A stretch of DNA of 64,000 nt from a bacterium (GTDB taxonomy: Bacteria > Oederibacteriota > Muellerivitia > Muellerivitales > Muellerivitaceae), in the NCBI GenBank assembly GCA_035549195.1, contig DASZRK010000017.1:186001-250000 (forward strand), in the 5' to 3' direction. The notes below the pieces were generated by a model that saw only the letters and a list, made by a program, of their open reading frames with translations, did no database searches and was not told the DNA's origin. Position numbers and translations under genes: made by a program. Shown here in pieces: positions 1 through 64,000 of this stretch (position 1 is the stretch's first letter; every line of letters starts with the position of its first letter).

Positions 1-288
1 GCGGTTGCGCACGATCCCCGCGTCCTTGAGGAGCCGGGCCTGCTCCCGGGCGCCCCAGCGGGCGATGCGCTTCGGGTCGAGGCCCCGGAAAGCCCGGCGG
101 AAGTTCTCGCGCTTATGAAGGACCGTTCTCCAGGAGAGGCCCGCCTGGAAGGCCTCCAGGACCAGGTATTCGAAGATGCGCCGGTCGTTGCGCAGGGGAA
201 CGCCCCACTCCCGGTCATGGTAGGCGACCATGAGAAGGTCATCGCTATTGAGCCATCCGCAACGGGTCCGAGGTTTAGGCGCGGGCAA
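1..288 (-). CDS. tag: DNA-3-methyladenine glycosylase I (3' end truncated by window edge)
   Basis: Base-excision repair enzyme that removes 3-methyladenine from DNA. Reading the minus strand from 288 gives about 96 residues of a typical Tag N-terminus: an RCGW motif, then AYHDREWGVPL, then FQAGLSW and KRENFRRAF, and finally DAGIVRNR at the window edge. The first zinc ligand Cys and the zinc-binding His of AYHD are visible; the C-terminal His/Cys pair would lie beyond position 1. The start is uncertain. A TTG at 288 is the closest in-frame start before RCGW and sits directly after the stop of the upstream gene at 291, so the two may be co-transcribed. The family identity is clear from sequence; only the start and the missing C-terminus are open. 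Confidence 0.88.
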   Translation of the reverse strand, partial: MPAPKPRTRCGWLNSDDLLMVAYHDREWGVPLRNDRRIFEYLVLEAFQAGLSWRTVLHKRENFRRAFRGLDPKRIARWGAREQARLLKDAGIVRNR

Positions 289-290
289 GA

Positions 291-635
291 CTATTGAACG
301 GCGAGGATGCGGGCGGTATGCAGGGATTGGTTGTCCTTGAACAGGATCAGGTAGACCCCGCTGGCCACCTTGTCCCCGTTCACGTTCTTCCCATCCCAAC
401 TATAGGATTGGGTGAAGGCGCCGATGGTGTCGATGTGCTCCAGGATCCGGACCAATTCCCCCACGGAGTTGTAGATGCGCAGGGAGACGGTATTCGGGAA
501 ATTCGGGGCCGTGACCTGGATATCGACGGTGTCCGTGCCGGGCGTGAAAACGTTCTTGGACACGTAAAGTTCGTCCGATTGGGCCCAGGCGCAAGCGGCC
601 CCGGCGAGGAACAACGCGGTCAAGATCGTCTTCAA
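291..635 (-). CDS. Small secreted protein with FlgD-type Ig domain
   Basis: A 114-residue exported protein. The chosen TTG start at 635 follows AGGAGG with a 5-nt gap and opens a signal peptide (LKTILTALFLAGAACAWA). A longer upstream reading gives only Pro/Gly-rich sequence with no signal peptide. The mature part is almost entirely one FlgD-like Ig fold: ELYVSKNVFTPG, then SLRIYNSVGELVRIL, then SYSWDGKNVNGDKVASGVY, ending in ARILAVQ. This domain usually ends larger surface proteins, and the same fold closes the protein at 2360-4204. Here it stands nearly alone, so it could be an independent small envelope protein or a relic of a larger one. Function unknown. Confidence 0.75.
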   Translation of the reverse strand: MKTILTALFLAGAACAWAQSDELYVSKNVFTPGTDTVDIQVTAPNFPNTVSLRIYNSVGELVRILEHIDTIGAFTQSYSWDGKNVNGDKVASGVYLILFKDNQSLHTARILAVQ

Positions 636-746
636 ATCATCCTCCTGAAAAAGTCCCTTGGATGGATTATACCCCGGTTCGGGCGGGCTGGGGGGCCGCC
701 CCAAGCCCGGACCTCGCCCTTTCTTCCCGTTCAACCCGGGCCAAGG

Positions 747-1034
747 TCACTGGAAGAGGTCCTTCCACTTCTTTTCCATGTCTTCCTTCGGCGGGCCCGC
801 CGCTCCGCCCCCTTTCGCGCCCATCTCGAACTCATCGCAGAAATTCCGCTTGTCCTTCTCGCGCACGGGTTCGGTGGTGCGGCTCAGGCATTGATTGTGG
901 ACGGATGGATCGTAGAGCCGGCAGTTCCGGCAGCAATGAAGGTCCGCGCCGCATCCGGCGCAGGTCTCGTTGCGCCCGGGCTGGGAACCGGGCGTCCCTT
1001 CCCAAGGCTTGCCGCAAGCATGGCATTTCCTCAT
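747..1034 (-). CDS. Small Cys-rich zinc-ribbon protein
   Basis: A 95-residue cytoplasmic protein beginning MRKCHACGKPW. It carries CxxC (CHAC), CAGC, then the closely spaced CCRNC pattern, and further Cys at QCL and FCDEF, which suits one or two structural zinc sites. The tail is low complexity (GAKGGGAAGPPKED) and ends in a charged helix. AAGGA lies upstream of the ATG at 1034. An alternative ATG at 1067 would add 11 residues. I do not recognise a function; small zinc ribbons of this type also appear at 14760-15110 and 48312-48521 in this window. Confidence 0.6.
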   Translation of the reverse strand: MRKCHACGKPWEGTPGSQPGRNETCAGCGADLHCCRNCRLYDPSVHNQCLSRTTEPVREKDKRNFCDEFEMGAKGGGAAGPPKEDMEKKWKDLFQ

Positions 1035-1198
1035 GATCGTCCTTCCGTGTTGATCGTTCTTGGACATTCTTCCACCGGGATTTCTCCTTGAAAAGACCGT
1101 ATCACGCGTTACGGCCAGGTTAAAAAATCCGGGGAAAGGGTCCGTTGACGTCGTGGGGAATGATAATAGCCCCCCATCGGCCGACCCCGGAGGATACC

Positions 1199-2134
1199 GT
1201 GATCAAGAAAAGTTTCCTGAACAAGTTCGTCATCAAACCCGGAAAACAGGTCTACTTCCGGGACCTGGACCCGGGCTGGGCCTCCCACAAGGACCTGCTG
1301 GACAGGTTCGGCGAGGAAAGGGTCATGCGCCTGGCCAAGAAGATCCTCAAGCGCAACCTGGAGAACCTGGCCGAGGCCCAGAACCTTTTGTGGGCCTCCG
1401 ATACCTACGGCATCCTGGTGATCCTCCAGGCCATGGACGCCGCCGGAAAGGACGGCATCATCCGCCATGTGATGTCGGGGCTCAACCCCCAGGCCTGCCA
1501 GGTGCACAACTTCAAGAAACCCACCAACGACGAGTTGGACCACAATTTCCTCTGGCGCTACATGAAGGCCCTGCCCCAGCGCGGTCGCATCGGTATCTTC
1601 AACCGTTCCTATTACGAGGACGTGCTGGTGGTGAAGGTGCACCCCGAATATCTCGATCACCAGAAGCTCCCGCCCGGCGTCAAGGGCGAGAACATCTGGA
1701 GGCACCGTTACAGCGACATCAACCATTTCGAGAAGCACCTGACCCGGAACGGCATCATCGTCCTGAAGTTCTACCTGCACATGTCCAAGGATGAGCAGCG
1801 CAAGCGGCTCCTGGCCCGTTTGAACAATCCGGCGAAACATTGGAAATTCTCCGATTCGGACCTGCCCGAGCGGGCCTATTGGGACGATTACATGAAGGCT
1901 TACGAGGACGCCTTGACCGCCACCTCCACCGAATGGGCGCCTTGGTACGTGATCCCCTCCAACCACAAATGGGCCTCGCGGACCCTGGTGGCGGACATCC
2001 TGGCCGGGACCATCTGCAACTTAGGCCTGGAATTCCCCAAGATCACCGCCGAACGCCGTAAGCGCCTGGAGGCGGCCCGGATCCAATTGGAGAACGAGGT
2101 GGAGGAGCTGGCCGAAGGGACGATGACGGCCTGA
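1199..2134 (+). CDS. ppk2: Polyphosphate kinase 2 family (polyphosphate:nucleotide phosphotransferase)
   Basis: Transfers phosphate between polyphosphate and nucleotides. The 311-residue protein shows the PPK2 core: Walker A-like QAMDAAGKDG, then GLNPQACQVHNFKKP, Walker B-like IFNRSYYEDVLV, the lid region HMSKDEQRKRLLARLNNP and the C-terminal WAPWYVIPSNHKW. The QAMDAAGKDG form, rather than the GRDAAGKGG seen in class I enzymes, suggests a class III-like enzyme that phosphorylates AMP/ADP; substrate is inference. I chose GTG at 1199 because GGAGG lies 5 nt upstream and the family alignment starts there; an ATG at 1145 would add 18 unconserved residues. The gene stands alone; 2135-2359 holds no gene I can support. 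Confidence 0.9.
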   Translation: MIKKSFLNKFVIKPGKQVYFRDLDPGWASHKDLLDRFGEERVMRLAKKILKRNLENLAEAQNLLWASDTYGILVILQAMDAAGKDGIIRHVMSGLNPQACQVHNFKKPTNDELDHNFLWRYMKALPQRGRIGIFNRSYYEDVLVVKVHPEYLDHQKLPPGVKGENIWRHRYSDINHFEKHLTRNGIIVLKFYLHMSKDEQRKRLLARLNNPAKHWKFSDSDLPERAYWDDYMKAYEDALTATSTEWAPWYVIPSNHKWASRTLVADILAGTICNLGLEFPKITAERRKRLEAARIQLENEVEELAEGTMTA

Positions 2135-2359
2135 CGGTCCGACCGGCTCCCGCACGGGACCGCTTCTTCCGCCTAGGCCCAATGCGTCAAAAGTGCCCTG
2201 CCCCCAAAAAAACAGGGAATAATCAGGGGCCTGGCCCACTTTCTACATAGGGGGCCGGCCCGTTCCCGGTGATATGATTCTGGACATTCCTTCGATGACC
2301 GCGGGTCCATCCGCGCTTTGATGCCTCGATATGGATCATTCACTATTTGGATACCTTGT

Positions 2360-4204
2360 ATGAAAAAGCCGTTCCTTGTTTCCCTTCTCCTTTGGGCCTT
2401 GGCCCACGGCTTGCCCACGCCTTCCGCCGCCGCCCTTTGCTGCCAAACGGCCCTCGGGTGGGCCGCTCCCGCCCTTTCCCAATACGTTTTTGGGCTGGCG
2501 GCTTCGTCCAACGGTTATATCTACGTGCCCGACCGCCCCAACAACCTGATCCGGGTCTACGACAGCAGCGGCAACCCCGCGCCCGGACCTTACGGGCCCA
2601 CCCTCAACACCGCCGTTAATCTCCCGTCCCCTTATGCCGTGGCGGTGGACGATGTGAACGGTTTCCTCTACGTCGGCAATACTTCGGGCCAGTTGACCAA
2701 ATATTCCCTGACCTCGCCTTATACGTTCCAATGGACGGTCAATACGGGCGGCCCCATCCAATACCTTTACGTGGACGCCAGCGGGAACGTCTATATGGAT
2801 ACGGCCAGCGTCACGGGAATGGTCGCTGAATACAACCCCAGCGGGACCTTGCAGGGAAGTGTCACGATCGGCTCGACGGGAGGCAGTCTGAACCAGCCCA
2901 CCGGGATGTGGAAGGTCGGGAATACCCTCTATGTGGCGGAATACGGGACCGGCAAGATATTGGCCTATGACGAGCCCGGGAGTTTGACGAACCAGGTCCC
3001 CACCGTGGTGACGACGACGGGAGCTCAGCCTTATCAAATGTGGGTCAGTGGTTCGACGGCTTACGTGGCTGAGATCGGTCAATACGCTGAATACACGATC
3101 AATCCCGACGGATCGTGGACCTTGTTGGGGACCAGTTGTGCCCTCTCCCAAACGGATTATGGGATCGCCGTGGACGCCGGGGGGAACATCTACTTAGGCA
3201 CGAACACGGGCGCCGGGGGTTCGGTCCTGCGGATCTCCTGCGCCACTCCAACACCGACGCCCACTTCCACGCTCAGTCCCACGCCGACCAGTACCCCGAC
3301 CTCGACCCCCACTTTCACGCCCAGTTCAACATCCACCTCGACCACGACCGCAAGCCCTACGTCCACTTCCACGGGCACGGCGACCCTGAGCCCCACCCCG
3401 ACCTTGACCCATACGGCCACCCCAAGCTTCACCCCAACGATGACCTCCACTTACACGCCCAGCCCGACCCCGACCTTGACCCCGACGTTCACGGCCACCT
3501 CCACGACGACCAACACCACGACCCTCACCCCCACTTTCACGGCCAGCCCCACCCCGACCTCCACGGCCACCCCGACCCCTACCTTCACCGCCACGAACAC
3601 GGCGACAACGACCCCCACCCGGACCCCGACCCATACGGCCACCCCGAGCTTCACCCCGACGATGACCTCCACCTATACACCCAGCTCGACCCCGACCTTC
3701 ACCACGACCACCACCCCGACCTTCACGCCGACCCATACCAGGACCCCGACCGCCACCTTCACGCCCAGTTCGACCCCCACCTTCACCACCACCCGGACCC
3801 CGACCCGGACTCCCACCTCCACCGCCACTTCCACCGCCACCCTCACGCCTTGCGGTTATCCCGGCAATACCTGCACTTGGACACCCACCTTCACCCCCAC
3901 CGCCACGCCTTATAATGCCGACATTTTCCAGGTCAGCCAGAACGTCCTGCGGCCTTCCGGACCCCCGGTTTCCATCTATGTAAATTACACGTCCTATCCG
4001 GGGGATTACGAACTTCGGATCTACAATTCGGCGGGGGAGCACATCAGGACCTTGGATTCCCGCTCCTTATCCGGACCGGTGAGCCAATGGTATGAATGGG
4101 ATGGGAAGAACAAATACGGGGATCCCTGCGCCAGCGGGGTCTATATCTTTTACCTGGCCGAACCCTTCAGCCTGAAGAAAAGAAGGATCCTGCTGATCCG
4201 TTGA
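2360..4204 (+). CDS. Secreted surface protein: beta-propeller, Thr/Pro-rich linker, FlgD-Ig domain
   Basis: A 614-residue exported protein. Residues 1-24 are a signal peptide ([17 protein letters not shown]). About 25-293 form an NHL/YncE-like beta-propeller with repeats of the type [50 protein letters not shown] and GNIYLGTN. Residues 294-515 are a low-complexity Thr/Pro/Ser linker (TPTSTPTFT style), and 516-614 are a FlgD-type Ig domain ([16 protein letters not shown], then [19 protein letters not shown]). The linker probably spaces the propeller from the Ig domain at the surface. The ATG at 2360 starts the signal peptide; an upstream ATG at 2318 would bury it. Propeller plus Thr/Pro stalk plus FlgD-Ig is common in uncultured candidate phyla. 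The ligand is unknown. Confidence 0.8.
3241..3905 (+). repeat. Low-complexity Thr/Pro-coding repeat with a duplicated 50-bp block
   Basis: The linker DNA is built from ACC/CCG/ACG/TTC codons. It includes two near-identical blocks of about 50 bp, at about 3410-3460 and 3641-3691, each encoding [17 protein letters not shown], which indicates expansion by unequal exchange. The bias keeps several frames open on both strands (His/Asp-rich on plus, Val/Gly-rich on minus); these are frame artefacts. Confidence 0.8.
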
Positions 4205-4229
4205 GCGGCCGTCTTTTGGCTTTTCCGGC

Positions 4230-5009
4230 TCAGAAATAGTAACGGGCGCCGAGGTCGGCATAGAGCTGGAAGCTGGTGCCGCCGCTGAAGAACCAGAGGG
4301 TGGGGACCCCTTCGACGAAGAGATCGATGGGGATCGAGGTCTTCTGGAAGAGATAGGTCAGTCCGATCGGCGCACAGCCGGCGATGGCGACGGTGCCGCC
4401 TCCGAAAGCCAGATCGCCCCCGACCCCGATATAGAAGGGCATGGCCCCCGAACTGGGATGGACCAGGTCGTAATCGTGCCAGAGGTATTGGAACTGGGCG
4501 ACGGTCCCTCCGTTGATCTTGAGGGCCCCTTGGAAGGCGTTCTGGTTGTCCAGCCAGTACTTGCCCGTGGCGCCGAAATCGCCGGGCGACCCCACGACCA
4601 ACCCCAACCCGAAATTCCCGCCCCCGATGACCGGAGAGACCGCAGGAGAAGCGGACGTGGAGTTGTTGGTTGCGGTCCCACCCAGGCTATTCACGAATTT
4701 TCGGAGCGAGGGATTGTCCGGGTGATGGTCCAGGCTCTGCTGCAGGACGGTCTTGGCTTCGCCCGTCCGCCCTTCCCGGTAATAGCAGAAGCCAAGCACC
4801 TGCTCGGCCTCCCAATTGTTCGGGTCCACCTGGATGGCGGCCTTGAGGTAGGTTTCGGCCTGGCCGTATTGCCGATCGTTATAAAGCTTGAGGCCCGCCC
4901 GGTAATAATCGGCGGAAGTGGCGGAGAAACATAAACTGGGTAAAAGGGAAAAGATGAGAAGGGAGTAAAAAATGAAAATTCTTGAACGAATCCCGTCAAA
5001 AAAGAACAT
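4230..5009 (-). CDS. Exported TPR protein with C-terminal beta-barrel-like region
   Basis: A 259-residue protein with an N-terminal hydrophobic export signal (FIFYSLLIFSLLPSLCFS, about residues 9-28). Two TPR units follow: DYYRAGLKLYNDRQYGQAETYLKAAI, shown here in part, and then EAEQVLGFCYYREGRTGEA. After a Ser/Thr/Ala linker (about 108-128) comes a Gly/aromatic-rich beta region (FGLGLVVGSPGDFGATGKYW onward) ending in YADLGARYYF. A terminal Phe after alternating residues is typical of outer-membrane barrels, so an outer-membrane or periplasmic location is likely. GAGGG upstream supports the ATG at 5009; a start at 5036 is possible. Function unknown. Confidence 0.7.
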   Translation of the reverse strand: MFFFDGIRSRIFIFYSLLIFSLLPSLCFSATSADYYRAGLKLYNDRQYGQAETYLKAAIQVDPNNWEAEQVLGFCYYREGRTGEAKTVLQQSLDHHPDNPSLRKFVNSLGGTATNNSTSASPAVSPVIGGGNFGLGLVVGSPGDFGATGKYWLDNQNAFQGALKINGGTVAQFQYLWHDYDLVHPSSGAMPFYIGVGGDLAFGGGTVAIAGCAPIGLTYLFQKTSIPIDLFVEGVPTLWFFSGGTSFQLYADLGARYYF

Positions 5010-5031
5010 GGGAACCCTCGAAAAGAATTTC

Positions 5032-5138
5032 GCCACAGATACATGGGATCAATGGGAAAACCGGAAATCCCCAGACTTTAGAGGCCGATCCTATTGGGTC
5101 GTTCGCCTTCCATCCCATTTATCCCATGCATCTGTGGC
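5032..5138. repeat. Intergenic element with 26-bp inverted termini
   Basis: Arms 5032-5057 and 5113-5138 are inverted copies that match at 24 of 26 positions (left arm begins GCCACAGATACATGGGAT) around a 55-bp centre. It lies between the start of the TPR gene and the end of gcvP. No coding capacity. It has the same architecture as the elements at 36295, 39628, 44410 and 46018. Confidence 0.75.
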
Positions 5139-5147
5139 TAATTGGTT

Positions 5148-7892
5148 TTATTTTTTAACGAGCTTCGGTTCTTTGACGGCTTTCACTTCATCCAGCCGGG
5201 AGACGGGCGTGGAATAGGGCGCGTTCTTGAAGACATCCGGGTTGGTCTCCATCTCGGTGCGGATCTTGAGCATGGCGTCCACGAACTCGTCCAGCGTCTT
5301 TTTGGTCTCGGTCTCGGTGGGCTCCACCATGATGGACTCCGGCACCACCAGCGGGAAATAAATGGTGGGCGGATGGTAGTTGAAGTCGATGATGCGCTTG
5401 GCGATGTCCAGCGCCGAGATGCCGTATTTCTTCTTCAAAGGTTCGGCGGTCAGCACGAACTCGTGCTTGCAGATGCGGTCATAGGCCACCGGATAGTGGT
5501 TCTTGAGCCGAGCCAAGAGGTAATTGGCGTTCAGGGTGGCGATGCGGCCCACCCGCTCCAACCCTTCCTTGCCGTTGCGCTTGCAATAGGCCAACGCCCG
5601 CAATAGCACCCCGAAGTTGCCCACATTGCCCTTCATGCGCCCGATGCTCTGGGGCGAACCGCTCCTTAGATAGTAACGGTTCCCTTCCTTGGCCACCCGG
5701 GGTTCCGGGAGGTAAGGCTCCAGGGCCTTGGTGCAGCCCACGGGCCCGGAGCCGGGCCCGCCACCGCCATGCGGCGTGGAAAAGCTCTTGTGAAGATTGA
5801 GATGCACCAAGTCGAACCCCATATCCGCCGGTCGGCAGATCCCCAAAATGGCGTTCATATTGGCGCCGTCGTAATAAAGAAGACCCCCCGCGTCATGCAC
5901 CAGTTTCGCGACCTCGAGGATATGCTCCTCGAACAACCCGAGCGTGCTCGGGTTCGTCAGCATCAGGACCGCCGTGTCCTTGCCCAACTTCCCCTTGAGG
6001 GCTTCCAGGTCCATGTTCCCTCGGCTGTCGGTGGGAATGGAGACCGTCTTCCAACCCGCCATGGTGGCGGAGGCCGGATTCGTGCCGTGGGCCGAGTCGG
6101 GCACGATCACGTTCATCCGCTGGTGCTCGCCCCGGTCGGCGAAATAACGTTTGGCCATCAAGAGGGCCGTCAGTTCCCCATGGGCCCCGGCGGCGGGCTG
6201 CAAGGTGAGGGCATGACAACCGGTCACCTCATGGAGCCAGTGTTCCAGTTCATAGATGACCTGGAGCGCGCCTTGCACCTCGTCCTCCCGCTGGGAAGGA
6301 TGGAGGTTGGCCCAGGCGTCCTGGAAGGCGATCTCCTCGTGGACCTTGGGGTTGTATTTCATGGTGCAGGAACCGAGCGGGTAGAAACCGTTGTCGATGC
6401 AGAAGTTCTTTCGGGCCAATTCGGTGAAATAGCGGATCACTTCCACTTCGTGATGGGCCTCGATCTTGGGGGTAGGCCGTGCCTGGATCCAAGCGGGCAA
6501 TTGGGAGGGCTTCTGGTGCACCTTGTGGCCGGCGCCCGCGGAGGCGTTGCCCGCGTGCTTGGAAAAATCCTCGCAGGCCGAGATGAAGGATTCCATGTCC
6601 TCGAGCGAGGTCATTTCCGTGCAGGCCGCCAGGACGCAGTCCTTGAACTCCGGGTAATCCTTGGAAAGGTCGAAGGGGGCCACGATGCCCCATTCGGCCA
6701 GGAAATCGGCGAAACCGGCCGAGGGCGGGCGGATGACGAACTCATTGCAATAACGGGCGGTCTCGATCTTGAACCCGGGCAGTTTGGCGATCTCGGTGGC
6801 GATGGCGTGGGCGGTGGCGGCCCCGTCCCGGGCGGCCTGTTGGGCCCCGGCGCCACCTTTGAAATAGAGCCAGGCCGACGCAAAATTGGCCATGAGCGAC
6901 TGGGTGGTGCAAACGTTGGAGGCGGCCCGTTCCCGGCGGATATGCTGCTCCCGGGCCTGGAAGGTGAGCACGCAGGAGGGTTTGCCGTTTCGGTCCACGG
7001 TCTCTCCCACGATGCGGCCCGGCATCTGGCGGATATCGTCGAACTTGGCGGTCAGGAACCCCGCATGGGGCCCTCCGAAGGAAAGGATATTGCCGAAGGA
7101 TTGGGCGGACCCCGCGCAGATGTCGGCCCCCAGCGAGGCCGGAGAGGGTAGGAGCCCCAGGTTCATGGCCTCGGCCACGACCGCCACGAGGTAAGCGTTC
7201 TTTTCTTTGCAGACCTTGGCGATGGCCGCCAGGTCTTCGACGGTTCCCAGGAAATTCGGGTATTGGACCATCACCACCGAGTTGGGCCAAAGGTCGGTCT
7301 TGAGCTGTTCGAGGTCGGTCTCGGTCCCCTTCAGGGGGATCTCCCGGATCTTGTGCCCCAGGGGGTTCAGGTAGGTCTGGATGGTCTGGCGGTATTCGGG
7401 ATGCACGCCCCGGGACACGTAAACAAAGGACTCGGCTTTCTTGATGCGGAGCGCCAGCAGGGCCGCCTCGGCGGCGGAGGAAGCCCCGTCGTAGAGGGAG
7501 GCGTTGGAGACCTCAAGGCCGGTCAATTCCACCATATAGGTCTGGAAATCGAAGAGCGTCTGGAGGGTCCCCTGCGCGATCTCGGGCTGGTAAGGCGTGT
7601 AGGAGGTCAGGAATTCGGGCCGGGTCACCACCGCCTTCACCGCGGCGGGTACCTCGTGGTAATAGACCCCCGCGCCCAGGAAGCAGGGCCGGTCGGAGAC
7701 GGGCTGGTTGTTCTTGCCGATCAGGTTGAAGAAACGCTTGAGCTCGGGTTCGGTCAGACCACGGGGTAGATCGAGGCCGTTCTTCAGGATGACGGAGGGG
7801 GGCACGTCCGCGAAAAGGTCGTCCAGCTTCTTGGCGCCGATGACGGCCAGCATGGCCTTTTCGTCTTCGGCGGTGATGGGGATGTAAGCCAA
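5148..7892 (-). CDS. gcvP: Glycine dehydrogenase (decarboxylating), GcvPA-GcvPB fused
   Basis: P-protein of the glycine cleavage system: a PLP enzyme that decarboxylates glycine and passes the aminomethyl group to lipoyl-GcvH. The 914-residue chain starts like the stand-alone subunit GcvPA (AYIPITAEDEKAMLAVIGAK, then LPRGLTEPEL) and continues from about residue 450 as GcvPB (NFCIDNGFYPLGSCTMKYNP, DSAHGTNPASATMAG). The PLP lysine is K702 in NLHKSFSTPHGGGGPGSGP. The join is a short Ala/Gly/His-rich linker. So the sequence is of the two-subunit type but in one chain. The start is TTG at 7892 with GGAG 6 nt upstream. It is the last gene of the operon gcvT-GrpB-gcvH-gcvP, 14 nt after gcvH. Confidence 0.95.
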   Translation of the reverse strand: MAYIPITAEDEKAMLAVIGAKKLDDLFADVPPSVILKNGLDLPRGLTEPELKRFFNLIGKNNQPVSDRPCFLGAGVYYHEVPAAVKAVVTRPEFLTSYTPYQPEIAQGTLQTLFDFQTYMVELTGLEVSNASLYDGASSAAEAALLALRIKKAESFVYVSRGVHPEYRQTIQTYLNPLGHKIREIPLKGTETDLEQLKTDLWPNSVVMVQYPNFLGTVEDLAAIAKVCKEKNAYLVAVVAEAMNLGLLPSPASLGADICAGSAQSFGNILSFGGPHAGFLTAKFDDIRQMPGRIVGETVDRNGKPSCVLTFQAREQHIRRERAASNVCTTQSLMANFASAWLYFKGGAGAQQAARDGAATAHAIATEIAKLPGFKIETARYCNEFVIRPPSAGFADFLAEWGIVAPFDLSKDYPEFKDCVLAACTEMTSLEDMESFISACEDFSKHAGNASAGAGHKVHQKPSQLPAWIQARPTPKIEAHHEVEVIRYFTELARKNFCIDNGFYPLGSCTMKYNPKVHEEIAFQDAWANLHPSQREDEVQGALQVIYELEHWLHEVTGCHALTLQPAAGAHGELTALLMAKRYFADRGEHQRMNVIVPDSAHGTNPASATMAGWKTVSIPTDSRGNMDLEALKGKLGKDTAVLMLTNPSTLGLFEEHILEVAKLVHDAGGLLYYDGANMNAILGICRPADMGFDLVHLNLHKSFSTPHGGGGPGSGPVGCTKALEPYLPEPRVAKEGNRYYLRSGSPQSIGRMKGNVGNFGVLLRALAYCKRNGKEGLERVGRIATLNANYLLARLKNHYPVAYDRICKHEFVLTAEPLKKKYGISALDIAKRIIDFNYHPPTIYFPLVVPESIMVEPTETETKKTLDEFVDAMLKIRTEMETNPDVFKNAPYSTPVSRLDEVKAVKEPKLVKK

Positions 7893-7906
7893 ATTCGACT
7901 CCAGTT

Positions 7907-8269
7907 TTAGTGGAGCGTCGCGAGGTATTGTTCTTCAGTGAGGTATTCGTCGAGCGCTTTGGGGTTGTCGATCTGCACGATGGCGATCCAGCCTTCGCCT
8001 TCCGGGTCCTGGTTCACGAGACCCGCTTGGTCCTTGAGTTTGCTGTTCACTTCCACGACCGTCCCGGCCGGACTATAGGCGTCGGCCACGGCCTTGACGG
8101 ACTCGAGCACGCAGAGGCTTTGCTTGTCCGCCAGTTTCTTGCCCACGTCGGGCAGTTCGATGAAGACCACGTCGGAAAGCTCATGGGCGGCATGCTTGGA
8201 AATGCCGATCTTGACCTTGCCGGAGCCCAGGTCCTCGTACCATTCGTGGGTTTTAGCGAACTTTCGCAT
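7907..8269 (-). CDS. gcvH: Glycine cleavage system H protein
   Basis: Lipoyl carrier that shuttles the aminomethyl group from GcvP to GcvT and is re-oxidised by dihydrolipoyl dehydrogenase. The length of 120 residues is normal. It opens KFAKTHEWYEDLGSGKVKIG and has the lipoylation site K59 in VLESVKAVADAYSP. A Gly-Asn/Gln region (LVNQDPEGEGWIAIV) and LTEEQYLATLH close the domain. It lies between the GrpB-like gene and gcvP in the same direction. The lipoyl group could be attached by the ligase at 17791-18507, and re-oxidation provided by the dehydrogenase at 16437-17735. Confidence 0.96.
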   Translation of the reverse strand: MRKFAKTHEWYEDLGSGKVKIGISKHAAHELSDVVFIELPDVGKKLADKQSLCVLESVKAVADAYSPAGTVVEVNSKLKDQAGLVNQDPEGEGWIAIVQIDNPKALDEYLTEEQYLATLH

Positions 8270-8366
8270 GATCTCTCGGGAAGAGGCGACGGCTCAGGGA
8301 ATGGTCGGTGGGGAAGTGCGTGGGGAACGGGAACGAATATAACAGAAGCGGAAAAGTTTTCCACTT

Positions 8367-8918
8367 CTATCCTTGTGTAATTTTTACCAAGGTCTCCTCG
8401 ATGAACCCGCCCTTCCCTTGGGTGTAAGCTTCCCGGTCAAAGGTGAACTTCGCCGCCAGTTCCTTCTTCAACCTTTCATAACATCTTGCCGCTTCGGGCT
8501 CTCGGCGAAGGTGATCCCGGAAGGCCAATTCCCTTTTCCAACGCATACCTTGCCGATCGTAGATATGGACATGATGGGTACGCCTTTCACCATAGGGCGG
8601 CATCCCCTTTACGAAGAACATCTCGTTCTCTTGGGGGTTATCGCGCCAATAGGAATAGCCCAGATTTTGGAGGGGTTGGACCAAGGAAGGCCACAGGTCC
8701 CGCGAAGCCACGCTCACCATGATGTCCAGGATGGGCTTGGCGGCTAGGCCGGGAACGGAAGTGCTGCCGAAGTGTTCGATAGAAAGGGGGCCGAAGGCCG
8801 CCAAGACCCCTCGCAGGATCCCCTCTTCCTTTAGATAAAGCACGGGCCAATCCGGATCGTAATCCACGATCTCAATGGCGTCATTTTGAGGGTCGTAACC
8901 TGTGGGACGGTCCGCCAT
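8367..8918 (-). CDS. GrpB family nucleotidyltransferase-fold protein
   Basis: A 183-residue member of the GrpB (UPF0157) family, which has a nucleotidyltransferase-like fold and no firmly assigned reaction. Diagnostic motifs are VDYDPDWPVLYLKEE, then IEHFGSTSVPGLAAKPILDI and HHVHIYDRQG, with a C-terminal AYTQGKGGFIEETL. The ATG at 8918 lies 8 nt after the gcvT stop, so it is read from the gcv transcript, but nothing in the family links it to glycine cleavage. A longer reading from 8966 overlaps gcvT and adds unconserved residues. It may be a passenger gene within the operon. Confidence 0.88.
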   Translation of the reverse strand: MADRPTGYDPQNDAIEIVDYDPDWPVLYLKEEGILRGVLAAFGPLSIEHFGSTSVPGLAAKPILDIMVSVASRDLWPSLVQPLQNLGYSYWRDNPQENEMFFVKGMPPYGERRTHHVHIYDRQGMRWKRELAFRDHLRREPEAARCYERLKKELAAKFTFDREAYTQGKGGFIEETLVKITQG

Positions 8919-8926
8919 CGCCGGGT

Positions 8927-10015
8927 TCAGCCTTTCGTCTTGGCCTTGGTCACATGGCGGACCCACGGGAGTTTCACCTTTTCCGCCGGCACGGACTTGC
9001 CTCGGATCTCGACGGCCAGTGGTTTTTCCAGGAAATCGCTTTTCACATAGGCCAGGGCGATCCCCTTCTTGAGGGTGGGCGAGAAGACCCCGCTGGTCAC
9101 GACCCCCGCCTCTTGGCCATCGGACAGCACTTTATAGTGGGAGCGTGGGATGTTCTGGCCTTCCAGGGTGAGCCCGATGAGTTTGCGGCCCGGGGTCTTG
9201 TTCAGGGCTTCCCGGCCAAAGAACCCGCCCTCCTTGTCCATTTTCACGGCCCAGCCAAGCCCCGCCTCATAAGGCTGGGTGGTCTCGTCAATGTCGTTGC
9301 CATGGAGGGGTAAGCCCGCTTCCAACCGTAGGGAATCCCGGGCGCCCAGGCCACAGACCGTGACCTCGGGCTGGGAAGCTAAAAGGTCCCAGATCATGGG
9401 CGCGTCCTTCACATCCACCATCAATTCGTAGCCATCCTCGCCCGTATAACCGGTGGCCATGATGAAGGCGGCCTTTCCGTTGATCGTTCCCCGTCCGAAC
9501 CCGAAATAGGGGACCTGATCCAGGTCCAGATCCTTCACTAACCGTTTCAGGACCGGGTCAGCCTTGGGGCCCTGTAGGGCCAAAAGAGCCGTCTCATCGG
9601 AGAGGAGGTCCATCTTCAGGTCCTTCCCCGCCGCCAGCTTCCGTAAATGCTCCACATCCGTCTCCCGTCCCCCCGCGTTGATGATCCAGAGGAAGCGGTC
9701 GTTGGCCTCTTTATAGATGATGACGTCGTCGATGATCCCGCCCTTATCGTTGAGGAGGAAGCCATAGAGGGCGCTGCCGATCGGGGCCTTGGAAAGGTCG
9801 TTGGTGAAGGCCCATTGGGAGAGCTTGTAGGCCTGGGGACCGTGGATGCGCAGGCGGCCCATATGAGTGATGTTGAAAAGCCCGGCGCTGGTGCGGGTGG
9901 CCTCGTGTTCGGCCAGGATGCCCTTGGGGTAGGAGACCGGCATGTTCCAGCCGTGGAAATCGACCAGTTTGGCACCGTGGGCTTGGTCCCAAGCCAGGCA
10001 GAAGGTATCACGCAT
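8927..10015 (-). CDS. gcvT: Aminomethyltransferase (glycine cleavage T protein)
   Basis: Transfers the methylene group from aminomethyl-lipoyl-GcvH to tetrahydrofolate and releases ammonia. The 362-residue protein is of usual length. It shows GAKLVDFHGWNMPVSYPKG, FNITHMGRLRIHG, the folate-site Asp in FTNDLSKAPIG, TGYTGEDGYELMV and CGLGARDSLRLEAGLPLHG. The ATG at 10015 has GGAG 7 nt upstream. It is the first gene of the gcv operon. The leader (10016-10186) does not contain a recognisable glycine riboswitch but has several short hairpins, annotated separately. Confidence 0.95.
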   Translation of the reverse strand: MRDTFCLAWDQAHGAKLVDFHGWNMPVSYPKGILAEHEATRTSAGLFNITHMGRLRIHGPQAYKLSQWAFTNDLSKAPIGSALYGFLLNDKGGIIDDVIIYKEANDRFLWIINAGGRETDVEHLRKLAAGKDLKMDLLSDETALLALQGPKADPVLKRLVKDLDLDQVPYFGFGRGTINGKAAFIMATGYTGEDGYELMVDVKDAPMIWDLLASQPEVTVCGLGARDSLRLEAGLPLHGNDIDETTQPYEAGLGWAVKMDKEGGFFGREALNKTPGRKLIGLTLEGQNIPRSHYKVLSDGQEAGVVTSGVFSPTLKKGIALAYVKSDFLEKPLAVEIRGKSVPAEKVKLPWVRHVTKAKTKG

Positions 10016-10044
10016 GAAAAGGCTCCGTTGTTAGGATGACGTTA

Positions 10045-10134
10045 CCCTGTCCCTTGGACAAGCTGGGCCGAAGGCCCAGAATGGATGACTGGGTCATCCT
10101 CATTTCCATCTTGTCGGGCTTCGCCCGATAAGAT
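10045..10134 (-). promoter_or_regulatory. Series of hairpins in the gcvT leader
   Basis: Between the gene ending at 10187 and gcvT lie consecutive perfect or near-perfect stems: 10108-10134 (stem around CGGGC/GCCCG, closed by ATCTT/AAGAT), 10083-10099 (GGATGAC/GTCATCC), 10063-10079 (CTGGGCC, loop GAA, GGCCCAG), and a weaker one at about 10047-10061 (TGTCC/GGACA). None has a clear U tract, so they are not plain terminators. They could be a structured leader or a palindromic intergenic repeat. The glycine aptamer core was looked for and not found. Confidence 0.45.
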
Positions 10135-10186
10135 TTTGGTCAATGAGGGTACTCTAGCCGAAGCAAGAAGTGGCGCAAGACCTTTC

Positions 10187-10849
10187 TCAAACATCGGCCA
10201 TGTAACGCTGGAGGGCCGTCTCCAATGCCCGCACCTGCAGGTAGCACTCGTAATAGGCCTGCGTCAGGAAAGAGAGGTCCTCGTGTTCCACCGGATTCTT
10301 CTCGATCCGGTCGATGATCTCGAACAACCCGCAGTTCTGCAGGGTCTCGACTTGGAGGATGAAATCCGTTTCCAGGTAGTGTTCATAGGACAACACGCGG
10401 TCGAGGGCCTGGACCACCCGGCCCTTCTGATGAATGAGATATTCAGTCCAATTGGAAAAACCGAGGAAATCCAATCGGGTAGAGCCTTCCAAGGGTTTGA
10501 CCTTCTTGAAGATCTCGTGGAAATCATCCTCCCTCATGCCTTGGATGTCCGAAGCATGTCCGGACGCCGCCAGGAAAGAATAGGAAACGCTCCGAGTGTC
10601 ATTGATGACCTTCTGAAGATAGGGAACGATGACCCGGTGGATGTTCTTTTGGTCGCGGCGTTGGGGCAGATAGATGGTCAGGACATAGAAAATGAAGGAG
10701 GTCACGTAGGAAAGACTGGTCCAGACCCAGAACTCGCTCCCCCGCTCCACCGGATAGGCCAACAAGGCCAGGACCAGGAGCATTACCAGGAACCAGCATC
10801 GCTTCAGGAAAACAACGGCTTCTTGGACGATACGTCGGATGAGTTTCAT
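10187..10849 (-). CDS. Two-TM membrane protein of unknown function
   Basis: A 220-residue protein with two N-terminal membrane segments (CWFLVMLLVLALLAYPV, about residues 18-34, and VTSFIFYVLTIYLP, about 49-62) followed by a long soluble helical domain (about 65-220) rich in charged and aromatic residues, for example EDDFHEIFKKVKPLEG and LDFLGFSNWTEYLIHQKGR. The ATG at 10849 is preceded by AGGA at 6 nt. It lies upstream of the gcv operon in the same direction but is separated by the hairpin-rich leader. I do not recognise a family. Confidence 0.65.
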   Translation of the reverse strand: MKLIRRIVQEAVVFLKRCWFLVMLLVLALLAYPVERGSEFWVWTSLSYVTSFIFYVLTIYLPQRRDQKNIHRVIVPYLQKVINDTRSVSYSFLAASGHASDIQGMREDDFHEIFKKVKPLEGSTRLDFLGFSNWTEYLIHQKGRVVQALDRVLSYEHYLETDFILQVETLQNCGLFEIIDRIEKNPVEHEDLSFLTQAYYECYLQVRALETALQRYMADV

Positions 10850-10956
10850 GGCTTTTCCTGGTCTGGAATGGGCCCAGTTTAGTGGGGGGGCCGGAACAGC
10901 ATCAAGGCCGCGCGTGTTTTGAGGAACCGGGGCGATTTGGTAAGATACCGCCCCCT

Positions 10957-12552
10957 ATGGAACAAGTGCCGACCAACGAGATCAAGAACGCGGTGGCGAA
11001 GCGCCGTACCTTCGCCATCATTTCCCATCCTGACGCCGGGAAGACCACCCTCACCGAGAAGCTCCTCCTTTATTCCGGCATGATCCAGACCGCCGGCATG
11101 GTGCGGGGCCGCAAGGGCGGCAAGGTGGCCGTCTCCGACTGGATGGGCATGGAGCAGGAGCGCGGCATTTCCATCACCGCCTCCGCCATGCAGTTCCCCT
11201 ACAAGAACGCCATCATCAACGTGCTGGACACCCCGGGCCACCAGGACTTCTCCGAGGACACCTACCGCACCCTCACCGCCGCCGACTGCGCCATCATGGT
11301 CATCGACGCGGCCAAGGGTGTGGAGACCCAGACCCGCAAGCTCTTCGAGGTCTGCCGCCTGCGGGGCATCCCCGTCATGACCTTCGTGAACAAGATGGAC
11401 CTGCCCGGCCGAGAGCCCCTGGACCTGATGGAGGAAGTGGAACAAGTGCTCGGCATCCATTCCTCCGCCATGAACTGGCCGGTCGGGAGCGGCCGGGAAT
11501 TCGTCGGGGTGGTGGACCGCCGCACGAAGGAATTGATCCTTTTCAAGAAGGTCTCGGTGGGCGGCGCCGCCAAGGCGGCGGTGGAACGCATCCCCCTTTC
11601 CGACCCGGGGGTGAAGGACCACGTCTCCCCCGAACTTTGGGAGAAGCTCCACCATGACATGGAGCTTTTGGAGGTGGCCGGCAACGCCTATGACCACGCC
11701 GAGTTCCTCAAGGGCAAGGTCACCCCGGTCTTCTTCGCCTCGGCCCTGACCAACTTCGGGGTGGAGCCCTTCTTCGACGCCTTCGTGGAGATGGCCCCTC
11801 CCCCGGGGCCCCGTTTGGCGGACTCGCCCTCGGGCGAAGTCCTGGTGGACCCCATCGAGACCCCCTTCAGCGCCTACGTGTTCAAGCTTCAGGCCAACAT
11901 GAACCCCAAGCACCGGGATTCCACGGCTTTTTTAAGGGTCTGCTCCGGCCGCTACGAGCGGGACCTAGTAGTGAAGCATCACCGGCTGGACAAGGAGATC
12001 CGCCTCTCCCGGCCCCATACCATGCTGGCCTCCGACCGCTCCACGCTGGACCTGGCCTACCCGGGCGACATCGTGGGGGTCATCAACCCCGGCACCTTCG
12101 CCATCGGCGACACCATCTCGCTGACCGGAGGCTTCAACTTCAAGCCGCTCCCTTCCTTCCAACCCGAGATCTTCGCCCGGGTGCGGCCCAAGGATGTCAG
12201 CAAGCGCAAATCCTTCGACAAGGGCGTGGAACAGATGACCGCGGAGGGGACCGTGCAGATGCTCAAGAGCTGGGACGAGCTGGATTTCTACGTGGCCGCC
12301 GTCGGCCGCCTGCAGTTCGACGTGCTGCAATACCGCTTGAAGAGCGAATATGGGGTGGACAGCGAACTGGAGACCCTTCCCTTCACTTCCAGCGCCTGGC
12401 TGAAGGGCGATCCCTCGACCTTCGATCCGCCGGTCCAGGTGCTCAAGACCAAGGACAAGCTGGACCGGCCGGTCATCCTCTTCAAGACGTCCTGGGACAA
12501 GGATTACACGGCCCGCAAATGCCCCGACCATTCCTTCGCGGACATGGGTTGA
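10957..12552 (+). CDS. prfC: Peptide chain release factor 3
   Basis: Translational GTPase that recycles RF1/RF2 from the ribosome after termination. The 531-residue length matches RF3. G motifs: G1 SHPDAGKTTLTEK, switch region QERGISIT, G3 DTPGHQDFSEDTYRTL and G4 NKMD. The long C-terminal RF3 region includes EIFARVRPKDVSKRKSFDKG and AVGRLQFDVLQYRLKSEYG. I chose the ATG at 10957 from the family N-terminus (NEIKNAVAKRRTFAIISHPD); an in-frame ATG at 10882 would add 25 unconserved residues. No strong Shine-Dalgarno site is seen. It is divergent from the membrane protein at 10187-10849. Confidence 0.95.
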   Translation: MEQVPTNEIKNAVAKRRTFAIISHPDAGKTTLTEKLLLYSGMIQTAGMVRGRKGGKVAVSDWMGMEQERGISITASAMQFPYKNAIINVLDTPGHQDFSEDTYRTLTAADCAIMVIDAAKGVETQTRKLFEVCRLRGIPVMTFVNKMDLPGREPLDLMEEVEQVLGIHSSAMNWPVGSGREFVGVVDRRTKELILFKKVSVGGAAKAAVERIPLSDPGVKDHVSPELWEKLHHDMELLEVAGNAYDHAEFLKGKVTPVFFASALTNFGVEPFFDAFVEMAPPPGPRLADSPSGEVLVDPIETPFSAYVFKLQANMNPKHRDSTAFLRVCSGRYERDLVVKHHRLDKEIRLSRPHTMLASDRSTLDLAYPGDIVGVINPGTFAIGDTISLTGGFNFKPLPSFQPEIFARVRPKDVSKRKSFDKGVEQMTAEGTVQMLKSWDELDFYVAAVGRLQFDVLQYRLKSEYGVDSELETLPFTSSAWLKGDPSTFDPPVQVLKTKDKLDRPVILFKTSWDKDYTARKCPDHSFADMG

Positions 12553-12623
12553 ATCCCCCCGATCGGGCATTCCGGAAATCCGGAACCCGAACAACGTCCA
12601 CGGGTCCATGTTAAAATCAGCCC

Positions 12624-14705
12624 ATGCGCCAAGAACGGCCTTTTAAAACTCCGGGCCGGTCCCTATCGGTCCCTTTTCATCCGCCTTTTTATTTCCTTCT
12701 TTTTCTCACGGCCAATCTTCTTTTGTCCTTCGGGTCATGGGACCTAACATCCAAGCTTTGGATCTTCGCTTTCGGGATCCTGGTCCCCTCGGTGACAGGC
12801 ATCCATGCCGTCCTAAGACAAAAAAGCTCTTTCCTGGCCGATGACCGGGACAAAGGTCGGCGGTCGTTCCTTCCGTTGTATTGGATCCTTTTCCTCCTAG
12901 GCTTGGTCTTCACCCGCTTCTTCCGCCTGGAAGGATTGCCCTATTTGCCCATTTCAGATGAGGGCACCTTTTCCTATCTCGCATTGGGATTGAAGGAACA
13001 CTGGAAATGGAACCTTCTCTGGGCGGAAGCCCGGATGGAGCCTTTGCTGATCTGGGCCCTGGGACTTTATTACCGGCTGGTGGAGCCTTCCCTATGGGCC
13101 TTGCGTGTTTTCCCGGCGCTAGTTTCCATAGCCGTCGCCTTGATGGCCTACGGTGCGGCCAGGACGCGTTTTTCCTCCCGCTTCTCGATGATCTTCGCCT
13201 GGATCCTCGCCTTTTCCTTTTGGGAGTTCTCCCTCATGCGGCTTTCCACCCCGAACGATTTCATTCCACTTTTCCAATTGGCCGGATTCGGGCTTTGGGG
13301 CCTCTACGTAAAAACCGCGAAAGGCCCGCGCAAGATCTTCTTCCTCCTGGCCCTTGGCTTATGGGGCGGGATGGGCTTTTTCGTTTATACGAACTGGCTC
13401 CCGATCTGGTCGTTCTTCCTGCTCATTTTGGTCTTTGCGCAATGGAAGGAGCGCCGCATGTCCCTGATGCCGGTCTTTCCTGTCCTTGCCCTTCCCTTCG
13501 CCGTTCCTCTGCTACTGGCACGCTTGGCCCCCGGCGGAATGTCCTTGATCCGGAATGATTTCGGGAACTGGTTCTCCTTACGCTCCTACGCCTTTTACCT
13601 GAACGGCATCTTTTGGGATGGCTCCTCCAGTTTTCCCCTTGGCCCTTTGAAAGGTGGGATGTTGGACCCTATCACGGGAGCCTTGGTCCTAGTGGGGGTC
13701 ATCCAGGTGATCGGGTCACCGACGAGAAAATGGGCGTTGGGCCTTGGGGTGGGATTCTTCCTGGCCCTTCAGCCGGGCGTGGTCACGAACAGCCTGGAGT
13801 TGCAGAGGATAACTCCCGCCTTCCCTTTCCTCGCGCTCGCAGCCACCTTCGGGGTCCAAAGCTTGGTGGGATATTGGTCCAGGGCCCCGAGATGGGCACC
13901 GCTCCTCCTCCTTATCCCCATCCTGATAATGAACTCTTTTTCCTTCTTCGGCTCTTATTGCGATCCCCAGGCCGGGCCAGCACATGTATGGCGGCCCATT
14001 TCCCACTGGGACGCTTACAAAACTTTGGAAGCGCAGCGCGAAAGGACGGGACCTCTTTATATTTTCACTGAATTCAACACCGACTACGACAATAAGGTAC
14101 TTTCCCTGGCGGTCCACCCTTTTAACCTTCTGGACCGGCGGGATCCCCAGCCTGGGGAATGGGCTTCGATGGTCGTTAACTCCGAATATCTTCCCTATTT
14201 CATCGTGCGTTTCCCCGGCCTTCGTTTCAGGCAATTGGCCGTCGATACCGTCCCCGGATCTGAGCGGAGACCCATTTGTTTGATCCTAGTGCGCGCCCAG
14301 GAGATCGGAAGGGGGACCCTCGCGTCTTGGATCTCCGCAGAAAGGACTTTCGATGGTATCGACCGGGCGATCAAAGACAAGAGATCCACGGACCTATGGG
14401 AATCATTCTTGGAAAGCCGGCCGGATGTGCGGAAACAATGCCAAGAGGACCGATTTCTCACTGCGGTCTATTGGGAAAAGTTGGCGTTCCTTAAATTCCT
14501 TGATTCCCATTTCATGGAGGCGACCGAAGCCTATCGAAACGCCATCCAGCTTGGGGTGCCAGCGGGGCATTTATATTATGACCTGGGTTTCTGCTTGAAA
14601 TTGCAGGGGCGCAAGGCCGAGGCCGATGCGTGTTTCAGGAAGGCGGAGATGATGTCTTCCCGGGCCCAAAAGATCATCGAACAAGGGGCCGGAAAATGGG
14701 AATAG
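12624..14705 (+). CDS. GT-C fold glycosyltransferase (GT39/ArnT-like) with C-terminal TPR
   Basis: A polytopic membrane protein of 693 residues with about 11-12 membrane segments. The first periplasmic loop after TM3 carries the GT-C signature acidic pair (LPISDEGTFSYLALGL), which in this superfamily binds a lipid-linked sugar donor. The N-terminal loop also contains RFFRLEG. After the last TM (about residue 440) comes a soluble region with a TPR-like unit near the end (EATEAYRNAIQLGVPAGHLYY, quoted in part, then RKAEADACFRKAEMM). It likely glycosylates an envelope substrate outside the inner membrane; donor and acceptor are unknown. It starts 71 nt after prfC. Confidence 0.75.
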   Translation: MRQERPFKTPGRSLSVPFHPPFYFLLFLTANLLLSFGSWDLTSKLWIFAFGILVPSVTGIHAVLRQKSSFLADDRDKGRRSFLPLYWILFLLGLVFTRFFRLEGLPYLPISDEGTFSYLALGLKEHWKWNLLWAEARMEPLLIWALGLYYRLVEPSLWALRVFPALVSIAVALMAYGAARTRFSSRFSMIFAWILAFSFWEFSLMRLSTPNDFIPLFQLAGFGLWGLYVKTAKGPRKIFFLLALGLWGGMGFFVYTNWLPIWSFFLLILVFAQWKERRMSLMPVFPVLALPFAVPLLLARLAPGGMSLIRNDFGNWFSLRSYAFYLNGIFWDGSSSFPLGPLKGGMLDPITGALVLVGVIQVIGSPTRKWALGLGVGFFLALQPGVVTNSLELQRITPAFPFLALAATFGVQSLVGYWSRAPRWAPLLLLIPILIMNSFSFFGSYCDPQAGPAHVWRPISHWDAYKTLEAQRERTGPLYIFTEFNTDYDNKVLSLAVHPFNLLDRRDPQPGEWASMVVNSEYLPYFIVRFPGLRFRQLAVDTVPGSERRPICLILVRAQEIGRGTLASWISAERTFDGIDRAIKDKRSTDLWESFLESRPDVRKQCQEDRFLTAVYWEKLAFLKFLDSHFMEATEAYRNAIQLGVPAGHLYYDLGFCLKLQGRKAEADACFRKAEMMSSRAQKIIEQGAGKWE

Positions 14706-14759
14706 CGCTCGGTCCTTATGGATCCCGAGGAACTGGGATCAGGCCAGATGGCCTTGCCG

Positions 14760-15110
14760 TCAGGTCTCGATGAGGATCAGACGTCGGCGGCTTCCGGTGG
14801 GCTCCTTGCCCAGCCAGCAGGTCACACAAAAGCCCTGACCGTTCTCATCGACGAAGATCGAGACCGGCTCGTGGATGACCCCGCAACGGCCGCACTGGCC
14901 GTCCTCGACCGGGGAAATGGCCCCTTTTGGTTCCATGATCCTGATGACCCTGGCTTTCTTTTGGGTTTCTTGGGCCTTCATCCGGCCCAGGCACTTCCAG
15001 CAATAGACCGAACCATCTTCGGCCATGCCTTCCACGTGGATCTCCCCCACATGGCGGCAGCCATCGCACTGGAACAAAATGCCGTCCGAAGCCAGATCCA
15101 AGCTCAACAT
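14760..15110 (-). CDS. Small protein with paired CxxC zinc knuckles
   Basis: A 116-residue soluble protein. It has two CxxC/CxxC sets: CDGC with CWKC (residues about 15-40), and CGRC with CVTC (about 73-98). Each set suits a four-Cys zinc ribbon, so the protein looks like a duplicated ribbon. The start ATG at 15110 has AGGAG 6 nt upstream. No catalytic motif is seen. It faces the glycosyltransferase gene convergently. It may act as a nucleic acid or protein binding module; the function is unknown. Confidence 0.65.
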   Translation of the reverse strand: MLSLDLASDGILFQCDGCRHVGEIHVEGMAEDGSVYCWKCLGRMKAQETQKKARVIRIMEPKGAISPVEDGQCGRCGVIHEPVSIFVDENGQGFCVTCWLGKEPTGSRRRLILIET

Positions 15111-15242
15111 TAGGTTCTCCTTGGCTCAAAGACTTGTAGGCGGAGGAGGATGTCGAGGGGCGTGGCCGGTGTCGTTGAGGATAGGTTCGGCCAACGGGGT
15201 TAAATCAGGGTTACGGACCCGCATCCCTTCCGTAAAAAGGGC

Positions 15243-15731
15243 TTAGGAGATCCGTTGGGCCTTGAGCCCGGTAAGGGGTAGGAATTCCTCGAAAGCCTGG
15301 GCGAAGACCTCATCGTTCCGTTTGTCCTGGGAGAGCTTGAAAAGCACGTAACGCTCCAGGTCGTCCAGATCGATCCATTCTTGGGGCGTGATCAGCTTCT
15401 TGAGCTTGAGGATGCGGAAATAGACCATTTCGGGGATGCGGCTCAGGTTCTCCCATTCCGACCGCTCTTGCCGGGTGCTCTCCGGGTCCCGTTTTTCGGC
15501 CTTTTCCTTATGTTTGCGCAGGAGGAACAAAAGAAAGTCACGATAGCAGCCCAATTCCCCCTGGCTCCGCACCGAGAGGTGGCAAAGGACCCGGCGCTCT
15601 TCCAATGAGAAGTGGGACCAAGTCTTGGCATCCAACTGGATCCCCACCCGGTCGAGCTTGAAGCGGGTGGACATGGGGATATCCGAAAGGTCGGAGTAGA
15701 TCGTTTCTTCGAACCTGAATTTCCGGAACAT
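15243..15731 (-). CDS. Nitrate reductase-associated protein family
   Basis: A 162-residue protein matching the conserved 'nitrate reductase associated' family, known mainly beside assimilatory nitrate reductase in cyanobacteria and proteobacteria and without an assigned reaction. Diagnostic positions are FRFEETIYSDLSDIPMSTRF leading into KLDRVGIQLDAKTW, then LSVRSQGELGCYRDFLLFLL, and the C-terminal WIDLDDLERYVLFKLSQ. No nitrate or nitrite reductase gene lies in the window. I chose the ATG at 15731, with GAAGGG upstream, because the family begins there; a reading from 15815 adds 28 unrelated residues. The assignment comes from remembered family patterns and needs a profile search. Confidence 0.7.
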   Translation of the reverse strand: MFRKFRFEETIYSDLSDIPMSTRFKLDRVGIQLDAKTWSHFSLEERRVLCHLSVRSQGELGCYRDFLLFLLRKHKEKAEKRDPESTRQERSEWENLSRIPEMVYFRILKLKKLITPQEWIDLDDLERYVLFKLSQDKRNDEVFAQAFEEFLPLTGLKAQRIS

Positions 15732-15972
15732 GGACCCTTCCCGAGGGACGTGGCTAGGAAGGTAAAAAGCAATTGTTATACCACCGGACGAATGAGGTCC
15801 CATCCCATCCGGCACTCCTAAAACAAGCCTAAAAGCCCCGGATCGGGTCCAAAAATATCGAAAACTTCTCCGGACCAGGGGTAAACAACGGACTTGGGAA
15901 TGGGGCGGAAAATCCCGGGGACAAAATTGTAGTTTTCACAACCGGAATGCGGACAGGAAGGTAAGGCGGGGC

Positions 15973-16353
15973 CTACTTCTGCAGGTAGATGGTCTCGTCG
16001 TAGTTCTTGGGGGCACCGAAAATAATGACCGGATGCTTGGGACAAAGCTTGGTCCCGGGTGTGAAAAAGTAACCCCATTCCCGATGGCAGGTCTTCTCCG
16101 GGAAGTAGAAGCGGTATTTCGCGACGTTCTCCAGGTTCATGGAAGCGACCCGGCTGGCGTAATGGTAGGGCTTGGTCTGAACGGCGCTGAAACGCTCAAT
16201 GGGATGGTAGGGCCATTTCCAGTCGAACTTAGCGGTGCGGGAGGTGCTATAAACGACCTTCATGGGGGGGCCGGCCCAGAGGGGGGCCACCACGAGGACC
16301 AAGAGAATGGAAAGAAGGGCCTTTTTCAACCGAAGCTCCTTGAGGTTGTTCAC
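15973..16353 (-). CDS. Small secreted protein of unknown function
   Basis: A 126-residue protein with a good signal peptide (LKKALLSILLVLVVAPLWAG, cleaved near residue 28). The mature part has a YHP, YHYASRV and KYRFYFPE pattern with two Cys (TCHREW, LCPKHP) that could form a disulfide or bind metal. No known family recognised. The gap on its 3' side, 15732-15972, holds no gene I can support. Upstream lies the dihydrolipoyl dehydrogenase gene in the same direction, 83 nt away. Confidence 0.6.
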   Translation of the reverse strand: MNNLKELRLKKALLSILLVLVVAPLWAGPPMKVVYSTSRTAKFDWKWPYHPIERFSAVQTKPYHYASRVASMNLENVAKYRFYFPEKTCHREWGYFFTPGTKLCPKHPVIIFGAPKNYDETIYLQK

Positions 16354-16436
16354 TATCTAACGACGGTCGGGGATCGAACTAAAGCAAAAAACGGGCAATT
16401 CACGGAAAACCTAAAACCCCATAAAACCGCCCATTT

Positions 16437-17735
16437 TCAGCCTCGACCCCCTCCATGAAGGCCGAATATTTCGTTGAGCGTAGGATGAGGATGGACCACT
16501 TTTTCCAAGGCTTCCAAGGTGATCCCCTGGGACACCAGCACGCAGGCTTCCCCGATCAGGTCGGTCGCCTCAGGACCTGTGACATGGACCCCCAGGATGC
16601 GCCCCGAGTCCCCGTCATAGACCATCTTGGACCATCCACCGATCTCGCCCAGGATGCGGGCCTTGCTGTTGGCGGCGAAGTTGCGCTTGGTCACCTTGGC
16701 GTTCGGGAACCGGCCCTTGGCTTCCGTTTCGGTCAAGCCGACGGACGCGATCTCGGGCGAGGTGAAGACCACATGGGGCACCTTGGAATCATCCATCCCT
16801 TCCTGACCCCCGCCGATCCTCCCGGCCGCAATGCGGGCATGTTCGTAAGCGGTGTGAGCGTAAGGGAAGCGTCCGGTCAGGTCGCCCAGGGCGAAAACCC
16901 CGAGTAAGGAGGTTTCCATAAAAGGATTGGTCTCGATCCTCCCGCCCGCCACCTGGAGGCCCAGGTTCCCCAGGCCCGCCTGGTCCGAATTGGGGACACG
17001 GCCCGCCGAGACCAGGACCATTTCCTCGTCCTTCGGCTTCACTTCCAAAAGTCCCAGTTCGATCTCGACCCCCAGTTTGCGGACCGAATTCAGGATCACC
17101 TGGCCCAATTCCTCGTCCATGTTGGGTAGGAGCTTCGGCAAGACGTCTCCCATGCGCACCTTCACCCCCAACTGGGCATAGAGGCAGGCGAACTCCAGGC
17201 CGATCACACCCGCTCCGACGATGAGAAGGGATTTGGGAAGCCTCGGTTGGGAGAGCAGTTCATCGCTGGTGACCACGTTGCCGCCAACGGGGAAAGCGGG
17301 CAGGTGTCGGGGCCGTGAACCTAGCGCGAGGAGCAGGTTCGTGCCCTGGTATTCGTGCCCGTTGCAGGTGACCAGGTCCTTGGCCTTCACTTGGGCCTCG
17401 CCCTGGACCACCTCCACCTTGGCGGCGGAAAGTTGGGATTGGATGCCGCGCTCCAGGAGGGCCAGGGTCTTTTGGGTCCGGTCCACCAGGGTCTGGAAAT
17501 TGAACCGGAGGTTGTCGGCCTCGATGCCCCAGGCCTTCCCTTCCTTGCCGAGGGCATGGTAGCGGGACGCGGCCGATTGAAGGAGCTTGGTGGGAATGCA
17601 ACCCACGTGAAGGCAGGAGCCGCCGATCTTCTTTTTTTCGAAGAGCGCGACCGTCTTGCCCTGATGGGCCAGGGCCAGGGCCGCGGTGTAACCGCCGGGT
17701 CCGCCCCCGATGACCAGCGCGTCGAATTTTTTCAT
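16437..17735 (-). CDS. lpdA: Dihydrolipoyl dehydrogenase (L protein), short form
   Basis: Flavoprotein that re-oxidises dihydrolipoyl groups with NAD+. FAD site VIGGGPGGYTAALALA; redox disulfide C41/C46 in GGSCLHVGCIPTK; NAD site VGAGVIGLEFACLYAQLG; second FAD site GVFALGDLTG; and the interface catalytic His in HPHPTLNEIF. At 432 residues it is some 30-40 shorter than usual. The shortfall is visible in the NAD domain, where VEIELGLLEVKPKDEEMVL replaces the longer beta hairpin normally found before SAGRVPN. Start ATG at 17735 with AGGA 7 nt upstream. It probably serves GcvH, encoded 8 kb away, next to the lipoate ligase at 17791. Confidence 0.9.
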   Translation of the reverse strand: MKKFDALVIGGGPGGYTAALALAHQGKTVALFEKKKIGGSCLHVGCIPTKLLQSAASRYHALGKEGKAWGIEADNLRFNFQTLVDRTQKTLALLERGIQSQLSAAKVEVVQGEAQVKAKDLVTCNGHEYQGTNLLLALGSRPRHLPAFPVGGNVVTSDELLSQPRLPKSLLIVGAGVIGLEFACLYAQLGVKVRMGDVLPKLLPNMDEELGQVILNSVRKLGVEIELGLLEVKPKDEEMVLVSAGRVPNSDQAGLGNLGLQVAGGRIETNPFMETSLLGVFALGDLTGRFPYAHTAYEHARIAAGRIGGGQEGMDDSKVPHVVFTSPEIASVGLTETEAKGRFPNAKVTKRNFAANSKARILGEIGGWSKMVYDGDSGRILGVHVTGPEATDLIGEACVLVSQGITLEALEKVVHPHPTLNEIFGLHGGGRG

Positions 17736-17790
17736 GGGCTTATCCTAGCAGGCCGCGAGAAAACGCAAAATAGCCCACAAAGCGGCCTGC

Positions 17791-18507
17791 CTACTCCAAA
17801 GATCCGGCAGGGGTCGCCTTTTCAAAGTTTATCCCGGCTTCCTCGAAGGCGGAAATGACCGCGCGTTCCACGTCGATCCGGGCGATGGGAGAAAGGGATG
17901 CGTCCTCGTTGAGCCCGGTCATGGCGGGACCCGGGTCTCCCCGAAGGAGCCCTTTCCACTCCGCCGCGACCGAAAGGAGGATCACACCTTGTTGGAGGAA
18001 AACCGAACCTTCCCGGGCCTGGGCCCCCCCGGCCACTTTCTTTCCTTCCAGGACCAGTTCCCCGAAGGAGGGCGAGGAAAAACAGTGGCCGGCTTCCAAC
18101 CCCGGATGTTTCTCCTCGGACAACCGCACTTCCCGGCCCAGGTCCCGAAGGGCATAGGACAGGATGGCGCTGATCTTTCGGTAGCTTTCCAACAGTTCCC
18201 CCCCGACCAGGTGGTCCGAGGTGGACGCCACGATGGAATAACAAAGGTCCCCTTCACCATGGAGCACCGCCCGGCCCCCGGTGGGCCGAACTTCATAAGG
18301 ATAAGGAAGGGACGCCAGGTCCAGGCGGTTGGCTTCCAGGCGTCCAAGAGTAAGGGTTGGCCGCTCGAAGTAGAAAAAACGCAGGATGGGCGAATCCCCG
18401 GACCGGAACCTCTTGAACAATTCGGTGTCGTAAGCCATCTGCCCGGGGGTGGGGCGGGCGAGGGAAGGGATCAACCTCCAATTCCGGGCTTGGATCGGGT
18501 CGGACAT
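17791..18507 (-). CDS. Lipoate-protein ligase A / octanoyltransferase family
   Basis: A 238-residue member of the biotin/lipoate ligase fold, which attaches lipoate or octanoate to lipoyl domains such as GcvH. The substrate-binding motif is EVRPTGGRAVLHGEGDLCYS, matching the RRxGGGxVxH pattern. The conserved lysine lies in LEGKKVAGGAQAREG, followed by FLQQGVILLSV. The ATG at 18507 is used because the family N-terminus (WRLIPSLARPTPGQMAYD) follows; the longer reading is a shadow of the next gene. Sequence alone does not separate LplA from LipM. It lies 55 nt from lpdA in the same direction, forming a lipoyl-metabolism pair. Confidence 0.85.
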   Translation of the reverse strand: MSDPIQARNWRLIPSLARPTPGQMAYDTELFKRFRSGDSPILRFFYFERPTLTLGRLEANRLDLASLPYPYEVRPTGGRAVLHGEGDLCYSIVASTSDHLVGGELLESYRKISAILSYALRDLGREVRLSEEKHPGLEAGHCFSSPSFGELVLEGKKVAGGAQAREGSVFLQQGVILLSVAAEWKGLLRGDPGPAMTGLNEDASLSPIARIDVERAVISAFEEAGINFEKATPAGSLE

Positions 18508-18520
18508 GGCCTTGATTCTA

Positions 18521-19036
18521 CTAAAGATCGATCGTGAACAAATGACCGTCCACTTTCTTCCCTTGGAGGAAAAGCAACCCGACCCGGCAGGGACCTGTGC
18601 GTCCATGTTGGCCCTCGGGCAGGTTTCCCAGGAAGGAGCCCGGATTGAAAAAGAAGTGTCCCCCCACTTGCCGGGCGATGGGGTCGAAATTTCGTCCATA
18701 AACGATGACCTGGACCGGTTCCTTCTCTTCCTGGAATTGCAACAATAGATGGTTCTTGAGCCCCACCGGTTTCCCATAGCCATGGGTCATCCCCAGGATA
18801 AAGGCCCCGGACCTCCAGACCAGGGTCACCGGGAGCTCGGAGCGAACGATGGAGTTCTCCGCGTTGCCGCAAACCGCTTTGGTCGGGGCGATCTTCTTGA
18901 GCTGTTCCAGGACAGGCATCTCGCCCACCGGCCCGGCGTGCAGGATACCGTCCACGCCCTTGAAGGCCTTCTTCAATGCGGCCACTTGGGGCGTTTGAAG
19001 TGGCCCCCGGGTATCCGCCAGGACTCCAAATATCAA
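18521..19036 (-). CDS. YfcE/MJ0936-type phosphodiesterase fold lacking several metal ligands
   Basis: A 171-residue calcineurin-like fold. Family landmarks are present in order, but key residues differ: the usual DxH is D8-T-R10 (H to R), the HxGD motif is HAGP (D36 to P), GN58 is kept, TH85G is kept, and the final GHTH reads GRNF (both His lost). So D8, N58 and H85 remain and four of seven expected metal ligands are gone. The scaffold, including FFNPGSFLG, is intact and there is no frameshift. It is therefore likely a non-catalytic or altered-function member. The start is TTG at 19036 with AAAGGAGG upstream. It precedes the lipoate ligase gene by 13 nt. Confidence 0.75.
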   Translation of the reverse strand: MIFGVLADTRGPLQTPQVAALKKAFKGVDGILHAGPVGEMPVLEQLKKIAPTKAVCGNAENSIVRSELPVTLVWRSGAFILGMTHGYGKPVGLKNHLLLQFQEEKEPVQVIVYGRNFDPIARQVGGHFFFNPGSFLGNLPEGQHGRTGPCRVGLLFLQGKKVDGHLFTIDL

Positions 19037-19079
19037 GAGAGCCTCCTTTCACCCAAGTAGCGGAGTATTTTAATAGGTG

Positions 19080-19094
19080 ATAAAATTTTTATCC
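19080..19094. promoter_or_regulatory. AT-rich palindrome between divergent genes
   Basis: GATAAAATTTTTATC is a 7+1+7 palindrome inside the 129-bp gap between the phosphodiesterase-like gene (minus) and the propeller/SGNH gene (plus). It could be an operator or part of a promoter. No regulator is identified. Confidence 0.3.
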
Positions 19095-19165
19095 TATCTT
19101 GAAGAGAATCTCGAAAGGGATTTTTGGGATCGGTCCGCCTCGGAGATTTTTCTTAAGGATGCCCA

Positions 19166-21190
19166 TTGGCCCACATGACAAGGATCTTGGTTTTATGCGG
19201 CCTGTTCCTCCCTTTTCTTTCCCGATCGGCCCAAGCCGTGACCCCGATGTGGTCCTATTTGGACCTTTTAGCCGGCGAAAGTTCGACCGGACGGGACGAC
19301 GGGGAGTTTAATAAGGCGACCTTCAACCATCCATCGGGTTTGACCATGGACCCTTCGAGCCGGAAGATTTATGTCGCGGATAGGGACAACCATTGCATTC
19401 GGGTCGTGGAATTGGATGAGAACAACAGGGTTTCCACCCTCGTGGGAACCACCCAATCGGGCTACCTGGATGGGCCTTTCGATCGGGCCAGGTTCCGGTC
19501 CCCCACTTCCTTGGTTTTCATAGGTCCGGGCCTTTTGGCGGTCAATGACCAGGGCAATTCCCGGATCCGCCTGGTGGATCTTCCGAATAGGGCTGTGACC
19601 ACCCTGGCCGGGTCCGATGCAGGCGGCCTCTCGGAAGGGCCCGCCCAAAAATGTTCACTTTCCGCCATCTGGAGCATGGACTTCCAGGGCTCCCAGGACT
19701 GCCTTTTCTTTTCCGAACCCGCGCTCGGTTCGGTCCAAAAATTGGACCTCAAAACCAATACCATCACCACCGTCCTTCACGATCGCCCTGAGATCCCGAA
19801 TCCCGAAGCCCTTTGCGTTTGGCAAGAAGGCCTTTATGTCGCGGACCGCAACCTTCCAGGTGTTTACCATTGTCGGCAAACGAAGGACGGAACCGCCCTG
19901 GAACCAATAGGCCAGGGCAAGGCCATCCTGTCCCTCGTGGGCTCCAAAAAAGGCCTCTATGCCCTCCAAAACGACCCAAGCGCGCCCTTCGAACAACTGA
20001 AGCCTTACAACAGGAAGGTCCAATGGGTCTCGGCCTGGGGTGACCCCCTCCCAACGGTCGCGGACAGTGTTCCCTGCTTTGATGGCTTGGGCCCGGAAAG
20101 CAACCTCCAGCTGATCTCCGACCCGTTTTCACCCGATCGTTTTTATATTCCCAGTCCTCAATGGCAGAGTTTGTTCTCGTTCCATGATGTGTTCCAAGAT
20201 GATCTCATCGCCGCGGGACCGGAAATGCCCCTGGCCAGCGGTTTGACCGACTGGGACTATCCCGCGGACAAACCTCCTCATATCTTCCGGATCCTCGTTA
20301 TCGGGGATTCGCATGTTTACCACACCTTTCCCGATGATCAAAAAAAGAAGGGGTGGAACCATGAAAACCTGATGGGCGGATTGACCAAACGCCTGGAATT
20401 GGAATTGAACACCCTGGCCTCCCTGGATGACAACCCCATCCATTTCCAGGTCCTGACCTTGGCCCAGCCCGGTACCCACCCGCTTTTCCTTTGGCCTTAT
20501 TATTTGGCCCCCGATGTGGTCCAAAAATACGATGTGGACCTGGTCCTCTACCTCTTCAGTCCCAACATGTTCACGCCCGATATGTTCGATGGGAGGACGA
20601 CCAATTCCACCGATTTCTCGTTCCAGGATTATTTCATCCGGCCCCTTTCGTCCGAGGGTATCCCCGAGAAGGACCTGGACCCGGAGATCTTGTTGAAGCC
20701 GATCGCCGATAAAATGCCCGGGAACCTGGCGGGTCATTTCTTCGAGCTTTGCCGGTCCAAAAACCTGGCCCGGTCCGACGAAAAGAGCAAGGAACTTTGG
20801 TTCGCCGATTTCAACCGGCTCGTGGCCGAACCCGACATTGAAAAGGACCTTGTCCAGCTCATTGGCAGGCCGATCCGCATGCTCCACGACAAGATCGATC
20901 CCATGAGGACCCACAAGGGGCAACCGGTCGCCCTTCGCCTGGGGATCCTCCCGGTGGGCCAATTCTTCCCCATGAAGGCCCAAATGCCCTTTTGGAACGA
21001 CCTAGGGGATTACACGCACGTCCCATTGTTGGACCTTTCCAAGGATTTCACCGCCTTGCGCCCCGCTTGGTATCCCCTTTCCGACCATAAGGAATACGAC
21101 CACTTCAGTTCCGACGGTTATTTCGTCGAAGCCCTGGTGTTGGCCCACAAATTGATCCAAGAACGGGTGGTTCCTTGGCCTTCCCAATGA
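19166..21190 (+). CDS. Secreted beta-propeller (NHL) + SGNH-like protein, single module
   Basis: A 674-residue exported protein. Signal peptide: LVLCGLFLPFLSRSAQA. The N-terminal half (to about 330) is an NHL-type propeller: KIYVADRDNHCIRVVELDEN, then GLLAVNDQGNSRIRLVDLP and GLYVADRNLPGVYH. The C-terminal half is SGNH-like: block I FRILVIGDSHVYHTF with nucleophile S382, and a terminal acid/His region EYDHFSSDGYFVEAL. It aligns module by module with each half of the 1341-residue protein at 25014-29039, where the first-module serine is also residue 382. The TTG at 19166 follows AAGGA at 7 nt; an ATG at 19175 is the alternative. It probably acts on an envelope polymer with the nearby acylation operon; this is inference. 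Confidence 0.75.
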   Translation: MAHMTRILVLCGLFLPFLSRSAQAVTPMWSYLDLLAGESSTGRDDGEFNKATFNHPSGLTMDPSSRKIYVADRDNHCIRVVELDENNRVSTLVGTTQSGYLDGPFDRARFRSPTSLVFIGPGLLAVNDQGNSRIRLVDLPNRAVTTLAGSDAGGLSEGPAQKCSLSAIWSMDFQGSQDCLFFSEPALGSVQKLDLKTNTITTVLHDRPEIPNPEALCVWQEGLYVADRNLPGVYHCRQTKDGTALEPIGQGKAILSLVGSKKGLYALQNDPSAPFEQLKPYNRKVQWVSAWGDPLPTVADSVPCFDGLGPESNLQLISDPFSPDRFYIPSPQWQSLFSFHDVFQDDLIAAGPEMPLASGLTDWDYPADKPPHIFRILVIGDSHVYHTFPDDQKKKGWNHENLMGGLTKRLELELNTLASLDDNPIHFQVLTLAQPGTHPLFLWPYYLAPDVVQKYDVDLVLYLFSPNMFTPDMFDGRTTNSTDFSFQDYFIRPLSSEGIPEKDLDPEILLKPIADKMPGNLAGHFFELCRSKNLARSDEKSKELWFADFNRLVAEPDIEKDLVQLIGRPIRMLHDKIDPMRTHKGQPVALRLGILPVGQFFPMKAQMPFWNDLGDYTHVPLLDLSKDFTALRPAWYPLSDHKEYDHFSSDGYFVEALVLAHKLIQERVVPWPSQ

Positions 21191-21290
21191 ACCGTCCGGC
21201 CTCCGTCCCCCTCATTTTGACTTAGCCCACCCTTCCCCTTACACTGAATCCCCTTTACAGGAATTCCGCATCGAGCGCGGGAGAGGACCC

Positions 21291-22937
21291 ATGAAGATCG
21301 CCGTCTGCCAGATCGATACCACCGTAGGGGATTTCGATGGGAACACCGACAAGGTCCTCGCTTCCCTTCGGAAAGCCAAGGCGGAAGGCTGCGCCATCGC
21401 CCTCTTTCCCGAGCTGACCCTGACCGGTTATCCGCCCCGGGACCTCCTGGACCGCCTGTCTTTTTTCCAAGCCGCCCAAAAAGCCCTGGATCAAGTGGCC
21501 TCCGCCGCCCAAGGGATCCTGGCGGTGGTGGGGACCATCCTGGAGAACCCCGGGCCCGGCAACCCCCTTTTCAACGCGGCCGTGGCGGTAACGGACGGAA
21601 AGATCCTCCAGACCTACCACAAGGTCCTGCTCCCCAATTATGACGTCTTCGATGAAGCCCGTTACTTCGCTCCCGCACCTCGGCCTGAACCGCCCTTCGA
21701 GTTCAAGGGCCTGAAGGTGGCCCTCACCATTTGCGAGGATATCTGGAACGTGGAGGGCGTTTTCACCCACCGCCTTTACGCCAAGGACCCGATGGAGGAG
21801 ATCGGGAAAGCCAAACCCGACCTGGTCCTGAACCTTTCCGCTTCCCCCTTCCACCAGGCCAAGCTTTCCGTGCGCCAAGCCTTGCTCAAGGACGTGGCCC
21901 GCAAGGCCCAATGCCCGGTCCTTTACTGCAATCTGGTGGGCGGCAACGACGAGCTGGTCTTCGACGGTTGCAGCATGGTGGTGGACGGCGGCGGGAGCCT
22001 TTTTCAGCTGGGCAAGGCCTTCGAAGAGGACCTGCTCGTCTTCGACACCGAGAACCCGACCCTCAAGACCTCTCAGGTCCCCGAGAGCGAACAGGCCAAG
22101 ATCTACCAGGCCCTGGTGACCGGCACTCGGGATTACGTCCGCAAATGCGGATTTCAAAAGGTCCTGGTGGGGCTTTCCGGCGGCATCGACTCGGCCCTGG
22201 TGGCCGCCCTGGCGGCCGAGGCCCTGGGTCCGCAGAACGTCATGGGAGTGACCATGCCCTCGCCCTATTCCTCGCGGGGTTCCATCGAGGATTCCCGCGA
22301 GTTGGCCGCGAACCTGGGCATCGAGTTCAAGGAGATCCCCATCACGCCGCTCTTCGAGTCGGCCCTTTCGAGCCTGGGGCCGGCCTTCCAGGGTACCCCT
22401 AAGGACATCACCGAGGAGAACCTCCAGGCCCGTTTGCGGGGCCTTCTCCTCATGGCGCTTTCCAATAAATTCGGCCGACTGGTGCTTTCCACCGGCAACA
22501 AGAGCGAGATCGCCGTGGGCTATTGCACCCTCTACGGGGACATGTGCGGAGGCCTGGCGGTCATCTCGGACGTGCCGAAGGTCATGGTCTATGAACTGGC
22601 CCGCTACGCCAACCGGGACAAGCCCCTCATCCCCGAAGCCATCTTCACCAAGGCCCCTTCCGCCGAGCTTCGCCCGAATCAGAAGGACCAGGATTCCCTG
22701 CCGCCTTATGAGGACTTGGATGCGATCCTCCGGCTTTATGTGGAAGAGAACCAGCCGCCTTCCAAGATCGTGAAAGCAGGGTTCGACGCCGGATTAGTGC
22801 GTGACGTGCTGAAAAAGATAAACCAGAACGAATACAAGCGGCGCCAGATGGCCCCGGGTCTCAAGGTCACGACCAAGGCCTTCGGCATGGGACGCCGGGT
22901 GCCCATCGCCCAGAAATTCAAGGAAGACACGCCATGA
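21291..22937 (+). CDS. nadE: NAD+ synthetase, glutamine-dependent
   Basis: Converts nicotinate adenine dinucleotide to NAD+ using ammonia released from glutamine. The 548-residue protein has an N-terminal nitrilase-type glutaminase with the Glu-Lys-Cys triad (ALFPELTLTGYPPRDLL, YHKVLLPNYDVFDE, LTICEDIWN) and a C-terminal ATP-pyrophosphatase synthetase domain (LVGLSGGIDSALVAALAAEA, then STGNKSEIAVGYCTLYGDM). Length and order are typical. The ATG at 21291 has AGGA just upstream. Its stop overlaps the start of the next gene (ATGA), so the two are translationally coupled. Confidence 0.96.
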   Translation: MKIAVCQIDTTVGDFDGNTDKVLASLRKAKAEGCAIALFPELTLTGYPPRDLLDRLSFFQAAQKALDQVASAAQGILAVVGTILENPGPGNPLFNAAVAVTDGKILQTYHKVLLPNYDVFDEARYFAPAPRPEPPFEFKGLKVALTICEDIWNVEGVFTHRLYAKDPMEEIGKAKPDLVLNLSASPFHQAKLSVRQALLKDVARKAQCPVLYCNLVGGNDELVFDGCSMVVDGGGSLFQLGKAFEEDLLVFDTENPTLKTSQVPESEQAKIYQALVTGTRDYVRKCGFQKVLVGLSGGIDSALVAALAAEALGPQNVMGVTMPSPYSSRGSIEDSRELAANLGIEFKEIPITPLFESALSSLGPAFQGTPKDITEENLQARLRGLLLMALSNKFGRLVLSTGNKSEIAVGYCTLYGDMCGGLAVISDVPKVMVYELARYANRDKPLIPEAIFTKAPSAELRPNQKDQDSLPPYEDLDAILRLYVEENQPPSKIVKAGFDAGLVRDVLKKINQNEYKRRQMAPGLKVTTKAFGMGRRVPIAQKFKEDTP

Positions 22938-23404
22938 AAAAGACCCTCGCCCAGATCACTAAGGAGATCACCTTCGAGGCCGCCCATTACCTGCACAATC
23001 CCAAGTGGGACCGGGCAAGGAACCTGGAGACCTTCCGGAAATGTTCGGGGTTCCGAAAGGATGACCCCAGGGCCTCCCACTATCCCCATGGGCATTCTTA
23101 CCGCCTGGCGGTGACGGTCCAGGGCCCCATCCAGGACGCGACCGGCTTCGTTATCGACTTCCGGGTCCTGAAGGAGATCCTCCAGCGGGAGGTCTTCGCC
23201 CGTTTCGACCACCGCTTCATCAATAAGGAAGTGGAGCCCTTCAAATCCTCGCCGGCCGTCCAACCCACCGCTGAGAACATGGCCAAGACCATCTGGGACC
23301 TATTGGAAAGTCCTTTGAGGAATGAAAAAGTTTCCCTGAAAAAAGTTGTCCTCTGGGAAACACCCGACAGCTCGGCCACCTATCGCGGCGGAAAAAAGGG
23401 ATAA
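22934..23404 (+). CDS. 6-pyruvoyl-tetrahydropterin synthase / QueD-like protein
   Basis: T-fold enzyme family acting on dihydroneopterin triphosphate (queuosine or pterin synthesis). The 156-residue protein has zinc ligands H18 (TFEAAH) and H52/H54 (PHGHSY), GFVIDFRVLK, FDHRFIN, PTAENMA and the substrate-binding Glu in WETPDSSATY. The catalytic-type Cys is C37 (FRKCSGF), but it lies 15 residues before HGH because of an insert rich in charged residues (RKDDPRASHYP); in most QueD/PTPS proteins it lies 4-6 residues before. It is coupled to nadE by an ATGA overlap. No other queuosine gene lies nearby, so the exact reaction is open. Confidence 0.85.
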   Translation: MKKTLAQITKEITFEAAHYLHNPKWDRARNLETFRKCSGFRKDDPRASHYPHGHSYRLAVTVQGPIQDATGFVIDFRVLKEILQREVFARFDHRFINKEVEPFKSSPAVQPTAENMAKTIWDLLESPLRNEKVSLKKVVLWETPDSSATYRGGKKG

Positions 23405-23417
23405 AGGCCCAAAGGAC

Positions 23418-24107
23418 CTAGAACTGGAAGGAAAGGGTCTCCGGCTCATTGGAAGGCTGGATGCATTCCGGCCCGTCGTGGGCGACCTTGTTGACGACGG
23501 ACCCGACCGCGTAGGACTTCATCCGCGCCGCCGGGAAGGGTTTGAAAAGCGCCTCGATCCTCTCAAAATCCCTGACATCCTCCGAATCCAGCCAAAGGCC
23601 GAAATCCTTCGGGTCCAGGATGACCGGCATACGGTCGTGGACCGCCCTCACCATCTCGTTGGGTTGGGTGGTGAGGATGGCGCAGACCTCCACGTTCTCA
23701 CCCTCGACCTTCTGTTGGCCCCAGATGCCCGCAAAAGCGAAAGGCGCCTCGTCGGCCATCTGAAAATAAAAGGGCCGCGTTTCCTTGGCCTGGTGCCTCC
23801 ACTCAAAGAACCCGCTCGCCGGGATGAGGCAACGCCACTTCTCGAAGGACTCGGTGAAGACCGGTTTTTGCCGGATCTCCTCGCTCTGGACATTGACCAG
23901 GAGTCGCCCTCCCTGGGCCCAGGGAGCGAAAAAGCCCCATTGGAGCATCTTGAACTCATGACCCTTGTGGTCCAGTGTCCGGATAAAAGCGGGGATCCTT
24001 TGGGCGGGAGCGATGTTGTAGCGCGGCTTCCAATCCACGACCTTTTCGGTCTTGAAGAGGCCGGCGATGTCCTTGGGCTTGTTTTTCAACGCGTAACGGG
24101 AGCACAT
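23418..24107 (-). CDS. SOS response-associated peptidase (SRAP, YedK/HMCES-like)
   Basis: Forms a covalent thiazolidine link to abasic sites in single-stranded DNA and shields them. The 229-residue protein has the invariant Cys2 exposed after Met removal (MCSRYAL), N31 in RYNIAPAQ, the Glu in SGFFEWRH and the active-site His in AVHDRMPVIL. The length is standard. It converges on the QueD-like gene and is next to tRNA-Val. Nothing odd in the protein. Confidence 0.93.
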   Translation of the reverse strand: MCSRYALKNKPKDIAGLFKTEKVVDWKPRYNIAPAQRIPAFIRTLDHKGHEFKMLQWGFFAPWAQGGRLLVNVQSEEIRQKPVFTESFEKWRCLIPASGFFEWRHQAKETRPFYFQMADEAPFAFAGIWGQQKVEGENVEVCAILTTQPNEMVRAVHDRMPVILDPKDFGLWLDSEDVRDFERIEALFKPFPAARMKSYAVGSVVNKVAHDGPECIQPSNEPETLSFQF

Positions 24108-24174
24108 GTGAGTAGTTTAACCCCGGTTGAACAGGCCCGCACCTTTTTCACGCCCGGAGCAACGATTCCACAAT

Positions 24175-24209
24175 AAAAAAACCGCCCAGCCCCTTTCGGG
24201 GTGGGCGGT
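24175..24209 (-). terminator. Rho-independent terminator after tRNA-Val
   Basis: On the minus strand the stem ACCGCCC...GGGCGGT (24181-24209, inner CCCC/GGGG, loop GAAA) is followed by six T (24180-24175). It lies 40 nt beyond the 3' end of tRNA-Val. Confidence 0.85.
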
Positions 24210-24248
24210 GGGCCTGCTATGGGTAAGCCCTTTTGGGGGCGCATTGAA

Positions 24249-24325
24249 TGGTGGACATTACTGGACTCGAACCAGTGACCTTCGCGATGTGAACGCGACG
24301 CTCTAACCAGCTGAGCTAAATGTCC
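24249..24325 (-). tRNA. tRNA-Val (anticodon CAC)
   Basis: 77 nt including an encoded CCA. The acceptor stem GGACATT pairs with AATGTCC, followed by discriminator A and CCA. D arm GCTCAGCTGGTTAGAGC, anticodon loop TTCACAT between TCGCG and CGCGA giving anticodon CAC, and T arm with GGTTCGAGTCC. It reads GUG codons. Confidence 0.95.
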
Positions 24326-24337
24326 TTATCCTCGAAA

Positions 24338-24356
24338 GAAAGGCCGAAGGCCTTTC
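24338..24356 (-). terminator. Possible terminator of the secreted protein gene at 24470
   Basis: Perfect 8-bp stem GAAAGGCC, loop TTC, GGCCTTTC on the minus strand, downstream of the gene at 24470-24979 and just before tRNA-Val. It lacks a long T tract, so it may instead be a processing or boundary hairpin. The rest of 24357-24469 shows no gene. Confidence 0.4.
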
Positions 24357-24469
24357 CTAAATACAAAGAAGGATATTCAACCCCCAGCCAAAAGCTGGCG
24401 GGTAAATGTCCCGAAAGGGGCTTAAGTTTAAAGGGGGGGTCCGCCCTTTTCAAGGAACAATCGATCCAG

Positions 24470-24979
24470 CTAAAAAACCTCGAATTTCTCAAAGACCTTC
24501 TTCATGACGGCGGACGTGGCGACCAACGGCTTCTTGACCGCCTTGGGCATCTTGGATCGTTTGAACTCCAAGTGCGCTACCTGTTGGATGCTGTCCCACT
24601 TGGGAGCCCCATAGCTGTCCCGTTCCAGGACGTAAACGATGTCCACCTTCAATTGGTCCATTTGGGAGCCCGCCGGATACATCCGCCGGACCATTTCCAG
24701 CGCCGCTTCCGCCAGTCGTTTTTTCTTGTCCTTCACCTCGAAGTTAAGTTTGACGTCCTGGGCGTTCCAGAAAAAATAAACATATTCCGCCTTCTCTTTG
24801 ACCGTGGCGTGGTCCTTGAACCAATCGTCCCAGGGGACCTTCGAGACGTCCCAATGCGCCATGGCCGGGGCCGGGGTAGGCGTCAAGGGCACCTCACTGG
24901 CGGATTGGGCGAGGGAGCCATCCTGGGCGAAGGCCGGAAGAACGGAAAGGCAGAGGATCAAGGCGAATGCTCGTTTCAT
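24470..24979 (-). CDS. Secreted protein of unknown function
   Basis: A 169-residue protein with signal peptide MKRAFALILCLSVLPAFAQ. A short Pro/Thr-rich stretch (LTPTPAPAMAHW) follows and then an alpha/beta domain with VYFFWNAQDVKLNFEVKDKK, DQLKVDIVYVLERDSYG and VAHLEFKRSKMP. The domain is compact and without Cys. The ATG at 24979 has GGAG 6 nt upstream; a start at 25006 is less likely because it would precede the signal peptide. Gap to the giant propeller/SGNH gene upstream is 34 nt, in the same direction, so it may be the last gene of that operon. Function unknown. Confidence 0.62.
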   Translation of the reverse strand: MKRAFALILCLSVLPAFAQDGSLAQSASEVPLTPTPAPAMAHWDVSKVPWDDWFKDHATVKEKAEYVYFFWNAQDVKLNFEVKDKKKRLAEAALEMVRRMYPAGSQMDQLKVDIVYVLERDSYGAPKWDSIQQVAHLEFKRSKMPKAVKKPLVATSAVMKKVFEKFEVF

Positions 24980-25013
24980 TGGTTTCTCCACAAAATAGGG
25001 CTTCATCGATCTT

Positions 25014-28000
25014 TTATTTTGACGTCCCGACCCGGGTTGAGGTTGACGTAAAAGGGACCCAATCCTGCCGGGGTAAATAATAGCTCAAAAGGAAAGCGGC
25101 CAGGGAATTGCCATAGGCCGTGAAATGGCGGTGGCAGCAAGCGTCATGGGTGGGATAGAAGGCGGGCTCCATCGCCGAAAAAGGGGCATCCAGGTCGAAG
25201 AACGGGACCTGGAGCCTGGAATCCAACTCCCTCCAAAAAGCATGGTAATCGGCTTGTGTCTGGGCGTCGGCGTCCCCACTGGGGGCATAACAGATGGCGA
25301 GGCTGACCGGGAATCCCCGACCATCCTTGCGGCGAAGGAGCTTTCTGGCCAGTGACCGTAAAGGGAGTTCCACAAGTTGGAGAAGGTCCTGTCGTAAGGC
25401 TCGGTCCCCGGATCCCAGTAACTGGCCGAAGGGAGCAAAGTGATCCTGGCTGGGCGACTGGTGGTGAATGAATCCTTTCTGTGTCCCGATCCGGTAAAGC
25501 TCCTCGGGTACACCGGGAGGCATACGCTCGGTCGTCGGCTTCAAGAGGTATTCGGGGTCAATCCCCGGAAGGGGGACTCCGTCCTTCCCAAGGGGCTTGA
25601 TGAAATAATCCGTGTAAGCCCCTTCCAGGTCCACGTTGTAGGGTGTGGCCAGGAAAAGGACCCCGTCAACATGGTAGCGGTCCACCAACGCGGGGACTTC
25701 CGAGCAGGCGAAAAATTGGGCGGCCCGACCGGGATGGCCCGCCATCAGGACCTCGTAATGGGTCGGGACACGATGGAGCGCTGCCTGGGTATTGAGTTGG
25801 AACTCCAATTGCTTGGCTAGGGTTAGGGCCCGGGGAGAAGCCATGATCCTCGCCTCCTGGGCGCCCGAATCATTTCCCACTTTGTCATTGGCGTCCGGGG
25901 CATCCCCGGAAAGAACTTGGGAGTCCCCCACCAACAGTATCCGGAAAGTACCGGGGCCCTTTTTTTCAGGGATCCGGAAATCCGTGAGGATTCCGTTTCC
26001 TTCATCGGAGGCCTTATCCCTTCCCTTCCAGGTCCCCTCGTAGCTGTAATCCTTTAAATTCACGATGGATTGTGTGCCTTGGCCGGGTTGGGACACGAAA
26101 ACCCTCCCGGGATAACTGGAAGAGGCGGCGAACCCGACCTTTTGCAGGGCTCTAAAGGACAACAGGGGCGCATAACCCGGATCGATCGAATCAAGCAGGA
26201 AACCCCAAGGCGTCGCGGGATGAAGGGGTTCGTAAGGATTTACCCGAGCCCAAGGCTCCTTCGCGGATTGAAGGGCGTAGAGGACACCTTCGAGCGAAAC
26301 CAACTCCAGGACATGGTCCCCCTTGCCGGCCTCGATCAAGGAGATCGCTCCGCTTGGGGAAGGTCCCTCGATCCCATAAATGGAAGGAAAGTCCCGATCA
26401 GCCACGAAAAGACGATCCCCCGACACACAAAGGGCCTGAGGATGGGGGATCCGGGGGTCCTGGAAAAGGACCTCGCTGACCTTGCCCGTGTCCACTTCCA
26501 TTCTTTGCAAGGATTGTTGACTGGGTCTGGTGAAATAAAGGGACCGGTCGAAGGAACGGTAGGCGATATCCCAGAGGCCATTGAGTGGAGAATCCCGGTT
26601 ATTGGTTTCCGGGAAAGCCCCCAAGGTCGTGACGGCTCCTTGGGCCAAGTCCACCCATCGCAAAGAACCGCTTCCGGCGTCGAAAACCGCCAAATGATCC
26701 GGTGGTACCCAAGCGAGGGCGCTGGGTCGATCGAAGGTCGCCGCCGTGAGGGGACCATCGTTGCGACCACGTTCCCCCGTTCCCGCCAGCGTTCCCACGA
26801 TATTTTCCTGATCCAAACGCACCACTCGCAGGCGTTGGTTGTCCCGGTCCGCCACGAAAAGTCGGGATCCATTATCGTCAAAGGCCAGTCCCACAGGATT
26901 CCGGAACCGGGCTTGGAAAAAAGGCCCATCCCGGAAACCGGCGTCTTCCGAACCGGCCACCTGGTTGTTATAGAGGTCCATCGGGGAAAGGTCCGTGGTA
27001 TCTCCCGCCGCCTTCTCCCCTTCCCGTAAAGGGATCCCTCCTCGGCCCGGGAGGTACCGTTCCAACAAGGCCGCGATCAGGGTATTCCCGCAAGAGGTGT
27101 AATGAAAATGACAGCAGTTCTCATCGACGGGATAGAAGCAGGTCTTCAAGGCATTGAAGGGATCGGTCAGGTCCAGTAATTCCATGGAATAGCGGCCGCA
27201 TAGTTCCCTCCAAAAGGACCTATAGTCCTCCTGGACCAAACCGGCGTTGTCCTTGGAAGGGGCATAACAGACCAGAAATGCAGGCGGATGCTCCAGGGAA
27301 CGAAGTTTGTCTTTGAGGACCTCGAATGGTTTCCCGATCATCTGGACCAGGTCTTCCCGGACCTCCGGGCCCCCTTCCGCCATAAGTTCGCTGAAAAATG
27401 GGAACACCAGCCTTGTGGAAGAGGTCGCCCGGATCCATCCTTTTTTCATGCAGTATCCCAGGAAGCGGGCCGGGACGCCTTCCGGGACCCGGTCCTTCCA
27501 GGGCTTGAGGATGTATTCGGGATCGTCCCTGAGACCCGACGGATCCGGCACATAGGGAATACCATCCGCATCCAGGGGTCTTTCGAAATAGGCCTGATAG
27601 CCCTCCACGGTAAATGGACTGACAAAAGCCAGCACCAGGTCAACCTGATATTGGCGGGCCAGATCCGGGGCCTCCTCCGGGGCGAAATATTGGATATGGG
27701 CCCCAGGACGGCCGAAGGTCAGCACCTCGAAATGGAGGTCCTCGCCCGTGAGGGACGCTCGGGCGTTCAACATCACCTCCAATTGTTTGGGAAAGGTCGC
27801 CGCCCTGAAGGATTTCCGTCCTTGTGTGTCGCCGTTGAAAACGACATTCGCCCTTCCAGCGTCCGGAACGATCGCGGGAGCAGTGATGACCCGGGAATTC
27901 CCCACCACCAGGATGCGGAAAGTCTTGGGCGGCTTTTTGGCCGGATAATCGAAATCCGATAGGGTTCGGTCCCCGATCCGGGATCGGGCCTCCTCGTATT

Positions 28001-29039
28001 TTTCGAATCCATGGTCCTTCACGCTGAGGATCCGGTTACCGGAAGCTCCACAAAGATAAAGCTTGCGGGGCTCTCTTGGGGAAGCCGCCCATCCAGTGGG
28101 AAGAAGGGTAGTCGCTTGAAAGAGGGGCGGTACACCCATGGAGACCGGGTCCAACAAGGATCCCCAAACCGTCGCCAAAGGCACCGATTCATACGAGGGA
28201 ACGACGATGGCCACGGGGATTCCCCCACTTTGAAGGGCATAGACCTTTCCATCCGTTTCGACCATTTCAAGGATGTGTTCCCCTTTTCCAACCTCTTTCA
28301 GGGACGCAATATCCTGGCCTAAATCCCCGCTCGGGGTCGCTCCCACCTCATAAACGGTCGGAAGGTCCGAGTCCGCGGCGTAGATCGCCGTCGCCCCCAC
28401 ACAAAGGGCACGGGGCGAGGGGAGACGGGTATCGTGGGAGAGGACGGTCGATACCCTTTGGCTCCCCAATTCCATACGTTGGAGCAAGTGATCAAGCGGT
28501 CGGGAAAAATAGAGGGAATTGTCCAAAGGCTGGTAGGCCAAGGCCCAGACCGATCCCACGTGGGCTCCCGGGAATGTCCCATCGGTGCCTTTTCCCAAAG
28601 TCGTCACCGACCCTGCCTTCAAGTCCACCAACCGCAGGAGCTGGTTTCCCTGGTCATAGACCGCCAGTTTGTCGGGTGGGATGAAAGCCAGGGCGGTAGG
28701 TTGATTGAATAAGGCTGATCCCAGGGGACCATCCACAAGTCCGGGTATGCCCGTCCCGGTCAGGGACTCCACCCGATTCTGCTCGTCCAGGTGGACCAAC
28801 CGGATCCGGTGGTTCTCCCGGTCCGCTACGAAGAGACGGCTTCCCGTATCGTCGAAGACCAGTCCCCGGGGATCGGAAAAACGCGCCGCCTCGAAGGACC
28901 CATCCTGAAATCCCGAATCTTCCCCTCCCGCCACAAGGCTGTTGTAACTTTCCATCGGTGTCAGGGTTTCGGCCCCTCCGATGGACAATGAAAGGAAGAG
29001 GGTCCCAAGAAAAAAACAAGAACTGGGGAAAAGGGGCAT
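25014..29039 (-). CDS. Giant secreted protein: two tandem [beta-propeller + SGNH] modules
   Basis: A 1341-residue exported protein. Signal peptide: FFLGTLFLSLSIGGAE. Module 1 (about 25-680) has an NHL propeller (RLFVADRENHRIRLVHLDEQ, LAVYDQGNQLLRLVDL) and an SGNH-like domain with block I RILVVGNSRV (S382; GDS changed to GNS) and a terminal DENCCHFHYTSCGN. Module 2 (about 681-1341) repeats this with RLFVADRDNQRLRVVRLDQE, RILLVGDSQV (S1040) and DACCHRHFTAYGN. The serines are 658 residues apart, a clean internal duplication. The D..H-x-T-x-x-GN ending resembles AlgJ/AlgX-type acetyltransferase domains. ATG at 29039 follows GAAGGGA; the longer reading to 29939 is a shadow of the MBOAT gene. It starts 11 nt after the MBOAT gene, so it belongs to this operon. 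Polymer-directed acyl transfer or esterase activity is inferred. Confidence 0.8.
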   Translation of the reverse strand: MPLFPSSCFFLGTLFLSLSIGGAETLTPMESYNSLVAGGEDSGFQDGSFEAARFSDPRGLVFDDTGSRLFVADRENHRIRLVHLDEQNRVESLTGTGIPGLVDGPLGSALFNQPTALAFIPPDKLAVYDQGNQLLRLVDLKAGSVTTLGKGTDGTFPGAHVGSVWALAYQPLDNSLYFSRPLDHLLQRMELGSQRVSTVLSHDTRLPSPRALCVGATAIYAADSDLPTVYEVGATPSGDLGQDIASLKEVGKGEHILEMVETDGKVYALQSGGIPVAIVVPSYESVPLATVWGSLLDPVSMGVPPLFQATTLLPTGWAASPREPRKLYLCGASGNRILSVKDHGFEKYEEARSRIGDRTLSDFDYPAKKPPKTFRILVVGNSRVITAPAIVPDAGRANVVFNGDTQGRKSFRAATFPKQLEVMLNARASLTGEDLHFEVLTFGRPGAHIQYFAPEEAPDLARQYQVDLVLAFVSPFTVEGYQAYFERPLDADGIPYVPDPSGLRDDPEYILKPWKDRVPEGVPARFLGYCMKKGWIRATSSTRLVFPFFSELMAEGGPEVREDLVQMIGKPFEVLKDKLRSLEHPPAFLVCYAPSKDNAGLVQEDYRSFWRELCGRYSMELLDLTDPFNALKTCFYPVDENCCHFHYTSCGNTLIAALLERYLPGRGGIPLREGEKAAGDTTDLSPMDLYNNQVAGSEDAGFRDGPFFQARFRNPVGLAFDDNGSRLFVADRDNQRLRVVRLDQENIVGTLAGTGERGRNDGPLTAATFDRPSALAWVPPDHLAVFDAGSGSLRWVDLAQGAVTTLGAFPETNNRDSPLNGLWDIAYRSFDRSLYFTRPSQQSLQRMEVDTGKVSEVLFQDPRIPHPQALCVSGDRLFVADRDFPSIYGIEGPSPSGAISLIEAGKGDHVLELVSLEGVLYALQSAKEPWARVNPYEPLHPATPWGFLLDSIDPGYAPLLSFRALQKVGFAASSSYPGRVFVSQPGQGTQSIVNLKDYSYEGTWKGRDKASDEGNGILTDFRIPEKKGPGTFRILLVGDSQVLSGDAPDANDKVGNDSGAQEARIMASPRALTLAKQLEFQLNTQAALHRVPTHYEVLMAGHPGRAAQFFACSEVPALVDRYHVDGVLFLATPYNVDLEGAYTDYFIKPLGKDGVPLPGIDPEYLLKPTTERMPPGVPEELYRIGTQKGFIHHQSPSQDHFAPFGQLLGSGDRALRQDLLQLVELPLRSLARKLLRRKDGRGFPVSLAICYAPSGDADAQTQADYHAFWRELDSRLQVPFFDLDAPFSAMEPAFYPTHDACCHRHFTAYGNSLAAFLLSYYLPRQDWVPFTSTSTRVGTSK

Positions 29040-29050
29040 GGCAGGTCCCT

Positions 29051-30256
29051 TCAGAGCTGGAAAAGCCGCACGGTATACTTGAGCACTTGACCCATCGGAT
29101 AGAAGAAGATCAGCCAGCCATAGGCCACGAAGACGTTGGTCACCGCGATGTCGATCCAGCGGCTGAAGGGTCTCCCGGCCCAGGCCTGGCCCGTCCGGGA
29201 CCGGCTCCAAACGCTGTGGAGGGCCAGCCCCGTCCCGTGGTACATGCCCCAGATGCCGAAATGCCAACTGGCCCCGTGCCAAAGCCCGCAGACGAACATG
29301 GTGACCATCAGGTTGAGGAACTTGCGGAGGTCGCCGTGCCGGTTGCCCCCCAAGGGGATATAGATGTAGTCCCGGATCCAACTGCTGAGGGACATGTGCC
29401 AGCGCCGCCAGAAATCGGTGATGTTGCGGGCGATATAGGGGAAGTTGAAATTTTGGGGAAGGTCCAGGCCGATCATGCGCCCCAGGCCGATGGCGATGTC
29501 CGAATAGCCGCTGAAGTCGAAAAGGATCCGCACTGAAAGCAGGGCCATCAACAGGCAGACGGTCCCGAAATGGAGGTCCGTCCGCTTCTCCAAAAGGTGG
29601 ATGACCATCGTCGCGTTGTCCGCGATGACCAGCTTCTTGAAGAATCCCAGCAGGACCTGGGCAAGCCCGACCGCCGCACGTTCCAGGCCCGGCCGTTCCA
29701 GCCCGTTCTCCAGTTGGGCCAGGAAAGGCTGGAAACGCTTGATGGGGCCCGAGACGATGGACGGGAAGAAGATGCAGAAGATCCCGAACTTGAAGGGATT
29801 CTTGACCGGCTCCCCGTGCCCCATATACACGTCGGTCAGGTAATGGACGAACTCGAAGGTGAAGAAGGAGATGGCGAGCGGCATGGCCTGCTGGATGGCG
29901 TTGTGGGTCAGCCAATCCCCGACCGGCCCACCCATCCACGGCCCCAAGGTCCCCAAGAGCAGGGCCCGGTATTTATAGAAGAGAAGACCGCTGACGGGGA
30001 CCAGGAGCGCGGCGGCGAGGACCCATTTCTTCTTCCGGCTTCCTTCCGGGCATCGGAGGATCCATCGGGCCAGGAAAAAGGTGATGACCGCCATGACGAT
30101 GATGGGCAGGACCCCGGCGGGCCCCGCGAAGTGGTAATGGAAAACAGCGCTACAGGCGAGGACGTAATAGAAGCGGAGCCTCGGGTTCGGGACGAGCCAA
30201 AGGACCAAGTAGAAGGCCAGGAAGAACAGAAGGAACCAACTGGTATTGAAGATCAT
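29051..30256 (-). CDS. AlgI-like membrane-bound O-acyltransferase (MBOAT)
   Basis: Inner-membrane O-acyltransferase of 401 residues with about 10 membrane segments. Family motifs: PIKRFQPFLAQL, FSGYSDIAIGLGRMIG, NFNFPYIARNITDFWRRWHM, YIYIPLGGNR, and the catalytic His H327 in CGLWHGASWHFGIWG. In AlgI, DltB and PatA this His passes an acyl group from a cytoplasmic thioester to an extracytoplasmic acceptor. The C-terminus (VLKYTVRLFQL) has no acyl-shuttle hexapeptide; that motif is on the separate microprotein encoded just upstream. Its ATG (30256-30254) overlaps the microprotein stop as TAATG, so the two are translationally coupled. Confidence 0.93.
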   Translation of the reverse strand: MIFNTSWFLLFFLAFYLVLWLVPNPRLRFYYVLACSAVFHYHFAGPAGVLPIIVMAVITFFLARWILRCPEGSRKKKWVLAAALLVPVSGLLFYKYRALLLGTLGPWMGGPVGDWLTHNAIQQAMPLAISFFTFEFVHYLTDVYMGHGEPVKNPFKFGIFCIFFPSIVSGPIKRFQPFLAQLENGLERPGLERAAVGLAQVLLGFFKKLVIADNATMVIHLLEKRTDLHFGTVCLLMALLSVRILFDFSGYSDIAIGLGRMIGLDLPQNFNFPYIARNITDFWRRWHMSLSSWIRDYIYIPLGGNRHGDLRKFLNLMVTMFVCGLWHGASWHFGIWGMYHGTGLALHSVWSRSRTGQAWAGRPFSRWIDIAVTNVFVAYGWLIFFYPMGQVLKYTVRLFQL

Positions 30257-30378
30257 TAAAAATCCACGTAGATGAATTTAGAGGCCGACAGGTCGCCCGA
30301 AAAAAGCAGGATGGCCAGGAAAAGAGCGAAGAGGATCACCCCCAGGGCGAAACCTTTCCAAAATTCGCGGGAATTCAT
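30256..30378 (-). CDS. DltX-like single-TM microprotein ending in FIYVDF
   Basis: A 40-residue protein: short basic N-terminus (MNSREFWKG), one membrane segment (about residues 9-27, ALGVILFALFLAILLF) and an outer tail ending KFIYVDF. Residues 35-40, FIYVDF, fit the FIYxxF C-terminal motif of DltX, whose tyrosine (here Y37) accepts the acyl group from the MBOAT protein and hands it to the SGNH/DltD serine. Its ATG overlaps the SGNH gene stop (ATGA) and its TAA overlaps the MBOAT start (TAATG). So it is locked between its two expected partners. No dltA or dltC is nearby, so the acyl donor probably differs. Role by motif and position; not proven. Confidence 0.82.
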   Translation of the reverse strand: MNSREFWKGFALGVILFALFLAILLFSGDLSASKFIYVDF

Positions 30379-31541
30379 CGCGCCCTCCCGGAAAGGACCG
30401 TCACCAGGTCCCCCGCATAGCGCCGATTGCCTTCGGGGGTCATGTGGCAATGGTCTAAGAACGAGGAGGGCGGATATCGGTCGGCCCAATCCTGATAAGT
30501 GATCCCTTTTTTCAAATAAGGCTTCATGAAGGCCGCCAGGGCCTTCCGGTTCTTCGAAAAGCTGGGCTTGTCCAGGTAACTTCCCAGGAATGGAGGGTTC
30601 TGGGGGGTGAGGACCACCCGCACCGGGATATGGGCGGCGCTCCACTGGTCGAGCACCTGCCTCAAGCAGGTGAAGGGCAGGCCCTTCGGGTCCCAGGTAT
30701 GGGCCTGGTAATAGGAAGCGACCTTTTGTTTGAGGGAAGCCTCCACGATCTCGGACAGGACCTCGTTGGCCGGGACAACCTTCTCCAACTGGCGCTGGAA
30801 GAAATCCTGCTGGCTCGGGTAATACCAAAGGGTCTTGGCCATCTGGGTCTCCCGGAACAGGAACCAATGGCCGCACAGGCCGTCGTAAAGGGCATCGCTG
30901 AGGCGGGCTTCCTCGCCCGGCGCTCGGTCCGATGCCAACCGCTTTTGGATGTCCTCCGGAAGGTCCCCGAGGAGGAATTGCCGGGAAAGGGCTTTGGGAC
31001 CTCCGGCGAATTCCTTTGAGAACATGCGGAAGTTCAGGAGCAGCAGGATCTCACCCGGAGGCGTTGCCGAGAATTCGGCGCTCAACCCCTCGATATCGGT
31101 GAGCAGGAGCCCATCGGACCCAAGGCTCAGGGTTGGCCGGTCCCCCAGGAGTCCCCTCAGGACGGACCGAAGGGTCTTTTGCCGGGCGTCGGGGATCCGG
31201 TGCTCCATCAAGGCGCTGGCGCCCAGGACGCTGTCCCCCAAAAGAAGGATCCGGTCCTTCTGCGGGGCCCCGTAGCGGATGCGGTCCCGGATCTCGGGAA
31301 GGCTGGTCATGTCGCCTGAAAGGTCGAAGTGCCGGTACCAGAACCCCGTGGGGACCGTCATTCTTAAGAGGATCTCCGCCAAGGCCAAAAGACCGAAAAA
31401 GGATGCCGCGGCCCCCAGGAAAAAGGTTTTCGTGAATGTCCTCAAAGGGGCCCCAGGCAAAGGATTCCAGGCAACGCGCCAGATTCTATCACTCTTCTTC
31501 CAAGCCGCTCGAGCAACAGCCCCCGGAAAGGGTGAACTCAT
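30375..31541 (-). CDS. Membrane-anchored SGNH acyltransferase (AlgJ/DltD-like)
   Basis: A 388-residue protein with an N-terminal membrane anchor (about residues 38-58, FFLGAAASFFGLLALAEILL) and a periplasmic SGNH domain. Block I is RILLLGDSVLGASAL with nucleophile S104; the C-terminal pair is D363/H366 in FLDHCHMTPEGNRRYAGDL. This is the usual partner of an MBOAT protein and takes the acyl group to the final polymer. It is the first gene of the operon; its stop overlaps the microprotein start (ATGA). The start is uncertain: TTG 31544 and ATG 31541 are adjacent, and an internal TTG just before the TM segment is possible. No strong Shine-Dalgarno site is seen. Confidence 0.85.
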   Translation of the reverse strand: MSSPFPGAVARAAWKKSDRIWRVAWNPLPGAPLRTFTKTFFLGAAASFFGLLALAEILLRMTVPTGFWYRHFDLSGDMTSLPEIRDRIRYGAPQKDRILLLGDSVLGASALMEHRIPDARQKTLRSVLRGLLGDRPTLSLGSDGLLLTDIEGLSAEFSATPPGEILLLLNFRMFSKEFAGGPKALSRQFLLGDLPEDIQKRLASDRAPGEEARLSDALYDGLCGHWFLFRETQMAKTLWYYPSQQDFFQRQLEKVVPANEVLSEIVEASLKQKVASYYQAHTWDPKGLPFTCLRQVLDQWSAAHIPVRVVLTPQNPPFLGSYLDKPSFSKNRKALAAFMKPYLKKGITYQDWADRYPPSSFLDHCHMTPEGNRRYAGDLVTVLSGRAR

Positions 31542-31680
31542 CAAAGTAAGCGGGGACTTCCCGTTCGGCCGCCGGGTCCGGCTGGATCCCGTCCCCTGTT
31601 CTACCGTCCTTTTCCGGTCCCAAATCTTCCCCCTTTTCGGGACATCTTACCTGCTCCTCGGGACTTTCGTTCCCGGGGTC

Positions 31681-31712
31681 TTGACCCTAGAGTAAGGTCT
31701 AGATTGTAGATT
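31681..31712 (+). promoter_or_regulatory. MerR-type promoter and operator of the arsenic module
   Basis: -35 TTGACC (31681-31686) and -10 TAGATT (31707-31712) are separated by 20 nt, the overlong spacer typical of MerR-activated promoters. Inside the spacer lies the dyad CTAGA-N6-TCTAG (31687-31702), and ACC...GGT is also symmetric (31684-31698). MerR proteins untwist such a promoter when they bind metal. It reads into the MerR gene at 31728. Confidence 0.75.
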
Positions 31713-31727
31713 ATCCGGGGAGGGGCC

Positions 31728-32102
31728 ATGGAAAGGAACGGCTTGTTGCAGATCGGCCAGGTGGCCCGAAAGACGGGACTTTCCATCCACACCATCCGTT
31801 TTTATGAAAAGCAGGGGCTTTTGGAAACGCCCTCGAGACGTCCCGGCGGGTTCCGGCTCTATCCCCAGGAAGCGGTGGAGCGCCTCCACTTCATCCAGAA
31901 GGCCCAGGGGCTGGGCCTGACCCTGAAGGAGATCCGGAGCATCACCGCCTGCGGGGAGAAGGGCCTGGAGCCCTGCTGCGACCTGACCGTGGACCTTTTC
32001 AATAGGAAGATCCAAGAGTTCGAATCGAAAACGAAGGAAATGGGCCGAATGAAAAAAAGGCTCAAGAGCGTCCTGGGAAAATGGGCGGGGAAAAAGAAGT
32101 AA
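31728..32102 (+). CDS. MerR-family metal-responsive regulator
   Basis: A 124-residue activator/repressor. N-terminal winged HTH: LLQIGQVARKTGLSIHTIRF, then YEKQGLLETPSRRPGGFRLY, followed by the dimerisation helix (about residues 80-118). Candidate ligand cysteines are C75 and C83/C84 (ITACGEKGLEPCCDL), in a position where metal-sensing MerR proteins such as CadR/ZntR carry a Cys, but with a different C-terminal loop. ATG at 31728 has GGGGAGG upstream. It is autoregulated through the 20-bp spacer promoter directly upstream and heads arsC and an aquaporin, so it may sense arsenite or antimonite. The usual regulator of such operons is ArsR. Confidence 0.85.
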   Translation: MERNGLLQIGQVARKTGLSIHTIRFYEKQGLLETPSRRPGGFRLYPQEAVERLHFIQKAQGLGLTLKEIRSITACGEKGLEPCCDLTVDLFNRKIQEFESKTKEMGRMKKRLKSVLGKWAGKKK

Positions 32103-32114
32103 GGGGAAGCATCG

Positions 32115-32537
32115 ATGGCACAAAGGGTCTTGATCCTCTGCACCAAGAATTCCTGTAGGTCCCAGATGGCCGAGGGGTTCCTCCGGCATTACGGTGGCGG
32201 CCGGTTCGCGGTGGAGAGCGCCGGCACGGTGGCTACCCACGTGAACGCCAACGCCATCCGGGTGATGAAGGAGGTCGGCATCGATATCTCGGCCCACCGC
32301 TCCAAGACCCTGGACCGGTTCCTGGACCAGCCCTTCGACTACGTCATCACGGTCTGCGACAACGCCCATGAGACCTGTCCTTTCTTCCCCAACGCCAAGC
32401 ATCGTCTCCATTGGTCCTTCCCCGATCCTCCCCAGACCGAGATGGCCACTGAGGAGATCCTGGAGGAGTTCCGCAAAGTGCGGGACATGATCGGGGACCG
32501 CTTCAAGAGGGCCGCCGAAGAAGGGATCCGGTCTTGA
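32115..32537 (+). CDS. arsC: Arsenate reductase, thioredoxin-coupled (LMW-PTP fold)
   Basis: Reduces arsenate to arsenite. The 140-residue protein has the P-loop C9-TKNSC-R15-S (CX5R) and the redox pair C81 and C88 in TVCDNAHETCPFFP. These match C10, C82 and C89 of the S. aureus pI258 enzyme in spacing. Also present: AESAG-like VESAGT, DISAHRSKTLDRF and WSFPDPPQTE with the general-acid Asp. The gene lies 12 nt after the MerR gene, and its stop overlaps the aquaporin start (TTGA), so product arsenite can leave through the channel. Confidence 0.95.
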   Translation: MAQRVLILCTKNSCRSQMAEGFLRHYGGGRFAVESAGTVATHVNANAIRVMKEVGIDISAHRSKTLDRFLDQPFDYVITVCDNAHETCPFFPNAKHRLHWSFPDPPQTEMATEEILEEFRKVRDMIGDRFKRAAEEGIRS

Positions 32538-33190
32538 TCCTCTGGAAAAGGTCCCTGGCGGAGTTCATCGGCACCTTCGCGATGGTCTTCGCCGGTTGCG
32601 GGGCCGTCATGGTCGCCGACCGTTTCCCCGGCTCCATCGCTCCTTCCGTCGTTCCCGTGGTCTTCGGCCTGACCGTGGCGATGATGATCTATGCGGTGGG
32701 CCATATCTCCGGGGCCCACTTCAATCCCGCCGTCACCCTGGCCTTCGCCTTGACGCGGCACTTCCCGCCCAGGTCCGTCCCCTTCTATTGGGCCGCCCAA
32801 TGCCTCGGCTCCATCGCCGCCATCGGGTTGCTCGTGATCCTCCTCCCCCCGGGCCGGGCCTTCGGGACCACCTTCTCCTCGGTGCATCCCCCGCAGGCCC
32901 TGGCTTGGGAGGGGGTCCTCACCTTCTTCCTGATGTTCGTCATCATGGCCGTCGCCACCGACACCCGGGCCGAAGGCACCATGGCGGGCGCCGCCATCGG
33001 GGCTGCCGTCATGGTGGCGGCTTTCGTGGGCGGCCCCGTGACCGGCGCCTCCATGAACCCCGCCCGCACCTTGGGGCCCGCCCTTTTCCAAGGGGACCTC
33101 GGCCAGATCTGGATCTATACCCTGGGACCCATGTTGGGCGCCGCAGGAGCGGCTTGGGTCTATGTCCATTTAAGGGACGAGCCGAAATAA
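32534..33190 (+). CDS. Aquaporin / aquaglyceroporin, probable arsenite channel (AqpS-like)
   Basis: A 218-residue MIP-family channel with six TM segments and the two NPA boxes, AHFNPAVT and ASMNPARTLGP. The C-terminus is short (HLRDEPK). Its TTG start overlaps the arsC stop, so the two are coupled. In Sinorhizobium meliloti an aquaglyceroporin (AqpS) encoded with ArsC replaces a dedicated efflux pump by letting arsenite flow out; I infer the same here. No ArsB or Acr3 pump gene is in the window. Selectivity for arsenite rather than water or glycerol is not visible from sequence alone. Confidence 0.88.
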   Translation: MILWKRSLAEFIGTFAMVFAGCGAVMVADRFPGSIAPSVVPVVFGLTVAMMIYAVGHISGAHFNPAVTLAFALTRHFPPRSVPFYWAAQCLGSIAAIGLLVILLPPGRAFGTTFSSVHPPQALAWEGVLTFFLMFVIMAVATDTRAEGTMAGAAIGAAVMVAAFVGGPVTGASMNPARTLGPALFQGDLGQIWIYTLGPMLGAAGAAWVYVHLRDEPK

Positions 33191-33229
33191 TCTTTTCTTT
33201 TCGTCCATCTCCCCCTTTATCCTTCTTGC

Positions 33230-34081
33230 ATGCAAAGCGTTCCGTCCTTGGAAAAGGCCTATCAGGAATGTGAAAAACTGGCTTTTTCACATTATGAGAA
33301 TTTTCCCGTGGCTTCATGGCTCCTGCCCAAGGAAACGCGCCCCCATATCGCCGCTCTTTATGCCTTCGCGCGCATCGCCGATGACTTCGCGGACGAACCT
33401 CGCTACGAGGGAAAACGCCGAACCCTCCTGGACGGCTGGGAGCGGAACCTTAAAGCAGCGCTGAAAGGTAAAAAAAGCGGTCCCGCCCTGGTAGCCTTCG
33501 CGGGTACGATCCAAAAATTCGATATTCCTCTCTCGCTCCCCTTGGCCCTTTTACGCGCTTTCCGCATGGATCTGGTGAAGCACCGCTGGTCCAGTTGGAA
33601 TTCCCTGCTTGATTACTGTCGGCATAGCGCCGACCCGGTAGGCCGTATGGTCTTGTGGATCAGTGGGGTCCGGGACCCAAAAACCCTTCGTTATTCGGAC
33701 TTTATCTGCTCGGGGCTCCAACTCATCAACTTCTGGCAGGACAGTTCCATCGACCTAAAAAAAGGCCGGATCTATTACCCTAGGCAATTGCTCAAAAAAC
33801 ACGGGATCCGTGAAAAGGACCTCTTGAACGATCATGATTCACCGCAGGTCCGCCGGATGGTACGGGAAGCGGTGGACTTCACGGAATCGTATTTCCACAG
33901 GGGTTTTCCCATTCTTGGATCGGTTTCCGGACGTCTGAAGTGGGAACTCAAGGCCACGGTCAAGGGTGGCCAGGCCATTTTGGATAGGATCCGGGCCCTC
34001 GACTACAATGTCCTGGCCCATCGTCCCGTTCTTACCGGTTGGGACAAGCTCCGCATCGGCGCAAGTTTGTTCTTTCCTTGA
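33230..34081 (+). CDS. hpnC: Squalene biosynthesis protein HpnC
   Basis: One of three proteins that turn farnesyl diphosphate into squalene in bacteria (HpnD makes presqualene diphosphate, HpnC hydroxysqualene, HpnE squalene). The 283-residue all-helical protein shows FPVASWLLPKETRPHIAALY, first Asp-rich motif ARIADDFADE, DYCRHSADPVGRMVL and second motif INFWQDSSIDLKKGRIYYP. The FARIADDFADE form and the WQD second motif are HpnC-like rather than HpnD-like. ATG at 33230 has no strong Shine-Dalgarno site. hpnD starts 33 nt downstream. Confidence 0.9.
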   Translation: MQSVPSLEKAYQECEKLAFSHYENFPVASWLLPKETRPHIAALYAFARIADDFADEPRYEGKRRTLLDGWERNLKAALKGKKSGPALVAFAGTIQKFDIPLSLPLALLRAFRMDLVKHRWSSWNSLLDYCRHSADPVGRMVLWISGVRDPKTLRYSDFICSGLQLINFWQDSSIDLKKGRIYYPRQLLKKHGIREKDLLNDHDSPQVRRMVREAVDFTESYFHRGFPILGSVSGRLKWELKATVKGGQAILDRIRALDYNVLAHRPVLTGWDKLRIGASLFFP

Positions 34082-34114
34082 AGGTCGGCGTTCATTTCCG
34101 CGCAAAGGAAGCCC

Positions 34115-34951
34115 TTGGACCCGCGAAAAGGTTCCCTCGAAAAAAAGACCAGCTTCTATTACCCATTGCTCCTCCTGCCCCCGGCCCGGCGGCGGGCCCT
34201 GGAATCCCTTTACCGTTTCTGCTGGGCGGCCGATGAGATCAGTGACGGCCCCGGGACCCCCGTCCAAAAACGCCGCAAACTGGCCCTCTTCAAGAGGGAA
34301 CTGACCTTGGCCTTCCAGCAAAGGGCCCGGGACCCTCTTTTCCGTGATTTTCAAGGGGTCGTGAAGGACTTCCATCTCTCCCCCGAACCCTTGCGGCGGA
34401 TCCTCGCCGGGGTGGAGCGGGACTTGAAACCCCTCCGCTTCAAGCGTTTCCAGGAACTCAAAGATTATGCCCTTCAGGTGGCCGGCGGTCCGGGATTGGC
34501 GATCATGGAAGTTTTCGGGTTACGGGATGCCGCCCACCGGGCCTATGCCGAGAACCTCGGGATCTTCCTCCAGCTCACGAACATCACCCGGGATTTCCTG
34601 GAGGACCGGGACCTGGGACGGTTCTACCTTCCCGCGGAGGATTTCAAGCGCTTCCACCTGGATCCCTCGAACATTGAGGAGGGCAATTCCCATTGGAAAC
34701 CCTTCGTGGAATTCCAGTTGGACCGGGCCTGGACCTTCCTGGAACGATCGCGGAAAGCCCTCACCCTCCGCCAACGGGGGGACCGGGCCTTCTCCGAGGC
34801 CATCGCTTCGGTCTATATCCGGCTCTATCAAAAGTTACGGAACGATCCCGACCGGATCCTGCGGGGCCGCACGCGCCTTTCCAAGCGGGAAAAAGCCAGC
34901 TCGGTCCTGGGCGCGGTCCTTCGTTGCGCCTGGTGGAAAGTGGCCGGATGA
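34115..34951 (+). CDS. hpnD: Presqualene diphosphate synthase HpnD
   Basis: Condenses two farnesyl diphosphates to presqualene diphosphate. The 278-residue protein starts at TTG 34115 with AAAGGA upstream. It has SFYYPLLLLPPARRRALESL, first Asp motif FCWAADEISD, then VAGGPGLAIMEVFGL and second Asp motif LTNITRDFLEDRDLGRFYLP. It is middle gene of hpnCDE; its stop overlaps the hpnE start (ATGA). No squalene-hopene cyclase gene is present in the window, so the end product (hopanoids, sterol-like lipids or squalene itself) cannot be told from here. Confidence 0.9.
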   Translation: MDPRKGSLEKKTSFYYPLLLLPPARRRALESLYRFCWAADEISDGPGTPVQKRRKLALFKRELTLAFQQRARDPLFRDFQGVVKDFHLSPEPLRRILAGVERDLKPLRFKRFQELKDYALQVAGGPGLAIMEVFGLRDAAHRAYAENLGIFLQLTNITRDFLEDRDLGRFYLPAEDFKRFHLDPSNIEEGNSHWKPFVEFQLDRAWTFLERSRKALTLRQRGDRAFSEAIASVYIRLYQKLRNDPDRILRGRTRLSKREKASSVLGAVLRCAWWKVAG

Positions 34952-36285
34952 ACAAGGTCCTGGTCGTGGGGGGAGGGTTCGCGGGGGTCGCCGCGGCGAC
35001 GGCCCTGGCCGAAAAGGGCCATTCGGTCGAACTCTTGGAATCCCGCTCTTCCCTGGGAGGCCGGGTCTATTCCATCCCGGCGACCGAGAACTTCCCCGCG
35101 CCCGTCGACAACGGTCCCCATCTATTGATGGGTTGTTATGAGGAAACACTCAAGCTCCTGGAACGCCTGGGCGAAAAGAATCCCTTCCTCTGGATCGATC
35201 CCTTGAGATTGACTTGGTTCGAAAAAGGCGGTCAGGTCCTGAAATTGAATTGCGCTCCCCTGCCAGCCCCGCTCCATCTGGCCTGGGGATTCCTGACCTC
35301 CAATGCTTTTCCCTGGGGCGAAAAGGTCGCCATGGCCAAGGCTCTCCAACGCTTTTCGCGTAAGCCCTTCTCCCTTCCACCGGGCACGGAAACACTCGAT
35401 GCCTTCCTGAAGGCCACGCGACAGGGCCCCAGGTCCCGGGAAAGGTTCTGGGAACCGCTTTGCAACGCGGTGATGAACTTGGCCGCTGACCGGGTACCCA
35501 CTGGCGGGATCGGCGAGGTCCTGCACCGCATCTTTTTCCGGACAAGACGGGATAGTGCCCTGGCCGTCCCCGCTCAACCCCTGGGCGAACTGGGATTCCC
35601 CCGGGTGAAGCCCTTCCTAGAGGATCACAGCGGTCGGATCCACTTCAACGAGGGCATCCAATCCTTCCGTGTCCAGGGTGGTGCATTCGAACTGACTTCC
35701 CGCTCCGGCAAAACTTTTACAGCGGACGCGCTCATCTGGGCCATACCGCCCTCCAATCTCTCGGCCCTTTGGCCGGAAAGGATTTGGGATAGGCCGAAGG
35801 ATTGGGTCCGGTTGGGTAAGTCCCCCATCGTGTCGGTGCATGTCATCCTGTCGGGAGCGGTCACGGACGAGCCGATGGTGGGTCTCCCGGGCGCGAAGTT
35901 CGAATGGGTCTTCAACCGCAATAGCGATTGGGGATGGAGCGGGAAAGCGGGAGAGCAATACCTGTCCTTCACCGCCAGCGCGGCCGAAGGCTTAGGAACG
36001 ATGAAAGACGCGGAACTAGTGGAACTCGCCATGAGGGAACTGCGGGAGAGATGTCCGGCGGCCAAGGACCTTCAGGTTCGCCACTTCAAGGCCACCCGGG
36101 AAATGGCCGCCACCTTCCGCTGGACCCTGGAGACCGGGCCCCTACGGCCCGGGTGCGAAACACCCTTCCCCAACGTCTTCCTGGCCGGGGACTGGACCGA
36201 CACCGGCCTTCCGGCCACCATCGAAGGCGCCTGCCTCTCGGGCCACCGCGCCGCAAAAGCCGCCATCGATTTTCTAAAGAAATAA
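34948..36285 (+). CDS. hpnE: Hydroxysqualene dehydroxylase HpnE
   Basis: FAD-dependent amine-oxidase-fold protein of 445 residues that reduces hydroxysqualene to squalene. The FAD site is at the very N-terminus (VLVVGGGFAGVAAATALAEK), followed by LLESRSSLGGRVYS and DNGPHLLMGCYEETLKLLER. The C-terminal flavin-binding motif is VFLAGDWTDTGLPATIEGA, then SGHRAAKAA. The ATG at 34948 overlaps the hpnD stop; a longer open reading upstream is a frame shadow of hpnD. It ends the operon and is followed by an inverted-repeat element. Confidence 0.92.
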   Translation: MNKVLVVGGGFAGVAAATALAEKGHSVELLESRSSLGGRVYSIPATENFPAPVDNGPHLLMGCYEETLKLLERLGEKNPFLWIDPLRLTWFEKGGQVLKLNCAPLPAPLHLAWGFLTSNAFPWGEKVAMAKALQRFSRKPFSLPPGTETLDAFLKATRQGPRSRERFWEPLCNAVMNLAADRVPTGGIGEVLHRIFFRTRRDSALAVPAQPLGELGFPRVKPFLEDHSGRIHFNEGIQSFRVQGGAFELTSRSGKTFTADALIWAIPPSNLSALWPERIWDRPKDWVRLGKSPIVSVHVILSGAVTDEPMVGLPGAKFEWVFNRNSDWGWSGKAGEQYLSFTASAAEGLGTMKDAELVELAMRELRERCPAAKDLQVRHFKATREMAATFRWTLETGPLRPGCETPFPNVFLAGDWTDTGLPATIEGACLSGHRAAKAAIDFLKK

Positions 36286-36294
36286 AACCCATTT

Positions 36295-36374
36295 AGCCAC
36301 CGAAAAACCCCGATGAACTCCGATGTTAAGGCTGAAGCCTCTAAGATCGGTGTTCATCCCCTTGATCGGTGGCC
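36295..36374. repeat. Intergenic inverted-repeat element
   Basis: Arms 36296-36324 (GCCACCGAAAAACCCCGATG onward) and 36346-36373 are imperfect inverted copies around a 21-bp centre. It lies between the convergent ends of hpnE and the NlpC/P60-like lipoprotein gene, so it may also help termination. Same architecture as the elements at 5032, 39628, 44410 and 46018, with a different sequence. Confidence 0.55.
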
Positions 36375-36395
36375 AATTGTCTTTCGGTGGTGGTC

Positions 36396-36998
36396 CTAGT
36401 CCTTCGGCATCTCATAGGCCGCGTAGAAGGTTTCCCGCGCGCGGATGCGCCGCCCCGTGGCCGGGTCCCGGGCCACGTGCTCGTTGGGTCCCCGGTCATA
36501 GAAACTGAACTGACGGCGGTGGATGCGCGGCGGCTTGCGGGATTCGGACGCGTCGATGTAGGTCACCACCATGTCGTTGAAATTCTCCACCAGACCGCAG
36601 TGGGTGTCCGTGTCCTTCTCGTCGATATGGCCGTCGCCGTTCTTATCGTAGGTCTTGTTGAAGATGAGGATATCCCCGGGTTGGATATCGGCGGCATGGG
36701 CCCGCCTTTTCCCGTGCTGTTCCATGTAGATGCGAAGGTCCTTGGTGAGGTTATGGCCCAGGTAGCCGAACTTGGAGAAGAACTTGTCCATGACCGCCGA
36801 GTGGTAACAGGCCAGCACGAAATGGGAGCAATCGATCTTCCAGTCAGGCCTTTGCCAAAGATAGGCCTCGGCGTTGCGGATGGCCTCCTCGGGTGATGCC
36901 GTGGGGCCATGCTCGATGGCCGCGTAGCGGCCCGTGGCGCAACCGCCCAGAAGGAGGCCGACCAGGGCCAGTGCCAGGGAAAAGGATGGCTTTCTCAT
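36396..36998 (-). CDS. Lipoprotein with NlpC/P60-CHAP-like domain and an EF-hand-type loop
   Basis: A 200-residue lipoprotein: signal sequence with lipobox LLGGC (C20). The domain has DWKIDCSHFVLACYH (candidate nucleophile C57), AADIQPGDILIFNK and THCGLVENF (candidate H133), the pattern of Cys peptidases or amidases acting on peptidoglycan. Between these lies residues 118-129, DKNGDGHIDEKD, a near-perfect 12-residue EF-hand calcium loop (D1, N3, D5, G6, I8, D9, acidic 12). The start ATG at 36998 overlaps the mprF-like stop (ATGA), so it is coupled to it. A calcium-tuned cell-wall hydrolase is the simplest reading; catalytic assignment is inference. Confidence 0.72.
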   Translation of the reverse strand: MRKPSFSLALALVGLLLGGCATGRYAAIEHGPTASPEEAIRNAEAYLWQRPDWKIDCSHFVLACYHSAVMDKFFSKFGYLGHNLTKDLRIYMEQHGKRRAHAADIQPGDILIFNKTYDKNGDGHIDEKDTDTHCGLVENFNDMVVTYIDASESRKPPRIHRRQFSFYDRGPNEHVARDPATGRRIRARETFYAAYEMPKD

Positions 36999-39616
36999 TT
37001 CTTGAACCTCACCCGGCTCCCCTGCGCGATGAGGGACTGGATGTCCTGGAAAGCCGCCGGAAGGGAAAGGTTGGCCGGGGCGGCCAGGTAGAGGGTGCTC
37101 CAGTGGGCGTTGAAACGGTCCATCTCCTTGCGCACATCGACGGGCCGGGGCCGCGTGATGCCCGGGGAAAGGATCTCGGCCAGCTTTTCCTTGAAGGCCG
37201 CCAAGGGCCCGCCTTCCAGGTCCAGGGTCGGGGCCGTCCCCAGATGGAACCACTGGAAGCCCTGGGCCGAAGCCCAGGCCATGCATTCCAGGAGCAGGTA
37301 ATCCTCCACCCCCTCCGGGCTTTCCGCCCCCCAGCGCAACAGGTCCACCGAGATCTCGGCCTTGTCCGCCGTGGCCAGCAGGTTGGCGAAGGCCACCAGC
37401 TTCCCTTCCTGGCGCACCAGCCCCAGAGGAAGGTAGTTCAGGTAGCGCTCCTGGAAGAAACCGCCGGAGAAGCCCTTCTCCCGGCCCTTGATCTTGCGCA
37501 GCCACTCTTCGGAGATGCGCCCCAACTCGGGAGCCAGGGCCTTGAAGGAACCCTCCGGCATTACCTCGAAGGTCAGGTCCGCGTTCCCCTTGAGGCGTTG
37601 GTGGTTGTGCTTGAGGTCCGTCGAAGGGATGCCCTCCACCTGGAAACCCGTCAATGGCATGCGGGCTTTTTCCGCCACCTTCATGACCGAAAGCCCCATA
37701 TCCAGGTAGAACTGGGAATGATCGGGCTCCACCAGGAAGAAAAGAGGCCAGGTTTTCTTGCGGCGGCAAAGGTCCTGGAATCGGAGCGCCAGGTCCTCCC
37801 GTTCCTTCGCCTCCCCCACCGGATCCCCCAGCACCACCCAGCTCTTGCCCTCGATGGCATACATGAGGAAGGCGTCCTCCTTCTTGTTGAAGAAGAGGGC
37901 CTTATCCCCGGCGAGAGCCAACAGGTTCATGGAACGGGAGGATCGCCGCAGGATCCCCAAGGCGCGGTTCAATTCCCCCATGCCGGGGGTATCGGTCTCC
38001 GGCTGGGTCGGGGATAAAAGGGCGATGAGGGAAAAAATGGCCAAGGTCACCGTGGAAAGGAGCCCGGATCGCAGGAACCGGGCCGAGTCCCCGGTCAGGT
38101 CAAAACTGTTCCAAAGGGAGGGGTCATAGTCCTCCTGGCGGTAGTTGAAGACCCCGACCCAGATGAAGCTCAAGAGCACGAAAAGGATGGCCGTCACCCA
38201 AAGGGGCGGGAACCTTTGCTGGAAGACCGAATTGCGGCGGGTGAAGTAAAGTCCGCAGGGCAACAACGCCCCGAAAAGGATGAGCAGGGTCAGGGACTCC
38301 TTGTAGTCGAAACCCTTGAAGAGGGCGCCCAGGACGCCCAGCCCCAACAGGACCAACGCCATCCAATAGGCCGAGCGCAGGCGCTGTTGGAGCCCGCGAC
38401 CGGTGACCAGGAGCAGGGCGCCGGTGAGCCCCATCAGAAGGTGGGACCCTTCGATCATCCCCAGGGGGAGGGATTCATTGAGCCAAAGCAGGCGGCGCGG
38501 GGTCTCGGGAAATGCGTTGGCCATCACCGCGAAGGCTCCCGCCAGGAAGGTGGCCCATCCGAAGATGTGCGGGGCGATATCGGGCGCGAATCGGTTGAGG
38601 ATGAGCAGGCCCCGGCGGAAGCCCTCCTTGTTACGGACGATCTCGTAACCGGCGAAGCTGAGCAGGCCCATCAGGAAGGGGATGAAGTAGTAGCAGATCC
38701 GGAAGGCCAGCAGGGCCCCGGCCACGCTGGTGGCGGGCAAGGCCGGCTCCAGGGTCTCCAGGATGATGACGTCCAGCACACCCAACCCTCCCGGCACCTG
38801 GCTGAGGAACCCCAGGAGCTGGGCGGAGAGGTAGATGGTCATGAAGGATGGGAAGGTGAGGGAGGAATGGGGCAGGAGAAGATAGAGGACCGAACCGGAA
38901 CAGGTCCAGTCCAGGCAACCCGCCGCCATCTGTCCCAGGGCGATGGGTAGGCTGGGCGTTGGGAAATGCCACTTGGCGATGCGGATCGTTCCCCGCACGA
39001 AAAGCGCGCTCAAGAGATAGGCCGTGATGGCCAACACGCAGAAAACACCCAGACCGAAGACCAGGCCGGAAAAGACCGTGGAATCGAATTGGAAGGTACC
39101 GAAGAAGAAATGGGCGGGCGGCAACTGGAAAGGCGGCAGTTCCGGCGGCTGGAGGAAGAAAAAGAGGGCCCCCATCGTCATGAAACCCACCCAGAAGGTC
39201 ATGCCGCAGATGAGCAGCACGCTGGCCGACTCTCCCGCCGTCAGGCCCCAGGCCGAATAGAACCGGTAACGGATGCCGCCGCCCGTGATGGGCGCCGCCC
39301 CGACGTTATGGCTGAGGCTGTAGGCCACGAAGGAGGTCAGGGCCGTCCGCCAGTAGGACATGGACTTCTTGATGTGCTTGATCCCGAGCACATCGTAGAG
39401 GGTGAGGGCGAAGTAACTGCCCATGGAGGCCAGCAGGGCCAGGAGGAACTGTCGGGCCGGGATCTCTTGGAAATATTCCAGGACCTGGTCCAGCCGGTTC
39501 ATGCGCACTTCCCGGCGGAGGGTCCCCAGGGCCAGGAAGAAAAGGATCATGACCGCCAGGATGGTCAGGGTCTGGAGGATCTTCTTTCGGTTCTGGGCTT
39601 GTTGGTTTTGATCCAT
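36995..39616 (-). CDS. mprF: MprF-like bifunctional lipid aminoacyltransferase/flippase
   Basis: An 873-residue polytopic membrane protein. The N-terminal part (about 1-320) is the flippase-like UPF0104 domain (SHNVGAAPITGGGIRYRFYS, VPGGLGVLDVIILETLEPAL). A second TM block follows to about 540. The C-terminal soluble GNAT-like synthase domain has KSWVVLGDPVGEAKEREDL, FLVEPDHSQFYLDMGLSVMK, EKGFSGGFFQERYL and DYLLLECMAWASAQGF. MprF uses aminoacyl-tRNA to add Lys or Ala to phosphatidylglycerol and flips the product, which lowers surface charge and gives resistance to cationic peptides. Substrate is not predictable here. It is coupled to the NlpC/P60-like lipoprotein downstream. Confidence 0.9.
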   Translation of the reverse strand: MDQNQQAQNRKKILQTLTILAVMILFFLALGTLRREVRMNRLDQVLEYFQEIPARQFLLALLASMGSYFALTLYDVLGIKHIKKSMSYWRTALTSFVAYSLSHNVGAAPITGGGIRYRFYSAWGLTAGESASVLLICGMTFWVGFMTMGALFFFLQPPELPPFQLPPAHFFFGTFQFDSTVFSGLVFGLGVFCVLAITAYLLSALFVRGTIRIAKWHFPTPSLPIALGQMAAGCLDWTCSGSVLYLLLPHSSLTFPSFMTIYLSAQLLGFLSQVPGGLGVLDVIILETLEPALPATSVAGALLAFRICYYFIPFLMGLLSFAGYEIVRNKEGFRRGLLILNRFAPDIAPHIFGWATFLAGAFAVMANAFPETPRRLLWLNESLPLGMIEGSHLLMGLTGALLLVTGRGLQQRLRSAYWMALVLLGLGVLGALFKGFDYKESLTLLILFGALLPCGLYFTRRNSVFQQRFPPLWVTAILFVLLSFIWVGVFNYRQEDYDPSLWNSFDLTGDSARFLRSGLLSTVTLAIFSLIALLSPTQPETDTPGMGELNRALGILRRSSRSMNLLALAGDKALFFNKKEDAFLMYAIEGKSWVVLGDPVGEAKEREDLALRFQDLCRRKKTWPLFFLVEPDHSQFYLDMGLSVMKVAEKARMPLTGFQVEGIPSTDLKHNHQRLKGNADLTFEVMPEGSFKALAPELGRISEEWLRKIKGREKGFSGGFFQERYLNYLPLGLVRQEGKLVAFANLLATADKAEISVDLLRWGAESPEGVEDYLLLECMAWASAQGFQWFHLGTAPTLDLEGGPLAAFKEKLAEILSPGITRPRPVDVRKEMDRFNAHWSTLYLAAPANLSLPAAFQDIQSLIAQGSRVRFKK

Positions 39617-39627
39617 AGAGGTTTCCT

Positions 39628-39744
39628 AACCACAGAGAGCACGGAGGCCACAGAGAGGACCCATTCGGCTGGATGCCTTCAGGACCTTGATTGAGTTCAA
39701 AAGACCGAAGGACTTTCTCCGTGTTCTCTGCGCCCTCCGTGGTT
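39628..39744. repeat. CCACAGAG-type inverted-repeat element
   Basis: Left arm 39628-39659 (AACCACAGAGAGCACGGAG onward) and right arm 39713-39744 are imperfect inverted copies, both made of short CACAGAG/CACGGAG units. It fills the gap between mprF and pdxH. The left arm is nearly identical to the left arm of the element at 44410. Confidence 0.7.
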
Positions 39745-39754
39745 CAAATCGTCT

Positions 39755-40402
39755 TCAAGGTGCCAAACGCTCCCGGGCCCACCCATTTCCGGACCTCTTG
39801 CGGTAGACCAACCGGTCGTGCAATCGGCTGGGCTGGCCCTTCCAGAACTCGATGGTCTTGGGATTGAGGCGGTATCCCCCCCAATGCGGAGGCCGGGGCA
39901 CCAGCTTACCCCGGAACTTCGCCTCGAATTCCCTCATTCGGCGGTCCAGGACCTTCCGGTCCCCGATCACCCGGCTTTGCTCCGACACCCAGGCCCCCAA
40001 TTGGCTGTCCCGGGGCCGGGTCTGGAAATATTCGTCCGATTCCCAAGTGGCCACCGGGCGGGCCGTCCCGTCCAAGCGGATCTGGCGGCTCAGTTCGGGC
40101 CAGAAGAAAAGGAGGCTGGCTTGGGGGTGTCGCTCCAGGTCCCTGCCCTTGTGGCTGAGGTAATTGGTGAAGAACACGAAGCCCTTACGGTCATAGCCCT
40201 TCAGGAGCACGACCCGCGCCGAGGGTTGGCCGGCGGGCGAGACGGTGGCGAGGATCATGGCGTTCACGTCCAGGGCCTTCACCTTGAGGGCCTCCCTGAA
40301 CCATTTCTCGAAAAGGCGGAGGGGGTCGGCGGGCGCTTGGCTTTCCAAGAGGGGCTTGTTGCGGTATTCCCGGCGGAGATGGGCGAGGGAGGTCGGTGCC
40401 AT
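39755..40402 (-). CDS. pdxH: Pyridoxamine 5'-phosphate oxidase
   Basis: FMN enzyme that makes pyridoxal 5'-phosphate, the cofactor of GcvP among others. The 215-residue protein has LRREYRNKPLLESQ, NAMILATVSPAGQPSARVVL, LKGYDRKGFVFFTNYLSHKG, SRQIRLDGTA, SDEYFQTRPRDSQLGAWVS and the C-terminal WGGYRLNPKTIEFWKGQPSR with LHDRLVYRK. Length and motifs are complete. It stands alone between an inverted repeat and tRNA-Ser. Confidence 0.95.
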   Translation of the reverse strand: MAPTSLAHLRREYRNKPLLESQAPADPLRLFEKWFREALKVKALDVNAMILATVSPAGQPSARVVLLKGYDRKGFVFFTNYLSHKGRDLERHPQASLLFFWPELSRQIRLDGTARPVATWESDEYFQTRPRDSQLGAWVSEQSRVIGDRKVLDRRMREFEAKFRGKLVPRPPHWGGYRLNPKTIEFWKGQPSRLHDRLVYRKRSGNGWARERLAP

Positions 40403-40538
40403 AGGGCTTCTAATCTCTCATAAATAGGTATGGTTTAAAATAGGCTGGTCGGGCCCATAGGTTGTTCCTAAAATACCACTCCTTTCGGGGATTCCCGACC
40501 GGAACGGCCGATCCACAATCTAACCAGCAACTTGACCC

Positions 40539-40628
40539 GGAGAGATGGCAGAGTGGTCGAATGCGTCTGACTCGAAATCAGATTTACGGGCAACCGTAAC
40601 GGGGGTTCGAATCCCTCTCTCTCCGCCA
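40539..40628 (+). tRNA. tRNA-Ser (anticodon CGA)
   Basis: 90 nt with encoded CCA and the long variable arm of class II tRNAs. Acceptor GGAGAGA pairs with TCTCTCC, discriminator G. Anticodon loop CTCGAAA between TCTGA and TCAGA gives anticodon CGA (UCG codons). T arm GGGGGTTCGAATCCC. Its 3' end is duplicated 159 bp downstream. Confidence 0.95.
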
Positions 40629-40664
40629 TTAAAGCCCGGTTCCCCGATAGGGGGACTGGGCTTT
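40614..40664 (+). repeat. Direct repeat copy 1: tRNA-Ser 3' end plus hairpin
   Basis: Begins CCTCTCTCTCCGCCA (last 15 nt of tRNA-Ser) and continues through the AAAGCCC...GGGCTTT hairpin. A second copy lies at 40773-40822 with about 45 of 50 identical positions. Confidence 0.85.
40631..40664 (+). terminator. Terminator-like hairpin after tRNA-Ser
   Basis: Stem of about 15 bp (AAAGCCCGGTTCCCC against GGGGGACTGGGCTTT, loop GATA) directly after the tRNA. The downstream T tract is short (CTTT), so termination strength is uncertain. The copy at 40789-40822 forms an even better stem. Confidence 0.6.
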
Positions 40665-40772
40665 CATGTTGAAGTGGGTGGATTTGAACCCCTGGGTTCG
40701 GCACCGCCTTTGGCGGTGGGACGAAAAACTCCACTCGGAATAAAATTGGGATAAATGCCCTTTTCGTCCTGA

Positions 40773-40822
40773 CCTCTCTCTCCGCCATGAAAGCCCGGTT
40801 CCCCGATAGGGGGCCGGGCTTT
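40773..40822 (+). repeat. Direct repeat copy 2: tRNA-Ser 3' end remnant plus hairpin
   Basis: Repeats CCTCTCTCTCCGCCA and the following hairpin without the rest of a tRNA. With copy 1 it brackets 108 bp (40665-40772) that hold no gene. A tRNA 3' end duplicated at a distance is the usual footprint of site-specific integration (attL/attR); a local tandem duplication is the alternative. Confidence 0.8.
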
Positions 40823-40857
40823 AAGATGGAGGACATTCGAAGGCCCGAGGAGGTTTC

Positions 40858-41232
40858 ATGAACTTCGCGAAATGGATGTTCCGTCTGGCAGGAAGCTACG
40901 GGATCGTGATCTTGTTCCCTTTTTATTTCGTGGAGAGCAACCCCCAGGCCATTCCACCCCCGGCCATCACCCATCCCGAATACTATTACGGCTTCGTGGG
41001 GGTCTCCCTGGCCTTTCAGGTGGTTTTCCTCATCATCTCCACCGACCCCATCAAGTACAGGCTCTTGATGATCCCCGCCATCCTGGAGAAATTCCCTTTC
41101 GCCATCGCGGTGGCCCTGCTTCTGGCGGCGGGCCGTGTCGGGATCTATATCCTGCCGGGAGCCACGATCGACGCCATCCTCGGCACCCTTTTCGTGATCG
41201 CGTTCTGGAAAACCCGCACGCCGAAAGCCTAG
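40858..41232 (+). CDS. Small four-TM membrane protein
   Basis: A 124-residue membrane protein with about four hydrophobic segments: [54 protein letters not shown] and [14 protein letters not shown]. The loop [19 protein letters not shown] lies between TM2 and TM3. GAGGAGG lies 5 nt before the ATG. Its stop overlaps the convergent stop of the aldo/keto reductase gene. No family assignment. Confidence 0.68.
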
Positions 41233-42212
41233 CGGTTGACGGTGCTCATGTCGGCATAACGGTTCCCCGCCGTGATGCCTCGGGGAAAGTCCTGGTCGAA
41301 CCGTTCCAGCTCCGACTTGTCCAGGTGGACCTTCAAGGCCCCCAGATTCTCCTCCAGGCGTTCCTTTTTGGTCGTTCCGGGAATGGGGACCACATCCTCG
41401 CCCTGGGCCAGGACCCAGGCCAACGCCAATTGGGCGGGGGTGCAGCCCTTCTCGGAAGCGATGGTCCGGACCTTTTTGGCCAGGTCCAGGTTCTTTTGGA
41501 AATTCTCCGGCTGGAACCGGGGTTGTTTCCGCCGCCAATCGTCCGGGGCCAGGTCCTCCAGGGTCTTGAAGGCGCCGGTCAGGAAACCCCGCCCGAGCGG
41601 GCTGTAAGGGACGAACCCGATCCCCAATTCGCGGACGGTCTTGAGCAATTCCCCCTCCGGGTCCCGGCTCCAAAGGGAATACTCGGTCTGCAGGGCCGAA
41701 ATGGGATGGGCCTGATGGGCCCGCCGGATGGTCGAAGGCCCCGCCTCGGAAAGCCCGAGGAACCGGATCTTCCCTTCCTTCACCAGTTTGGCCATCTCGC
41801 CCACCGTTTCCTCGATGGGCGTCGAGGCGTCCACCCGGTGCTGGTAGTAGAGGTCGATATGATCGGTCTGGAGGCGCTTCAGGGAGGCCTCACAGCAGGA
41901 ACGGACATATTCGGGTTTTCCATTGATGCCAAGGAATTTCCCATCGGGGGTCCGCTGGTTGCCGAACTTGGTGGCGAGGACGACCTTGTCCCGCTTGCCC
42001 TTCAGAAACCGGCCCAGCAGTTCCTCATTGGTGAAAGGTCCGTAGATATCCGCGGTGTCCCAGAAATCCAGGCCCAGCTCCAGGGCCCGCTGGAGGGTTT
42101 CCAACGACCGGCCCTCTTCCCGGCCCGCGTAAAAATCCGACATCCCCATGCATCCCAACCCCATGCGGGACACCCTAAGGCCCTGGTTCCCCAACTTCAC
42201 CTTTGGAAGCAT
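41229..42212 (-). CDS. Aldo/keto reductase
   Basis: NADPH-dependent oxidoreductase of 327 residues with the (beta/alpha)8 fold of the AKR superfamily. Catalytic tetrad: D52 and Y57 (FWDTADIYG), K82 (LATKFG) and His in DLYYQHRVD. Coenzyme motifs include [11 protein letters not shown] and [15 protein letters not shown]. The sequence resembles AKR13-type enzymes that reduce small aldehydes. It is 18 nt downstream of the F420-like oxidoreductase gene at 42231-42902, so the two redox genes probably form one transcript. Substrate unknown. Confidence 0.92.
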
Positions 42213-42230
42213 ATCCCCCCCTTTTGAAGC

Positions 42231-42902
42231 CTAGCGTTGCACCTTGATGTTGATCATCCCGTTCTTGAGGGATCCATAAAGCCTCACCCAAAGCCCCATG
42301 TACATTTCCTGCCCTTTGGCGGCGTGGATGTCGCCCAGGTCCAGGATGTCGGTCCAGCCGAAAGCCTTCAAAAGATCGGTCACCTGACCCTTGGCGCCCG
42401 CGTCATTTCCCGAAAGGACGATGGTATGGTCCCCGCCGTGCAACATCTTGGGGTTCACCATCAGGGGCGCGGCGAGGGTGTTGAAGCATTTGACGACCTT
42501 GAGGTTCGGGAAGGCGGCCTGGATATCCCCCGCCACCGACCGGCCCTCGTGGGCCAGGGCCATGGGGAACCCCTTGCTGAAATCCAGCTCGTTGGCAGTA
42601 TCGATGAGGGTCTTCCCGCCCACTTGGTCGGCCTTGGCCATCTTGAGGGCCTCGACGGAGGCCTGGCCATGGGTGGCGTTGATGAGGATCTCGCCCTGGG
42701 CGGCCGCTTCTTGGAAGGTGACGACCTTGGCCTTGCCTTGGATGGAAGCCAGCCACTCGTTCAGGGTCCCGGCCATGTTCTTCTTTTCGTCGAGCTTCTT
42801 GGGGTCCCGGGTGCCGAGGAAGACCTCGTGCCCCAGTTCCGCCAATTTGGTCCCCAAGGTTTGGGCGACCACGCCCGACCCGATGATCCCGATCTTCTTC
42901 AT
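42231..42902 (-). CDS. NADP/F420-dependent oxidoreductase family protein
   Basis: A 223-residue Rossmann protein of the NADPH:F420 oxidoreductase-like family (also found as NAD(P)-binding reductases without F420). It starts with KIGIIGSGVVAQTLGTKLAE, then VFLGTRDPKKL, ILINATHGQASVEAL and GGKTLIDTANELDFSKGFP. The C-terminus has HTIVLSGNDAGAKGQV and FGWTDILDLGDIHAAKGQEM. The ATG at 42902 has AAGGAGG upstream. No other F420 gene is in the window, so NADP-linked reduction of another substrate is more likely. Confidence 0.85.
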   Translation of the reverse strand: MKKIGIIGSGVVAQTLGTKLAELGHEVFLGTRDPKKLDEKKNMAGTLNEWLASIQGKAKVVTFQEAAAQGEILINATHGQASVEALKMAKADQVGGKTLIDTANELDFSKGFPMALAHEGRSVAGDIQAAFPNLKVVKCFNTLAAPLMVNPKMLHGGDHTIVLSGNDAGAKGQVTDLLKAFGWTDILDLGDIHAAKGQEMYMGLWVRLYGSLKNGMINIKVQR

Positions 42903-42992
42903 GACGATCCTCCTTGGATGGTGATGAGCGGCCCTAGGCTAAGGAGCCGCTCAGCCCCAAATCAAGAAGGTTTTCGTTTTTTAAGGGAACCG

Positions 42993-43463
42993 TTACAGCC
43001 CGAAGTGCAGGAGGACCATGCAGAAGAAGATGGCCAGGATCATGACCAGGGAGAACCGGACGATCCCGATCGCCTTGGGGGCCGCGTCCTGGCGGTACTT
43101 CTTGCCGTCCCACACCGCCTTCAAGAGCATGTTCCCGGTCCGGGGGCCGTGGATCATCATAAAGAGGGTCAGGACGGCCGCCACGAGGAACGTGATGCCA
43201 TAGGCCGTGGAAAGATCGGCCATGGTCTTGATCTGGCCGAAGACGGTCCCCCGCAAGAGGCCTGTCAGGAAGGTCAACCCGCCCGAGGCGCCCATCAACA
43301 CGCTCACCGGCTTGAAGGAGGCGTCGAAGAAAGCGCGGGATTCGGCCGAGGGACGCTTCAAGAGCACCGGCCAGAGCACGAAATTCATGAAGACCGTGCT
43401 TCCGATCAACACCCCCGCGAAAAGAAGATGGAGGAACTGCAAGGCCATGACGCCGTAGGGCAT
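42993..43463 (-). CDS. Four-TM integral membrane protein (CopD/DUF2269-like)
   Basis: A 156-residue protein with four membrane segments: ALQFLHLLFAGVLIGSTVFM, VLMGASGGLTFLTGLLRG, YGITFLVAAVLTLFMMIHG and IVRFSLVMILAIFFCMVLLH. The first helix carries a His and the pattern HLLFAGVLIG seen in CopD-like and related small membrane families that may handle copper or heme. The ATG at 43463 has AAAGGAG upstream. It precedes the two oxidoreductase genes in the same direction at 90 nt. Function unknown. Confidence 0.6.
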   Translation of the reverse strand: MPYGVMALQFLHLLFAGVLIGSTVFMNFVLWPVLLKRPSAESRAFFDASFKPVSVLMGASGGLTFLTGLLRGTVFGQIKTMADLSTAYGITFLVAAVLTLFMMIHGPRTGNMLLKAVWDGKKYRQDAAPKAIGIVRFSLVMILAIFFCMVLLHFGL

Positions 43464-43522
43464 GGAAGGCTCCTTTGAGGATGGATCGATGCGGCGGTCG
43501 GATTTTAACCCACTTTCACGGC

Positions 43523-44398
43523 CTATCCCAGTTCTTGGGAAAGGATGACCTTCCGGAGCGCTTCCGCCGCCGGGGAAAGCGGGGCCTTTTTGCGCCAGGC
43601 GAGCGAGAGGGTCCGGGCCGCCTTGGGTTGCAGGATCTTGAGGTAAGCCACGCCCGGGAACCGGGCCACCATTTGGGGGACTAGGCTGATCCCCAATCCC
43701 GCGGCGACCAGGGCCTGCACTGTTTCGATGCCGCCGCTCTCGAAGACCACCCGGGGTTCCAGTCCCACCTTGCGGTAAAGGTCGAGCGTGATCTGCCGGA
43801 ACCCGTGGCCGGATTTCATTAGAATGAAGGATTCCTCCGCGGCTTGCTTCAAGCTCACTGGTCCCTTCCCCGCCAGGCGGTGCCGGGACGGGACCGCCAG
43901 GAGCAGTTCCTCGGTAAGGACCGTGGTGGAATCCAGGCCGGGCCGCAGGCCCTCTTCGTCCAGGATGGCCAATTCGATCTCGCCCTGCTCCAGGTCCCGC
44001 GCCAGGTCGGGCGAGGATTCCTCCTTCAACTGGACCTGGATCTTAGGGTGGTTTTTGCGGAAAGCCGTCAGGATAGGCGGCAGGAGATGGGCTCCGGTCG
44101 TGGGCATACAGCCCAGGGTCACCTTGCCCAGGGTCAAACCCGACAGGGCCTGGGCATCCGCCCGGGCCGATTCCATCTGCTCCAAGATGGCCTTCGCGCG
44201 CGGGAGGAACGTCTCGCCCCGTGCCGTTAACCTTCCTCCTTTTCGGGTGCGCTCGAAAAGGGGGCCCCCTAGTTCCTCCTCCAATTTGGCGACCTGGACG
44301 GAAAGAGAGGGCTGGGACACATGGCAGGCCTTGGCGGCCTCGGTGAAGCGCCCGGTTTGGGCCACGGCCAGGAAATAACGAAGTTGGTGGGTTTCCAT
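43523..44398 (-). CDS. LysR-family regulator, OxyR-like but without the redox cysteine
   Basis: A 291-residue LysR regulator. HTH: ETHQLRYFLAVAQTGRFTEA, then ACHVSQPSLSVQVAKLEEEL. The effector domain shows GKVTLGCMPTTGAHLLPPIL and LILMKSGHGFRQITLDLYRK, quoted partly. Where OxyR has the reactive GHC (C199) and a second Cys nine residues later, this protein has GHG and no Cys, so a peroxide-sensing disulfide is not possible there. The gene is divergent from leuC. The intergenic region has an ATAG-N7-CTAT site (44464-44478). The upstream reading to 44461 is not supported by sequence; ATG at 44398 fits the family. Confidence 0.88.
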   Translation of the reverse strand: METHQLRYFLAVAQTGRFTEAAKACHVSQPSLSVQVAKLEEELGGPLFERTRKGGRLTARGETFLPRAKAILEQMESARADAQALSGLTLGKVTLGCMPTTGAHLLPPILTAFRKNHPKIQVQLKEESSPDLARDLEQGEIELAILDEEGLRPGLDSTTVLTEELLLAVPSRHRLAGKGPVSLKQAAEESFILMKSGHGFRQITLDLYRKVGLEPRVVFESGGIETVQALVAAGLGISLVPQMVARFPGVAYLKILQPKAARTLSLAWRKKAPLSPAAEALRKVILSQELG

Positions 44399-44409
44399 AA
44401 TACCTTTCG

Positions 44410-44570
44410 AACCACAGAGGGCACGGAGATCACAGAGGAGACAAATCCTGACCCGACTCATAAATAGTTTTTAACTATACTAAATATAGAATCTATATCT
44501 TATACAAATATTAGAATCGGGGCTATGTTTGGATTGTTCTCTGAGCTCTCTGTGGTTGCCGAAGGCAACC
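44410..44570. repeat. CCACAGAG-type inverted-repeat element in the lysR-leuC gap
   Basis: Left arm 44410-44436 (AACCACAGAGGGCACGGAG onward) and right arm about 44532-44557 (ending CTCTGTGGTT) are inverted. A small hairpin GTTGCC/GGCAAC follows (44556-44570). The AT-rich centre holds the LysR-type site, so the element and the control region overlap. Shares its left arm with the element at 39628. Confidence 0.65.
44464..44500. promoter_or_regulatory. OxyR/LysR-type operator between the lysR-like gene and leuC
   Basis: ATAGTTTTTAACTAT (44464-44478) fits the OxyR half-element ATAGntnnnanCTAT at every fixed position and contains the LysR T-N11-A core. After exactly 7 nt a second ATAG follows at 44486, but the matching CTAT is degenerate. 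This is the layout expected for a LysR tetramer site. Confidence 0.6.
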
Positions 44571-44598
44571 TGTGGTTAATAAGGTTTTGGAGGTTTTT

Positions 44599-46005
44599 AT
44601 GGCGAAAGGAACGCTCTACAACAAGGTCTGGGATTCCCACGTGGTGGACAAGCTCCCCACCGGCCAATACCAGCTTTTCATCGGCCTGCACCTGATCCAC
44701 GAGGTCACCAGCCCCCAGGCCTTCGACATGATCAAGGAAAAGGGCCTGAAGGTGGCCTACCCGGGCCGAACCTTCGCCACCGTGGACCACATCGTCCCCA
44801 CCCAAAGCCAGGCCCGGCCCTTCGCCGACGGCGAGGCCGAGCAGATGATGGGCGCCATCGAGAAGAACGTCCGTGACTTCGGGGTCCCCTTCTTCGACTT
44901 CAAGTCCGGTTTCCAGGGCATCGTGCACATCGTCGGCCCGGAGAACGGCCTCACCCAACCCGGCATGACCATCGCCTGCGGCGATTCCCACACTTCCACC
45001 CACGGGGCCTTCGGGACCCTCGCTTTCGGTATCGGCACCACCCAGGTGCGGGATGTGCTGGCCACCCAATGCCTGGCCATGGACGCCCTGAAGGTCCGGC
45101 GGATCAATGTGACGGGCAAGCTCAAGCCCGGCGTCACCGCCAAGGACGTGACCCTCTATATCATCCAGAAGCTGGGGGTGAAGGGCGGCATCGGCTACGC
45201 CTACGAATACGGCGGGAATGTGTTCGACAACTTCACCATGGAAGAGCGTATGACCGTCTGCAACATGGCCATCGAGGGGGGCGCCCGGGTAGGCTATGTG
45301 AACCCGGACCAGACCACCTTCGACTACCTCAAAGGCCGCAAATATTCGCCGGCCGCCGATAAATGGGACAAGGCGGTCGCCTACTGGAAGTCCTTCGCCT
45401 CCGATAAGGACGCCCAATATGACGACGTGGTCGAGTTCAAGGGCGAGGACATCGAACCCATCGTGACCTGGGGCATCACGCCCGACCAGTCGGTGGGCGT
45501 GAACGACCAACTGCCCGCGGTCGGTAAATTCTCCGCGGACGAGGTGAAGACCGTGGAGCTGGCCTACCAACATATGGACCTGAAACCCGGCCAGCCCATC
45601 AAGGGAACCCCCATCGATGTGGCCTTCATTGGCTCCTGCACCAACGGACGTTTGAGCGACCTGCGCGAGGCCGCCAAGGTCGCCAAAGGCCGCAAGGTCT
45701 CCTCGAAGGTCCGGGCTTTCGTGGTCCCCGGTTCCCAACAGGTGAAGGCCGCCGCCGAGAAGGAAGGGTTGGACAAGATCTTCCGGGAGGCGGGTTTCGA
45801 ATGGCGCGAGGCGGGCTGTTCCATGTGCCTAGCCATGAACCCCGACAAGCTCAAGGGCCGGGAGATCTCGGCCTCATCGTCGAACCGCAATTTCATCGGG
45901 CGCCAGGGTTCGAAGGACGGCCGGACCATGCTGATGAGCCCCGCCATGGTGGCCGCCGCGGCCATCGAAGGAAAAGTAGCCGATGTCCGTGAACTGATCA
46001 AATAA
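44599..46005 (+). CDS. leuC: 3-isopropylmalate dehydratase large subunit
   Basis: Aconitase-family subunit that isomerises 2- to 3-isopropylmalate in leucine synthesis. The 468-residue protein has [12 protein letters not shown], the DHIVPTQSQ loop, [15 protein letters not shown] and the three [4Fe-4S] cysteines: one in GSCTNGR and two in CSMCLAMN. It ends in [20 protein letters not shown]. The length suits the bacterial heterodimer type. ATG at 44599 has GGAGG 6 nt upstream. It is divergent from the LysR-type gene and 122 nt before leuD, with an inverted-repeat element in the gap. Confidence 0.96.
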
Positions 46006-46017
46006 TGGGCCGCAAAT

Positions 46018-46114
46018 CGGCGCGAATGAGCGCTGATGAAGATAAAAAATGAGGAACGACTAAAAGATTCCGTCTGAATTTTAAAATCCGCGTAGATGAG
46101 CGCTAATTCGCGGC
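46018..46114. repeat. GCGAATnAGCGCT-type inverted-repeat element between leuC and leuD
   Basis: Left copy GCGCGAATGAGCGCTGATG (46018-46042 region) and right copy GATGAGCGCTAATTCGCGG (46086-46114 region) are inverted, sharing the core GCGAATnAGCGCTnAT. It lies inside the leuCD transcript and ends 13 nt before the leuD start. Confidence 0.6.
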
Positions 46115-46127
46115 TAGGAGGTTTTTC

Positions 46128-46730
46128 GTGAGCAAGATCAACCAGATCGAAGGCAAGGCCGTACCCGTCGAGGGCAACGATATCGACACCGACCGCATCA
46201 TCCCGGCCCGCTACTTGAAGGAGATCACCTTCACCAACATGGGCAAATACCCCTTTTACGACGAGCGTTTCGACGCTGAGGGGAAACCGAAGGGCCATCC
46301 TTTCGACCTGCCCCAGTTCCAGGGGGCCCACCTTCTCTTCGTGAACCAGAACTTCGGCTGCGGGTCCTCCCGGGAACATGCCCCTCAGTCCCTGATGCGC
46401 TGGGGCATCCGGGCCATCATCGGGGAATCCTTCGCCGAGATCTTCGCGGGCAACTGCACCATGTTGGGGATACCGACCGTCACCGTGGCCCGCCAGGAGA
46501 TGGAAAAGCTCCAGGCCCTGGTCAAATCCAAGCCGGACACGAAGTTCACGCTGGACCTGGACAAGAAGGTCCTTTTGAGCGACGGGAAGGAACACCTGAA
46601 GTTCGAAATCCACGAGTCCAAGCGCAATGCTTTGGTCAACGGCACCTGGGACTCGACGGGACTTCTTCTGGCCAATGCGGGCAAGACCGCCGAGGTCGCC
46701 AAGAAACTCCCTTATGTGAGCGGGTTCTGA
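46128..46730 (+). CDS. leuD: 3-isopropylmalate dehydratase small subunit
   Basis: Partner of LeuC. The 200-residue swivel domain has GNDIDTDRIIPARYLKEITF, NFGCGSSREHAPQSLMRWGI, IGESFAEIFAGNC and GIPTVTV. The NFGCGSSREHAP motif contacts the substrate. GTG start at 46128 has GGAGG upstream. Together with leuC it forms a two-gene leucine unit; leuA and leuB are not in the window. Confidence 0.96.
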   Translation: MSKINQIEGKAVPVEGNDIDTDRIIPARYLKEITFTNMGKYPFYDERFDAEGKPKGHPFDLPQFQGAHLLFVNQNFGCGSSREHAPQSLMRWGIRAIIGESFAEIFAGNCTMLGIPTVTVARQEMEKLQALVKSKPDTKFTLDLDKKVLLSDGKEHLKFEIHESKRNALVNGTWDSTGLLLANAGKTAEVAKKLPYVSGF

Positions 46731-46763
46731 CCTTTAAAGCCCGCCTACGACCGGCCTAAGAAC

Positions 46764-46795
46764 AAAAAACCCCGCAGGGATCCTCTCCTGCGGGG
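46764..46795 (-). terminator. Rho-independent terminator of the 46825-47175 gene
   Basis: Minus-strand stem CCCCGCAGG...CCTGCGGGG (46795-46770) followed by six T (46769-46764). It lies between the convergent ends of leuD and the small gene at 46825. It serves the minus strand; on the plus strand no T tract follows. Confidence 0.85.
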
Positions 46796-46824
46796 TCCTC
46801 GTTCCCGATCGGGATCTGGGGGCA

Positions 46825-47175
46825 CTATTGGGGGTCTTTGTCCTTGAACGTCCGGTCAAAAGACCCTTTCCAACGCGTGGCCTTTATTTTCCCTTTTTCG
46901 TAGCGCTTCGCCTTTTCGTTGATCTTCCGGGTCGCTTCTTTGGAAGGCTTCATGAATTTCCACCCCCGATGTTCGTACAGGACCTCCGTCAAACGGTTGA
47001 TCAGCCGGGTCATTTCCGGATCGGTGGTCGCGACAAGCTCGCGATTGAGCTTTTCCTTGACGGCCTCATCGATAAAACGGTTCACCGCCTTGTAATGGAG
47101 TTTCTTGAGGATGAGATGGAAAAGCCGGTCCCGTTCGATGGACGGCTTATAGGAAATGGGGATTTGGGGGCCCAT
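46825..47175 (-). CDS. Probable ribbon-helix-helix DNA-binding protein
   Basis: A 116-residue basic protein. The N-terminus fits a ribbon-helix-helix fold: strand QIPISYKPS, helix DRLFHLILKKLHYKAVN and helix RFIDEAVKEKLNREL. A long Lys/Arg-rich tail (KATRWKGSFDRTFKDKD) follows. ATG at 47175 has GGAGGG 4 nt upstream. A sigma70 promoter with a perfect palindrome over its -10 lies directly upstream, which suits autorepression. A terminator follows. It comes 76 nt after a 92-residue gene in the same direction. A toxin-antitoxin role is possible but not shown. Confidence 0.55.
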   Translation of the reverse strand: MGPQIPISYKPSIERDRLFHLILKKLHYKAVNRFIDEAVKEKLNRELVATTDPEMTRLINRLTEVLYEHRGWKFMKPSKEATRKINEKAKRYEKGKIKATRWKGSFDRTFKDKDPQ

Positions 47176-47200
47176 GGATCCCTCCGGAAGCACCGATGAA

Positions 47201-47236
47201 GTAATACTAAAGTATTACCAGTGCCTTGTCAACGAA
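47201..47236 (-). promoter_or_regulatory. Sigma70 promoter with perfect palindromic operator
   Basis: On the minus strand TTGACA (about 47231-47226 region) is followed after 17 nt by TAGTAT. The 18-bp perfect palindrome GTAATACTAAAGTATTAC (47201-47218) covers the spacer end and the -10. A repressor bound here would block RNA polymerase. It drives the RHH-like gene starting at 47175. Confidence 0.7.
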
Positions 47237-47251
47237 GGCCAGCGGCCCCTG

Positions 47252-47530
47252 TCATCGATGGAAGGAAAAATGGGTGATATAGACCGTTCTTGATCTTCGG
47301 TAAACCTTGCCCGCCAACTCCATTTGCTGGTGTTTGGTGACGAATTCCCCTTCGTTCGAATCGGCTTGGTCGAAGACCGCCGTTGCCCAAATAAGCTCGG
47401 GAAAATTCAAAAGATCGTTGAGCCGGGCGTCCAATATCCTCTTATAGACCGGGTTTTTTCCGATGAAATCCCGGAGGGCCGCTTCCACCTCCGGATCGAA
47501 ATCGATGAATCGAATTCTCCATTTGCCCAT
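47252..47530 (-). CDS. Small protein of unknown function, upstream of the RHH-like gene
   Basis: A 92-residue soluble protein: WRIRFIDFDPEVEAALRDFI, then KNPVYKRILDARLNDLLNFP, a middle with VFDQADSNEGEFVTKHQQ, and a basic aromatic C-terminus (GKVYRRSRTVYITHFSFHR). AGGAGG lies 5 nt before the ATG at 47530, a strong start. Its length, basic end and the partner gene recall toxin-antitoxin modules, but I see no RelE/ParE, HigB or VapC signature. The RHH-like gene downstream has its own promoter. Confidence 0.55.
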   Translation of the reverse strand: MGKWRIRFIDFDPEVEAALRDFIGKNPVYKRILDARLNDLLNFPELIWATAVFDQADSNEGEFVTKHQQMELAGKVYRRSRTVYITHFSFHR

Positions 47531-47747
47531 GATCCCCTCCTGCCGGACGTTCGGGGTGGTCCCTTGGTCCCGGCTTTCCGCTCCATCCCTTGTGGCCACC
47601 CATGAACGACCTTCCCTACCGATTGTGCCGTCCCGTGTTTTTCTTGGGAGGCCGCTTGCGCTTCTTGACAGGGATCTTAAAAAGAATACAAGTGTATACC
47701 ACCTCCATTCCTTCGTCCACCTATTTCCGGATCCCGGGAGGATCGGT

Positions 47748-48302
47748 ATGTCCAGGATGTCCGCTTTCGATCTCCACCACTTCGCCGTGAAGGAACACCA
47801 CGCCCGTTCCCTTCATTGGGACCTTCGTCTCCAATTTTCCGGGAAAAGTCTGTTGTCCTTCGCTCTCCACCTTCCCCCCAATCTGGATCCCGACCGGCCC
47901 CTGATAGCCATAAAGGTGGCGGACCACAACCTGGAGCATCTGTTCAAGGAATGGGTGATCCCGCCGGGACGTCCGGGCGCCGGGCCTACGGTCCTTTGGG
48001 ATCGCGGGTTTTACCGGGCCTTGGGAGAGAAAAGCGTCCAATTCCAGGTTTCCTGCGGCCACGTGGCGGTCGAGATGTTCGGATCGAGATTGAAAGGAAA
48101 GTTCCGCTTGCGGTGGGTCGGTCCCGAATGGAAAAGATGGGCCCTCGAAAAGGAATGGGACGGTTTTGCCGATCCCCCCAGGTGTTTCCCGAACGTCCTG
48201 ACACCGGAAAAGATCCTCGAATTGACGGCGAAAAAAAGCCGTTCCGGGGACACCACAAACTTGGACCTGTTCCCCGCTTTTCAAAACCGTGGATCTTTCT
48301 AA
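47748..48302 (+). CDS. Stand-alone LigD-type 3'-phosphoesterase domain protein
   Basis: A 184-residue protein made only of the phosphoesterase (PE) domain that normally begins bacterial DNA ligase D. It has the metal and phosphate site HHFAVKEHHARSLHWDLRLQ, then IAIKVADHNLEHLF, WVIPPGRPGAGPTVLWDRG and GSRLKGKFRLRWVG. PE domains trim 3'-phosphate and ribonucleotide ends. No ligase, polymerase domain or Ku gene lies in the window. ATG at 47748 has GGGAGG 6 nt upstream; the longer reading is not conserved. Confidence 0.88.
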   Translation: MSRMSAFDLHHFAVKEHHARSLHWDLRLQFSGKSLLSFALHLPPNLDPDRPLIAIKVADHNLEHLFKEWVIPPGRPGAGPTVLWDRGFYRALGEKSVQFQVSCGHVAVEMFGSRLKGKFRLRWVGPEWKRWALEKEWDGFADPPRCFPNVLTPEKILELTAKKSRSGDTTNLDLFPAFQNRGSF

Positions 48303-48311
48303 ACTATCGGC

Positions 48312-48521
48312 ATGAGCGATACGGTCTGCCTTCAATGCGGGAAAGAGGTGGAATACGACTGGGCGCCCTGCCCCCATTGCGGCTGGAAGGCCCCGGAGCC
48401 TTGGGAAGAGCCGGAAGAGGAGCAACCGTCCCGAACCGTCCTGCAAAAACCGAACCGTTGGATGAAATGGACCGTTTGGATCCTTTTGATCTTGGGCCTG
48501 GTGCTTTTTTTCCTGCGCTGA
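48312..48521 (+). CDS. Zinc-ribbon membrane-anchored small protein
   Basis: A 69-residue protein: zinc ribbon of two CxxC pairs (CLQC and CPHC, residues 6-23), an acidic Glu/Pro linker, and one C-terminal membrane segment (KWTVWILLILGLVLFFLR). So it is a tail-anchored ribbon with the ribbon in the cytoplasm. It starts 9 nt after the phosphoesterase gene, so it is probably co-transcribed. Function unknown. Confidence 0.72.
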   Translation: MSDTVCLQCGKEVEYDWAPCPHCGWKAPEPWEEPEEEQPSRTVLQKPNRWMKWTVWILLILGLVLFFLR

Positions 48522-48555
48522 AACTTCCCATCAAGGAAATGGTATAAAGGACCTT

Positions 48556-49188
48556 ATGGACCGGCACCCAAGGATACCGACCTCCCACCTTCTTCTTTTG
48601 ACCGGAGTGCTGATCGTCGCCCTCTGGTCGGTCGTCCATCCCCATGACCTCTTCACCTGGTCCCTGGAGACCTTCCCCGCCTTCATCGGTCTGGCCGTCC
48701 TGGCCGCCACCTACCGTCGTTTCCCACTGACGATCCTGGCCTACTCGGTCATCGCCGTCCACTGCGTGATCCTTTTCGTGGGCGGCCATTACACCTACGC
48801 CGAGGTTCCCCTCTTCGATTGGATCCGGGACACCTTCCACTTGGCCCGCAATGATTACGACCGGGTCGGGCATTTTTGGCAAGGGTTCGGCCCGGCCATC
48901 GTGGCCCGGGAGGTCATCATCCGGACTTCCCCCTTAAAAAAGGGAAAATGGCTTTTCTTTTTAGTGATGTGCTTCTGTCTGGCCTTGAGCGCGGCCTATG
49001 AGCTTTTGGAATGGCGGGTAGCGGTGGGCACCGGTTCCGCGGCGGATGCTTTCCTCGGGACCCAGGGTGACCCTTGGGACACCCAGGAGGACATGGCGAC
49101 CGCCTGGTTCGGGGCCCTGATGGCCCTTTGGCTCCTGCCCAAGGTCCACGACCGCCAGATATCCGCGTTACCGAGAAAAAGGTCTTAA
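48556..49188 (+). CDS. YjdF/DUF2238-family membrane protein
   Basis: A 210-residue polytopic membrane protein matching the DUF2238 (YjdF-like) family: VGGHYTYAEVPLFDWIRDTF, YDRVGHFWQGFGPAIVAREV, AAYELLEWRVAVGTG and GTQGDPWDTQEDMATAWFGA. About six membrane segments; conserved His, Asp and Glu lie at membrane edges. The biochemical role of the family is unknown. Its stop overlaps the convergent YncE-like gene by 4 nt. Confidence 0.88.
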   Translation: MDRHPRIPTSHLLLLTGVLIVALWSVVHPHDLFTWSLETFPAFIGLAVLAATYRRFPLTILAYSVIAVHCVILFVGGHYTYAEVPLFDWIRDTFHLARNDYDRVGHFWQGFGPAIVAREVIIRTSPLKKGKWLFFLVMCFCLALSAAYELLEWRVAVGTGSAADAFLGTQGDPWDTQEDMATAWFGALMALWLLPKVHDRQISALPRKRS

Positions 49189-50192
49189 GGGTACTGGATC
49201 GAGGCGGGCCGCAGGATCCGAAGCACGGGCCCCTTGCCCATTTTGGGTACCGGGAAATAGACCGAATGGGTCCCTGGGTCCACCTGGACCGAGTGGGCCC
49301 CTTGGCCGATCGGAATGTCCCCGAGCTTGGATAGTTTCCGGTCCTTTTCCCGGAAGAGGGAAACCATCCCGCTCTCGGACGCGACATAGAGCAGGTGAAG
49401 GTCCGGGTCCATGTCCAAGATATCGGGATCGTGGGCCAGGTCATAGGCCGGCCCTTCCTCGAAATGATCCAGGTCCAGGGTCACCAGCTTGTCATCCTTG
49501 TCGCACGCCGCCCAAAGCAGATGGGAGCGCCCGTCCAGATAGAGCCCGTGGGGATGGTCCCCGCCGTGGAGGGGGACCACTTTCACCACCTGTCGGGTCT
49601 TCGGATCGATGGCGGCCAGCTCGTTCTTGGCCTCGACCGCTGTCCAGACCCAATGGTTGATGGGATCGAATCGGGTATTGCCGACCTCGCCGCCCAAGGG
49701 GATGGAGGCGACCCGGACGTTCTTCACGACGTTGATGATCGTCTCTTCCCCCCCGATCTCATCGGAGACATAGATCTCATGGGTGTCGGGCACATAGGCC
49801 ATTCCGTCGGGAAAGTTCCCCGCCGGAACACGGGCGATCTCCCTCAAGTGTTCCGTATCCAGGACCACGACCTGATGGGACCGGGTGACGCTGGCATAGA
49901 CCCGGTGAAGCTCCGGTACATAAAGGAGGCCGGTGACCCCCGGGTAGCCCGCCAAAGTGGCTTCCACCCGGTTCGTGCGGGTGTTGAAGACCACGATCTG
50001 TCCGGCGCCCATGTGGGCGATGAAGAGGCTCCCCGTATCCGGGTCGAAGGCCTGGTAGTCGAATCGGGAGGTCCCACCGGTCAGGGGGATGTCCTGTTGG
50101 GGTTGGAGGAAGGATGAAGGGTCGGCCCAAAGGGAAAGGGCCGACCAGAACGATATCAGCCACGCCCCCCAAGCCAGGGGATGGGTCTTCAA
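49185..50192 (-). CDS. Secreted YncE-like seven-bladed beta-propeller
   Basis: A 335-residue exported protein with a signal peptide (LAWGAWLISFWSALSLWA). The rest is a 40-50-residue repeat typical of YncE/lactonase propellers: LFIAHMGAGQIVVFNTRTNR, RVYASVTRSHQVVVLDTEHL, EIYVSDEIGGEETIINVVKN, WVWTAVEAKNELAAIDPKTR, LLWAACDKDDKLVTLDLDHF and LYVASESGMVSLFREKDRK. TTG start at 50192 with GGAG 6 nt upstream. It is 10 nt after the EVE-domain gene, so it is in the same transcript. Ligand unknown. Confidence 0.85.
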   Translation of the reverse strand: MKTHPLAWGAWLISFWSALSLWADPSSFLQPQQDIPLTGGTSRFDYQAFDPDTGSLFIAHMGAGQIVVFNTRTNRVEATLAGYPGVTGLLYVPELHRVYASVTRSHQVVVLDTEHLREIARVPAGNFPDGMAYVPDTHEIYVSDEIGGEETIINVVKNVRVASIPLGGEVGNTRFDPINHWVWTAVEAKNELAAIDPKTRQVVKVVPLHGGDHPHGLYLDGRSHLLWAACDKDDKLVTLDLDHFEEGPAYDLAHDPDILDMDPDLHLLYVASESGMVSLFREKDRKLSKLGDIPIGQGAHSVQVDPGTHSVYFPVPKMGKGPVLRILRPASIQYP

Positions 50193-50202
50193 GGGATTCT
50201 CC

Positions 50203-50685
50203 TCATTCCTGGGAATCGATGAGCTTTTGGATGATCTTCCATTCCGCCTCGGTCACGGGTTGGACCGAGAGGCGGGAATATTTGAACAAGGCCATGTTCT
50301 TCAGGCCCGGGACCTTCTTGAGGAAGTCCAACGGCAGGATCCTCTTGCAGGCCTTCACGAATTTCACGTCCACCATGTACCAGGTGGGCTTCTTCGGGTC
50401 GCTCTTGGGGTCGAAATGGACGTCCTTGGGATCGAAGGCCGTGTGGTCCGGATAGCCGGTGCGGACGATCTCCCCCACCCCCATGATGCCGCTGGGTTTG
50501 GCGCCGGAATAATAGAAGAGCATCCCGTCGCCCTTCTTCATCTTGTCCCGCATGAAGTTGCGGGCGGTGTAGTTGCGCACCCCGTCCCAGAAGGTGACCT
50601 TTTCCTTCTTCCATTGCTCGACGGGGTAAACATCGGGCTCCGCCTTCATGAGCCAATGCCGGTATTCCTTGTCCCAAACGCCCAT
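50203..50685 (-). CDS. EVE domain protein
   Basis: A 160-residue EVE (PUA-like) domain protein; the family binds modified bases in nucleic acids. Motifs: HWLMKAEPDVYPVEQW, VTFWDGVRNYTARNFMRDKM, KKGDGMLFYYSGAKPSGIMG, GEIVRTGYPDHTAFDP and SRLSVQPVTEAEW. The length is that of a stand-alone EVE protein. ATG at 50685 has AGGA upstream. It is downstream of the rhodanese gene by 11 nt. Confidence 0.92.
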   Translation of the reverse strand: MGVWDKEYRHWLMKAEPDVYPVEQWKKEKVTFWDGVRNYTARNFMRDKMKKGDGMLFYYSGAKPSGIMGVGEIVRTGYPDHTAFDPKDVHFDPKSDPKKPTWYMVDVKFVKACKRILPLDFLKKVPGLKNMALFKYSRLSVQPVTEAEWKIIQKLIDSQE

Positions 50686-50696
50686 GGTGCCGTTCC

Positions 50697-51011
50697 TTAG
50701 CTTTCGAACTTCTCGGTCTGTTTCCAGCGCTCGAAGCCGCCGATGACGCTGTAGACCTCCTCGAACCCCTGGTCCAGCAGGTAGGCCGCCGCGCCCTGGC
50801 TGGTATGGCCGTGGTAACAATAGACCACCACCGGCTTTTTTTTGTCCGTCTGGTCCACGAACTTCTGGACATTGGCGTCGTTGAGCAGCAGCGCTCCGGG
50901 CACGTGGGCCGCCTCATAGGAAGCCGGGTCCCGCACGTCCACGAAGACCGCCAGCCCGGATTCCAGCTTCTTGCGGGCCTCATCCACCGATATTTCCTTG
51001 AAATCATCCAT
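50697..51011 (-). CDS. Rhodanese-like sulfurtransferase (GlpE-like)
   Basis: A 104-residue single rhodanese domain: KEISVDEARKKLESGLAVFV, DVRDPASYEAAHVPGALLLN and the active-site loop VVVYCYHGHTSQGAA with the catalytic Cys in CYHGHTS, the GlpE signature. Ends GFERWKQTEKF. It transfers sulfur to cyanide or thiol acceptors such as thioredoxin. It sits between the family 2 glycosyltransferase gene (2 nt gap) and the EVE gene on one transcript. Confidence 0.93.
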   Translation of the reverse strand: MDDFKEISVDEARKKLESGLAVFVDVRDPASYEAAHVPGALLLNDANVQKFVDQTDKKKPVVVYCYHGHTSQGAAAYLLDQGFEEVYSVIGGFERWKQTEKFES

Positions 51012-51013
51012 GT

Positions 51014-51799
51014 TCAGCGGGCCCTCCTCAGGCCCAGCTTAGCGTATTTCACGTATTCATGGTAAGAGGAGAGCCAACAGACCTGCAGACCCCGCCAACC
51101 GTCCAAGAAACCCAACTTGAAAAGGTACATGCGCAGGAAGACCCAGCTGGGTTGGAACAAGAGGTAAGCCAGCCAGAAATTCCTCTTCTTGGCCGGGGCG
51201 CTTCGGACAAAAAGGTCCGAATAGCGCTCCATCTTCTCGAGATATTGGGCGATGGAATCGTAGGTGTAATGGTCCATCGGCGATCCCAAGGACCGGGTTT
51301 CCCCCTTCACCTCCAGCCCCTCGTGGACCGGGCGGTTGGAAAACCGGCCCTTGCCCCGACGGATCAACCTCAGTTGGGCGTCCGGCCACCAGCCGCAATG
51401 GCGGATCCATTTCCCCATAAAGAAGGCCCGGCGTTTGATGAAGAACCCGTCCAAACCCTTCGGAGCACCGGCCATGACCCGCTCGATCTCCCGGACCAGG
51501 TCCGGTGTCAGTGCCTCGTCCGCGTCCAGCGACAGGATCCAGTCCCCATGGACCTTTCCAAAAGCCCAATTCTTTTGGTCGGCATAACCTTTCCATTTGC
51601 GGGTGAGGACCTTGGCGCCCAATCGGCGCGCGGTCGCCACCGTCCGGTCCCGGCTTTCCGCGTCCACCACCAGGATCTCCGGCTTCGCCTTGAACCGCAG
51701 GCTCTTCAGGCAACGCCCGATGTTCTTCTCTTCGTTCAAGGTGATGATGACAACGGATAAGGAAGCCCCCTTGGGCCGGTCGAAGGGTTTAGGCGACAT
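51014..51799 (-). CDS. Family 2 glycosyltransferase (WaaE/KdtX-like)
   Basis: A 261-residue GT-A glycosyltransferase: LSVVIITLNEEKNIGRCLKS, LVVDAESRDRTVATARRLGA, WALSLDADEALTPDLVREI-like region (ILSLDADEALTPDLV, the DxD) and FFMGKWIRHCGWWPDAQLRL. The last motif and KGRFSNRPVHEGLEV are typical of lipopolysaccharide core beta-glucosyltransferases. It overlaps the deacetylase gene upstream by 11 nt, so envelope glycan genes at 51014-53596 form one unit. Acceptor unknown. Confidence 0.9.
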   Translation of the reverse strand: MSPKPFDRPKGASLSVVIITLNEEKNIGRCLKSLRFKAKPEILVVDAESRDRTVATARRLGAKVLTRKWKGYADQKNWAFGKVHGDWILSLDADEALTPDLVREIERVMAGAPKGLDGFFIKRRAFFMGKWIRHCGWWPDAQLRLIRRGKGRFSNRPVHEGLEVKGETRSLGSPMDHYTYDSIAQYLEKMERYSDLFVRSAPAKKRNFWLAYLLFQPSWVFLRMYLFKLGFLDGWRGLQVCWLSSYHEYVKYAKLGLRRAR

Positions 51800-53108
51800 C
51801 GAATTTCCCCATGAGCTTGCGGTAACGGTGATAGAACCCCGTGGTCTTCTTCCAAAGGTCGAGGACGGAGGAATGGGGGAACATATGGACCCGCCGGATC
51901 TCGAAAAGGTCCTCTCCGAAGTGGGTAAAACGCCCGCCCACCGAGACGCCGAAGGTATAACCGGATTCCCGGGTCATGGTCTTGACCCTCTCATCATAGA
52001 CGCCGTAGGGGTAGGCCAAGGACAGGATGGGTTTCCCCACCAGGGCCTCCAGGACCTCGCGTGACCGGACGATCTGTTTTCGTGCCTGGGCCGGGGGAAG
52101 GTCCGTGAGCCGCACGTGGTCCATGGCATGGGATCCGAATTCCACGAGGCCGCTCCGTGCCATGGCCCGGACCTCGGCATCGCCCATCAAGGGCGCCTCG
52201 ATCTCGCCCTTGGGGACATCCCAGTAATTGGTCCGGTGTTTCCGGTTCCCCAGAAGATAGACGACGGCTTTCATCCTGTATTTCCGCAAGAGGGGCAGGA
52301 GGTTCTCGTAATTGTCCCGGTAACCGTCATCGAAGGTCAGGATGACCGGCTTCTCCGGCACCCGGCGGGCGCAAAGGTCCTCGAAGGTCATGGTCTGGAA
52401 ACCCCGCACCATGAGGAACTGCAGGTGTTTTTCAAGGTTCGCCCGGGTGACATAGATGTTGTATTTCGACCCTGTCGGGGCCTGGTCCGTGACCCGGTGG
52501 TACATGAGCACCGGCAATTCATGGAAACGCCGTAGGTTCTCCTCCAGGATCACCCGTCGGTAGAGGTCCTCGGTCCGGGGAAAGATCCGGTCCATGGCAT
52601 AGTCGGAGGTCAGGAGTCCCCTTCCCGTCTTGGCCACCTGGACCCGAAGGGTGCGGTTGGAAAGCAAGGACAGCAGATCCCGGGTGGCTTGGGCCCAATC
52701 GAGGTGCTCTTTCTCGGCGCAATCCCCGAAGTTGCTTCGTTTGGCGGTTTCGACATTCTTGGGCGCAAGGGGGCCCACATAGAGTTTCTCACCCACGGCG
52801 ATGACCGGTTTGGAAAGGGCCATGGCCTCCAAGGCCACCCGGCCCGCTCCGACCACCACGTCGGCCCGGTGGTAATAGGGGGCGAGTTCCTTCTGGAATC
52901 CTTCGAATCGGACGAAAGGATATTGTTGGGAAAGGGCCCGGTGCTCTTCCCCGACCGGCCCACCCACCACGATGAAACCCACTTGGGGGAACTTCCGGGC
53001 AACCGTCGGCGCGACCGCGCGAAGATAGTCCAGGATGACCCGGTTCTTGGGCCCCGAAAGGCGGCCGACGATCAGGACGGTGGGTTTCGGCATGGGCTCC
53101 ATCCTCAA
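51789..53108 (-). CDS. GT-B C-terminal half fused to NodB polysaccharide deacetylase
   Basis: A 439-residue fusion. Residues 1-190 are the donor-binding half of a GT4-type glycosyltransferase: VLIVGRLSGPKNRVILDYL, then GFIVVGGPVGEEHRAL, PYYHRADVVVGAGRVALEAM and ALSKPVIAVGE. Residues about 200-439 are a NodB deacetylase: PVLMYHRVTD, the metal-site VILTFDDGYRDNYENLL, EFGSHAMDHVRLTDL (HxxxH) and SLAYPYGVYDERV. The acceptor half of the GT is encoded by the preceding gene (53105-53596), whose TGA overlaps this ATG as ATGA. So one GT-B fold is made from two coupled chains. Start 53108 or the ATG at 53093. Confidence 0.82.
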   Translation of the reverse strand: MRMEPMPKPTVLIVGRLSGPKNRVILDYLRAVAPTVARKFPQVGFIVVGGPVGEEHRALSQQYPFVRFEGFQKELAPYYHRADVVVGAGRVALEAMALSKPVIAVGEKLYVGPLAPKNVETAKRSNFGDCAEKEHLDWAQATRDLLSLLSNRTLRVQVAKTGRGLLTSDYAMDRIFPRTEDLYRRVILEENLRRFHELPVLMYHRVTDQAPTGSKYNIYVTRANLEKHLQFLMVRGFQTMTFEDLCARRVPEKPVILTFDDGYRDNYENLLPLLRKYRMKAVVYLLGNRKHRTNYWDVPKGEIEAPLMGDAEVRAMARSGLVEFGSHAMDHVRLTDLPPAQARKQIVRSREVLEALVGKPILSLAYPYGVYDERVKTMTRESGYTFGVSVGGRFTHFGEDLFEIRRVHMFPHSSVLDLWKKTTGFYHRYRKLMGKFDVA

Positions 53109-53596
53109 GAACGGGATCGGGGAATTTCGATGCCGTTACGGATGACCTCGAGCTTCCCTTCCTCGAAAGCCCGGGTTTGGGTCATCATTTGATCGCGGAT
53201 GTCCTCGCAAACGGCGATGGCCCGGGGACCGTAGATCCTGGACCGCCGGCTGCTGAAATGAAGATGCTGACGTCCATGCAAGGTCGAAAGATAGGCGGTA
53301 TGGGTGAGGCGGCAAGCCCAATGGGCCACCCAGCTGGCCGCGCGGGAATGGGCGTGGATCAGGTCGATCCTCTCACGCCGGACGATCCCTCGGAGGGCCA
53401 CGATGTTCATCAACCGGGAAAAAAGCGAGCGGCGGTAGATGGGTACCGGAATGAATCGGGCGTCCACTTTTTGCTGGAAGGACCCGGCGGCGATGAAGAC
53501 CCGGTGCCCTTGGGCGGTTTGGCGGCGGATGAGGGCGGCGGTGGAGGTTTCCGATCCCGTCACCAGGTCGCCGCTCAGGACGTGCAGGATGTTCAC
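53105..53596 (-). CDS. GT-B glycosyltransferase N-terminal (acceptor) half
   Basis: A 163-residue protein equal to the N-terminal half of a GT4 glycosyltransferase: ILHVLSGDLVTGSETSTAAL, IRRQTAQGHRVFIAAG, RRERIDLIHAHSRAASWVAH and AYLSTLHGRQHLHFSSRRSR. It ends with VIRNGIEIPRSRS, the point where the two GT-B domains usually join. GTG start at 53596, because the family N-terminus follows it. It ends in an ATGA overlap with the gene for the C-terminal half. It could be a natural split or one gene broken by a frameshift at about 53105. Confidence 0.75.
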   Translation of the reverse strand: MNILHVLSGDLVTGSETSTAALIRRQTAQGHRVFIAAGSFQQKVDARFIPVPIYRRSLFSRLMNIVALRGIVRRERIDLIHAHSRAASWVAHWACRLTHTAYLSTLHGRQHLHFSSRRSRIYGPRAIAVCEDIRDQMMTQTRAFEEGKLEVIRNGIEIPRSRS

Positions 53597-53782
53597 GGAT
53601 GATTTTCCCCGAATGTTACGTGATGTTGGCCCAGGCTTGCCGGAGGAGCGACAAAATTGTCTCCCGGTCCCCCGTTCCCACCAAATAAGTCGTTCCACAC
53701 TTTACAGGGCCCTGAAAACCAAGGAATTCGTGGCATTTCCTTTGCTTTGAATCAAGGAACGTCAAGGCGAGGAGGCTCACCG

Positions 53783-54442
53783 ATGGAAGTCACCCGTATT
53801 CTCGTTCAAATGAAGGCTGAAGAACACATGAAAAAATCCGACCCTTTGGGTTGGTTCGAATCGGTCTATGCGGCCGCCAACGGGGATGAATTGATGGTGC
53901 CCTGGGCGAACCTGGGTCCGAACCCATGGCTGACCGAATGGTTGGACCGCCATCCCTTTCCGGACGGCAAGCGGGCCCTGGTCGTTGGCTGCGGGTTGGG
54001 GGACGATGCGGAGGAACTTTCGCGGCGGGGATTGTCCGTGACCGCCTTCGACATTTCGCCGACCGCCATTCACTGGGCGAAGCGGCGCTTTCCCTTGAGC
54101 CAAGTGAAATACGAGGTCATGGACCTGTTCCATGCGCCGCAGGGTTGGGAACGATATTTCGGATTCATCTTCGAAGGTTACACCTTGCAGTCCATGCAGT
54201 CCCCCTTGCGGGAGCAGGCCATCCAAAGGATCGCCGGCCTGCTGGCCCCCAAGGGGGATCTTTTGGTGGTAGCGCGGGGGAAGGAAGCCAACGAATTCCC
54301 GGATGGGCCGCCTTGGCCCTTGACCCAGGACGACCTTTCCAACTTTGCACGGCAGGGGCTCTCGATCCAATCCTCCGAGGACTTCATGGATAAAGAGAAC
54401 CCGCCGGTCCGGCGTTTCCGGGCCCACTATCAACGTCCCTGA
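53783..54442 (+). CDS. SAM-dependent class I methyltransferase
   Basis: A 219-residue methyltransferase. Motif I: RALVVGCGLGDDAEELSRRG, with the SAM-binding acid in SVTAFDISPTAIHWAKRRFP. Later VKYEVMDLFHAP and GLLAPKGDLLVVARGKEA. The N-terminal WFESVYAAANGDELMVPWAN resembles thiopurine-methyltransferase-like enzymes that act on small molecules. GAGGAGG lies 8 nt before the ATG at 53783. The last 59 bp overlap the convergent DoxX-like gene. The gap 53597-53782 holds no gene. Confidence 0.88.
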   Translation: MEVTRILVQMKAEEHMKKSDPLGWFESVYAAANGDELMVPWANLGPNPWLTEWLDRHPFPDGKRALVVGCGLGDDAEELSRRGLSVTAFDISPTAIHWAKRRFPLSQVKYEVMDLFHAPQGWERYFGFIFEGYTLQSMQSPLREQAIQRIAGLLAPKGDLLVVARGKEANEFPDGPPWPLTQDDLSNFARQGLSIQSSEDFMDKENPPVRRFRAHYQRP

Positions 54443-54827
54443 ACCGGATTTTTTCCCGGATGGGTTTTGGCACTTTGAGATGGAACCAGGCCCAGATCAG
54501 GAGCGCCCAATGGAATGGGATACGGGCGGCCAGGGTCCAGGAAGGGAGGGGGATCCCCGCTCCCCTTTCGACCAGCACGAAGGCATCGATGGGCAGGCTT
54601 ATGCCGATCATCAACAAGGCCAGGTAACAACCCAGCTTCGTGGTGCTCTTGAAGGGCAGTAAAAAGCTGATCACGAGCAGGACCGCCCCGGCCAAGTTGA
54701 CGACCACCCAGGGATGCGGCATGAAGGCCGGGACCAGGGAACGGAAATAATCGAACCGGGTGAAATGGGACAACCCCGCGAAGAAATAGGTGAAGGTCAT
54801 GGCGGTAAGGCTGATCTTCCGGAGCAT
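54384..54827 (-). CDS. DoxX-like four-TM membrane protein
   Basis: A 147-residue membrane protein of the DoxX type: YFFAGLSHFTRFDYFRSLVP, FMPHPWVVVNLAGAVLLVIS, KLGCYLALLMIGISLPIDAF and the last helix HWALLIWAWFHL. DoxX-like proteins are redox- or quinone-linked membrane proteins of uncertain role. It is the last gene of the minus-strand TetR operon, 18 nt after the epimerase gene. Its 3' end overlaps the convergent methyltransferase gene. Confidence 0.78.
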   Translation of the reverse strand: MLRKISLTAMTFTYFFAGLSHFTRFDYFRSLVPAFMPHPWVVVNLAGAVLLVISFLLPFKSTTKLGCYLALLMIGISLPIDAFVLVERGAGIPLPSWTLAARIPFHWALLIWAWFHLKVPKPIREKIRFRDVDSGPGNAGPAGSLYP

Positions 54828-54845
54828 GGGATTAGAATAACCCCA

Positions 54846-55751
54846 TCAAGCCAAGCTTGTCAGGGCCTCCCCCAACGTAGAATGCTGGAACCGATAACCC
54901 GCCTTCAGTAACTTGGTCGGAACGACCCATCGGCTTTTCAAGAGGAGTTCCGGCTCGGTGCGAGCGATCCAGGCTCCGACGGCGATCAACCAGCCTGGCA
55001 AGGGCAGGCCAAAGGGCATGTGAAGGGCCTTCCGAAAAGTCGCCATCAATTCCCGGTTCGAAATGGGCCCCGGCGAAGAAACGTTCACGACACCCTCAAG
55101 GGTCCCGGCTTGGATGAATCGGATGATCCTGAATAGGTCATCCTCATGGACCCAGCTGAAGATCTGGCGCCCATTTCCCTGGACCCCTCCCAGGCCCATC
55201 CTTACCAGGGTCCAAAAGGGTTTGAAAACACCTCCCTCTTTCCCCAGAACGATGGCCGAACGAAGGGCGACCCGGCGGCCGCCTGGATAGGACTGCTCGA
55301 AGAATGCTTTTTCCCAGGAGGTCGCCACGTCGACGGAAAATCCTTCCCCGATCTCTCCTGTTTCCTCGTCCATGGGGCGGTCTTCCGCGTGCCGGTAGAT
55401 AGTGGCAGTACTGGCATTGATCCAAAGCTTGGGAGGTCGTTCCGCCCTTTGGACCGCCTCACCCAAAACACGGGTCGGTTCCACTCGGGAATCCAGGATG
55501 GCCCTCTTGTTCTTCGCGTTGTAACGGCAATCCACGCTTTTTCCCGCGAGATTGATGAGCATATCCGCGCCCTCCAGGGCTTGGGCCCAATCGCCCAAGG
55601 TCTGGCCATCCCAGTGCAGTTCCCGGACCATCCCTTCCTTCGACTCCCGGCCACGGGTCAGGATGGTCACCCGGTCCCCTTCTTCCAACGACCGCTTCAC
55701 CAAGGCCCGGCCGATAAATCCATTCCCTCCCGCGATGACGATGTTTCCCAT
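54846..55751 (-). CDS. NAD-dependent epimerase, TIGR01777/YfcH family
   Basis: A 301-residue short-chain dehydrogenase-like protein: IVIAGGNGFIGRALVKRSLE, LINLAGKSVDCRYNAKNKRA, ILDSRVEPTRVLGEA, NASTATIYRHAEDRPMDEET and FSWVHEDDLFRIIRFI. These are the marks of the SulA/YfcH-like epimerase family, whose substrate is not known. GGAGGGGGAC precedes the ATG at 55751; the upstream reading is not conserved. It follows the tetR gene by 10 nt in the minus-strand operon. Confidence 0.9.
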   Translation of the reverse strand: MGNIVIAGGNGFIGRALVKRSLEEGDRVTILTRGRESKEGMVRELHWDGQTLGDWAQALEGADMLINLAGKSVDCRYNAKNKRAILDSRVEPTRVLGEAVQRAERPPKLWINASTATIYRHAEDRPMDEETGEIGEGFSVDVATSWEKAFFEQSYPGGRRVALRSAIVLGKEGGVFKPFWTLVRMGLGGVQGNGRQIFSWVHEDDLFRIIRFIQAGTLEGVVNVSSPGPISNRELMATFRKALHMPFGLPLPGWLIAVGAWIARTEPELLLKSRWVVPTKLLKAGYRFQHSTLGEALTSLA

Positions 55752-55761
55752 GTCCCCCTCC

Positions 55762-56448
55762 TCAATAGAATTTGTACTTGTAGAACATCCGAACAAATTG
55801 CTCGGAGAAGCCCTTGAGGATCGGCAGGTTGGACAATTGGATGAGCCTGGCGATGAGGATGGAGCTTTGGTCGATGAGTTGGAAGGTCTTCCGTTGCCGG
55901 GGCGACTTGTCATAGACCCAATAAAGGATCATACCCATCTTGAACATCCAAAGGATCTCGGGAAGACGGACCTTCAACTTCTCCGGGATGGGGGTGCTGG
56001 TCCCTTCCAGGACCCGCTTGAAGACCGCGATGTTCTTGTCCCGGACCTCTTTGGATTCGGGACTGAAGGGGGAGAGAGGGTGGTCCGGATCCACCGCCGT
56101 GGCGAAAAGAGCCTTGGAGATGCCGTGATAGGACTCGGCGATCTGCATGTGGGCTTTCACTGCCCCCGCCAAGCGTTTTTTGAGGTCCTTCTCTTTCTCC
56201 AGAACCTTGTCCACGATGATCAGGTGCTCCTCATAGGACCTTTCGTAGTAGGCCTGGATGAGATGCTCCTTGGAGTCGAAATGGTAGTAGGCCGCGCCGG
56301 GCGCCAGCCCCGCCGCGTTGGCGATCTCCCGCATGGTGGCCTTCTCGTAGCCGTGCTTGAGGAAAAGTCCCAAGGCCACGTCCAATATCCTTTGGCGGGT
56401 CTTGTCCGCCTTTTGGTTCTTTTCGTTCGGGTCTTTGGGTGTCCTCAT
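55762..56448 (-). CDS. TetR-family regulator
   Basis: A 228-residue repressor. N-terminal HTH: KTRQRILDVALGLFLKHGYE, then KATMREIANAAGLAPGAAYY and HFDSKEHLIQAYYERS. The C-terminal ligand domain is rich in aromatic residues (LWMFKMGMILYWVYDKS), suited to a hydrophobic ligand such as an acyl-CoA or fatty acid. It is coupled to the gene before it (ATGA overlap at 56445). Its likely operators are the two palindromes TTnGAACGnGTTCAAA in the divergent promoter region 56863-56929, which would control both operons. Confidence 0.92.
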   Translation of the reverse strand: MRTPKDPNEKNQKADKTRQRILDVALGLFLKHGYEKATMREIANAAGLAPGAAYYHFDSKEHLIQAYYERSYEEHLIIVDKVLEKEKDLKKRLAGAVKAHMQIAESYHGISKALFATAVDPDHPLSPFSPESKEVRDKNIAVFKRVLEGTSTPIPEKLKVRLPEILWMFKMGMILYWVYDKSPRQRKTFQLIDQSSILIARLIQLSNLPILKGFSEQFVRMFYKYKFY

Positions 56449-56846
56449 TCGGCCGCCTCCTGAAGGACCGCTTTTTGTTGCTTCCGGTTCAACTCGGGGT
56501 TCAGATCCTTTTTGCGACGGACCTTATTGAAGACATATAAATTGAAGAAATGCATGATCCCCAACATCATCAACACCAATCCGATCTGGGCCGCCAAGAC
56601 CTCGATCGCTTGCTGGATCGTCTCCACCGGTTTCTCGACTTTCAGGTTGAAAGCGACATATCCAAAGTTGATGAGGTAAAAACCCACCACCAACAGGTGG
56701 TTCCACGAATCGGCTAGAGCCACATCCCCGCTCATCGCATCGACCAGGAAACGCCCTCCATGTTTGAATAGGACCCTCGCCACCCAGACCGTCAATGTGA
56801 TGCTGATGAAGAGATAGGCCAAATAAGTCTCTACAAGAGTGTTCAT
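56445..56846 (-). CDS. Three-TM membrane protein, first gene of the TetR operon
   Basis: A 133-residue membrane protein with segments YLAYLFISITLTVWVARVLF, LLVVGFYLINFGYVAFNL and AAQIGLVLMMLGIMHFFNLY, and a basic C-terminus (NKVRRKKDLNPELNRKQQKA). Its stop overlaps the tetR start (ATGA). No family recognised. It is the first gene read from the leftward promoter. Confidence 0.7.
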   Translation of the reverse strand: MNTLVETYLAYLFISITLTVWVARVLFKHGGRFLVDAMSGDVALADSWNHLLVVGFYLINFGYVAFNLKVEKPVETIQQAIEVLAAQIGLVLMMLGIMHFFNLYVFNKVRRKKDLNPELNRKQQKAVLQEAAE

Positions 56847-56862
56847 GACTTCCTCCTTTAAA

Positions 56863-56929
56863 TTCGAACGCGTTCAAAATATACCTTGACACCCACACCG
56901 GGTCAAGTGATAATTTGAACGTGTTCAAA
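56863..56929. promoter_or_regulatory. Divergent promoters with twin TetR operators
   Basis: Rightward: TTGACA (56886-56891), 17 nt, GATAAT (56909-56914). Leftward: TTGACC (56906-56901), 17 nt, TATATT (56883-56878). The promoters overlap. Directly beyond each -10 is a palindrome: TTCGAACGCGTTCAAA (56863-56878) and TTTGAACGTGTTCAAA (56914-56929). A dimer on each site would shut both operons. Confidence 0.85.
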
Positions 56930-56943
56930 AAAGGAGGCCCGCC

Positions 56944-57474
56944 ATGGAACAAGCCAAGCACCGCCAGGAACTGGTCCGGATCCTCCAATGGGCCCACGCG
57001 GGGGAACTGGGGGCCGCTTCGGCCTACCGAGGCCATTGGAAGACCGTGACCGCCCCCGACGAGGTGGAAGGGATCCGACGGATCGAGCAGGATGAATGGA
57101 AGCACCGGGCCCAGGTTCGGCGGATGCTGGCCGAACTAGGGGCGGCTCCCCGCCCTCCTTATGAACTCCTGATCGGGACCATCGGCAAGACCCTGGGGAC
57201 CCTCTGCCCCGTCTCGGGGTGGTTCTTCCCCATGTATTTCGCGGGCCGGCTCGAGTTCGGCAACGTGGACCAATACGAAGTAGCGGCCCACCACGCCGCC
57301 CGGTTGGGGCTCAAGGACATGGCCCAGGAACTCCACGTCATGACCCGCACCGAACGGGAACATGAGATCTTCTTCATGAAAAAGGTGGAAGGCCATCCCC
57401 TCCTTCCCCTGGTCCAGTTCATCCTGCGCTGGGGGCCGGATGCGCGGAAGAACACCCAGGAGGTGGCGCCATGA
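56944..57474 (+). CDS. Ferritin-like di-iron protein
   Basis: A 176-residue four-helix protein with di-iron ligand patterns: E21 (HAGELGAASAYRGH), E51xxH54 (DEWKHRAQV), E104 or E112 in helix 3, and E137xxH140 (TEREHEIFF). This fits COQ7-like or rubrerythrin-like oxygenases or hydroxylases of the ferritin superfamily. A hydrophobic middle (TLCPVSGWFFPMYFAG) suggests membrane contact, as in COQ7. AGGAGG lies 6 nt before the ATG. It heads the rightward TetR operon; its stop overlaps the next start (ATGA). Reaction unknown. Confidence 0.72.
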   Translation: MEQAKHRQELVRILQWAHAGELGAASAYRGHWKTVTAPDEVEGIRRIEQDEWKHRAQVRRMLAELGAAPRPPYELLIGTIGKTLGTLCPVSGWFFPMYFAGRLEFGNVDQYEVAAHHAARLGLKDMAQELHVMTRTEREHEIFFMKKVEGHPLLPLVQFILRWGPDARKNTQEVAP

Positions 57475-57875
57475 GGACCCTTCTCATCCTTGCCGGGTTG
57501 GGCAACTTGGGACTGGCGCTCGCTAGTATCGCGATCCCCCATGTCCTGAAATGGTCCATTGATATGAAGAAGATGCGCCCTTTGACCCGCCAGATCTTCC
57601 AGACCTACGCGATCTATATCTGGGCCACCAACCTTTCCTTCGGCCTCCTTTCCCTTTTCCATCCGGAATGGCTGTTGGACGGGAGTCCACTCGCCAGAGC
57701 CGTCGCCGGATTCATCACCCTCTATTGGGGAGCCAGGCTCATGATCCAATTCTTCTACTATGACCAGTCGGTCCGTCCCCCGGGGACTTTTTGGATGGTG
57801 GCGGAATGGTCGCTCGTTGGCCTCTTTGTTTACCTGACCGGGGTCTATGGACACATTGCGTTGACGGGAGGCTGA
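57471..57875 (+). CDS. Four-TM membrane protein in the TetR operon
   Basis: A 134-residue membrane protein: LLILAGLGNLGLALASIAIP, IFQTYAIYIWATNLSFGLLS, AVAGFITLYWGARLMIQFFY and MVAEWSLVGLFVYLTGVYGH. Conserved-looking polar residues FYYDQSVRPP lie between TM3 and TM4. It is coupled to the ferritin-like gene (ATGA) and 2 nt before the wax-synthase-like gene, so the products may form one membrane complex. No family recognised. Confidence 0.72.
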   Translation: MRTLLILAGLGNLGLALASIAIPHVLKWSIDMKKMRPLTRQIFQTYAIYIWATNLSFGLLSLFHPEWLLDGSPLARAVAGFITLYWGARLMIQFFYYDQSVRPPGTFWMVAEWSLVGLFVYLTGVYGHIALTGG

Positions 57876-57877
57876 CC

Positions 57878-58849
57878 ATGGCGGCTTTTCTTCCCCATGA
57901 TCTTGGCTCGCCGGTTTGGCTGACCCTTCTTCTATTGGCGGAACTGGCCGGTGGTTACGCCCTGCAGAAAGAGGAGCCGGCCCTTTGGGCCAAAATATTC
58001 GCCTGGGCCGGCATGGCTTCGGCCACCTTGGCCGCCCATCTCCTTGCGCTTAAGGAACCGGCGGGCTTTCGAATGCTTGCCCTCATCGCCGCCCTGTTCC
58101 TGGGCATGAAGGCGGTGGTGGGGGTGAGCGCCCGGGCCGCTGGGGAAAAAGCCCTGACCTTGGCCCGCTGGTCCATCTTCACTCTTTTTTGGGCCGGGAT
58201 GCGGCCCGTCCTCTTCTCGGACCATCCCATCGCGGGTAAACCCTGGAAGAGGATGGCCCTCCAAGGCTTGGGCTGCGCCCTCGTCGGCGCCCTTTTGATG
58301 CTGGCCGCGGGCCCTCTTTGGCGCTCGACCGGGTCCCTATTCCTGGTGACCGTCTTTTTCTTCATCGGTTCCAGCCTTCTGGTCCATTACGGCCTTTTCA
58401 CCTTGGGGGCCGCCTTTTGGAAGGCCCGGGGATTCAATTGTGAACCCCTGTTCCGGAACCCTTTGACGGTAGAGAACTTGACGGATTTCTGGGGAAAATA
58501 TTGGAACCTGGCTTACCGGGAAATGATCGCCTTGGCGGTCTACCGGCCCTTGAAGGGGAAGCTGGGGCCCGGGTTGGCGCTCTTTCTCGCCTTTGCCTTG
58601 TCGGGTCTCTTTCATGAGGTGGCCATCAGCGTCCCTGTGCGGGGCGGATTCGGCCTGCCCCTTCTGTATTTCCTGCTCCAGGGAATTTTGGTGGGAGGTG
58701 AAAAACTTGGGGCGGAACAAGGCTTGGTGGTCCGCGGGATCTGGGGAAGGATATGGACCTTCTTCTGGTTGATCGCCCCCCTTCCCATCCTTTTTCATGG
58801 ACCTTTCCTGCGGGGCATCATTTGGCCGCTCATGGGAGGCGCGCGATGA
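57878..58849 (+). CDS. Wax-synthase-like MBOAT acyltransferase
   Basis: A 323-residue polytopic membrane protein of the MBOAT_2/wax synthase type, which esterifies long-chain alcohols or related lipids with acyl-CoA. Signature: FRNPLTVENLTDFWGKYWNL, then LALFLAFALSGLFHEVAISV with the catalytic-type His in LFHEV. In most members the first motif reads FWxxxWH; here it is FWGKYWN, so that His is replaced by Asn. It is third gene of the rightward TetR operon; its stop overlaps the VKOR-like start (ATGA). It has no acyl-shuttle motif at its C-terminus. Confidence 0.8.
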   Translation: MAAFLPHDLGSPVWLTLLLLAELAGGYALQKEEPALWAKIFAWAGMASATLAAHLLALKEPAGFRMLALIAALFLGMKAVVGVSARAAGEKALTLARWSIFTLFWAGMRPVLFSDHPIAGKPWKRMALQGLGCALVGALLMLAAGPLWRSTGSLFLVTVFFFIGSSLLVHYGLFTLGAAFWKARGFNCEPLFRNPLTVENLTDFWGKYWNLAYREMIALAVYRPLKGKLGPGLALFLAFALSGLFHEVAISVPVRGGFGLPLLYFLLQGILVGGEKLGAEQGLVVRGIWGRIWTFFWLIAPLPILFHGPFLRGIIWPLMGGAR

Positions 58850-59259
58850 ACGGAATACTCGATCGGATGCTCTGGCTGGCCATGGGGACCGGCTTCTTGG
58901 GAGCCATCGCCGCCCTTTACGGGCGTTACCGGACCCTTCCCCCGTGGCTGACCGGCCCCACCATCTGCCGGTTGGAAGCCGGTGGCTGCCAGGTCCTCTT
59001 CCGAACCAAGAACGCGGCGCTTTTAGGCGTGCCGAATTCCCTTTTGGCGGTCTTTTACTATCCCGCACTCGCGGCCGGCATCCTGCTCCACTGGCCTTGG
59101 ATCTTGCTCTTTTCCGGCGCCAGTTCCGCCTTTCTCATGACCCTCATCCTGGCCTGGATCCTCATGCGGGACCGCTTGGAATGTAGGGTCTGCTGGACGG
59201 GACATGCTTGCAATGCGGTGATCTGGGCCATCTTGTTCTTACAACATGCCTGGAAATGA
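58846..59259 (+). CDS. VKOR-family membrane thiol oxidoreductase
   Basis: A 137-residue vitamin K epoxide reductase-like protein. Loop cysteine pair C41/C48 (ICRLEAGGCQVLF), then AALLGVPNSLLAVFYY, and the membrane CxxC C113/C116 (ECRVCWTGH). Bacterial VKOR oxidises periplasmic thiols and passes electrons to quinone, replacing DsbB. Four TM segments. Coupled to the MBOAT gene (ATGA) and ends the operon before a hairpin terminator. Its presence in a lipid-type operon rather than next to a DsbA is unusual. Confidence 0.85.
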   Translation: MNGILDRMLWLAMGTGFLGAIAALYGRYRTLPPWLTGPTICRLEAGGCQVLFRTKNAALLGVPNSLLAVFYYPALAAGILLHWPWILLFSGASSAFLMTLILAWILMRDRLECRVCWTGHACNAVIWAILFLQHAWK

Positions 59260-59260
59260 A

Positions 59261-59284
59261 AAAGCCCCGGAACCCCGGGGCTTT
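59261..59284. terminator. Bidirectional terminator
   Basis: Stem AAAGCCCCGG / CCGGGGCTTT with a 4-nt loop. On the minus strand TTTTT follows, so it ends htrA; on the plus strand it ends the VKOR-like operon with a weaker T tract. Confidence 0.82.
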
Positions 59285-59320
59285 CATTCAAGATCAAGAA
59301 TGGATGACTGAAAATCGCCG

Positions 59321-60853
59321 TTATTCGTCCCCGGTCTGCAGGAACGTGAACAGGTTGGTGCCGTCCCGCCAGAGGTAGATCCGGACCCCGTTCTTCAGGT
59401 CGCTCTTGCCCAGAACGACGCCCAACTGATTGGCCGAGGCGATGGCGGTGTTCCCCACCTTCAGGATGACGTCCCCGGGGCGAAGGCCCGCTTGGGCCGC
59501 CGCGCTTCCGGGGGTCACTTCCGTCACCACCGGTCCCTTGGGCGCGCCGCTGGGCAATTGGGAACGGATCTCGTCGTTCGGATCCTGGAAACCGAACCCG
59601 AGATTACGGTCGCTCCCCATGTTGTTGTGGCCATTCCCTTCGCTCCCGCCTTCTTCGCTTTTGGATTTTAAGGCGTTCTCGTCGAGCTTTTGGAGGATGA
59701 CCGGGACCGTTGAGCGTTGGCCATTGCGGAAGATGCCCAACTGGACCTTGTCCCCTGGCTTGTGGGTGTAGAGCTTGGAGACCAGGTCATTGGAGCTTTG
59801 CACCCTGTCCCCGTCCACCGAAAGCACGATGTCGCCGGCCTTGAGCCCGGCCTTTTCAGCGGCGCTCCCCGAGTTGATGCCGGCCAACAAGGCCCCTTCG
59901 GTATTGGCCAGGCCGAAGCTCTTGGCCATTTCGGACGAGAGGCCCTGGACGATGGCGCCCAAGCCCGCCCGGACGACCTTACCTCCGTTCATCAGGTCCT
60001 CGGCCGTCTTGCGGGCGATGTTGGCGGGAATGGCGAACCCGATCCCCACCGACCCCCCCGACTGGGAATAGATCATGTTATTGATGCCGATGACCTCTCC
60101 CTGGATGTTGCACAGAGGTCCTCCCGAATTGCCGGGATTGATGGAAGCATCGGTCTGGATGTAGTTCTGAAGGGATTGAGCGGACTCGGGACTGGGGACA
60201 TTGCGGCCCTTGGCCGAGATCACGCCCGTGGTCACCGTATGGTCGAGCGCGAATGGGTTCCCGATGGCGATGGCCCATTGACCCACCTTGATGTCGTCCG
60301 AATTCCCCAGCACCGCGTAGGGGAAGGTCTTGTTCCCGTCGCTGACCTTGATCACCGCGATGTCGGTCCGCTGGTCCTTTCCGATGATCTTCCCGGGATA
60401 GGTCGTGCCGTCCTCGAAGGTCACCGTGACCTTCTCCGCCTTATCGACCACGTGGGCATTGGTGAGGATGTAACCATCCGGGGTGATGATCACGCCCGAC
60501 CCTAAGGAACGTTGTTTACGCTTATAAAGGGGATGGGGGTGTTGCATGCCGTAGGGATTCCCCCAGAACTGGCCGAAAAGATCGTTCATGTCGAATCCCT
60601 GGACGTTCTCGGTCCATTCGACGCTGATGTTGACCACGGCCGGCCCCACCTTGGCGGCCACATCGGTGAAGGCGTTCTGGAGCGCCAAAGCGGGACTATT
60701 GGCCGCCAGGGGGACCGTGCCGCCGGCCACGGGAAGCCGCAGGGTCGCCGCCTTCAAGCCGGTGACCAGGCCTCCGGTGAAGAACAGGGCCGCCATCAGG
60801 ATGCGCAAGGGCCAGGCCCAAGGGGAGCTGCCGAAACGGTTCATGGAAAGCAT
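59321..60853 (-). CDS. htrA: Periplasmic serine protease HtrA/DegP
   Basis: A 510-residue exported protease/chaperone. N-terminal membrane signal (PWAWPLRILMAALFFTGGLV). Catalytic triad H134 (LTNAHVV), D164 (RTDIAVIK) and S243 (GNSGGP). Two PDZ domains follow, at about 285-375 (LKAGDIVLSVDGDRVQ) and about 415-505 (LRPGDVILKVGNTAIA). A Ser/Gly/Asn-rich linker lies between them. ATG at 60853 has AGGAGGG upstream. It degrades or refolds damaged envelope proteins. It is downstream of the HspR-like gene by 52 nt, so it may be repressed by it. Confidence 0.95.
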   Translation of the reverse strand: MLSMNRFGSSPWAWPLRILMAALFFTGGLVTGLKAATLRLPVAGGTVPLAANSPALALQNAFTDVAAKVGPAVVNISVEWTENVQGFDMNDLFGQFWGNPYGMQHPHPLYKRKQRSLGSGVIITPDGYILTNAHVVDKAEKVTVTFEDGTTYPGKIIGKDQRTDIAVIKVSDGNKTFPYAVLGNSDDIKVGQWAIAIGNPFALDHTVTTGVISAKGRNVPSPESAQSLQNYIQTDASINPGNSGGPLCNIQGEVIGINNMIYSQSGGSVGIGFAIPANIARKTAEDLMNGGKVVRAGLGAIVQGLSSEMAKSFGLANTEGALLAGINSGSAAEKAGLKAGDIVLSVDGDRVQSSNDLVSKLYTHKPGDKVQLGIFRNGQRSTVPVILQKLDENALKSKSEEGGSEGNGHNNMGSDRNLGFGFQDPNDEIRSQLPSGAPKGPVVTEVTPGSAAAQAGLRPGDVILKVGNTAIASANQLGVVLGKSDLKNGVRIYLWRDGTNLFTFLQTGDE

Positions 60854-60905
60854 AGGATCCCTCCTCGATCGGATTCGGATATTTTTTCAGCGGTCGGATA
60901 CCGGG

Positions 60906-61226
60906 TCAAAGACCCCGTAAGGGGTTGCCCGGATCTTCCAGGTTGAAGCGTTTTTGGCGGAGCATCTCGCCGATCTCGGGGTGATGGGCCGAAAGGGTGA
61001 TCACGATCTTGACCCCCGAGAGGTTCACGCCGCAGGTTTTGACGAGGTAATTGATGCATTCGAGCCGTTCGATGTCGCGGTGGGAATAGAGGCGGGTCTT
61101 CCGGATGGTACGGCAAGGCGACACCAAGCCCCAGCGCTCATACTGGCGGATGGTCTGCTCGTGCAGCCCCAACAAATGGGCCACAACGCTGATGGTATAG
61201 GCCGGATGGTCCGGTGGAACTTCCAT
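60906..61226 (-). CDS. hspR: HspR-like MerR-family heat-shock repressor
   Basis: A 106-residue MerR-type protein matching HspR: AYTISVVAHLLGLHEQTIRQ, then YERWGLVSPCRTIRKTRLYS and HRDIERLECINYLVKTCGVN. The basic RTIRKTRLYS wing and the short C-terminus are HspR features. HspR binds HAIR elements upstream of chaperone genes. Here it precedes htrA instead of dnaK. I did not find a clear HAIR site. ATG at 61226. Confidence 0.85.
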   Translation of the reverse strand: MEVPPDHPAYTISVVAHLLGLHEQTIRQYERWGLVSPCRTIRKTRLYSHRDIERLECINYLVKTCGVNLSGVKIVITLSAHHPEIGEMLRQKRFNLEDPGNPLRGL

Positions 61227-61235
61227 GGTGCCCCC

Positions 61236-61266
61236 AAAAAAGAAGCCCGCCTTTTGGGGCGGGCTT
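61236..61266 (-). terminator. Rho-independent terminator of the sigma factor gene
   Basis: Minus-strand stem AAGCCCGCC / GGCGGGCTT (61266-61243) followed by a T-rich tract (61242-61236). It separates the sigma factor gene from hspR. Confidence 0.85.
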
Positions 61267-61275
61267 TGACTTGCC

Positions 61276-62127
61276 TTAAGCGACGAACTCCCGGAGCAGT
61301 TCCGCTTCCTTGGACCCGCGGATCTTCTTCATCGCGCGCTCCTCGATCTGGCGGACGCGTTCCTTGGAGATCTTCAGGCGCTTGCCGATCTCGTCCAAGG
61401 TCTGGATGCCGGCCCCGTCGAGGCCGTAGCGCCAGGTGAGGATCTTGCCGTCCCTTTGGTCGAGCGTGCCCAGGGCCTCCTTCAGACGGTCGGTCAGGGC
61501 CTTGTCCATCAACTCCTTCTCGAAGCGCTCCACGTCCTTCGGGTCGCTCAAGAATTCCCCGATGGGTGTTTCGCTGTCCCCCACCCGGGTGGTGTCCAGG
61601 CTCAGGTAGCCATGGCCGAACTGCTGGACCTCGTTCAAGGTTTCCCGGTCGATGTCGGCCTTCTTCATGACCTCCATGTCCGAGACATCACCTCCGGCCT
61701 TCGTCCGCATGGCTTCCATTCTCTTGGTGATCTTGCGGATCTTCTTGGTCTGGCTCTGCGGAATGCGGACCATGTCGGCCTTGTCCAGGATGGCCGCCAG
61801 GATCGACTGGCGGATCCACCAAACCGCGTAGGAAACGAACCGCACTCCCCTTTCGGGGTCGAAGGTCTTGGCGGCCTTGATGAGGCCCAGGTTCCCTTCG
61901 TTGATGAGGTCCAGGAAGGACAGGCCGCGATTGCGGTAGCCCTTGGCGACCGAGACCACGAACCGCAGGTTCGCCTCCACCAGATGGTTCAAAGCCGCTT
62001 CATCGCCCTTTTGGACCTTTCGGCCCAAGGCCTTCTCTTCTTCCGGGGTGAGCAGGGAGACCCGGGCGATCTCCTTTAAGTAGGTTCCGACCGATTTTTC
62101 TTCGGTCGCGAAAGGTAGCTTTTCCAT
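61276..62127 (-). CDS. RNA polymerase sigma factor, RpoD/RpoS family
   Basis: A 283-residue sigma70-type factor with regions 1.2 (VGTYLKEIARVSLLTPEEEK), 2 (EANLRFVVSVAKGYRNRGLS, FLDLINEGNLGLIKAAKTFD, VRFVSYAVWWIRQSI), 3 (QFGHGYLSLDTTRVGD) and 4 (TWRYGLDGAGIQTLDEIGKR, then ISKERVRQIEERAMKKIR). It lacks region 1.1 and the long non-conserved insert of a housekeeping RpoD, so it may be a group 2 stress sigma or a short primary one. ATG at 62127 has AAGGAG 6 nt upstream. The upstream region has a sigma70 promoter and a perfect 10-bp inverted repeat. Confidence 0.93.
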   Translation of the reverse strand: MEKLPFATEEKSVGTYLKEIARVSLLTPEEEKALGRKVQKGDEAALNHLVEANLRFVVSVAKGYRNRGLSFLDLINEGNLGLIKAAKTFDPERGVRFVSYAVWWIRQSILAAILDKADMVRIPQSQTKKIRKITKRMEAMRTKAGGDVSDMEVMKKADIDRETLNEVQQFGHGYLSLDTTRVGDSETPIGEFLSDPKDVERFEKELMDKALTDRLKEALGTLDQRDGKILTWRYGLDGAGIQTLDEIGKRLKISKERVRQIEERAMKKIRGSKEAELLREFVA

Positions 62128-62150
62128 GATCGTCTCCTTCAAGACACGAT

Positions 62151-62227
62151 TAGATAATTGCTAATCAATTATCTATATATCTTTCTAATCTTATAAAGAT
62201 AGTATGAGCCAGTTCATATCAAGTCAA
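62151..62227 (-). promoter_or_regulatory. Promoter of the sigma gene with downstream inverted repeat
   Basis: Minus-strand TTGACT (62227-62222), 17 nt, TACTAT (62204-62199). Downstream, arms TAGATAATTG (62151-62160) and CAATTATCTA (62166-62175) form a perfect inverted repeat with a 5-nt centre, located 23-38 nt upstream of the start codon. It is either an operator or a leader hairpin. 62228-62370 is AT-rich and without genes. Confidence 0.65.
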
Positions 62228-62370
62228 TTGAATTATTTGGTTAATCCAAATTACCCAATAAATAGGCCGATTTTATTGGGGCTGGCCCTCAAGGTATAGA
62301 CGCAAGGGAGGATAAAAGGGGTCGGAAAAGCCTTTGAACACCGGCTCAGGAGCCTGGATGGGCGTCCGGA

Positions 62371-63432
62371 TCACTCTTCCCGGACGGCCTTCTCGATCTG
62401 TTCTTCGCTTTTGAGGAAGGTCCGGAGGGTATCCAGATAAAGGCCCAAGGAAACCGCCATGGGCAATAAGAAGAAGATGAACCGAAAGAGCAGGGCCGCC
62501 ACCAGGGTCTTTTCCAATTCGACCCCCAGAAGACTAAAGACCCCGGCCAGGGCCGCTTCGCTGATCCCTAGTCCTGCGGGCACCGGATTGATGGTGGAGG
62601 TCAGGAACATCACCGTAAATCCTAACATGGTCTGCCCCAAGGGCAGGACCACCCCGACCGAACGGAAACAGAAATAAAGGGTCAAGGCGGTAAAGGTCCA
62701 ATCCATGGCGCACCAGAAAAAGACCACGAAAAGCTGGAGCCATCCCCGGTGCAGGAATTGGATGGTCCTTTCCAAGTCGTTCCGGATCTCCACCAGTCGC
62801 TCACGGCTCGTGTTCTTTCGGAGGACGACCCTCCCCCCCCAACTGCCCGCCTTGATCATGGACCGCAAGACCCATTTGCGGAAGGCTCCGTGGATGAAAA
62901 GCAGCAGCATTACGGCCACTAGGGCCACCAGGAAGACCATGAATCCCAGGACGATGGCCTCTTTGCCCCCTCCCACGAATTCCGGGTGCTCCCTGAGGAA
63001 GATCAATCCCCCGAAAGAAAAACAGGCCAAGACCAGGTTGAAGACCATGTTCTGGGCGAAGGAGATCGGCACGGTCACCGAATAAGGAACCTTGTCGTGC
63101 CGGAGGAGGTAGGAACGCAAGGCGATCCCGGCCCATCCACCGGAGGAAACCACGAAGTTGATGGTATAGGAGATGAACATGATGGAAAAAAAACGGGGAA
63201 AAGGGACCCGATGAGGGGTCATCAGAAAAAGCCCGTTGAAGGAAAGGGTGAAGGAGAGATAGGCCGCTCCCGTACAAAGGAGGGCGAAGATCAGATGCTC
63301 GACGTGGATCTGCTGGATATTGTGGAAGAGCTTGGGGAGATCGGTGAAAAAGGCCAGGACCAGGGCCAGGACCATGAACCCCATCAGGAAAAGGGAGAGG
63401 GCCAGGAGGATCTTACGGTTGGGTTTATTCAA
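62371..63432 (-). CDS. YbhN/UPF0104-family membrane protein
   Basis: A 353-residue polytopic membrane protein of the UPF0104 / LPG-synthase TM (AglD-like) type, about eight membrane segments. Motifs include SFTLSFNGLFLMTPHRVPFP, TINFVVSSGGWAGIALRSYL, SFAQNMVFNLVLACFSFGGL and TINPVPAGLGISEAALAGVF. The same fold forms the flippase part of the MprF-like protein at 36995. TTG start at 63432 with GGAG upstream. Flipping or glycosylating lipid-linked substrates is likely; substrate unknown. Divergent from the capA-like gene. Confidence 0.85.
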   Translation of the reverse strand: MNKPNRKILLALSLFLMGFMVLALVLAFFTDLPKLFHNIQQIHVEHLIFALLCTGAAYLSFTLSFNGLFLMTPHRVPFPRFFSIMFISYTINFVVSSGGWAGIALRSYLLRHDKVPYSVTVPISFAQNMVFNLVLACFSFGGLIFLREHPEFVGGGKEAIVLGFMVFLVALVAVMLLLFIHGAFRKWVLRSMIKAGSWGGRVVLRKNTSRERLVEIRNDLERTIQFLHRGWLQLFVVFFWCAMDWTFTALTLYFCFRSVGVVLPLGQTMLGFTVMFLTSTINPVPAGLGISEAALAGVFSLLGVELEKTLVAALLFRFIFFLLPMAVSLGLYLDTLRTFLKSEEQIEKAVREE

Positions 63433-63466
63433 GACAGGCTCCGGAGGAGTTTGTTAGGATACGGCC

Positions 63467-64000
63467 ATGTTCCCTCGTCGATCCCTCGTTCCGATCCTCT
63501 TGGCCCTAGGCTGGGTCCTGGGCTGCGCGCCCACGCTGAAGAACGGCTCCAAACCGTCCGAGGCCGGTGTTCCCGGCGAAACCATGACCGCCCCTTCCCC
63601 ATCCCCGACCCCGCGGCCGGTTTCCGGCGAGGCGAAAGGCCTGGTGACCCTGGCCTTCACCGGGGACATTATGATGGGCGGTTCTTCGGCCCACAAACTG
63701 AAAACCGAAGGGCCCGATTCTTTTTTCGCGAAGACCGCGCCCCTCTTGAAGCAAGCCGACGTGGTCATGGGCAACCTGGAAGGCCCTTTGGGCCTGACGG
63801 GCAAGAACACCGTCCGCAAGAAATACACCTTCCTGGTGGATCCTTCTTCGGCCCTCGGCCTCGCCCACGCGGGTTACACCCTTTTGACCTTGGCCAACAA
63901 TCACACGATGGATTTCGGCCTCGAGGCCCTTCAAAGCACCCTCCGGGCCCTGGATGAACAGGGCCTGGGACACGCCGGCGCGGGGCAGGACCTGGCCGAA
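63467..64000 (+). CDS. CapA-family (PgsA-type) lipoprotein, 3' end truncated by window edge
   Basis: The first 178 codons of a CapA/PGA-cap protein. Lipoprotein signal with lipobox-like LGWVLGC (Cys near residue 20), a Pro/Ser/Thr linker, then the calcineurin-like CapA domain: LAFTGDIMMGGSS, DVVMGNLEGPLG and LTLANNHTMDFG with the metal-ligand NNH. CapA proteins take part in poly-gamma-glutamate or capsule synthesis or cleave such polymers. AGGA lies 7 nt before the ATG at 63467. The reading frame is open at the edge. Confidence 0.88.
   Translation, partial: MFPRRSLVPILLALGWVLGCAPTLKNGSKPSEAGVPGETMTAPSPSPTPRPVSGEAKGLVTLAFTGDIMMGGSSAHKLKTEGPDSFFAKTAPLLKQADVVMGNLEGPLGLTGKNTVRKKYTFLVDPSSALGLAHAGYTLLTLANNHTMDFGLEALQSTLRALDEQGLGHAGAGQDLAE

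Follow-up and report, generated by a model that had tools for sequence, protein, structure and literature searches.

Two kinds of described system stand closest to the locus analyzed here. In the Dlt system, the carrier protein DltC docks on helix HC of the MBOAT protein DltB, at Met302, Val305, Ile306, Met309, and Lys312 (PMC11035591). In C. jejuni PatA, a fused enzyme that uses acetyl-CoA, the tyrosine of a FIYSSF motif becomes acetylated (PMC12148441). A 2025 paper states that, apart from Dlt, no MBOAT/SGNH pathway has a DltX-like microprotein, the motif being part of the MBOAT itself (PMC12148441), and we found no published report of such a microprotein in a non-Dlt MBOAT/SGNH system in the open-licence literature. 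Judged from their sequences, loci in at least two phyla contradict that statement. One of them is an operon that, as we hold with good confidence, probably encodes a diderm MBOAT/shuttle/SGNH machine for acylating an envelope polymer, with a free shuttle and probably driven by acyl-CoA. Its components belong to known kinds, and the proposed mechanism is borrowed; the free shuttle outside the Dlt context is the new part.

Organization of the operon

The operon lies on the minus strand of a 64-kb stretch of DNA (the window) and comprises, in order of transcription, the following genes:

30375..31541, minus strand: putative SGNH-family membrane-anchored acyltransferase, 388 aa, with S104 and D363/H366 as catalytic candidates
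30256..30378, minus strand: candidate acyl-shuttle microprotein, 40 aa, with one TM helix and a C-terminal FIYVDF (Tyr37)
29051..30256, minus strand: MBOAT (PF03062), 401 aa, with H327 and without a C-terminal two-helix/hexapeptide extension
25014..29039, minus strand: NHL beta-propeller and SGNH protein, 1341 aa, with NHL repeats and an internal duplication

All four reading frames were found where the original prediction had placed them, as were the ATGA overlap between the SGNH and microprotein genes, the TAATG at the microprotein/MBOAT junction, and the gap of 11 nt between the MBOAT and NHL/SGNH genes. For the first gene, the alignment of orthologs suggests a possible TTG start near 31445 instead of the ATG at 31541. 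Omp85/BamA is present in the genomes tested (from the window's phylum, FCPU426/Goldbacteria-type), and the hosts are therefore diderm, in agreement with the Gram-negative-type setting proposed earlier. About 6 kb from the operon, at 36995-39616 (minus strand), a gene encodes an 873-aa protein whose C-terminal domain is of the phosphatidylglycerol lysyltransferase (MprF) type, possibly a second modifier of envelope charge.

The candidate active-site residues of both enzymes, named beforehand from a single sequence, proved to be invariant. In the SGNH protein, G102-D103-S104 (the GDS motif) and D363-H364-C365-H366 are among 42 columns without variation in eight orthologs. Against Pfam, this protein gave sub-threshold GDSL matches alone; its AlphaFold model (pLDDT 78) had the DltD structures 6pfx and 3bma as top PDB fold matches, with E values of about 1e-5 to 1e-4 and modest TM scores (0.36-0.47). 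The MBOAT, the single one in its 3.2-Mb genome, scored 98.6 bits against PF03062, and its H327, which lies in a WHG motif that aligns with DltB, is likewise invariant in eight orthologs. As predicted, it terminates in VRLFQL, with no C-terminal hexapeptide. The earlier description as an "AlgI-like MBOAT" held for the family but was too narrow in its qualifier, the best named match being a sub-threshold one to DltB (NCBIfam TIGR04091; 196 bits, below the 375-bit cut-off).

The microprotein is a conserved gene

The microprotein (MNSREFWKGFALGVILFALFLAILLFSGDLSASKFIYVDF; 30378-30256, minus strand) is the only FIYVDF-type TM microprotein open reading frame that the uniform search described below found in the whole window. 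Orthologous MBOATs, with 54-81% identity, were present in eight genomes including the window's own, and each of the eight loci contained the microprotein, ending in GDLSASKFIYVDF or QDLSSS(K/Q)FIYVDF. We looked specifically for orthologous loci in which the C-terminal FIYxxF had been lost and found the hexapeptide motif invariant in all eight. In pairs among five genomes of the family, pS ranged from 0.47 to 0.76 and pN from 0.05 to 0.15 (36 codons), and the last 13 codons had accumulated no nonsynonymous differences versus two to seven synonymous ones per pair. The microprotein is thus a real gene under purifying selection; a chance open reading frame was ruled out by this selection, by the conservation in eight of eight loci, and by the absence of such a frame from 34 control loci with fused MBOATs.

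Lysine and arginine residues precede the TM helix, and the tail is rich in aspartate and net acidic in the window's group. This distribution of charges favors an N-in/C-out topology over the cytoplasmic C terminus that would be at odds with the original prediction.

A scan of public contigs with the pattern S[KQ]FIYVDF (the L027 row of the query alignment had an assumed start Met) returned matches whose titles named candidate division FCPU426, Goldiibacteriota, and Firestonebacteria MAGs, i.e., solely the window's organism group, because the pattern was narrow. Shuttles outside this group were found by inspecting short MBOATs.

Free and fused hexapeptides are complementary

Fused MBOATs, whether from the window's phylum or from elsewhere, end in a motif of their own (FIYFQF-like) and are mostly 450-532 aa long, whereas motif-less MBOATs measure 378-414 aa and lack one whole helix besides the shuttle helix. 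When both kinds of locus were searched uniformly for a microprotein with a TM helix, Tyr at position -4, Phe or Leu at -1, and a start codon in range, exactly one on the same strand was found in each of 14 motif-less loci, versus none in 34 fused loci. Eight of these 14 represent the window's phylum, in which every motif-less MBOAT has a separate shuttle; the six others lie outside it, with shuttles ending in FMYAVF, FIYAMF, VIYRGF, FVYLNL, TIYATF, and FRYMHF. A second phylum (seven genomes) contributed 18 motif-less MBOATs, 13 of which had a shuttle on the same strand within approximately 1.5 kb and one a convergent shuttle; none was found for the remaining four, wider flanks included, or near the nine fused loci of that phylum. 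Outside the window's phylum, the 20 motif-less MBOATs thus comprised 15 with a same-strand TM shuttle (Tyr at -4; within approximately 1.5 kb), one with a convergent shuttle, and four with none, and a same-strand shuttle was absent from all 43 fused-motif loci surveyed.

Tyr at -4 and Phe or Leu at -1 are common to all 24 natural shuttle sequences, as the search criteria dictate. Phe at the first motif position (-6) is usual as well, and its occurrence in 13 of 16 shuttles from outside the phylum argues against chance, since this position was left out of the criteria. An SGNH partner was found in the split loci examined. Moreover, the window's SGNH protein, compared as a profile, matched its counterparts in split systems of other phyla (probability 98.9, E 1e-17), so that the type of SGNH protein, as well as the arrangement of the shuttle, is common to both groups. 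In summary, the split and fused architectures are complementary, perfectly so in the window's phylum, and the free-shuttle system extends throughout that phylum and is found again in at least one more.

Several loci deserve separate mention. At L070 (822-6356), a split system with the shuttle FVYLNL has as neighbors an AMP ligase and a further ligase that is joined to a phosphopantetheine carrier domain; this Dlt-like pathway, with ligase and carrier in one protein, was not counted as non-Dlt evidence. The four motif-less MBOATs without a detected shuttle nearby (L169, L170, L171, and L172), several of which have a candidate SGNH neighbor, may be served by a shuttle supplied in trans or by one with another motif. 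The convergent shuttle, FVYAMF, is located at L173 (6374, minus strand), on the strand opposite to its SGNH-MBOAT pair. Finally, the fused MBOAT of L017/L022 (G027:C54) is spread over two frames with a stop and represents a pseudogene or an assembly error.

Evolution of the MBOAT

In a tree of 71 MBOAT cores, from which the C-terminal tails had been cut, a single branch (100/100) separated all 43 fused enzymes from the three DltBs and every split system, and the sister group of the fused enzymes was that of the window (99/95). A first tree, tails included, gave the same picture (98/93). According to these trees, both unrooted, one fusion or one fission suffices, with the direction depending on the root. 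Formally, a single fission could have occurred on the branch that leads to the split side; the split state would then have come about by local breakage of a gene for a fused MBOAT and would not represent an ancestral architecture of its own. Such an origin, which would be compatible with the same mechanism, seems unlikely to us: DltB, two phyla, and two further genomes are all represented on the split side, the motif-less MBOATs are shorter by an additional helix besides that of the shuttle, and two gene orders occur within the phylum. The window's family has the order SGNH-shuttle-MBOAT and other families have NHL/SGNH-MBOAT-SGNH-shuttle, so the association of shuttle and MBOAT has outlasted rearrangement. 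A comparison of the shuttle helix with fused MBOATs, made after masking the motif to look for homology to their last helix, placed the best match in the tail in just 10 of 41 cases.

We see an even chance that MBOAT/SGNH systems with a free shuttle and no dependence on a carrier form an unrecognized, possibly ancestral class. If so, the DltX-type peptide would predate Dlt, the fused enzymes (PatA, AlgI, etc.) would stem from one joining event, and the window's lineage would be their closest extant unfused relative.

Relation to the Dlt pathway

Several features would fit a Dlt system that has diverged, adding D-alanine or another amino acid to an envelope polymer, with its ligase and carrier encoded elsewhere: the architecture is split as in Dlt, DltB is the best NCBIfam match of the MBOAT, the SGNH fold is nearest to DltD, and a gene for an MprF-type lysyl-PG synthase is close by. 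Additionally, while the window's microprotein did not match Pfam DltX (PF12459, threshold 25 bits), that of a relative (L033) reached 17.1 bits (E 0.0039), compared to 53 bits for S. aureus DltX in the same run. We nevertheless regard a divergent Dlt system as quite improbable. In line with the original prediction, which had noted no DltA/DltC-type carrier gene, none of 12 genomes with split systems, the window's own included, contained a match to DltC (TIGR01688) or a DltA (TIGR01734) above the cut-off (own best, 56 bits versus a cut-off of 560), and the Dlt-positive controls (B. subtilis and L. lactis for DltC) were detected correctly. No DltB above 375 bits was found in 369 genomes; the window's MBOAT stays far below that value and fused MBOATs score about as high, which renders this family useless as a discriminator. 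In the alignment, IPLGGNR, a loop shared with fused enzymes, stands in the window's MBOAT where DltB has the segment with the DltC-docking residues, which is missing, and the tree joins this MBOAT to those enzymes and not to DltB.

With no match above the DltA, DltC, or DltB family cut-offs in the genomes searched, a hidden Dlt system was rejected. Membership of the SGNH protein in the DltD family was rejected as well, its profile having yielded no match to three DltD sequences (hhalign probability 3).

The NHL/SGNH protein

The 1341-aa protein is an internal tandem duplication, with two halves of about 660 aa that are 44% identical; the homologue is single-copy in three relatives (L028, L031, and L033) and is found near the operon, on the same strand, in seven of the eight loci. 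Its predicted model matches NHL propellers. In the alignment, the GxS serine and a C-terminal His are conserved and the usual Asp is not, which makes catalysis by this protein unsure. A second NHL-repeat protein in the window (674 aa, 19166-21190, plus strand) resembles the halves of the operon's protein, and NHL-repeat paralogs flank the operon in relatives too.

Proposed mechanism

Taken together, the conservation and selection of the microprotein, the complementarity of split and fused loci, and the absence of DltA and DltC support the acylation system with a free shuttle peptide that was originally predicted. The chemical steps are inferred by analogy, as are donor, acyl group, and acceptor. 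The MBOAT would take an acyl group, probably acetyl or another short acyl, from a cytoplasmic thioester and pass it through its central lumen, past His327, to Tyr37 of the free microprotein, whose C terminus would be periplasmic. The acyl-tyrosine would then swing to Ser104 of the SGNH protein, which would move the acyl group onto an envelope glycan, with the NHL/SGNH protein probably acting as a second, polymer-binding SGNH partner. Direct use of acyl-CoA appears the likelier source, because the MBOAT has no docking segment and carries the IPLGGNR of fused enzymes, one of which, PatA, uses acetyl-CoA; a housekeeping acyl carrier protein is a possible alternative donor. That the microprotein is instead a structural or regulatory subunit, with the MBOAT delivering its acyl group in some other way to the SGNH protein or polymer, might explain the degenerate first motif position of some outside shuttles (TIYATF and VIYRGF) and the four motif-less MBOATs without a detectable shuttle, but is highly improbable given that the tyrosine and its flanking aromatics are the acylated site in PatA and DltX (PMC12148441) and that the motif is invariant in orthologs and present exactly where the MBOAT has none.

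As far as this shuttle mechanism holds, the loci uncouple the free shuttle from a carrier-protein donor and suggest a single origin of the fused enzymes. A free shuttle with a carrier-independent MBOAT would also make a convenient test system, in which the shuttle is open to exchange or mutation while the MBOAT stays unaltered.

Comparison with known systems

The system resembles the DltB-DltX-DltD core of the Dlt pathway, which D-alanylates teichoic acids in Gram-positive bacteria and is the only pathway credited with this arrangement in published work, in its free single-TM microprotein with a C-terminal F-I-Y-x-x-F, its motif-less MBOAT, and its membrane-anchored SGNH partner. It differs in having neither DltA nor DltC, a diderm host, another gene order, an MBOAT that has no DltC-docking helix and clusters with fused enzymes, an SGNH protein that cannot be aligned to DltD by sequence, and a microprotein below the Pfam DltX threshold. 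With the fused pairs of the PatA/PatB and AlgI/AlgJ type, it has in common the IPLGGNR loop, the apparent lack of a dedicated carrier, the diderm host, and the SGNH partner; their hexapeptide, however, is borne by two additional helices at the C terminus of the MBOAT, whereas here it is found on a free microprotein. The AT3-SGNH proteins (OatA type) would, by published analogy, have a comparable acyl-Tyr-to-Ser relay across the membrane, but their membrane domain is unrelated, and the system described here contains no AT3 domain.
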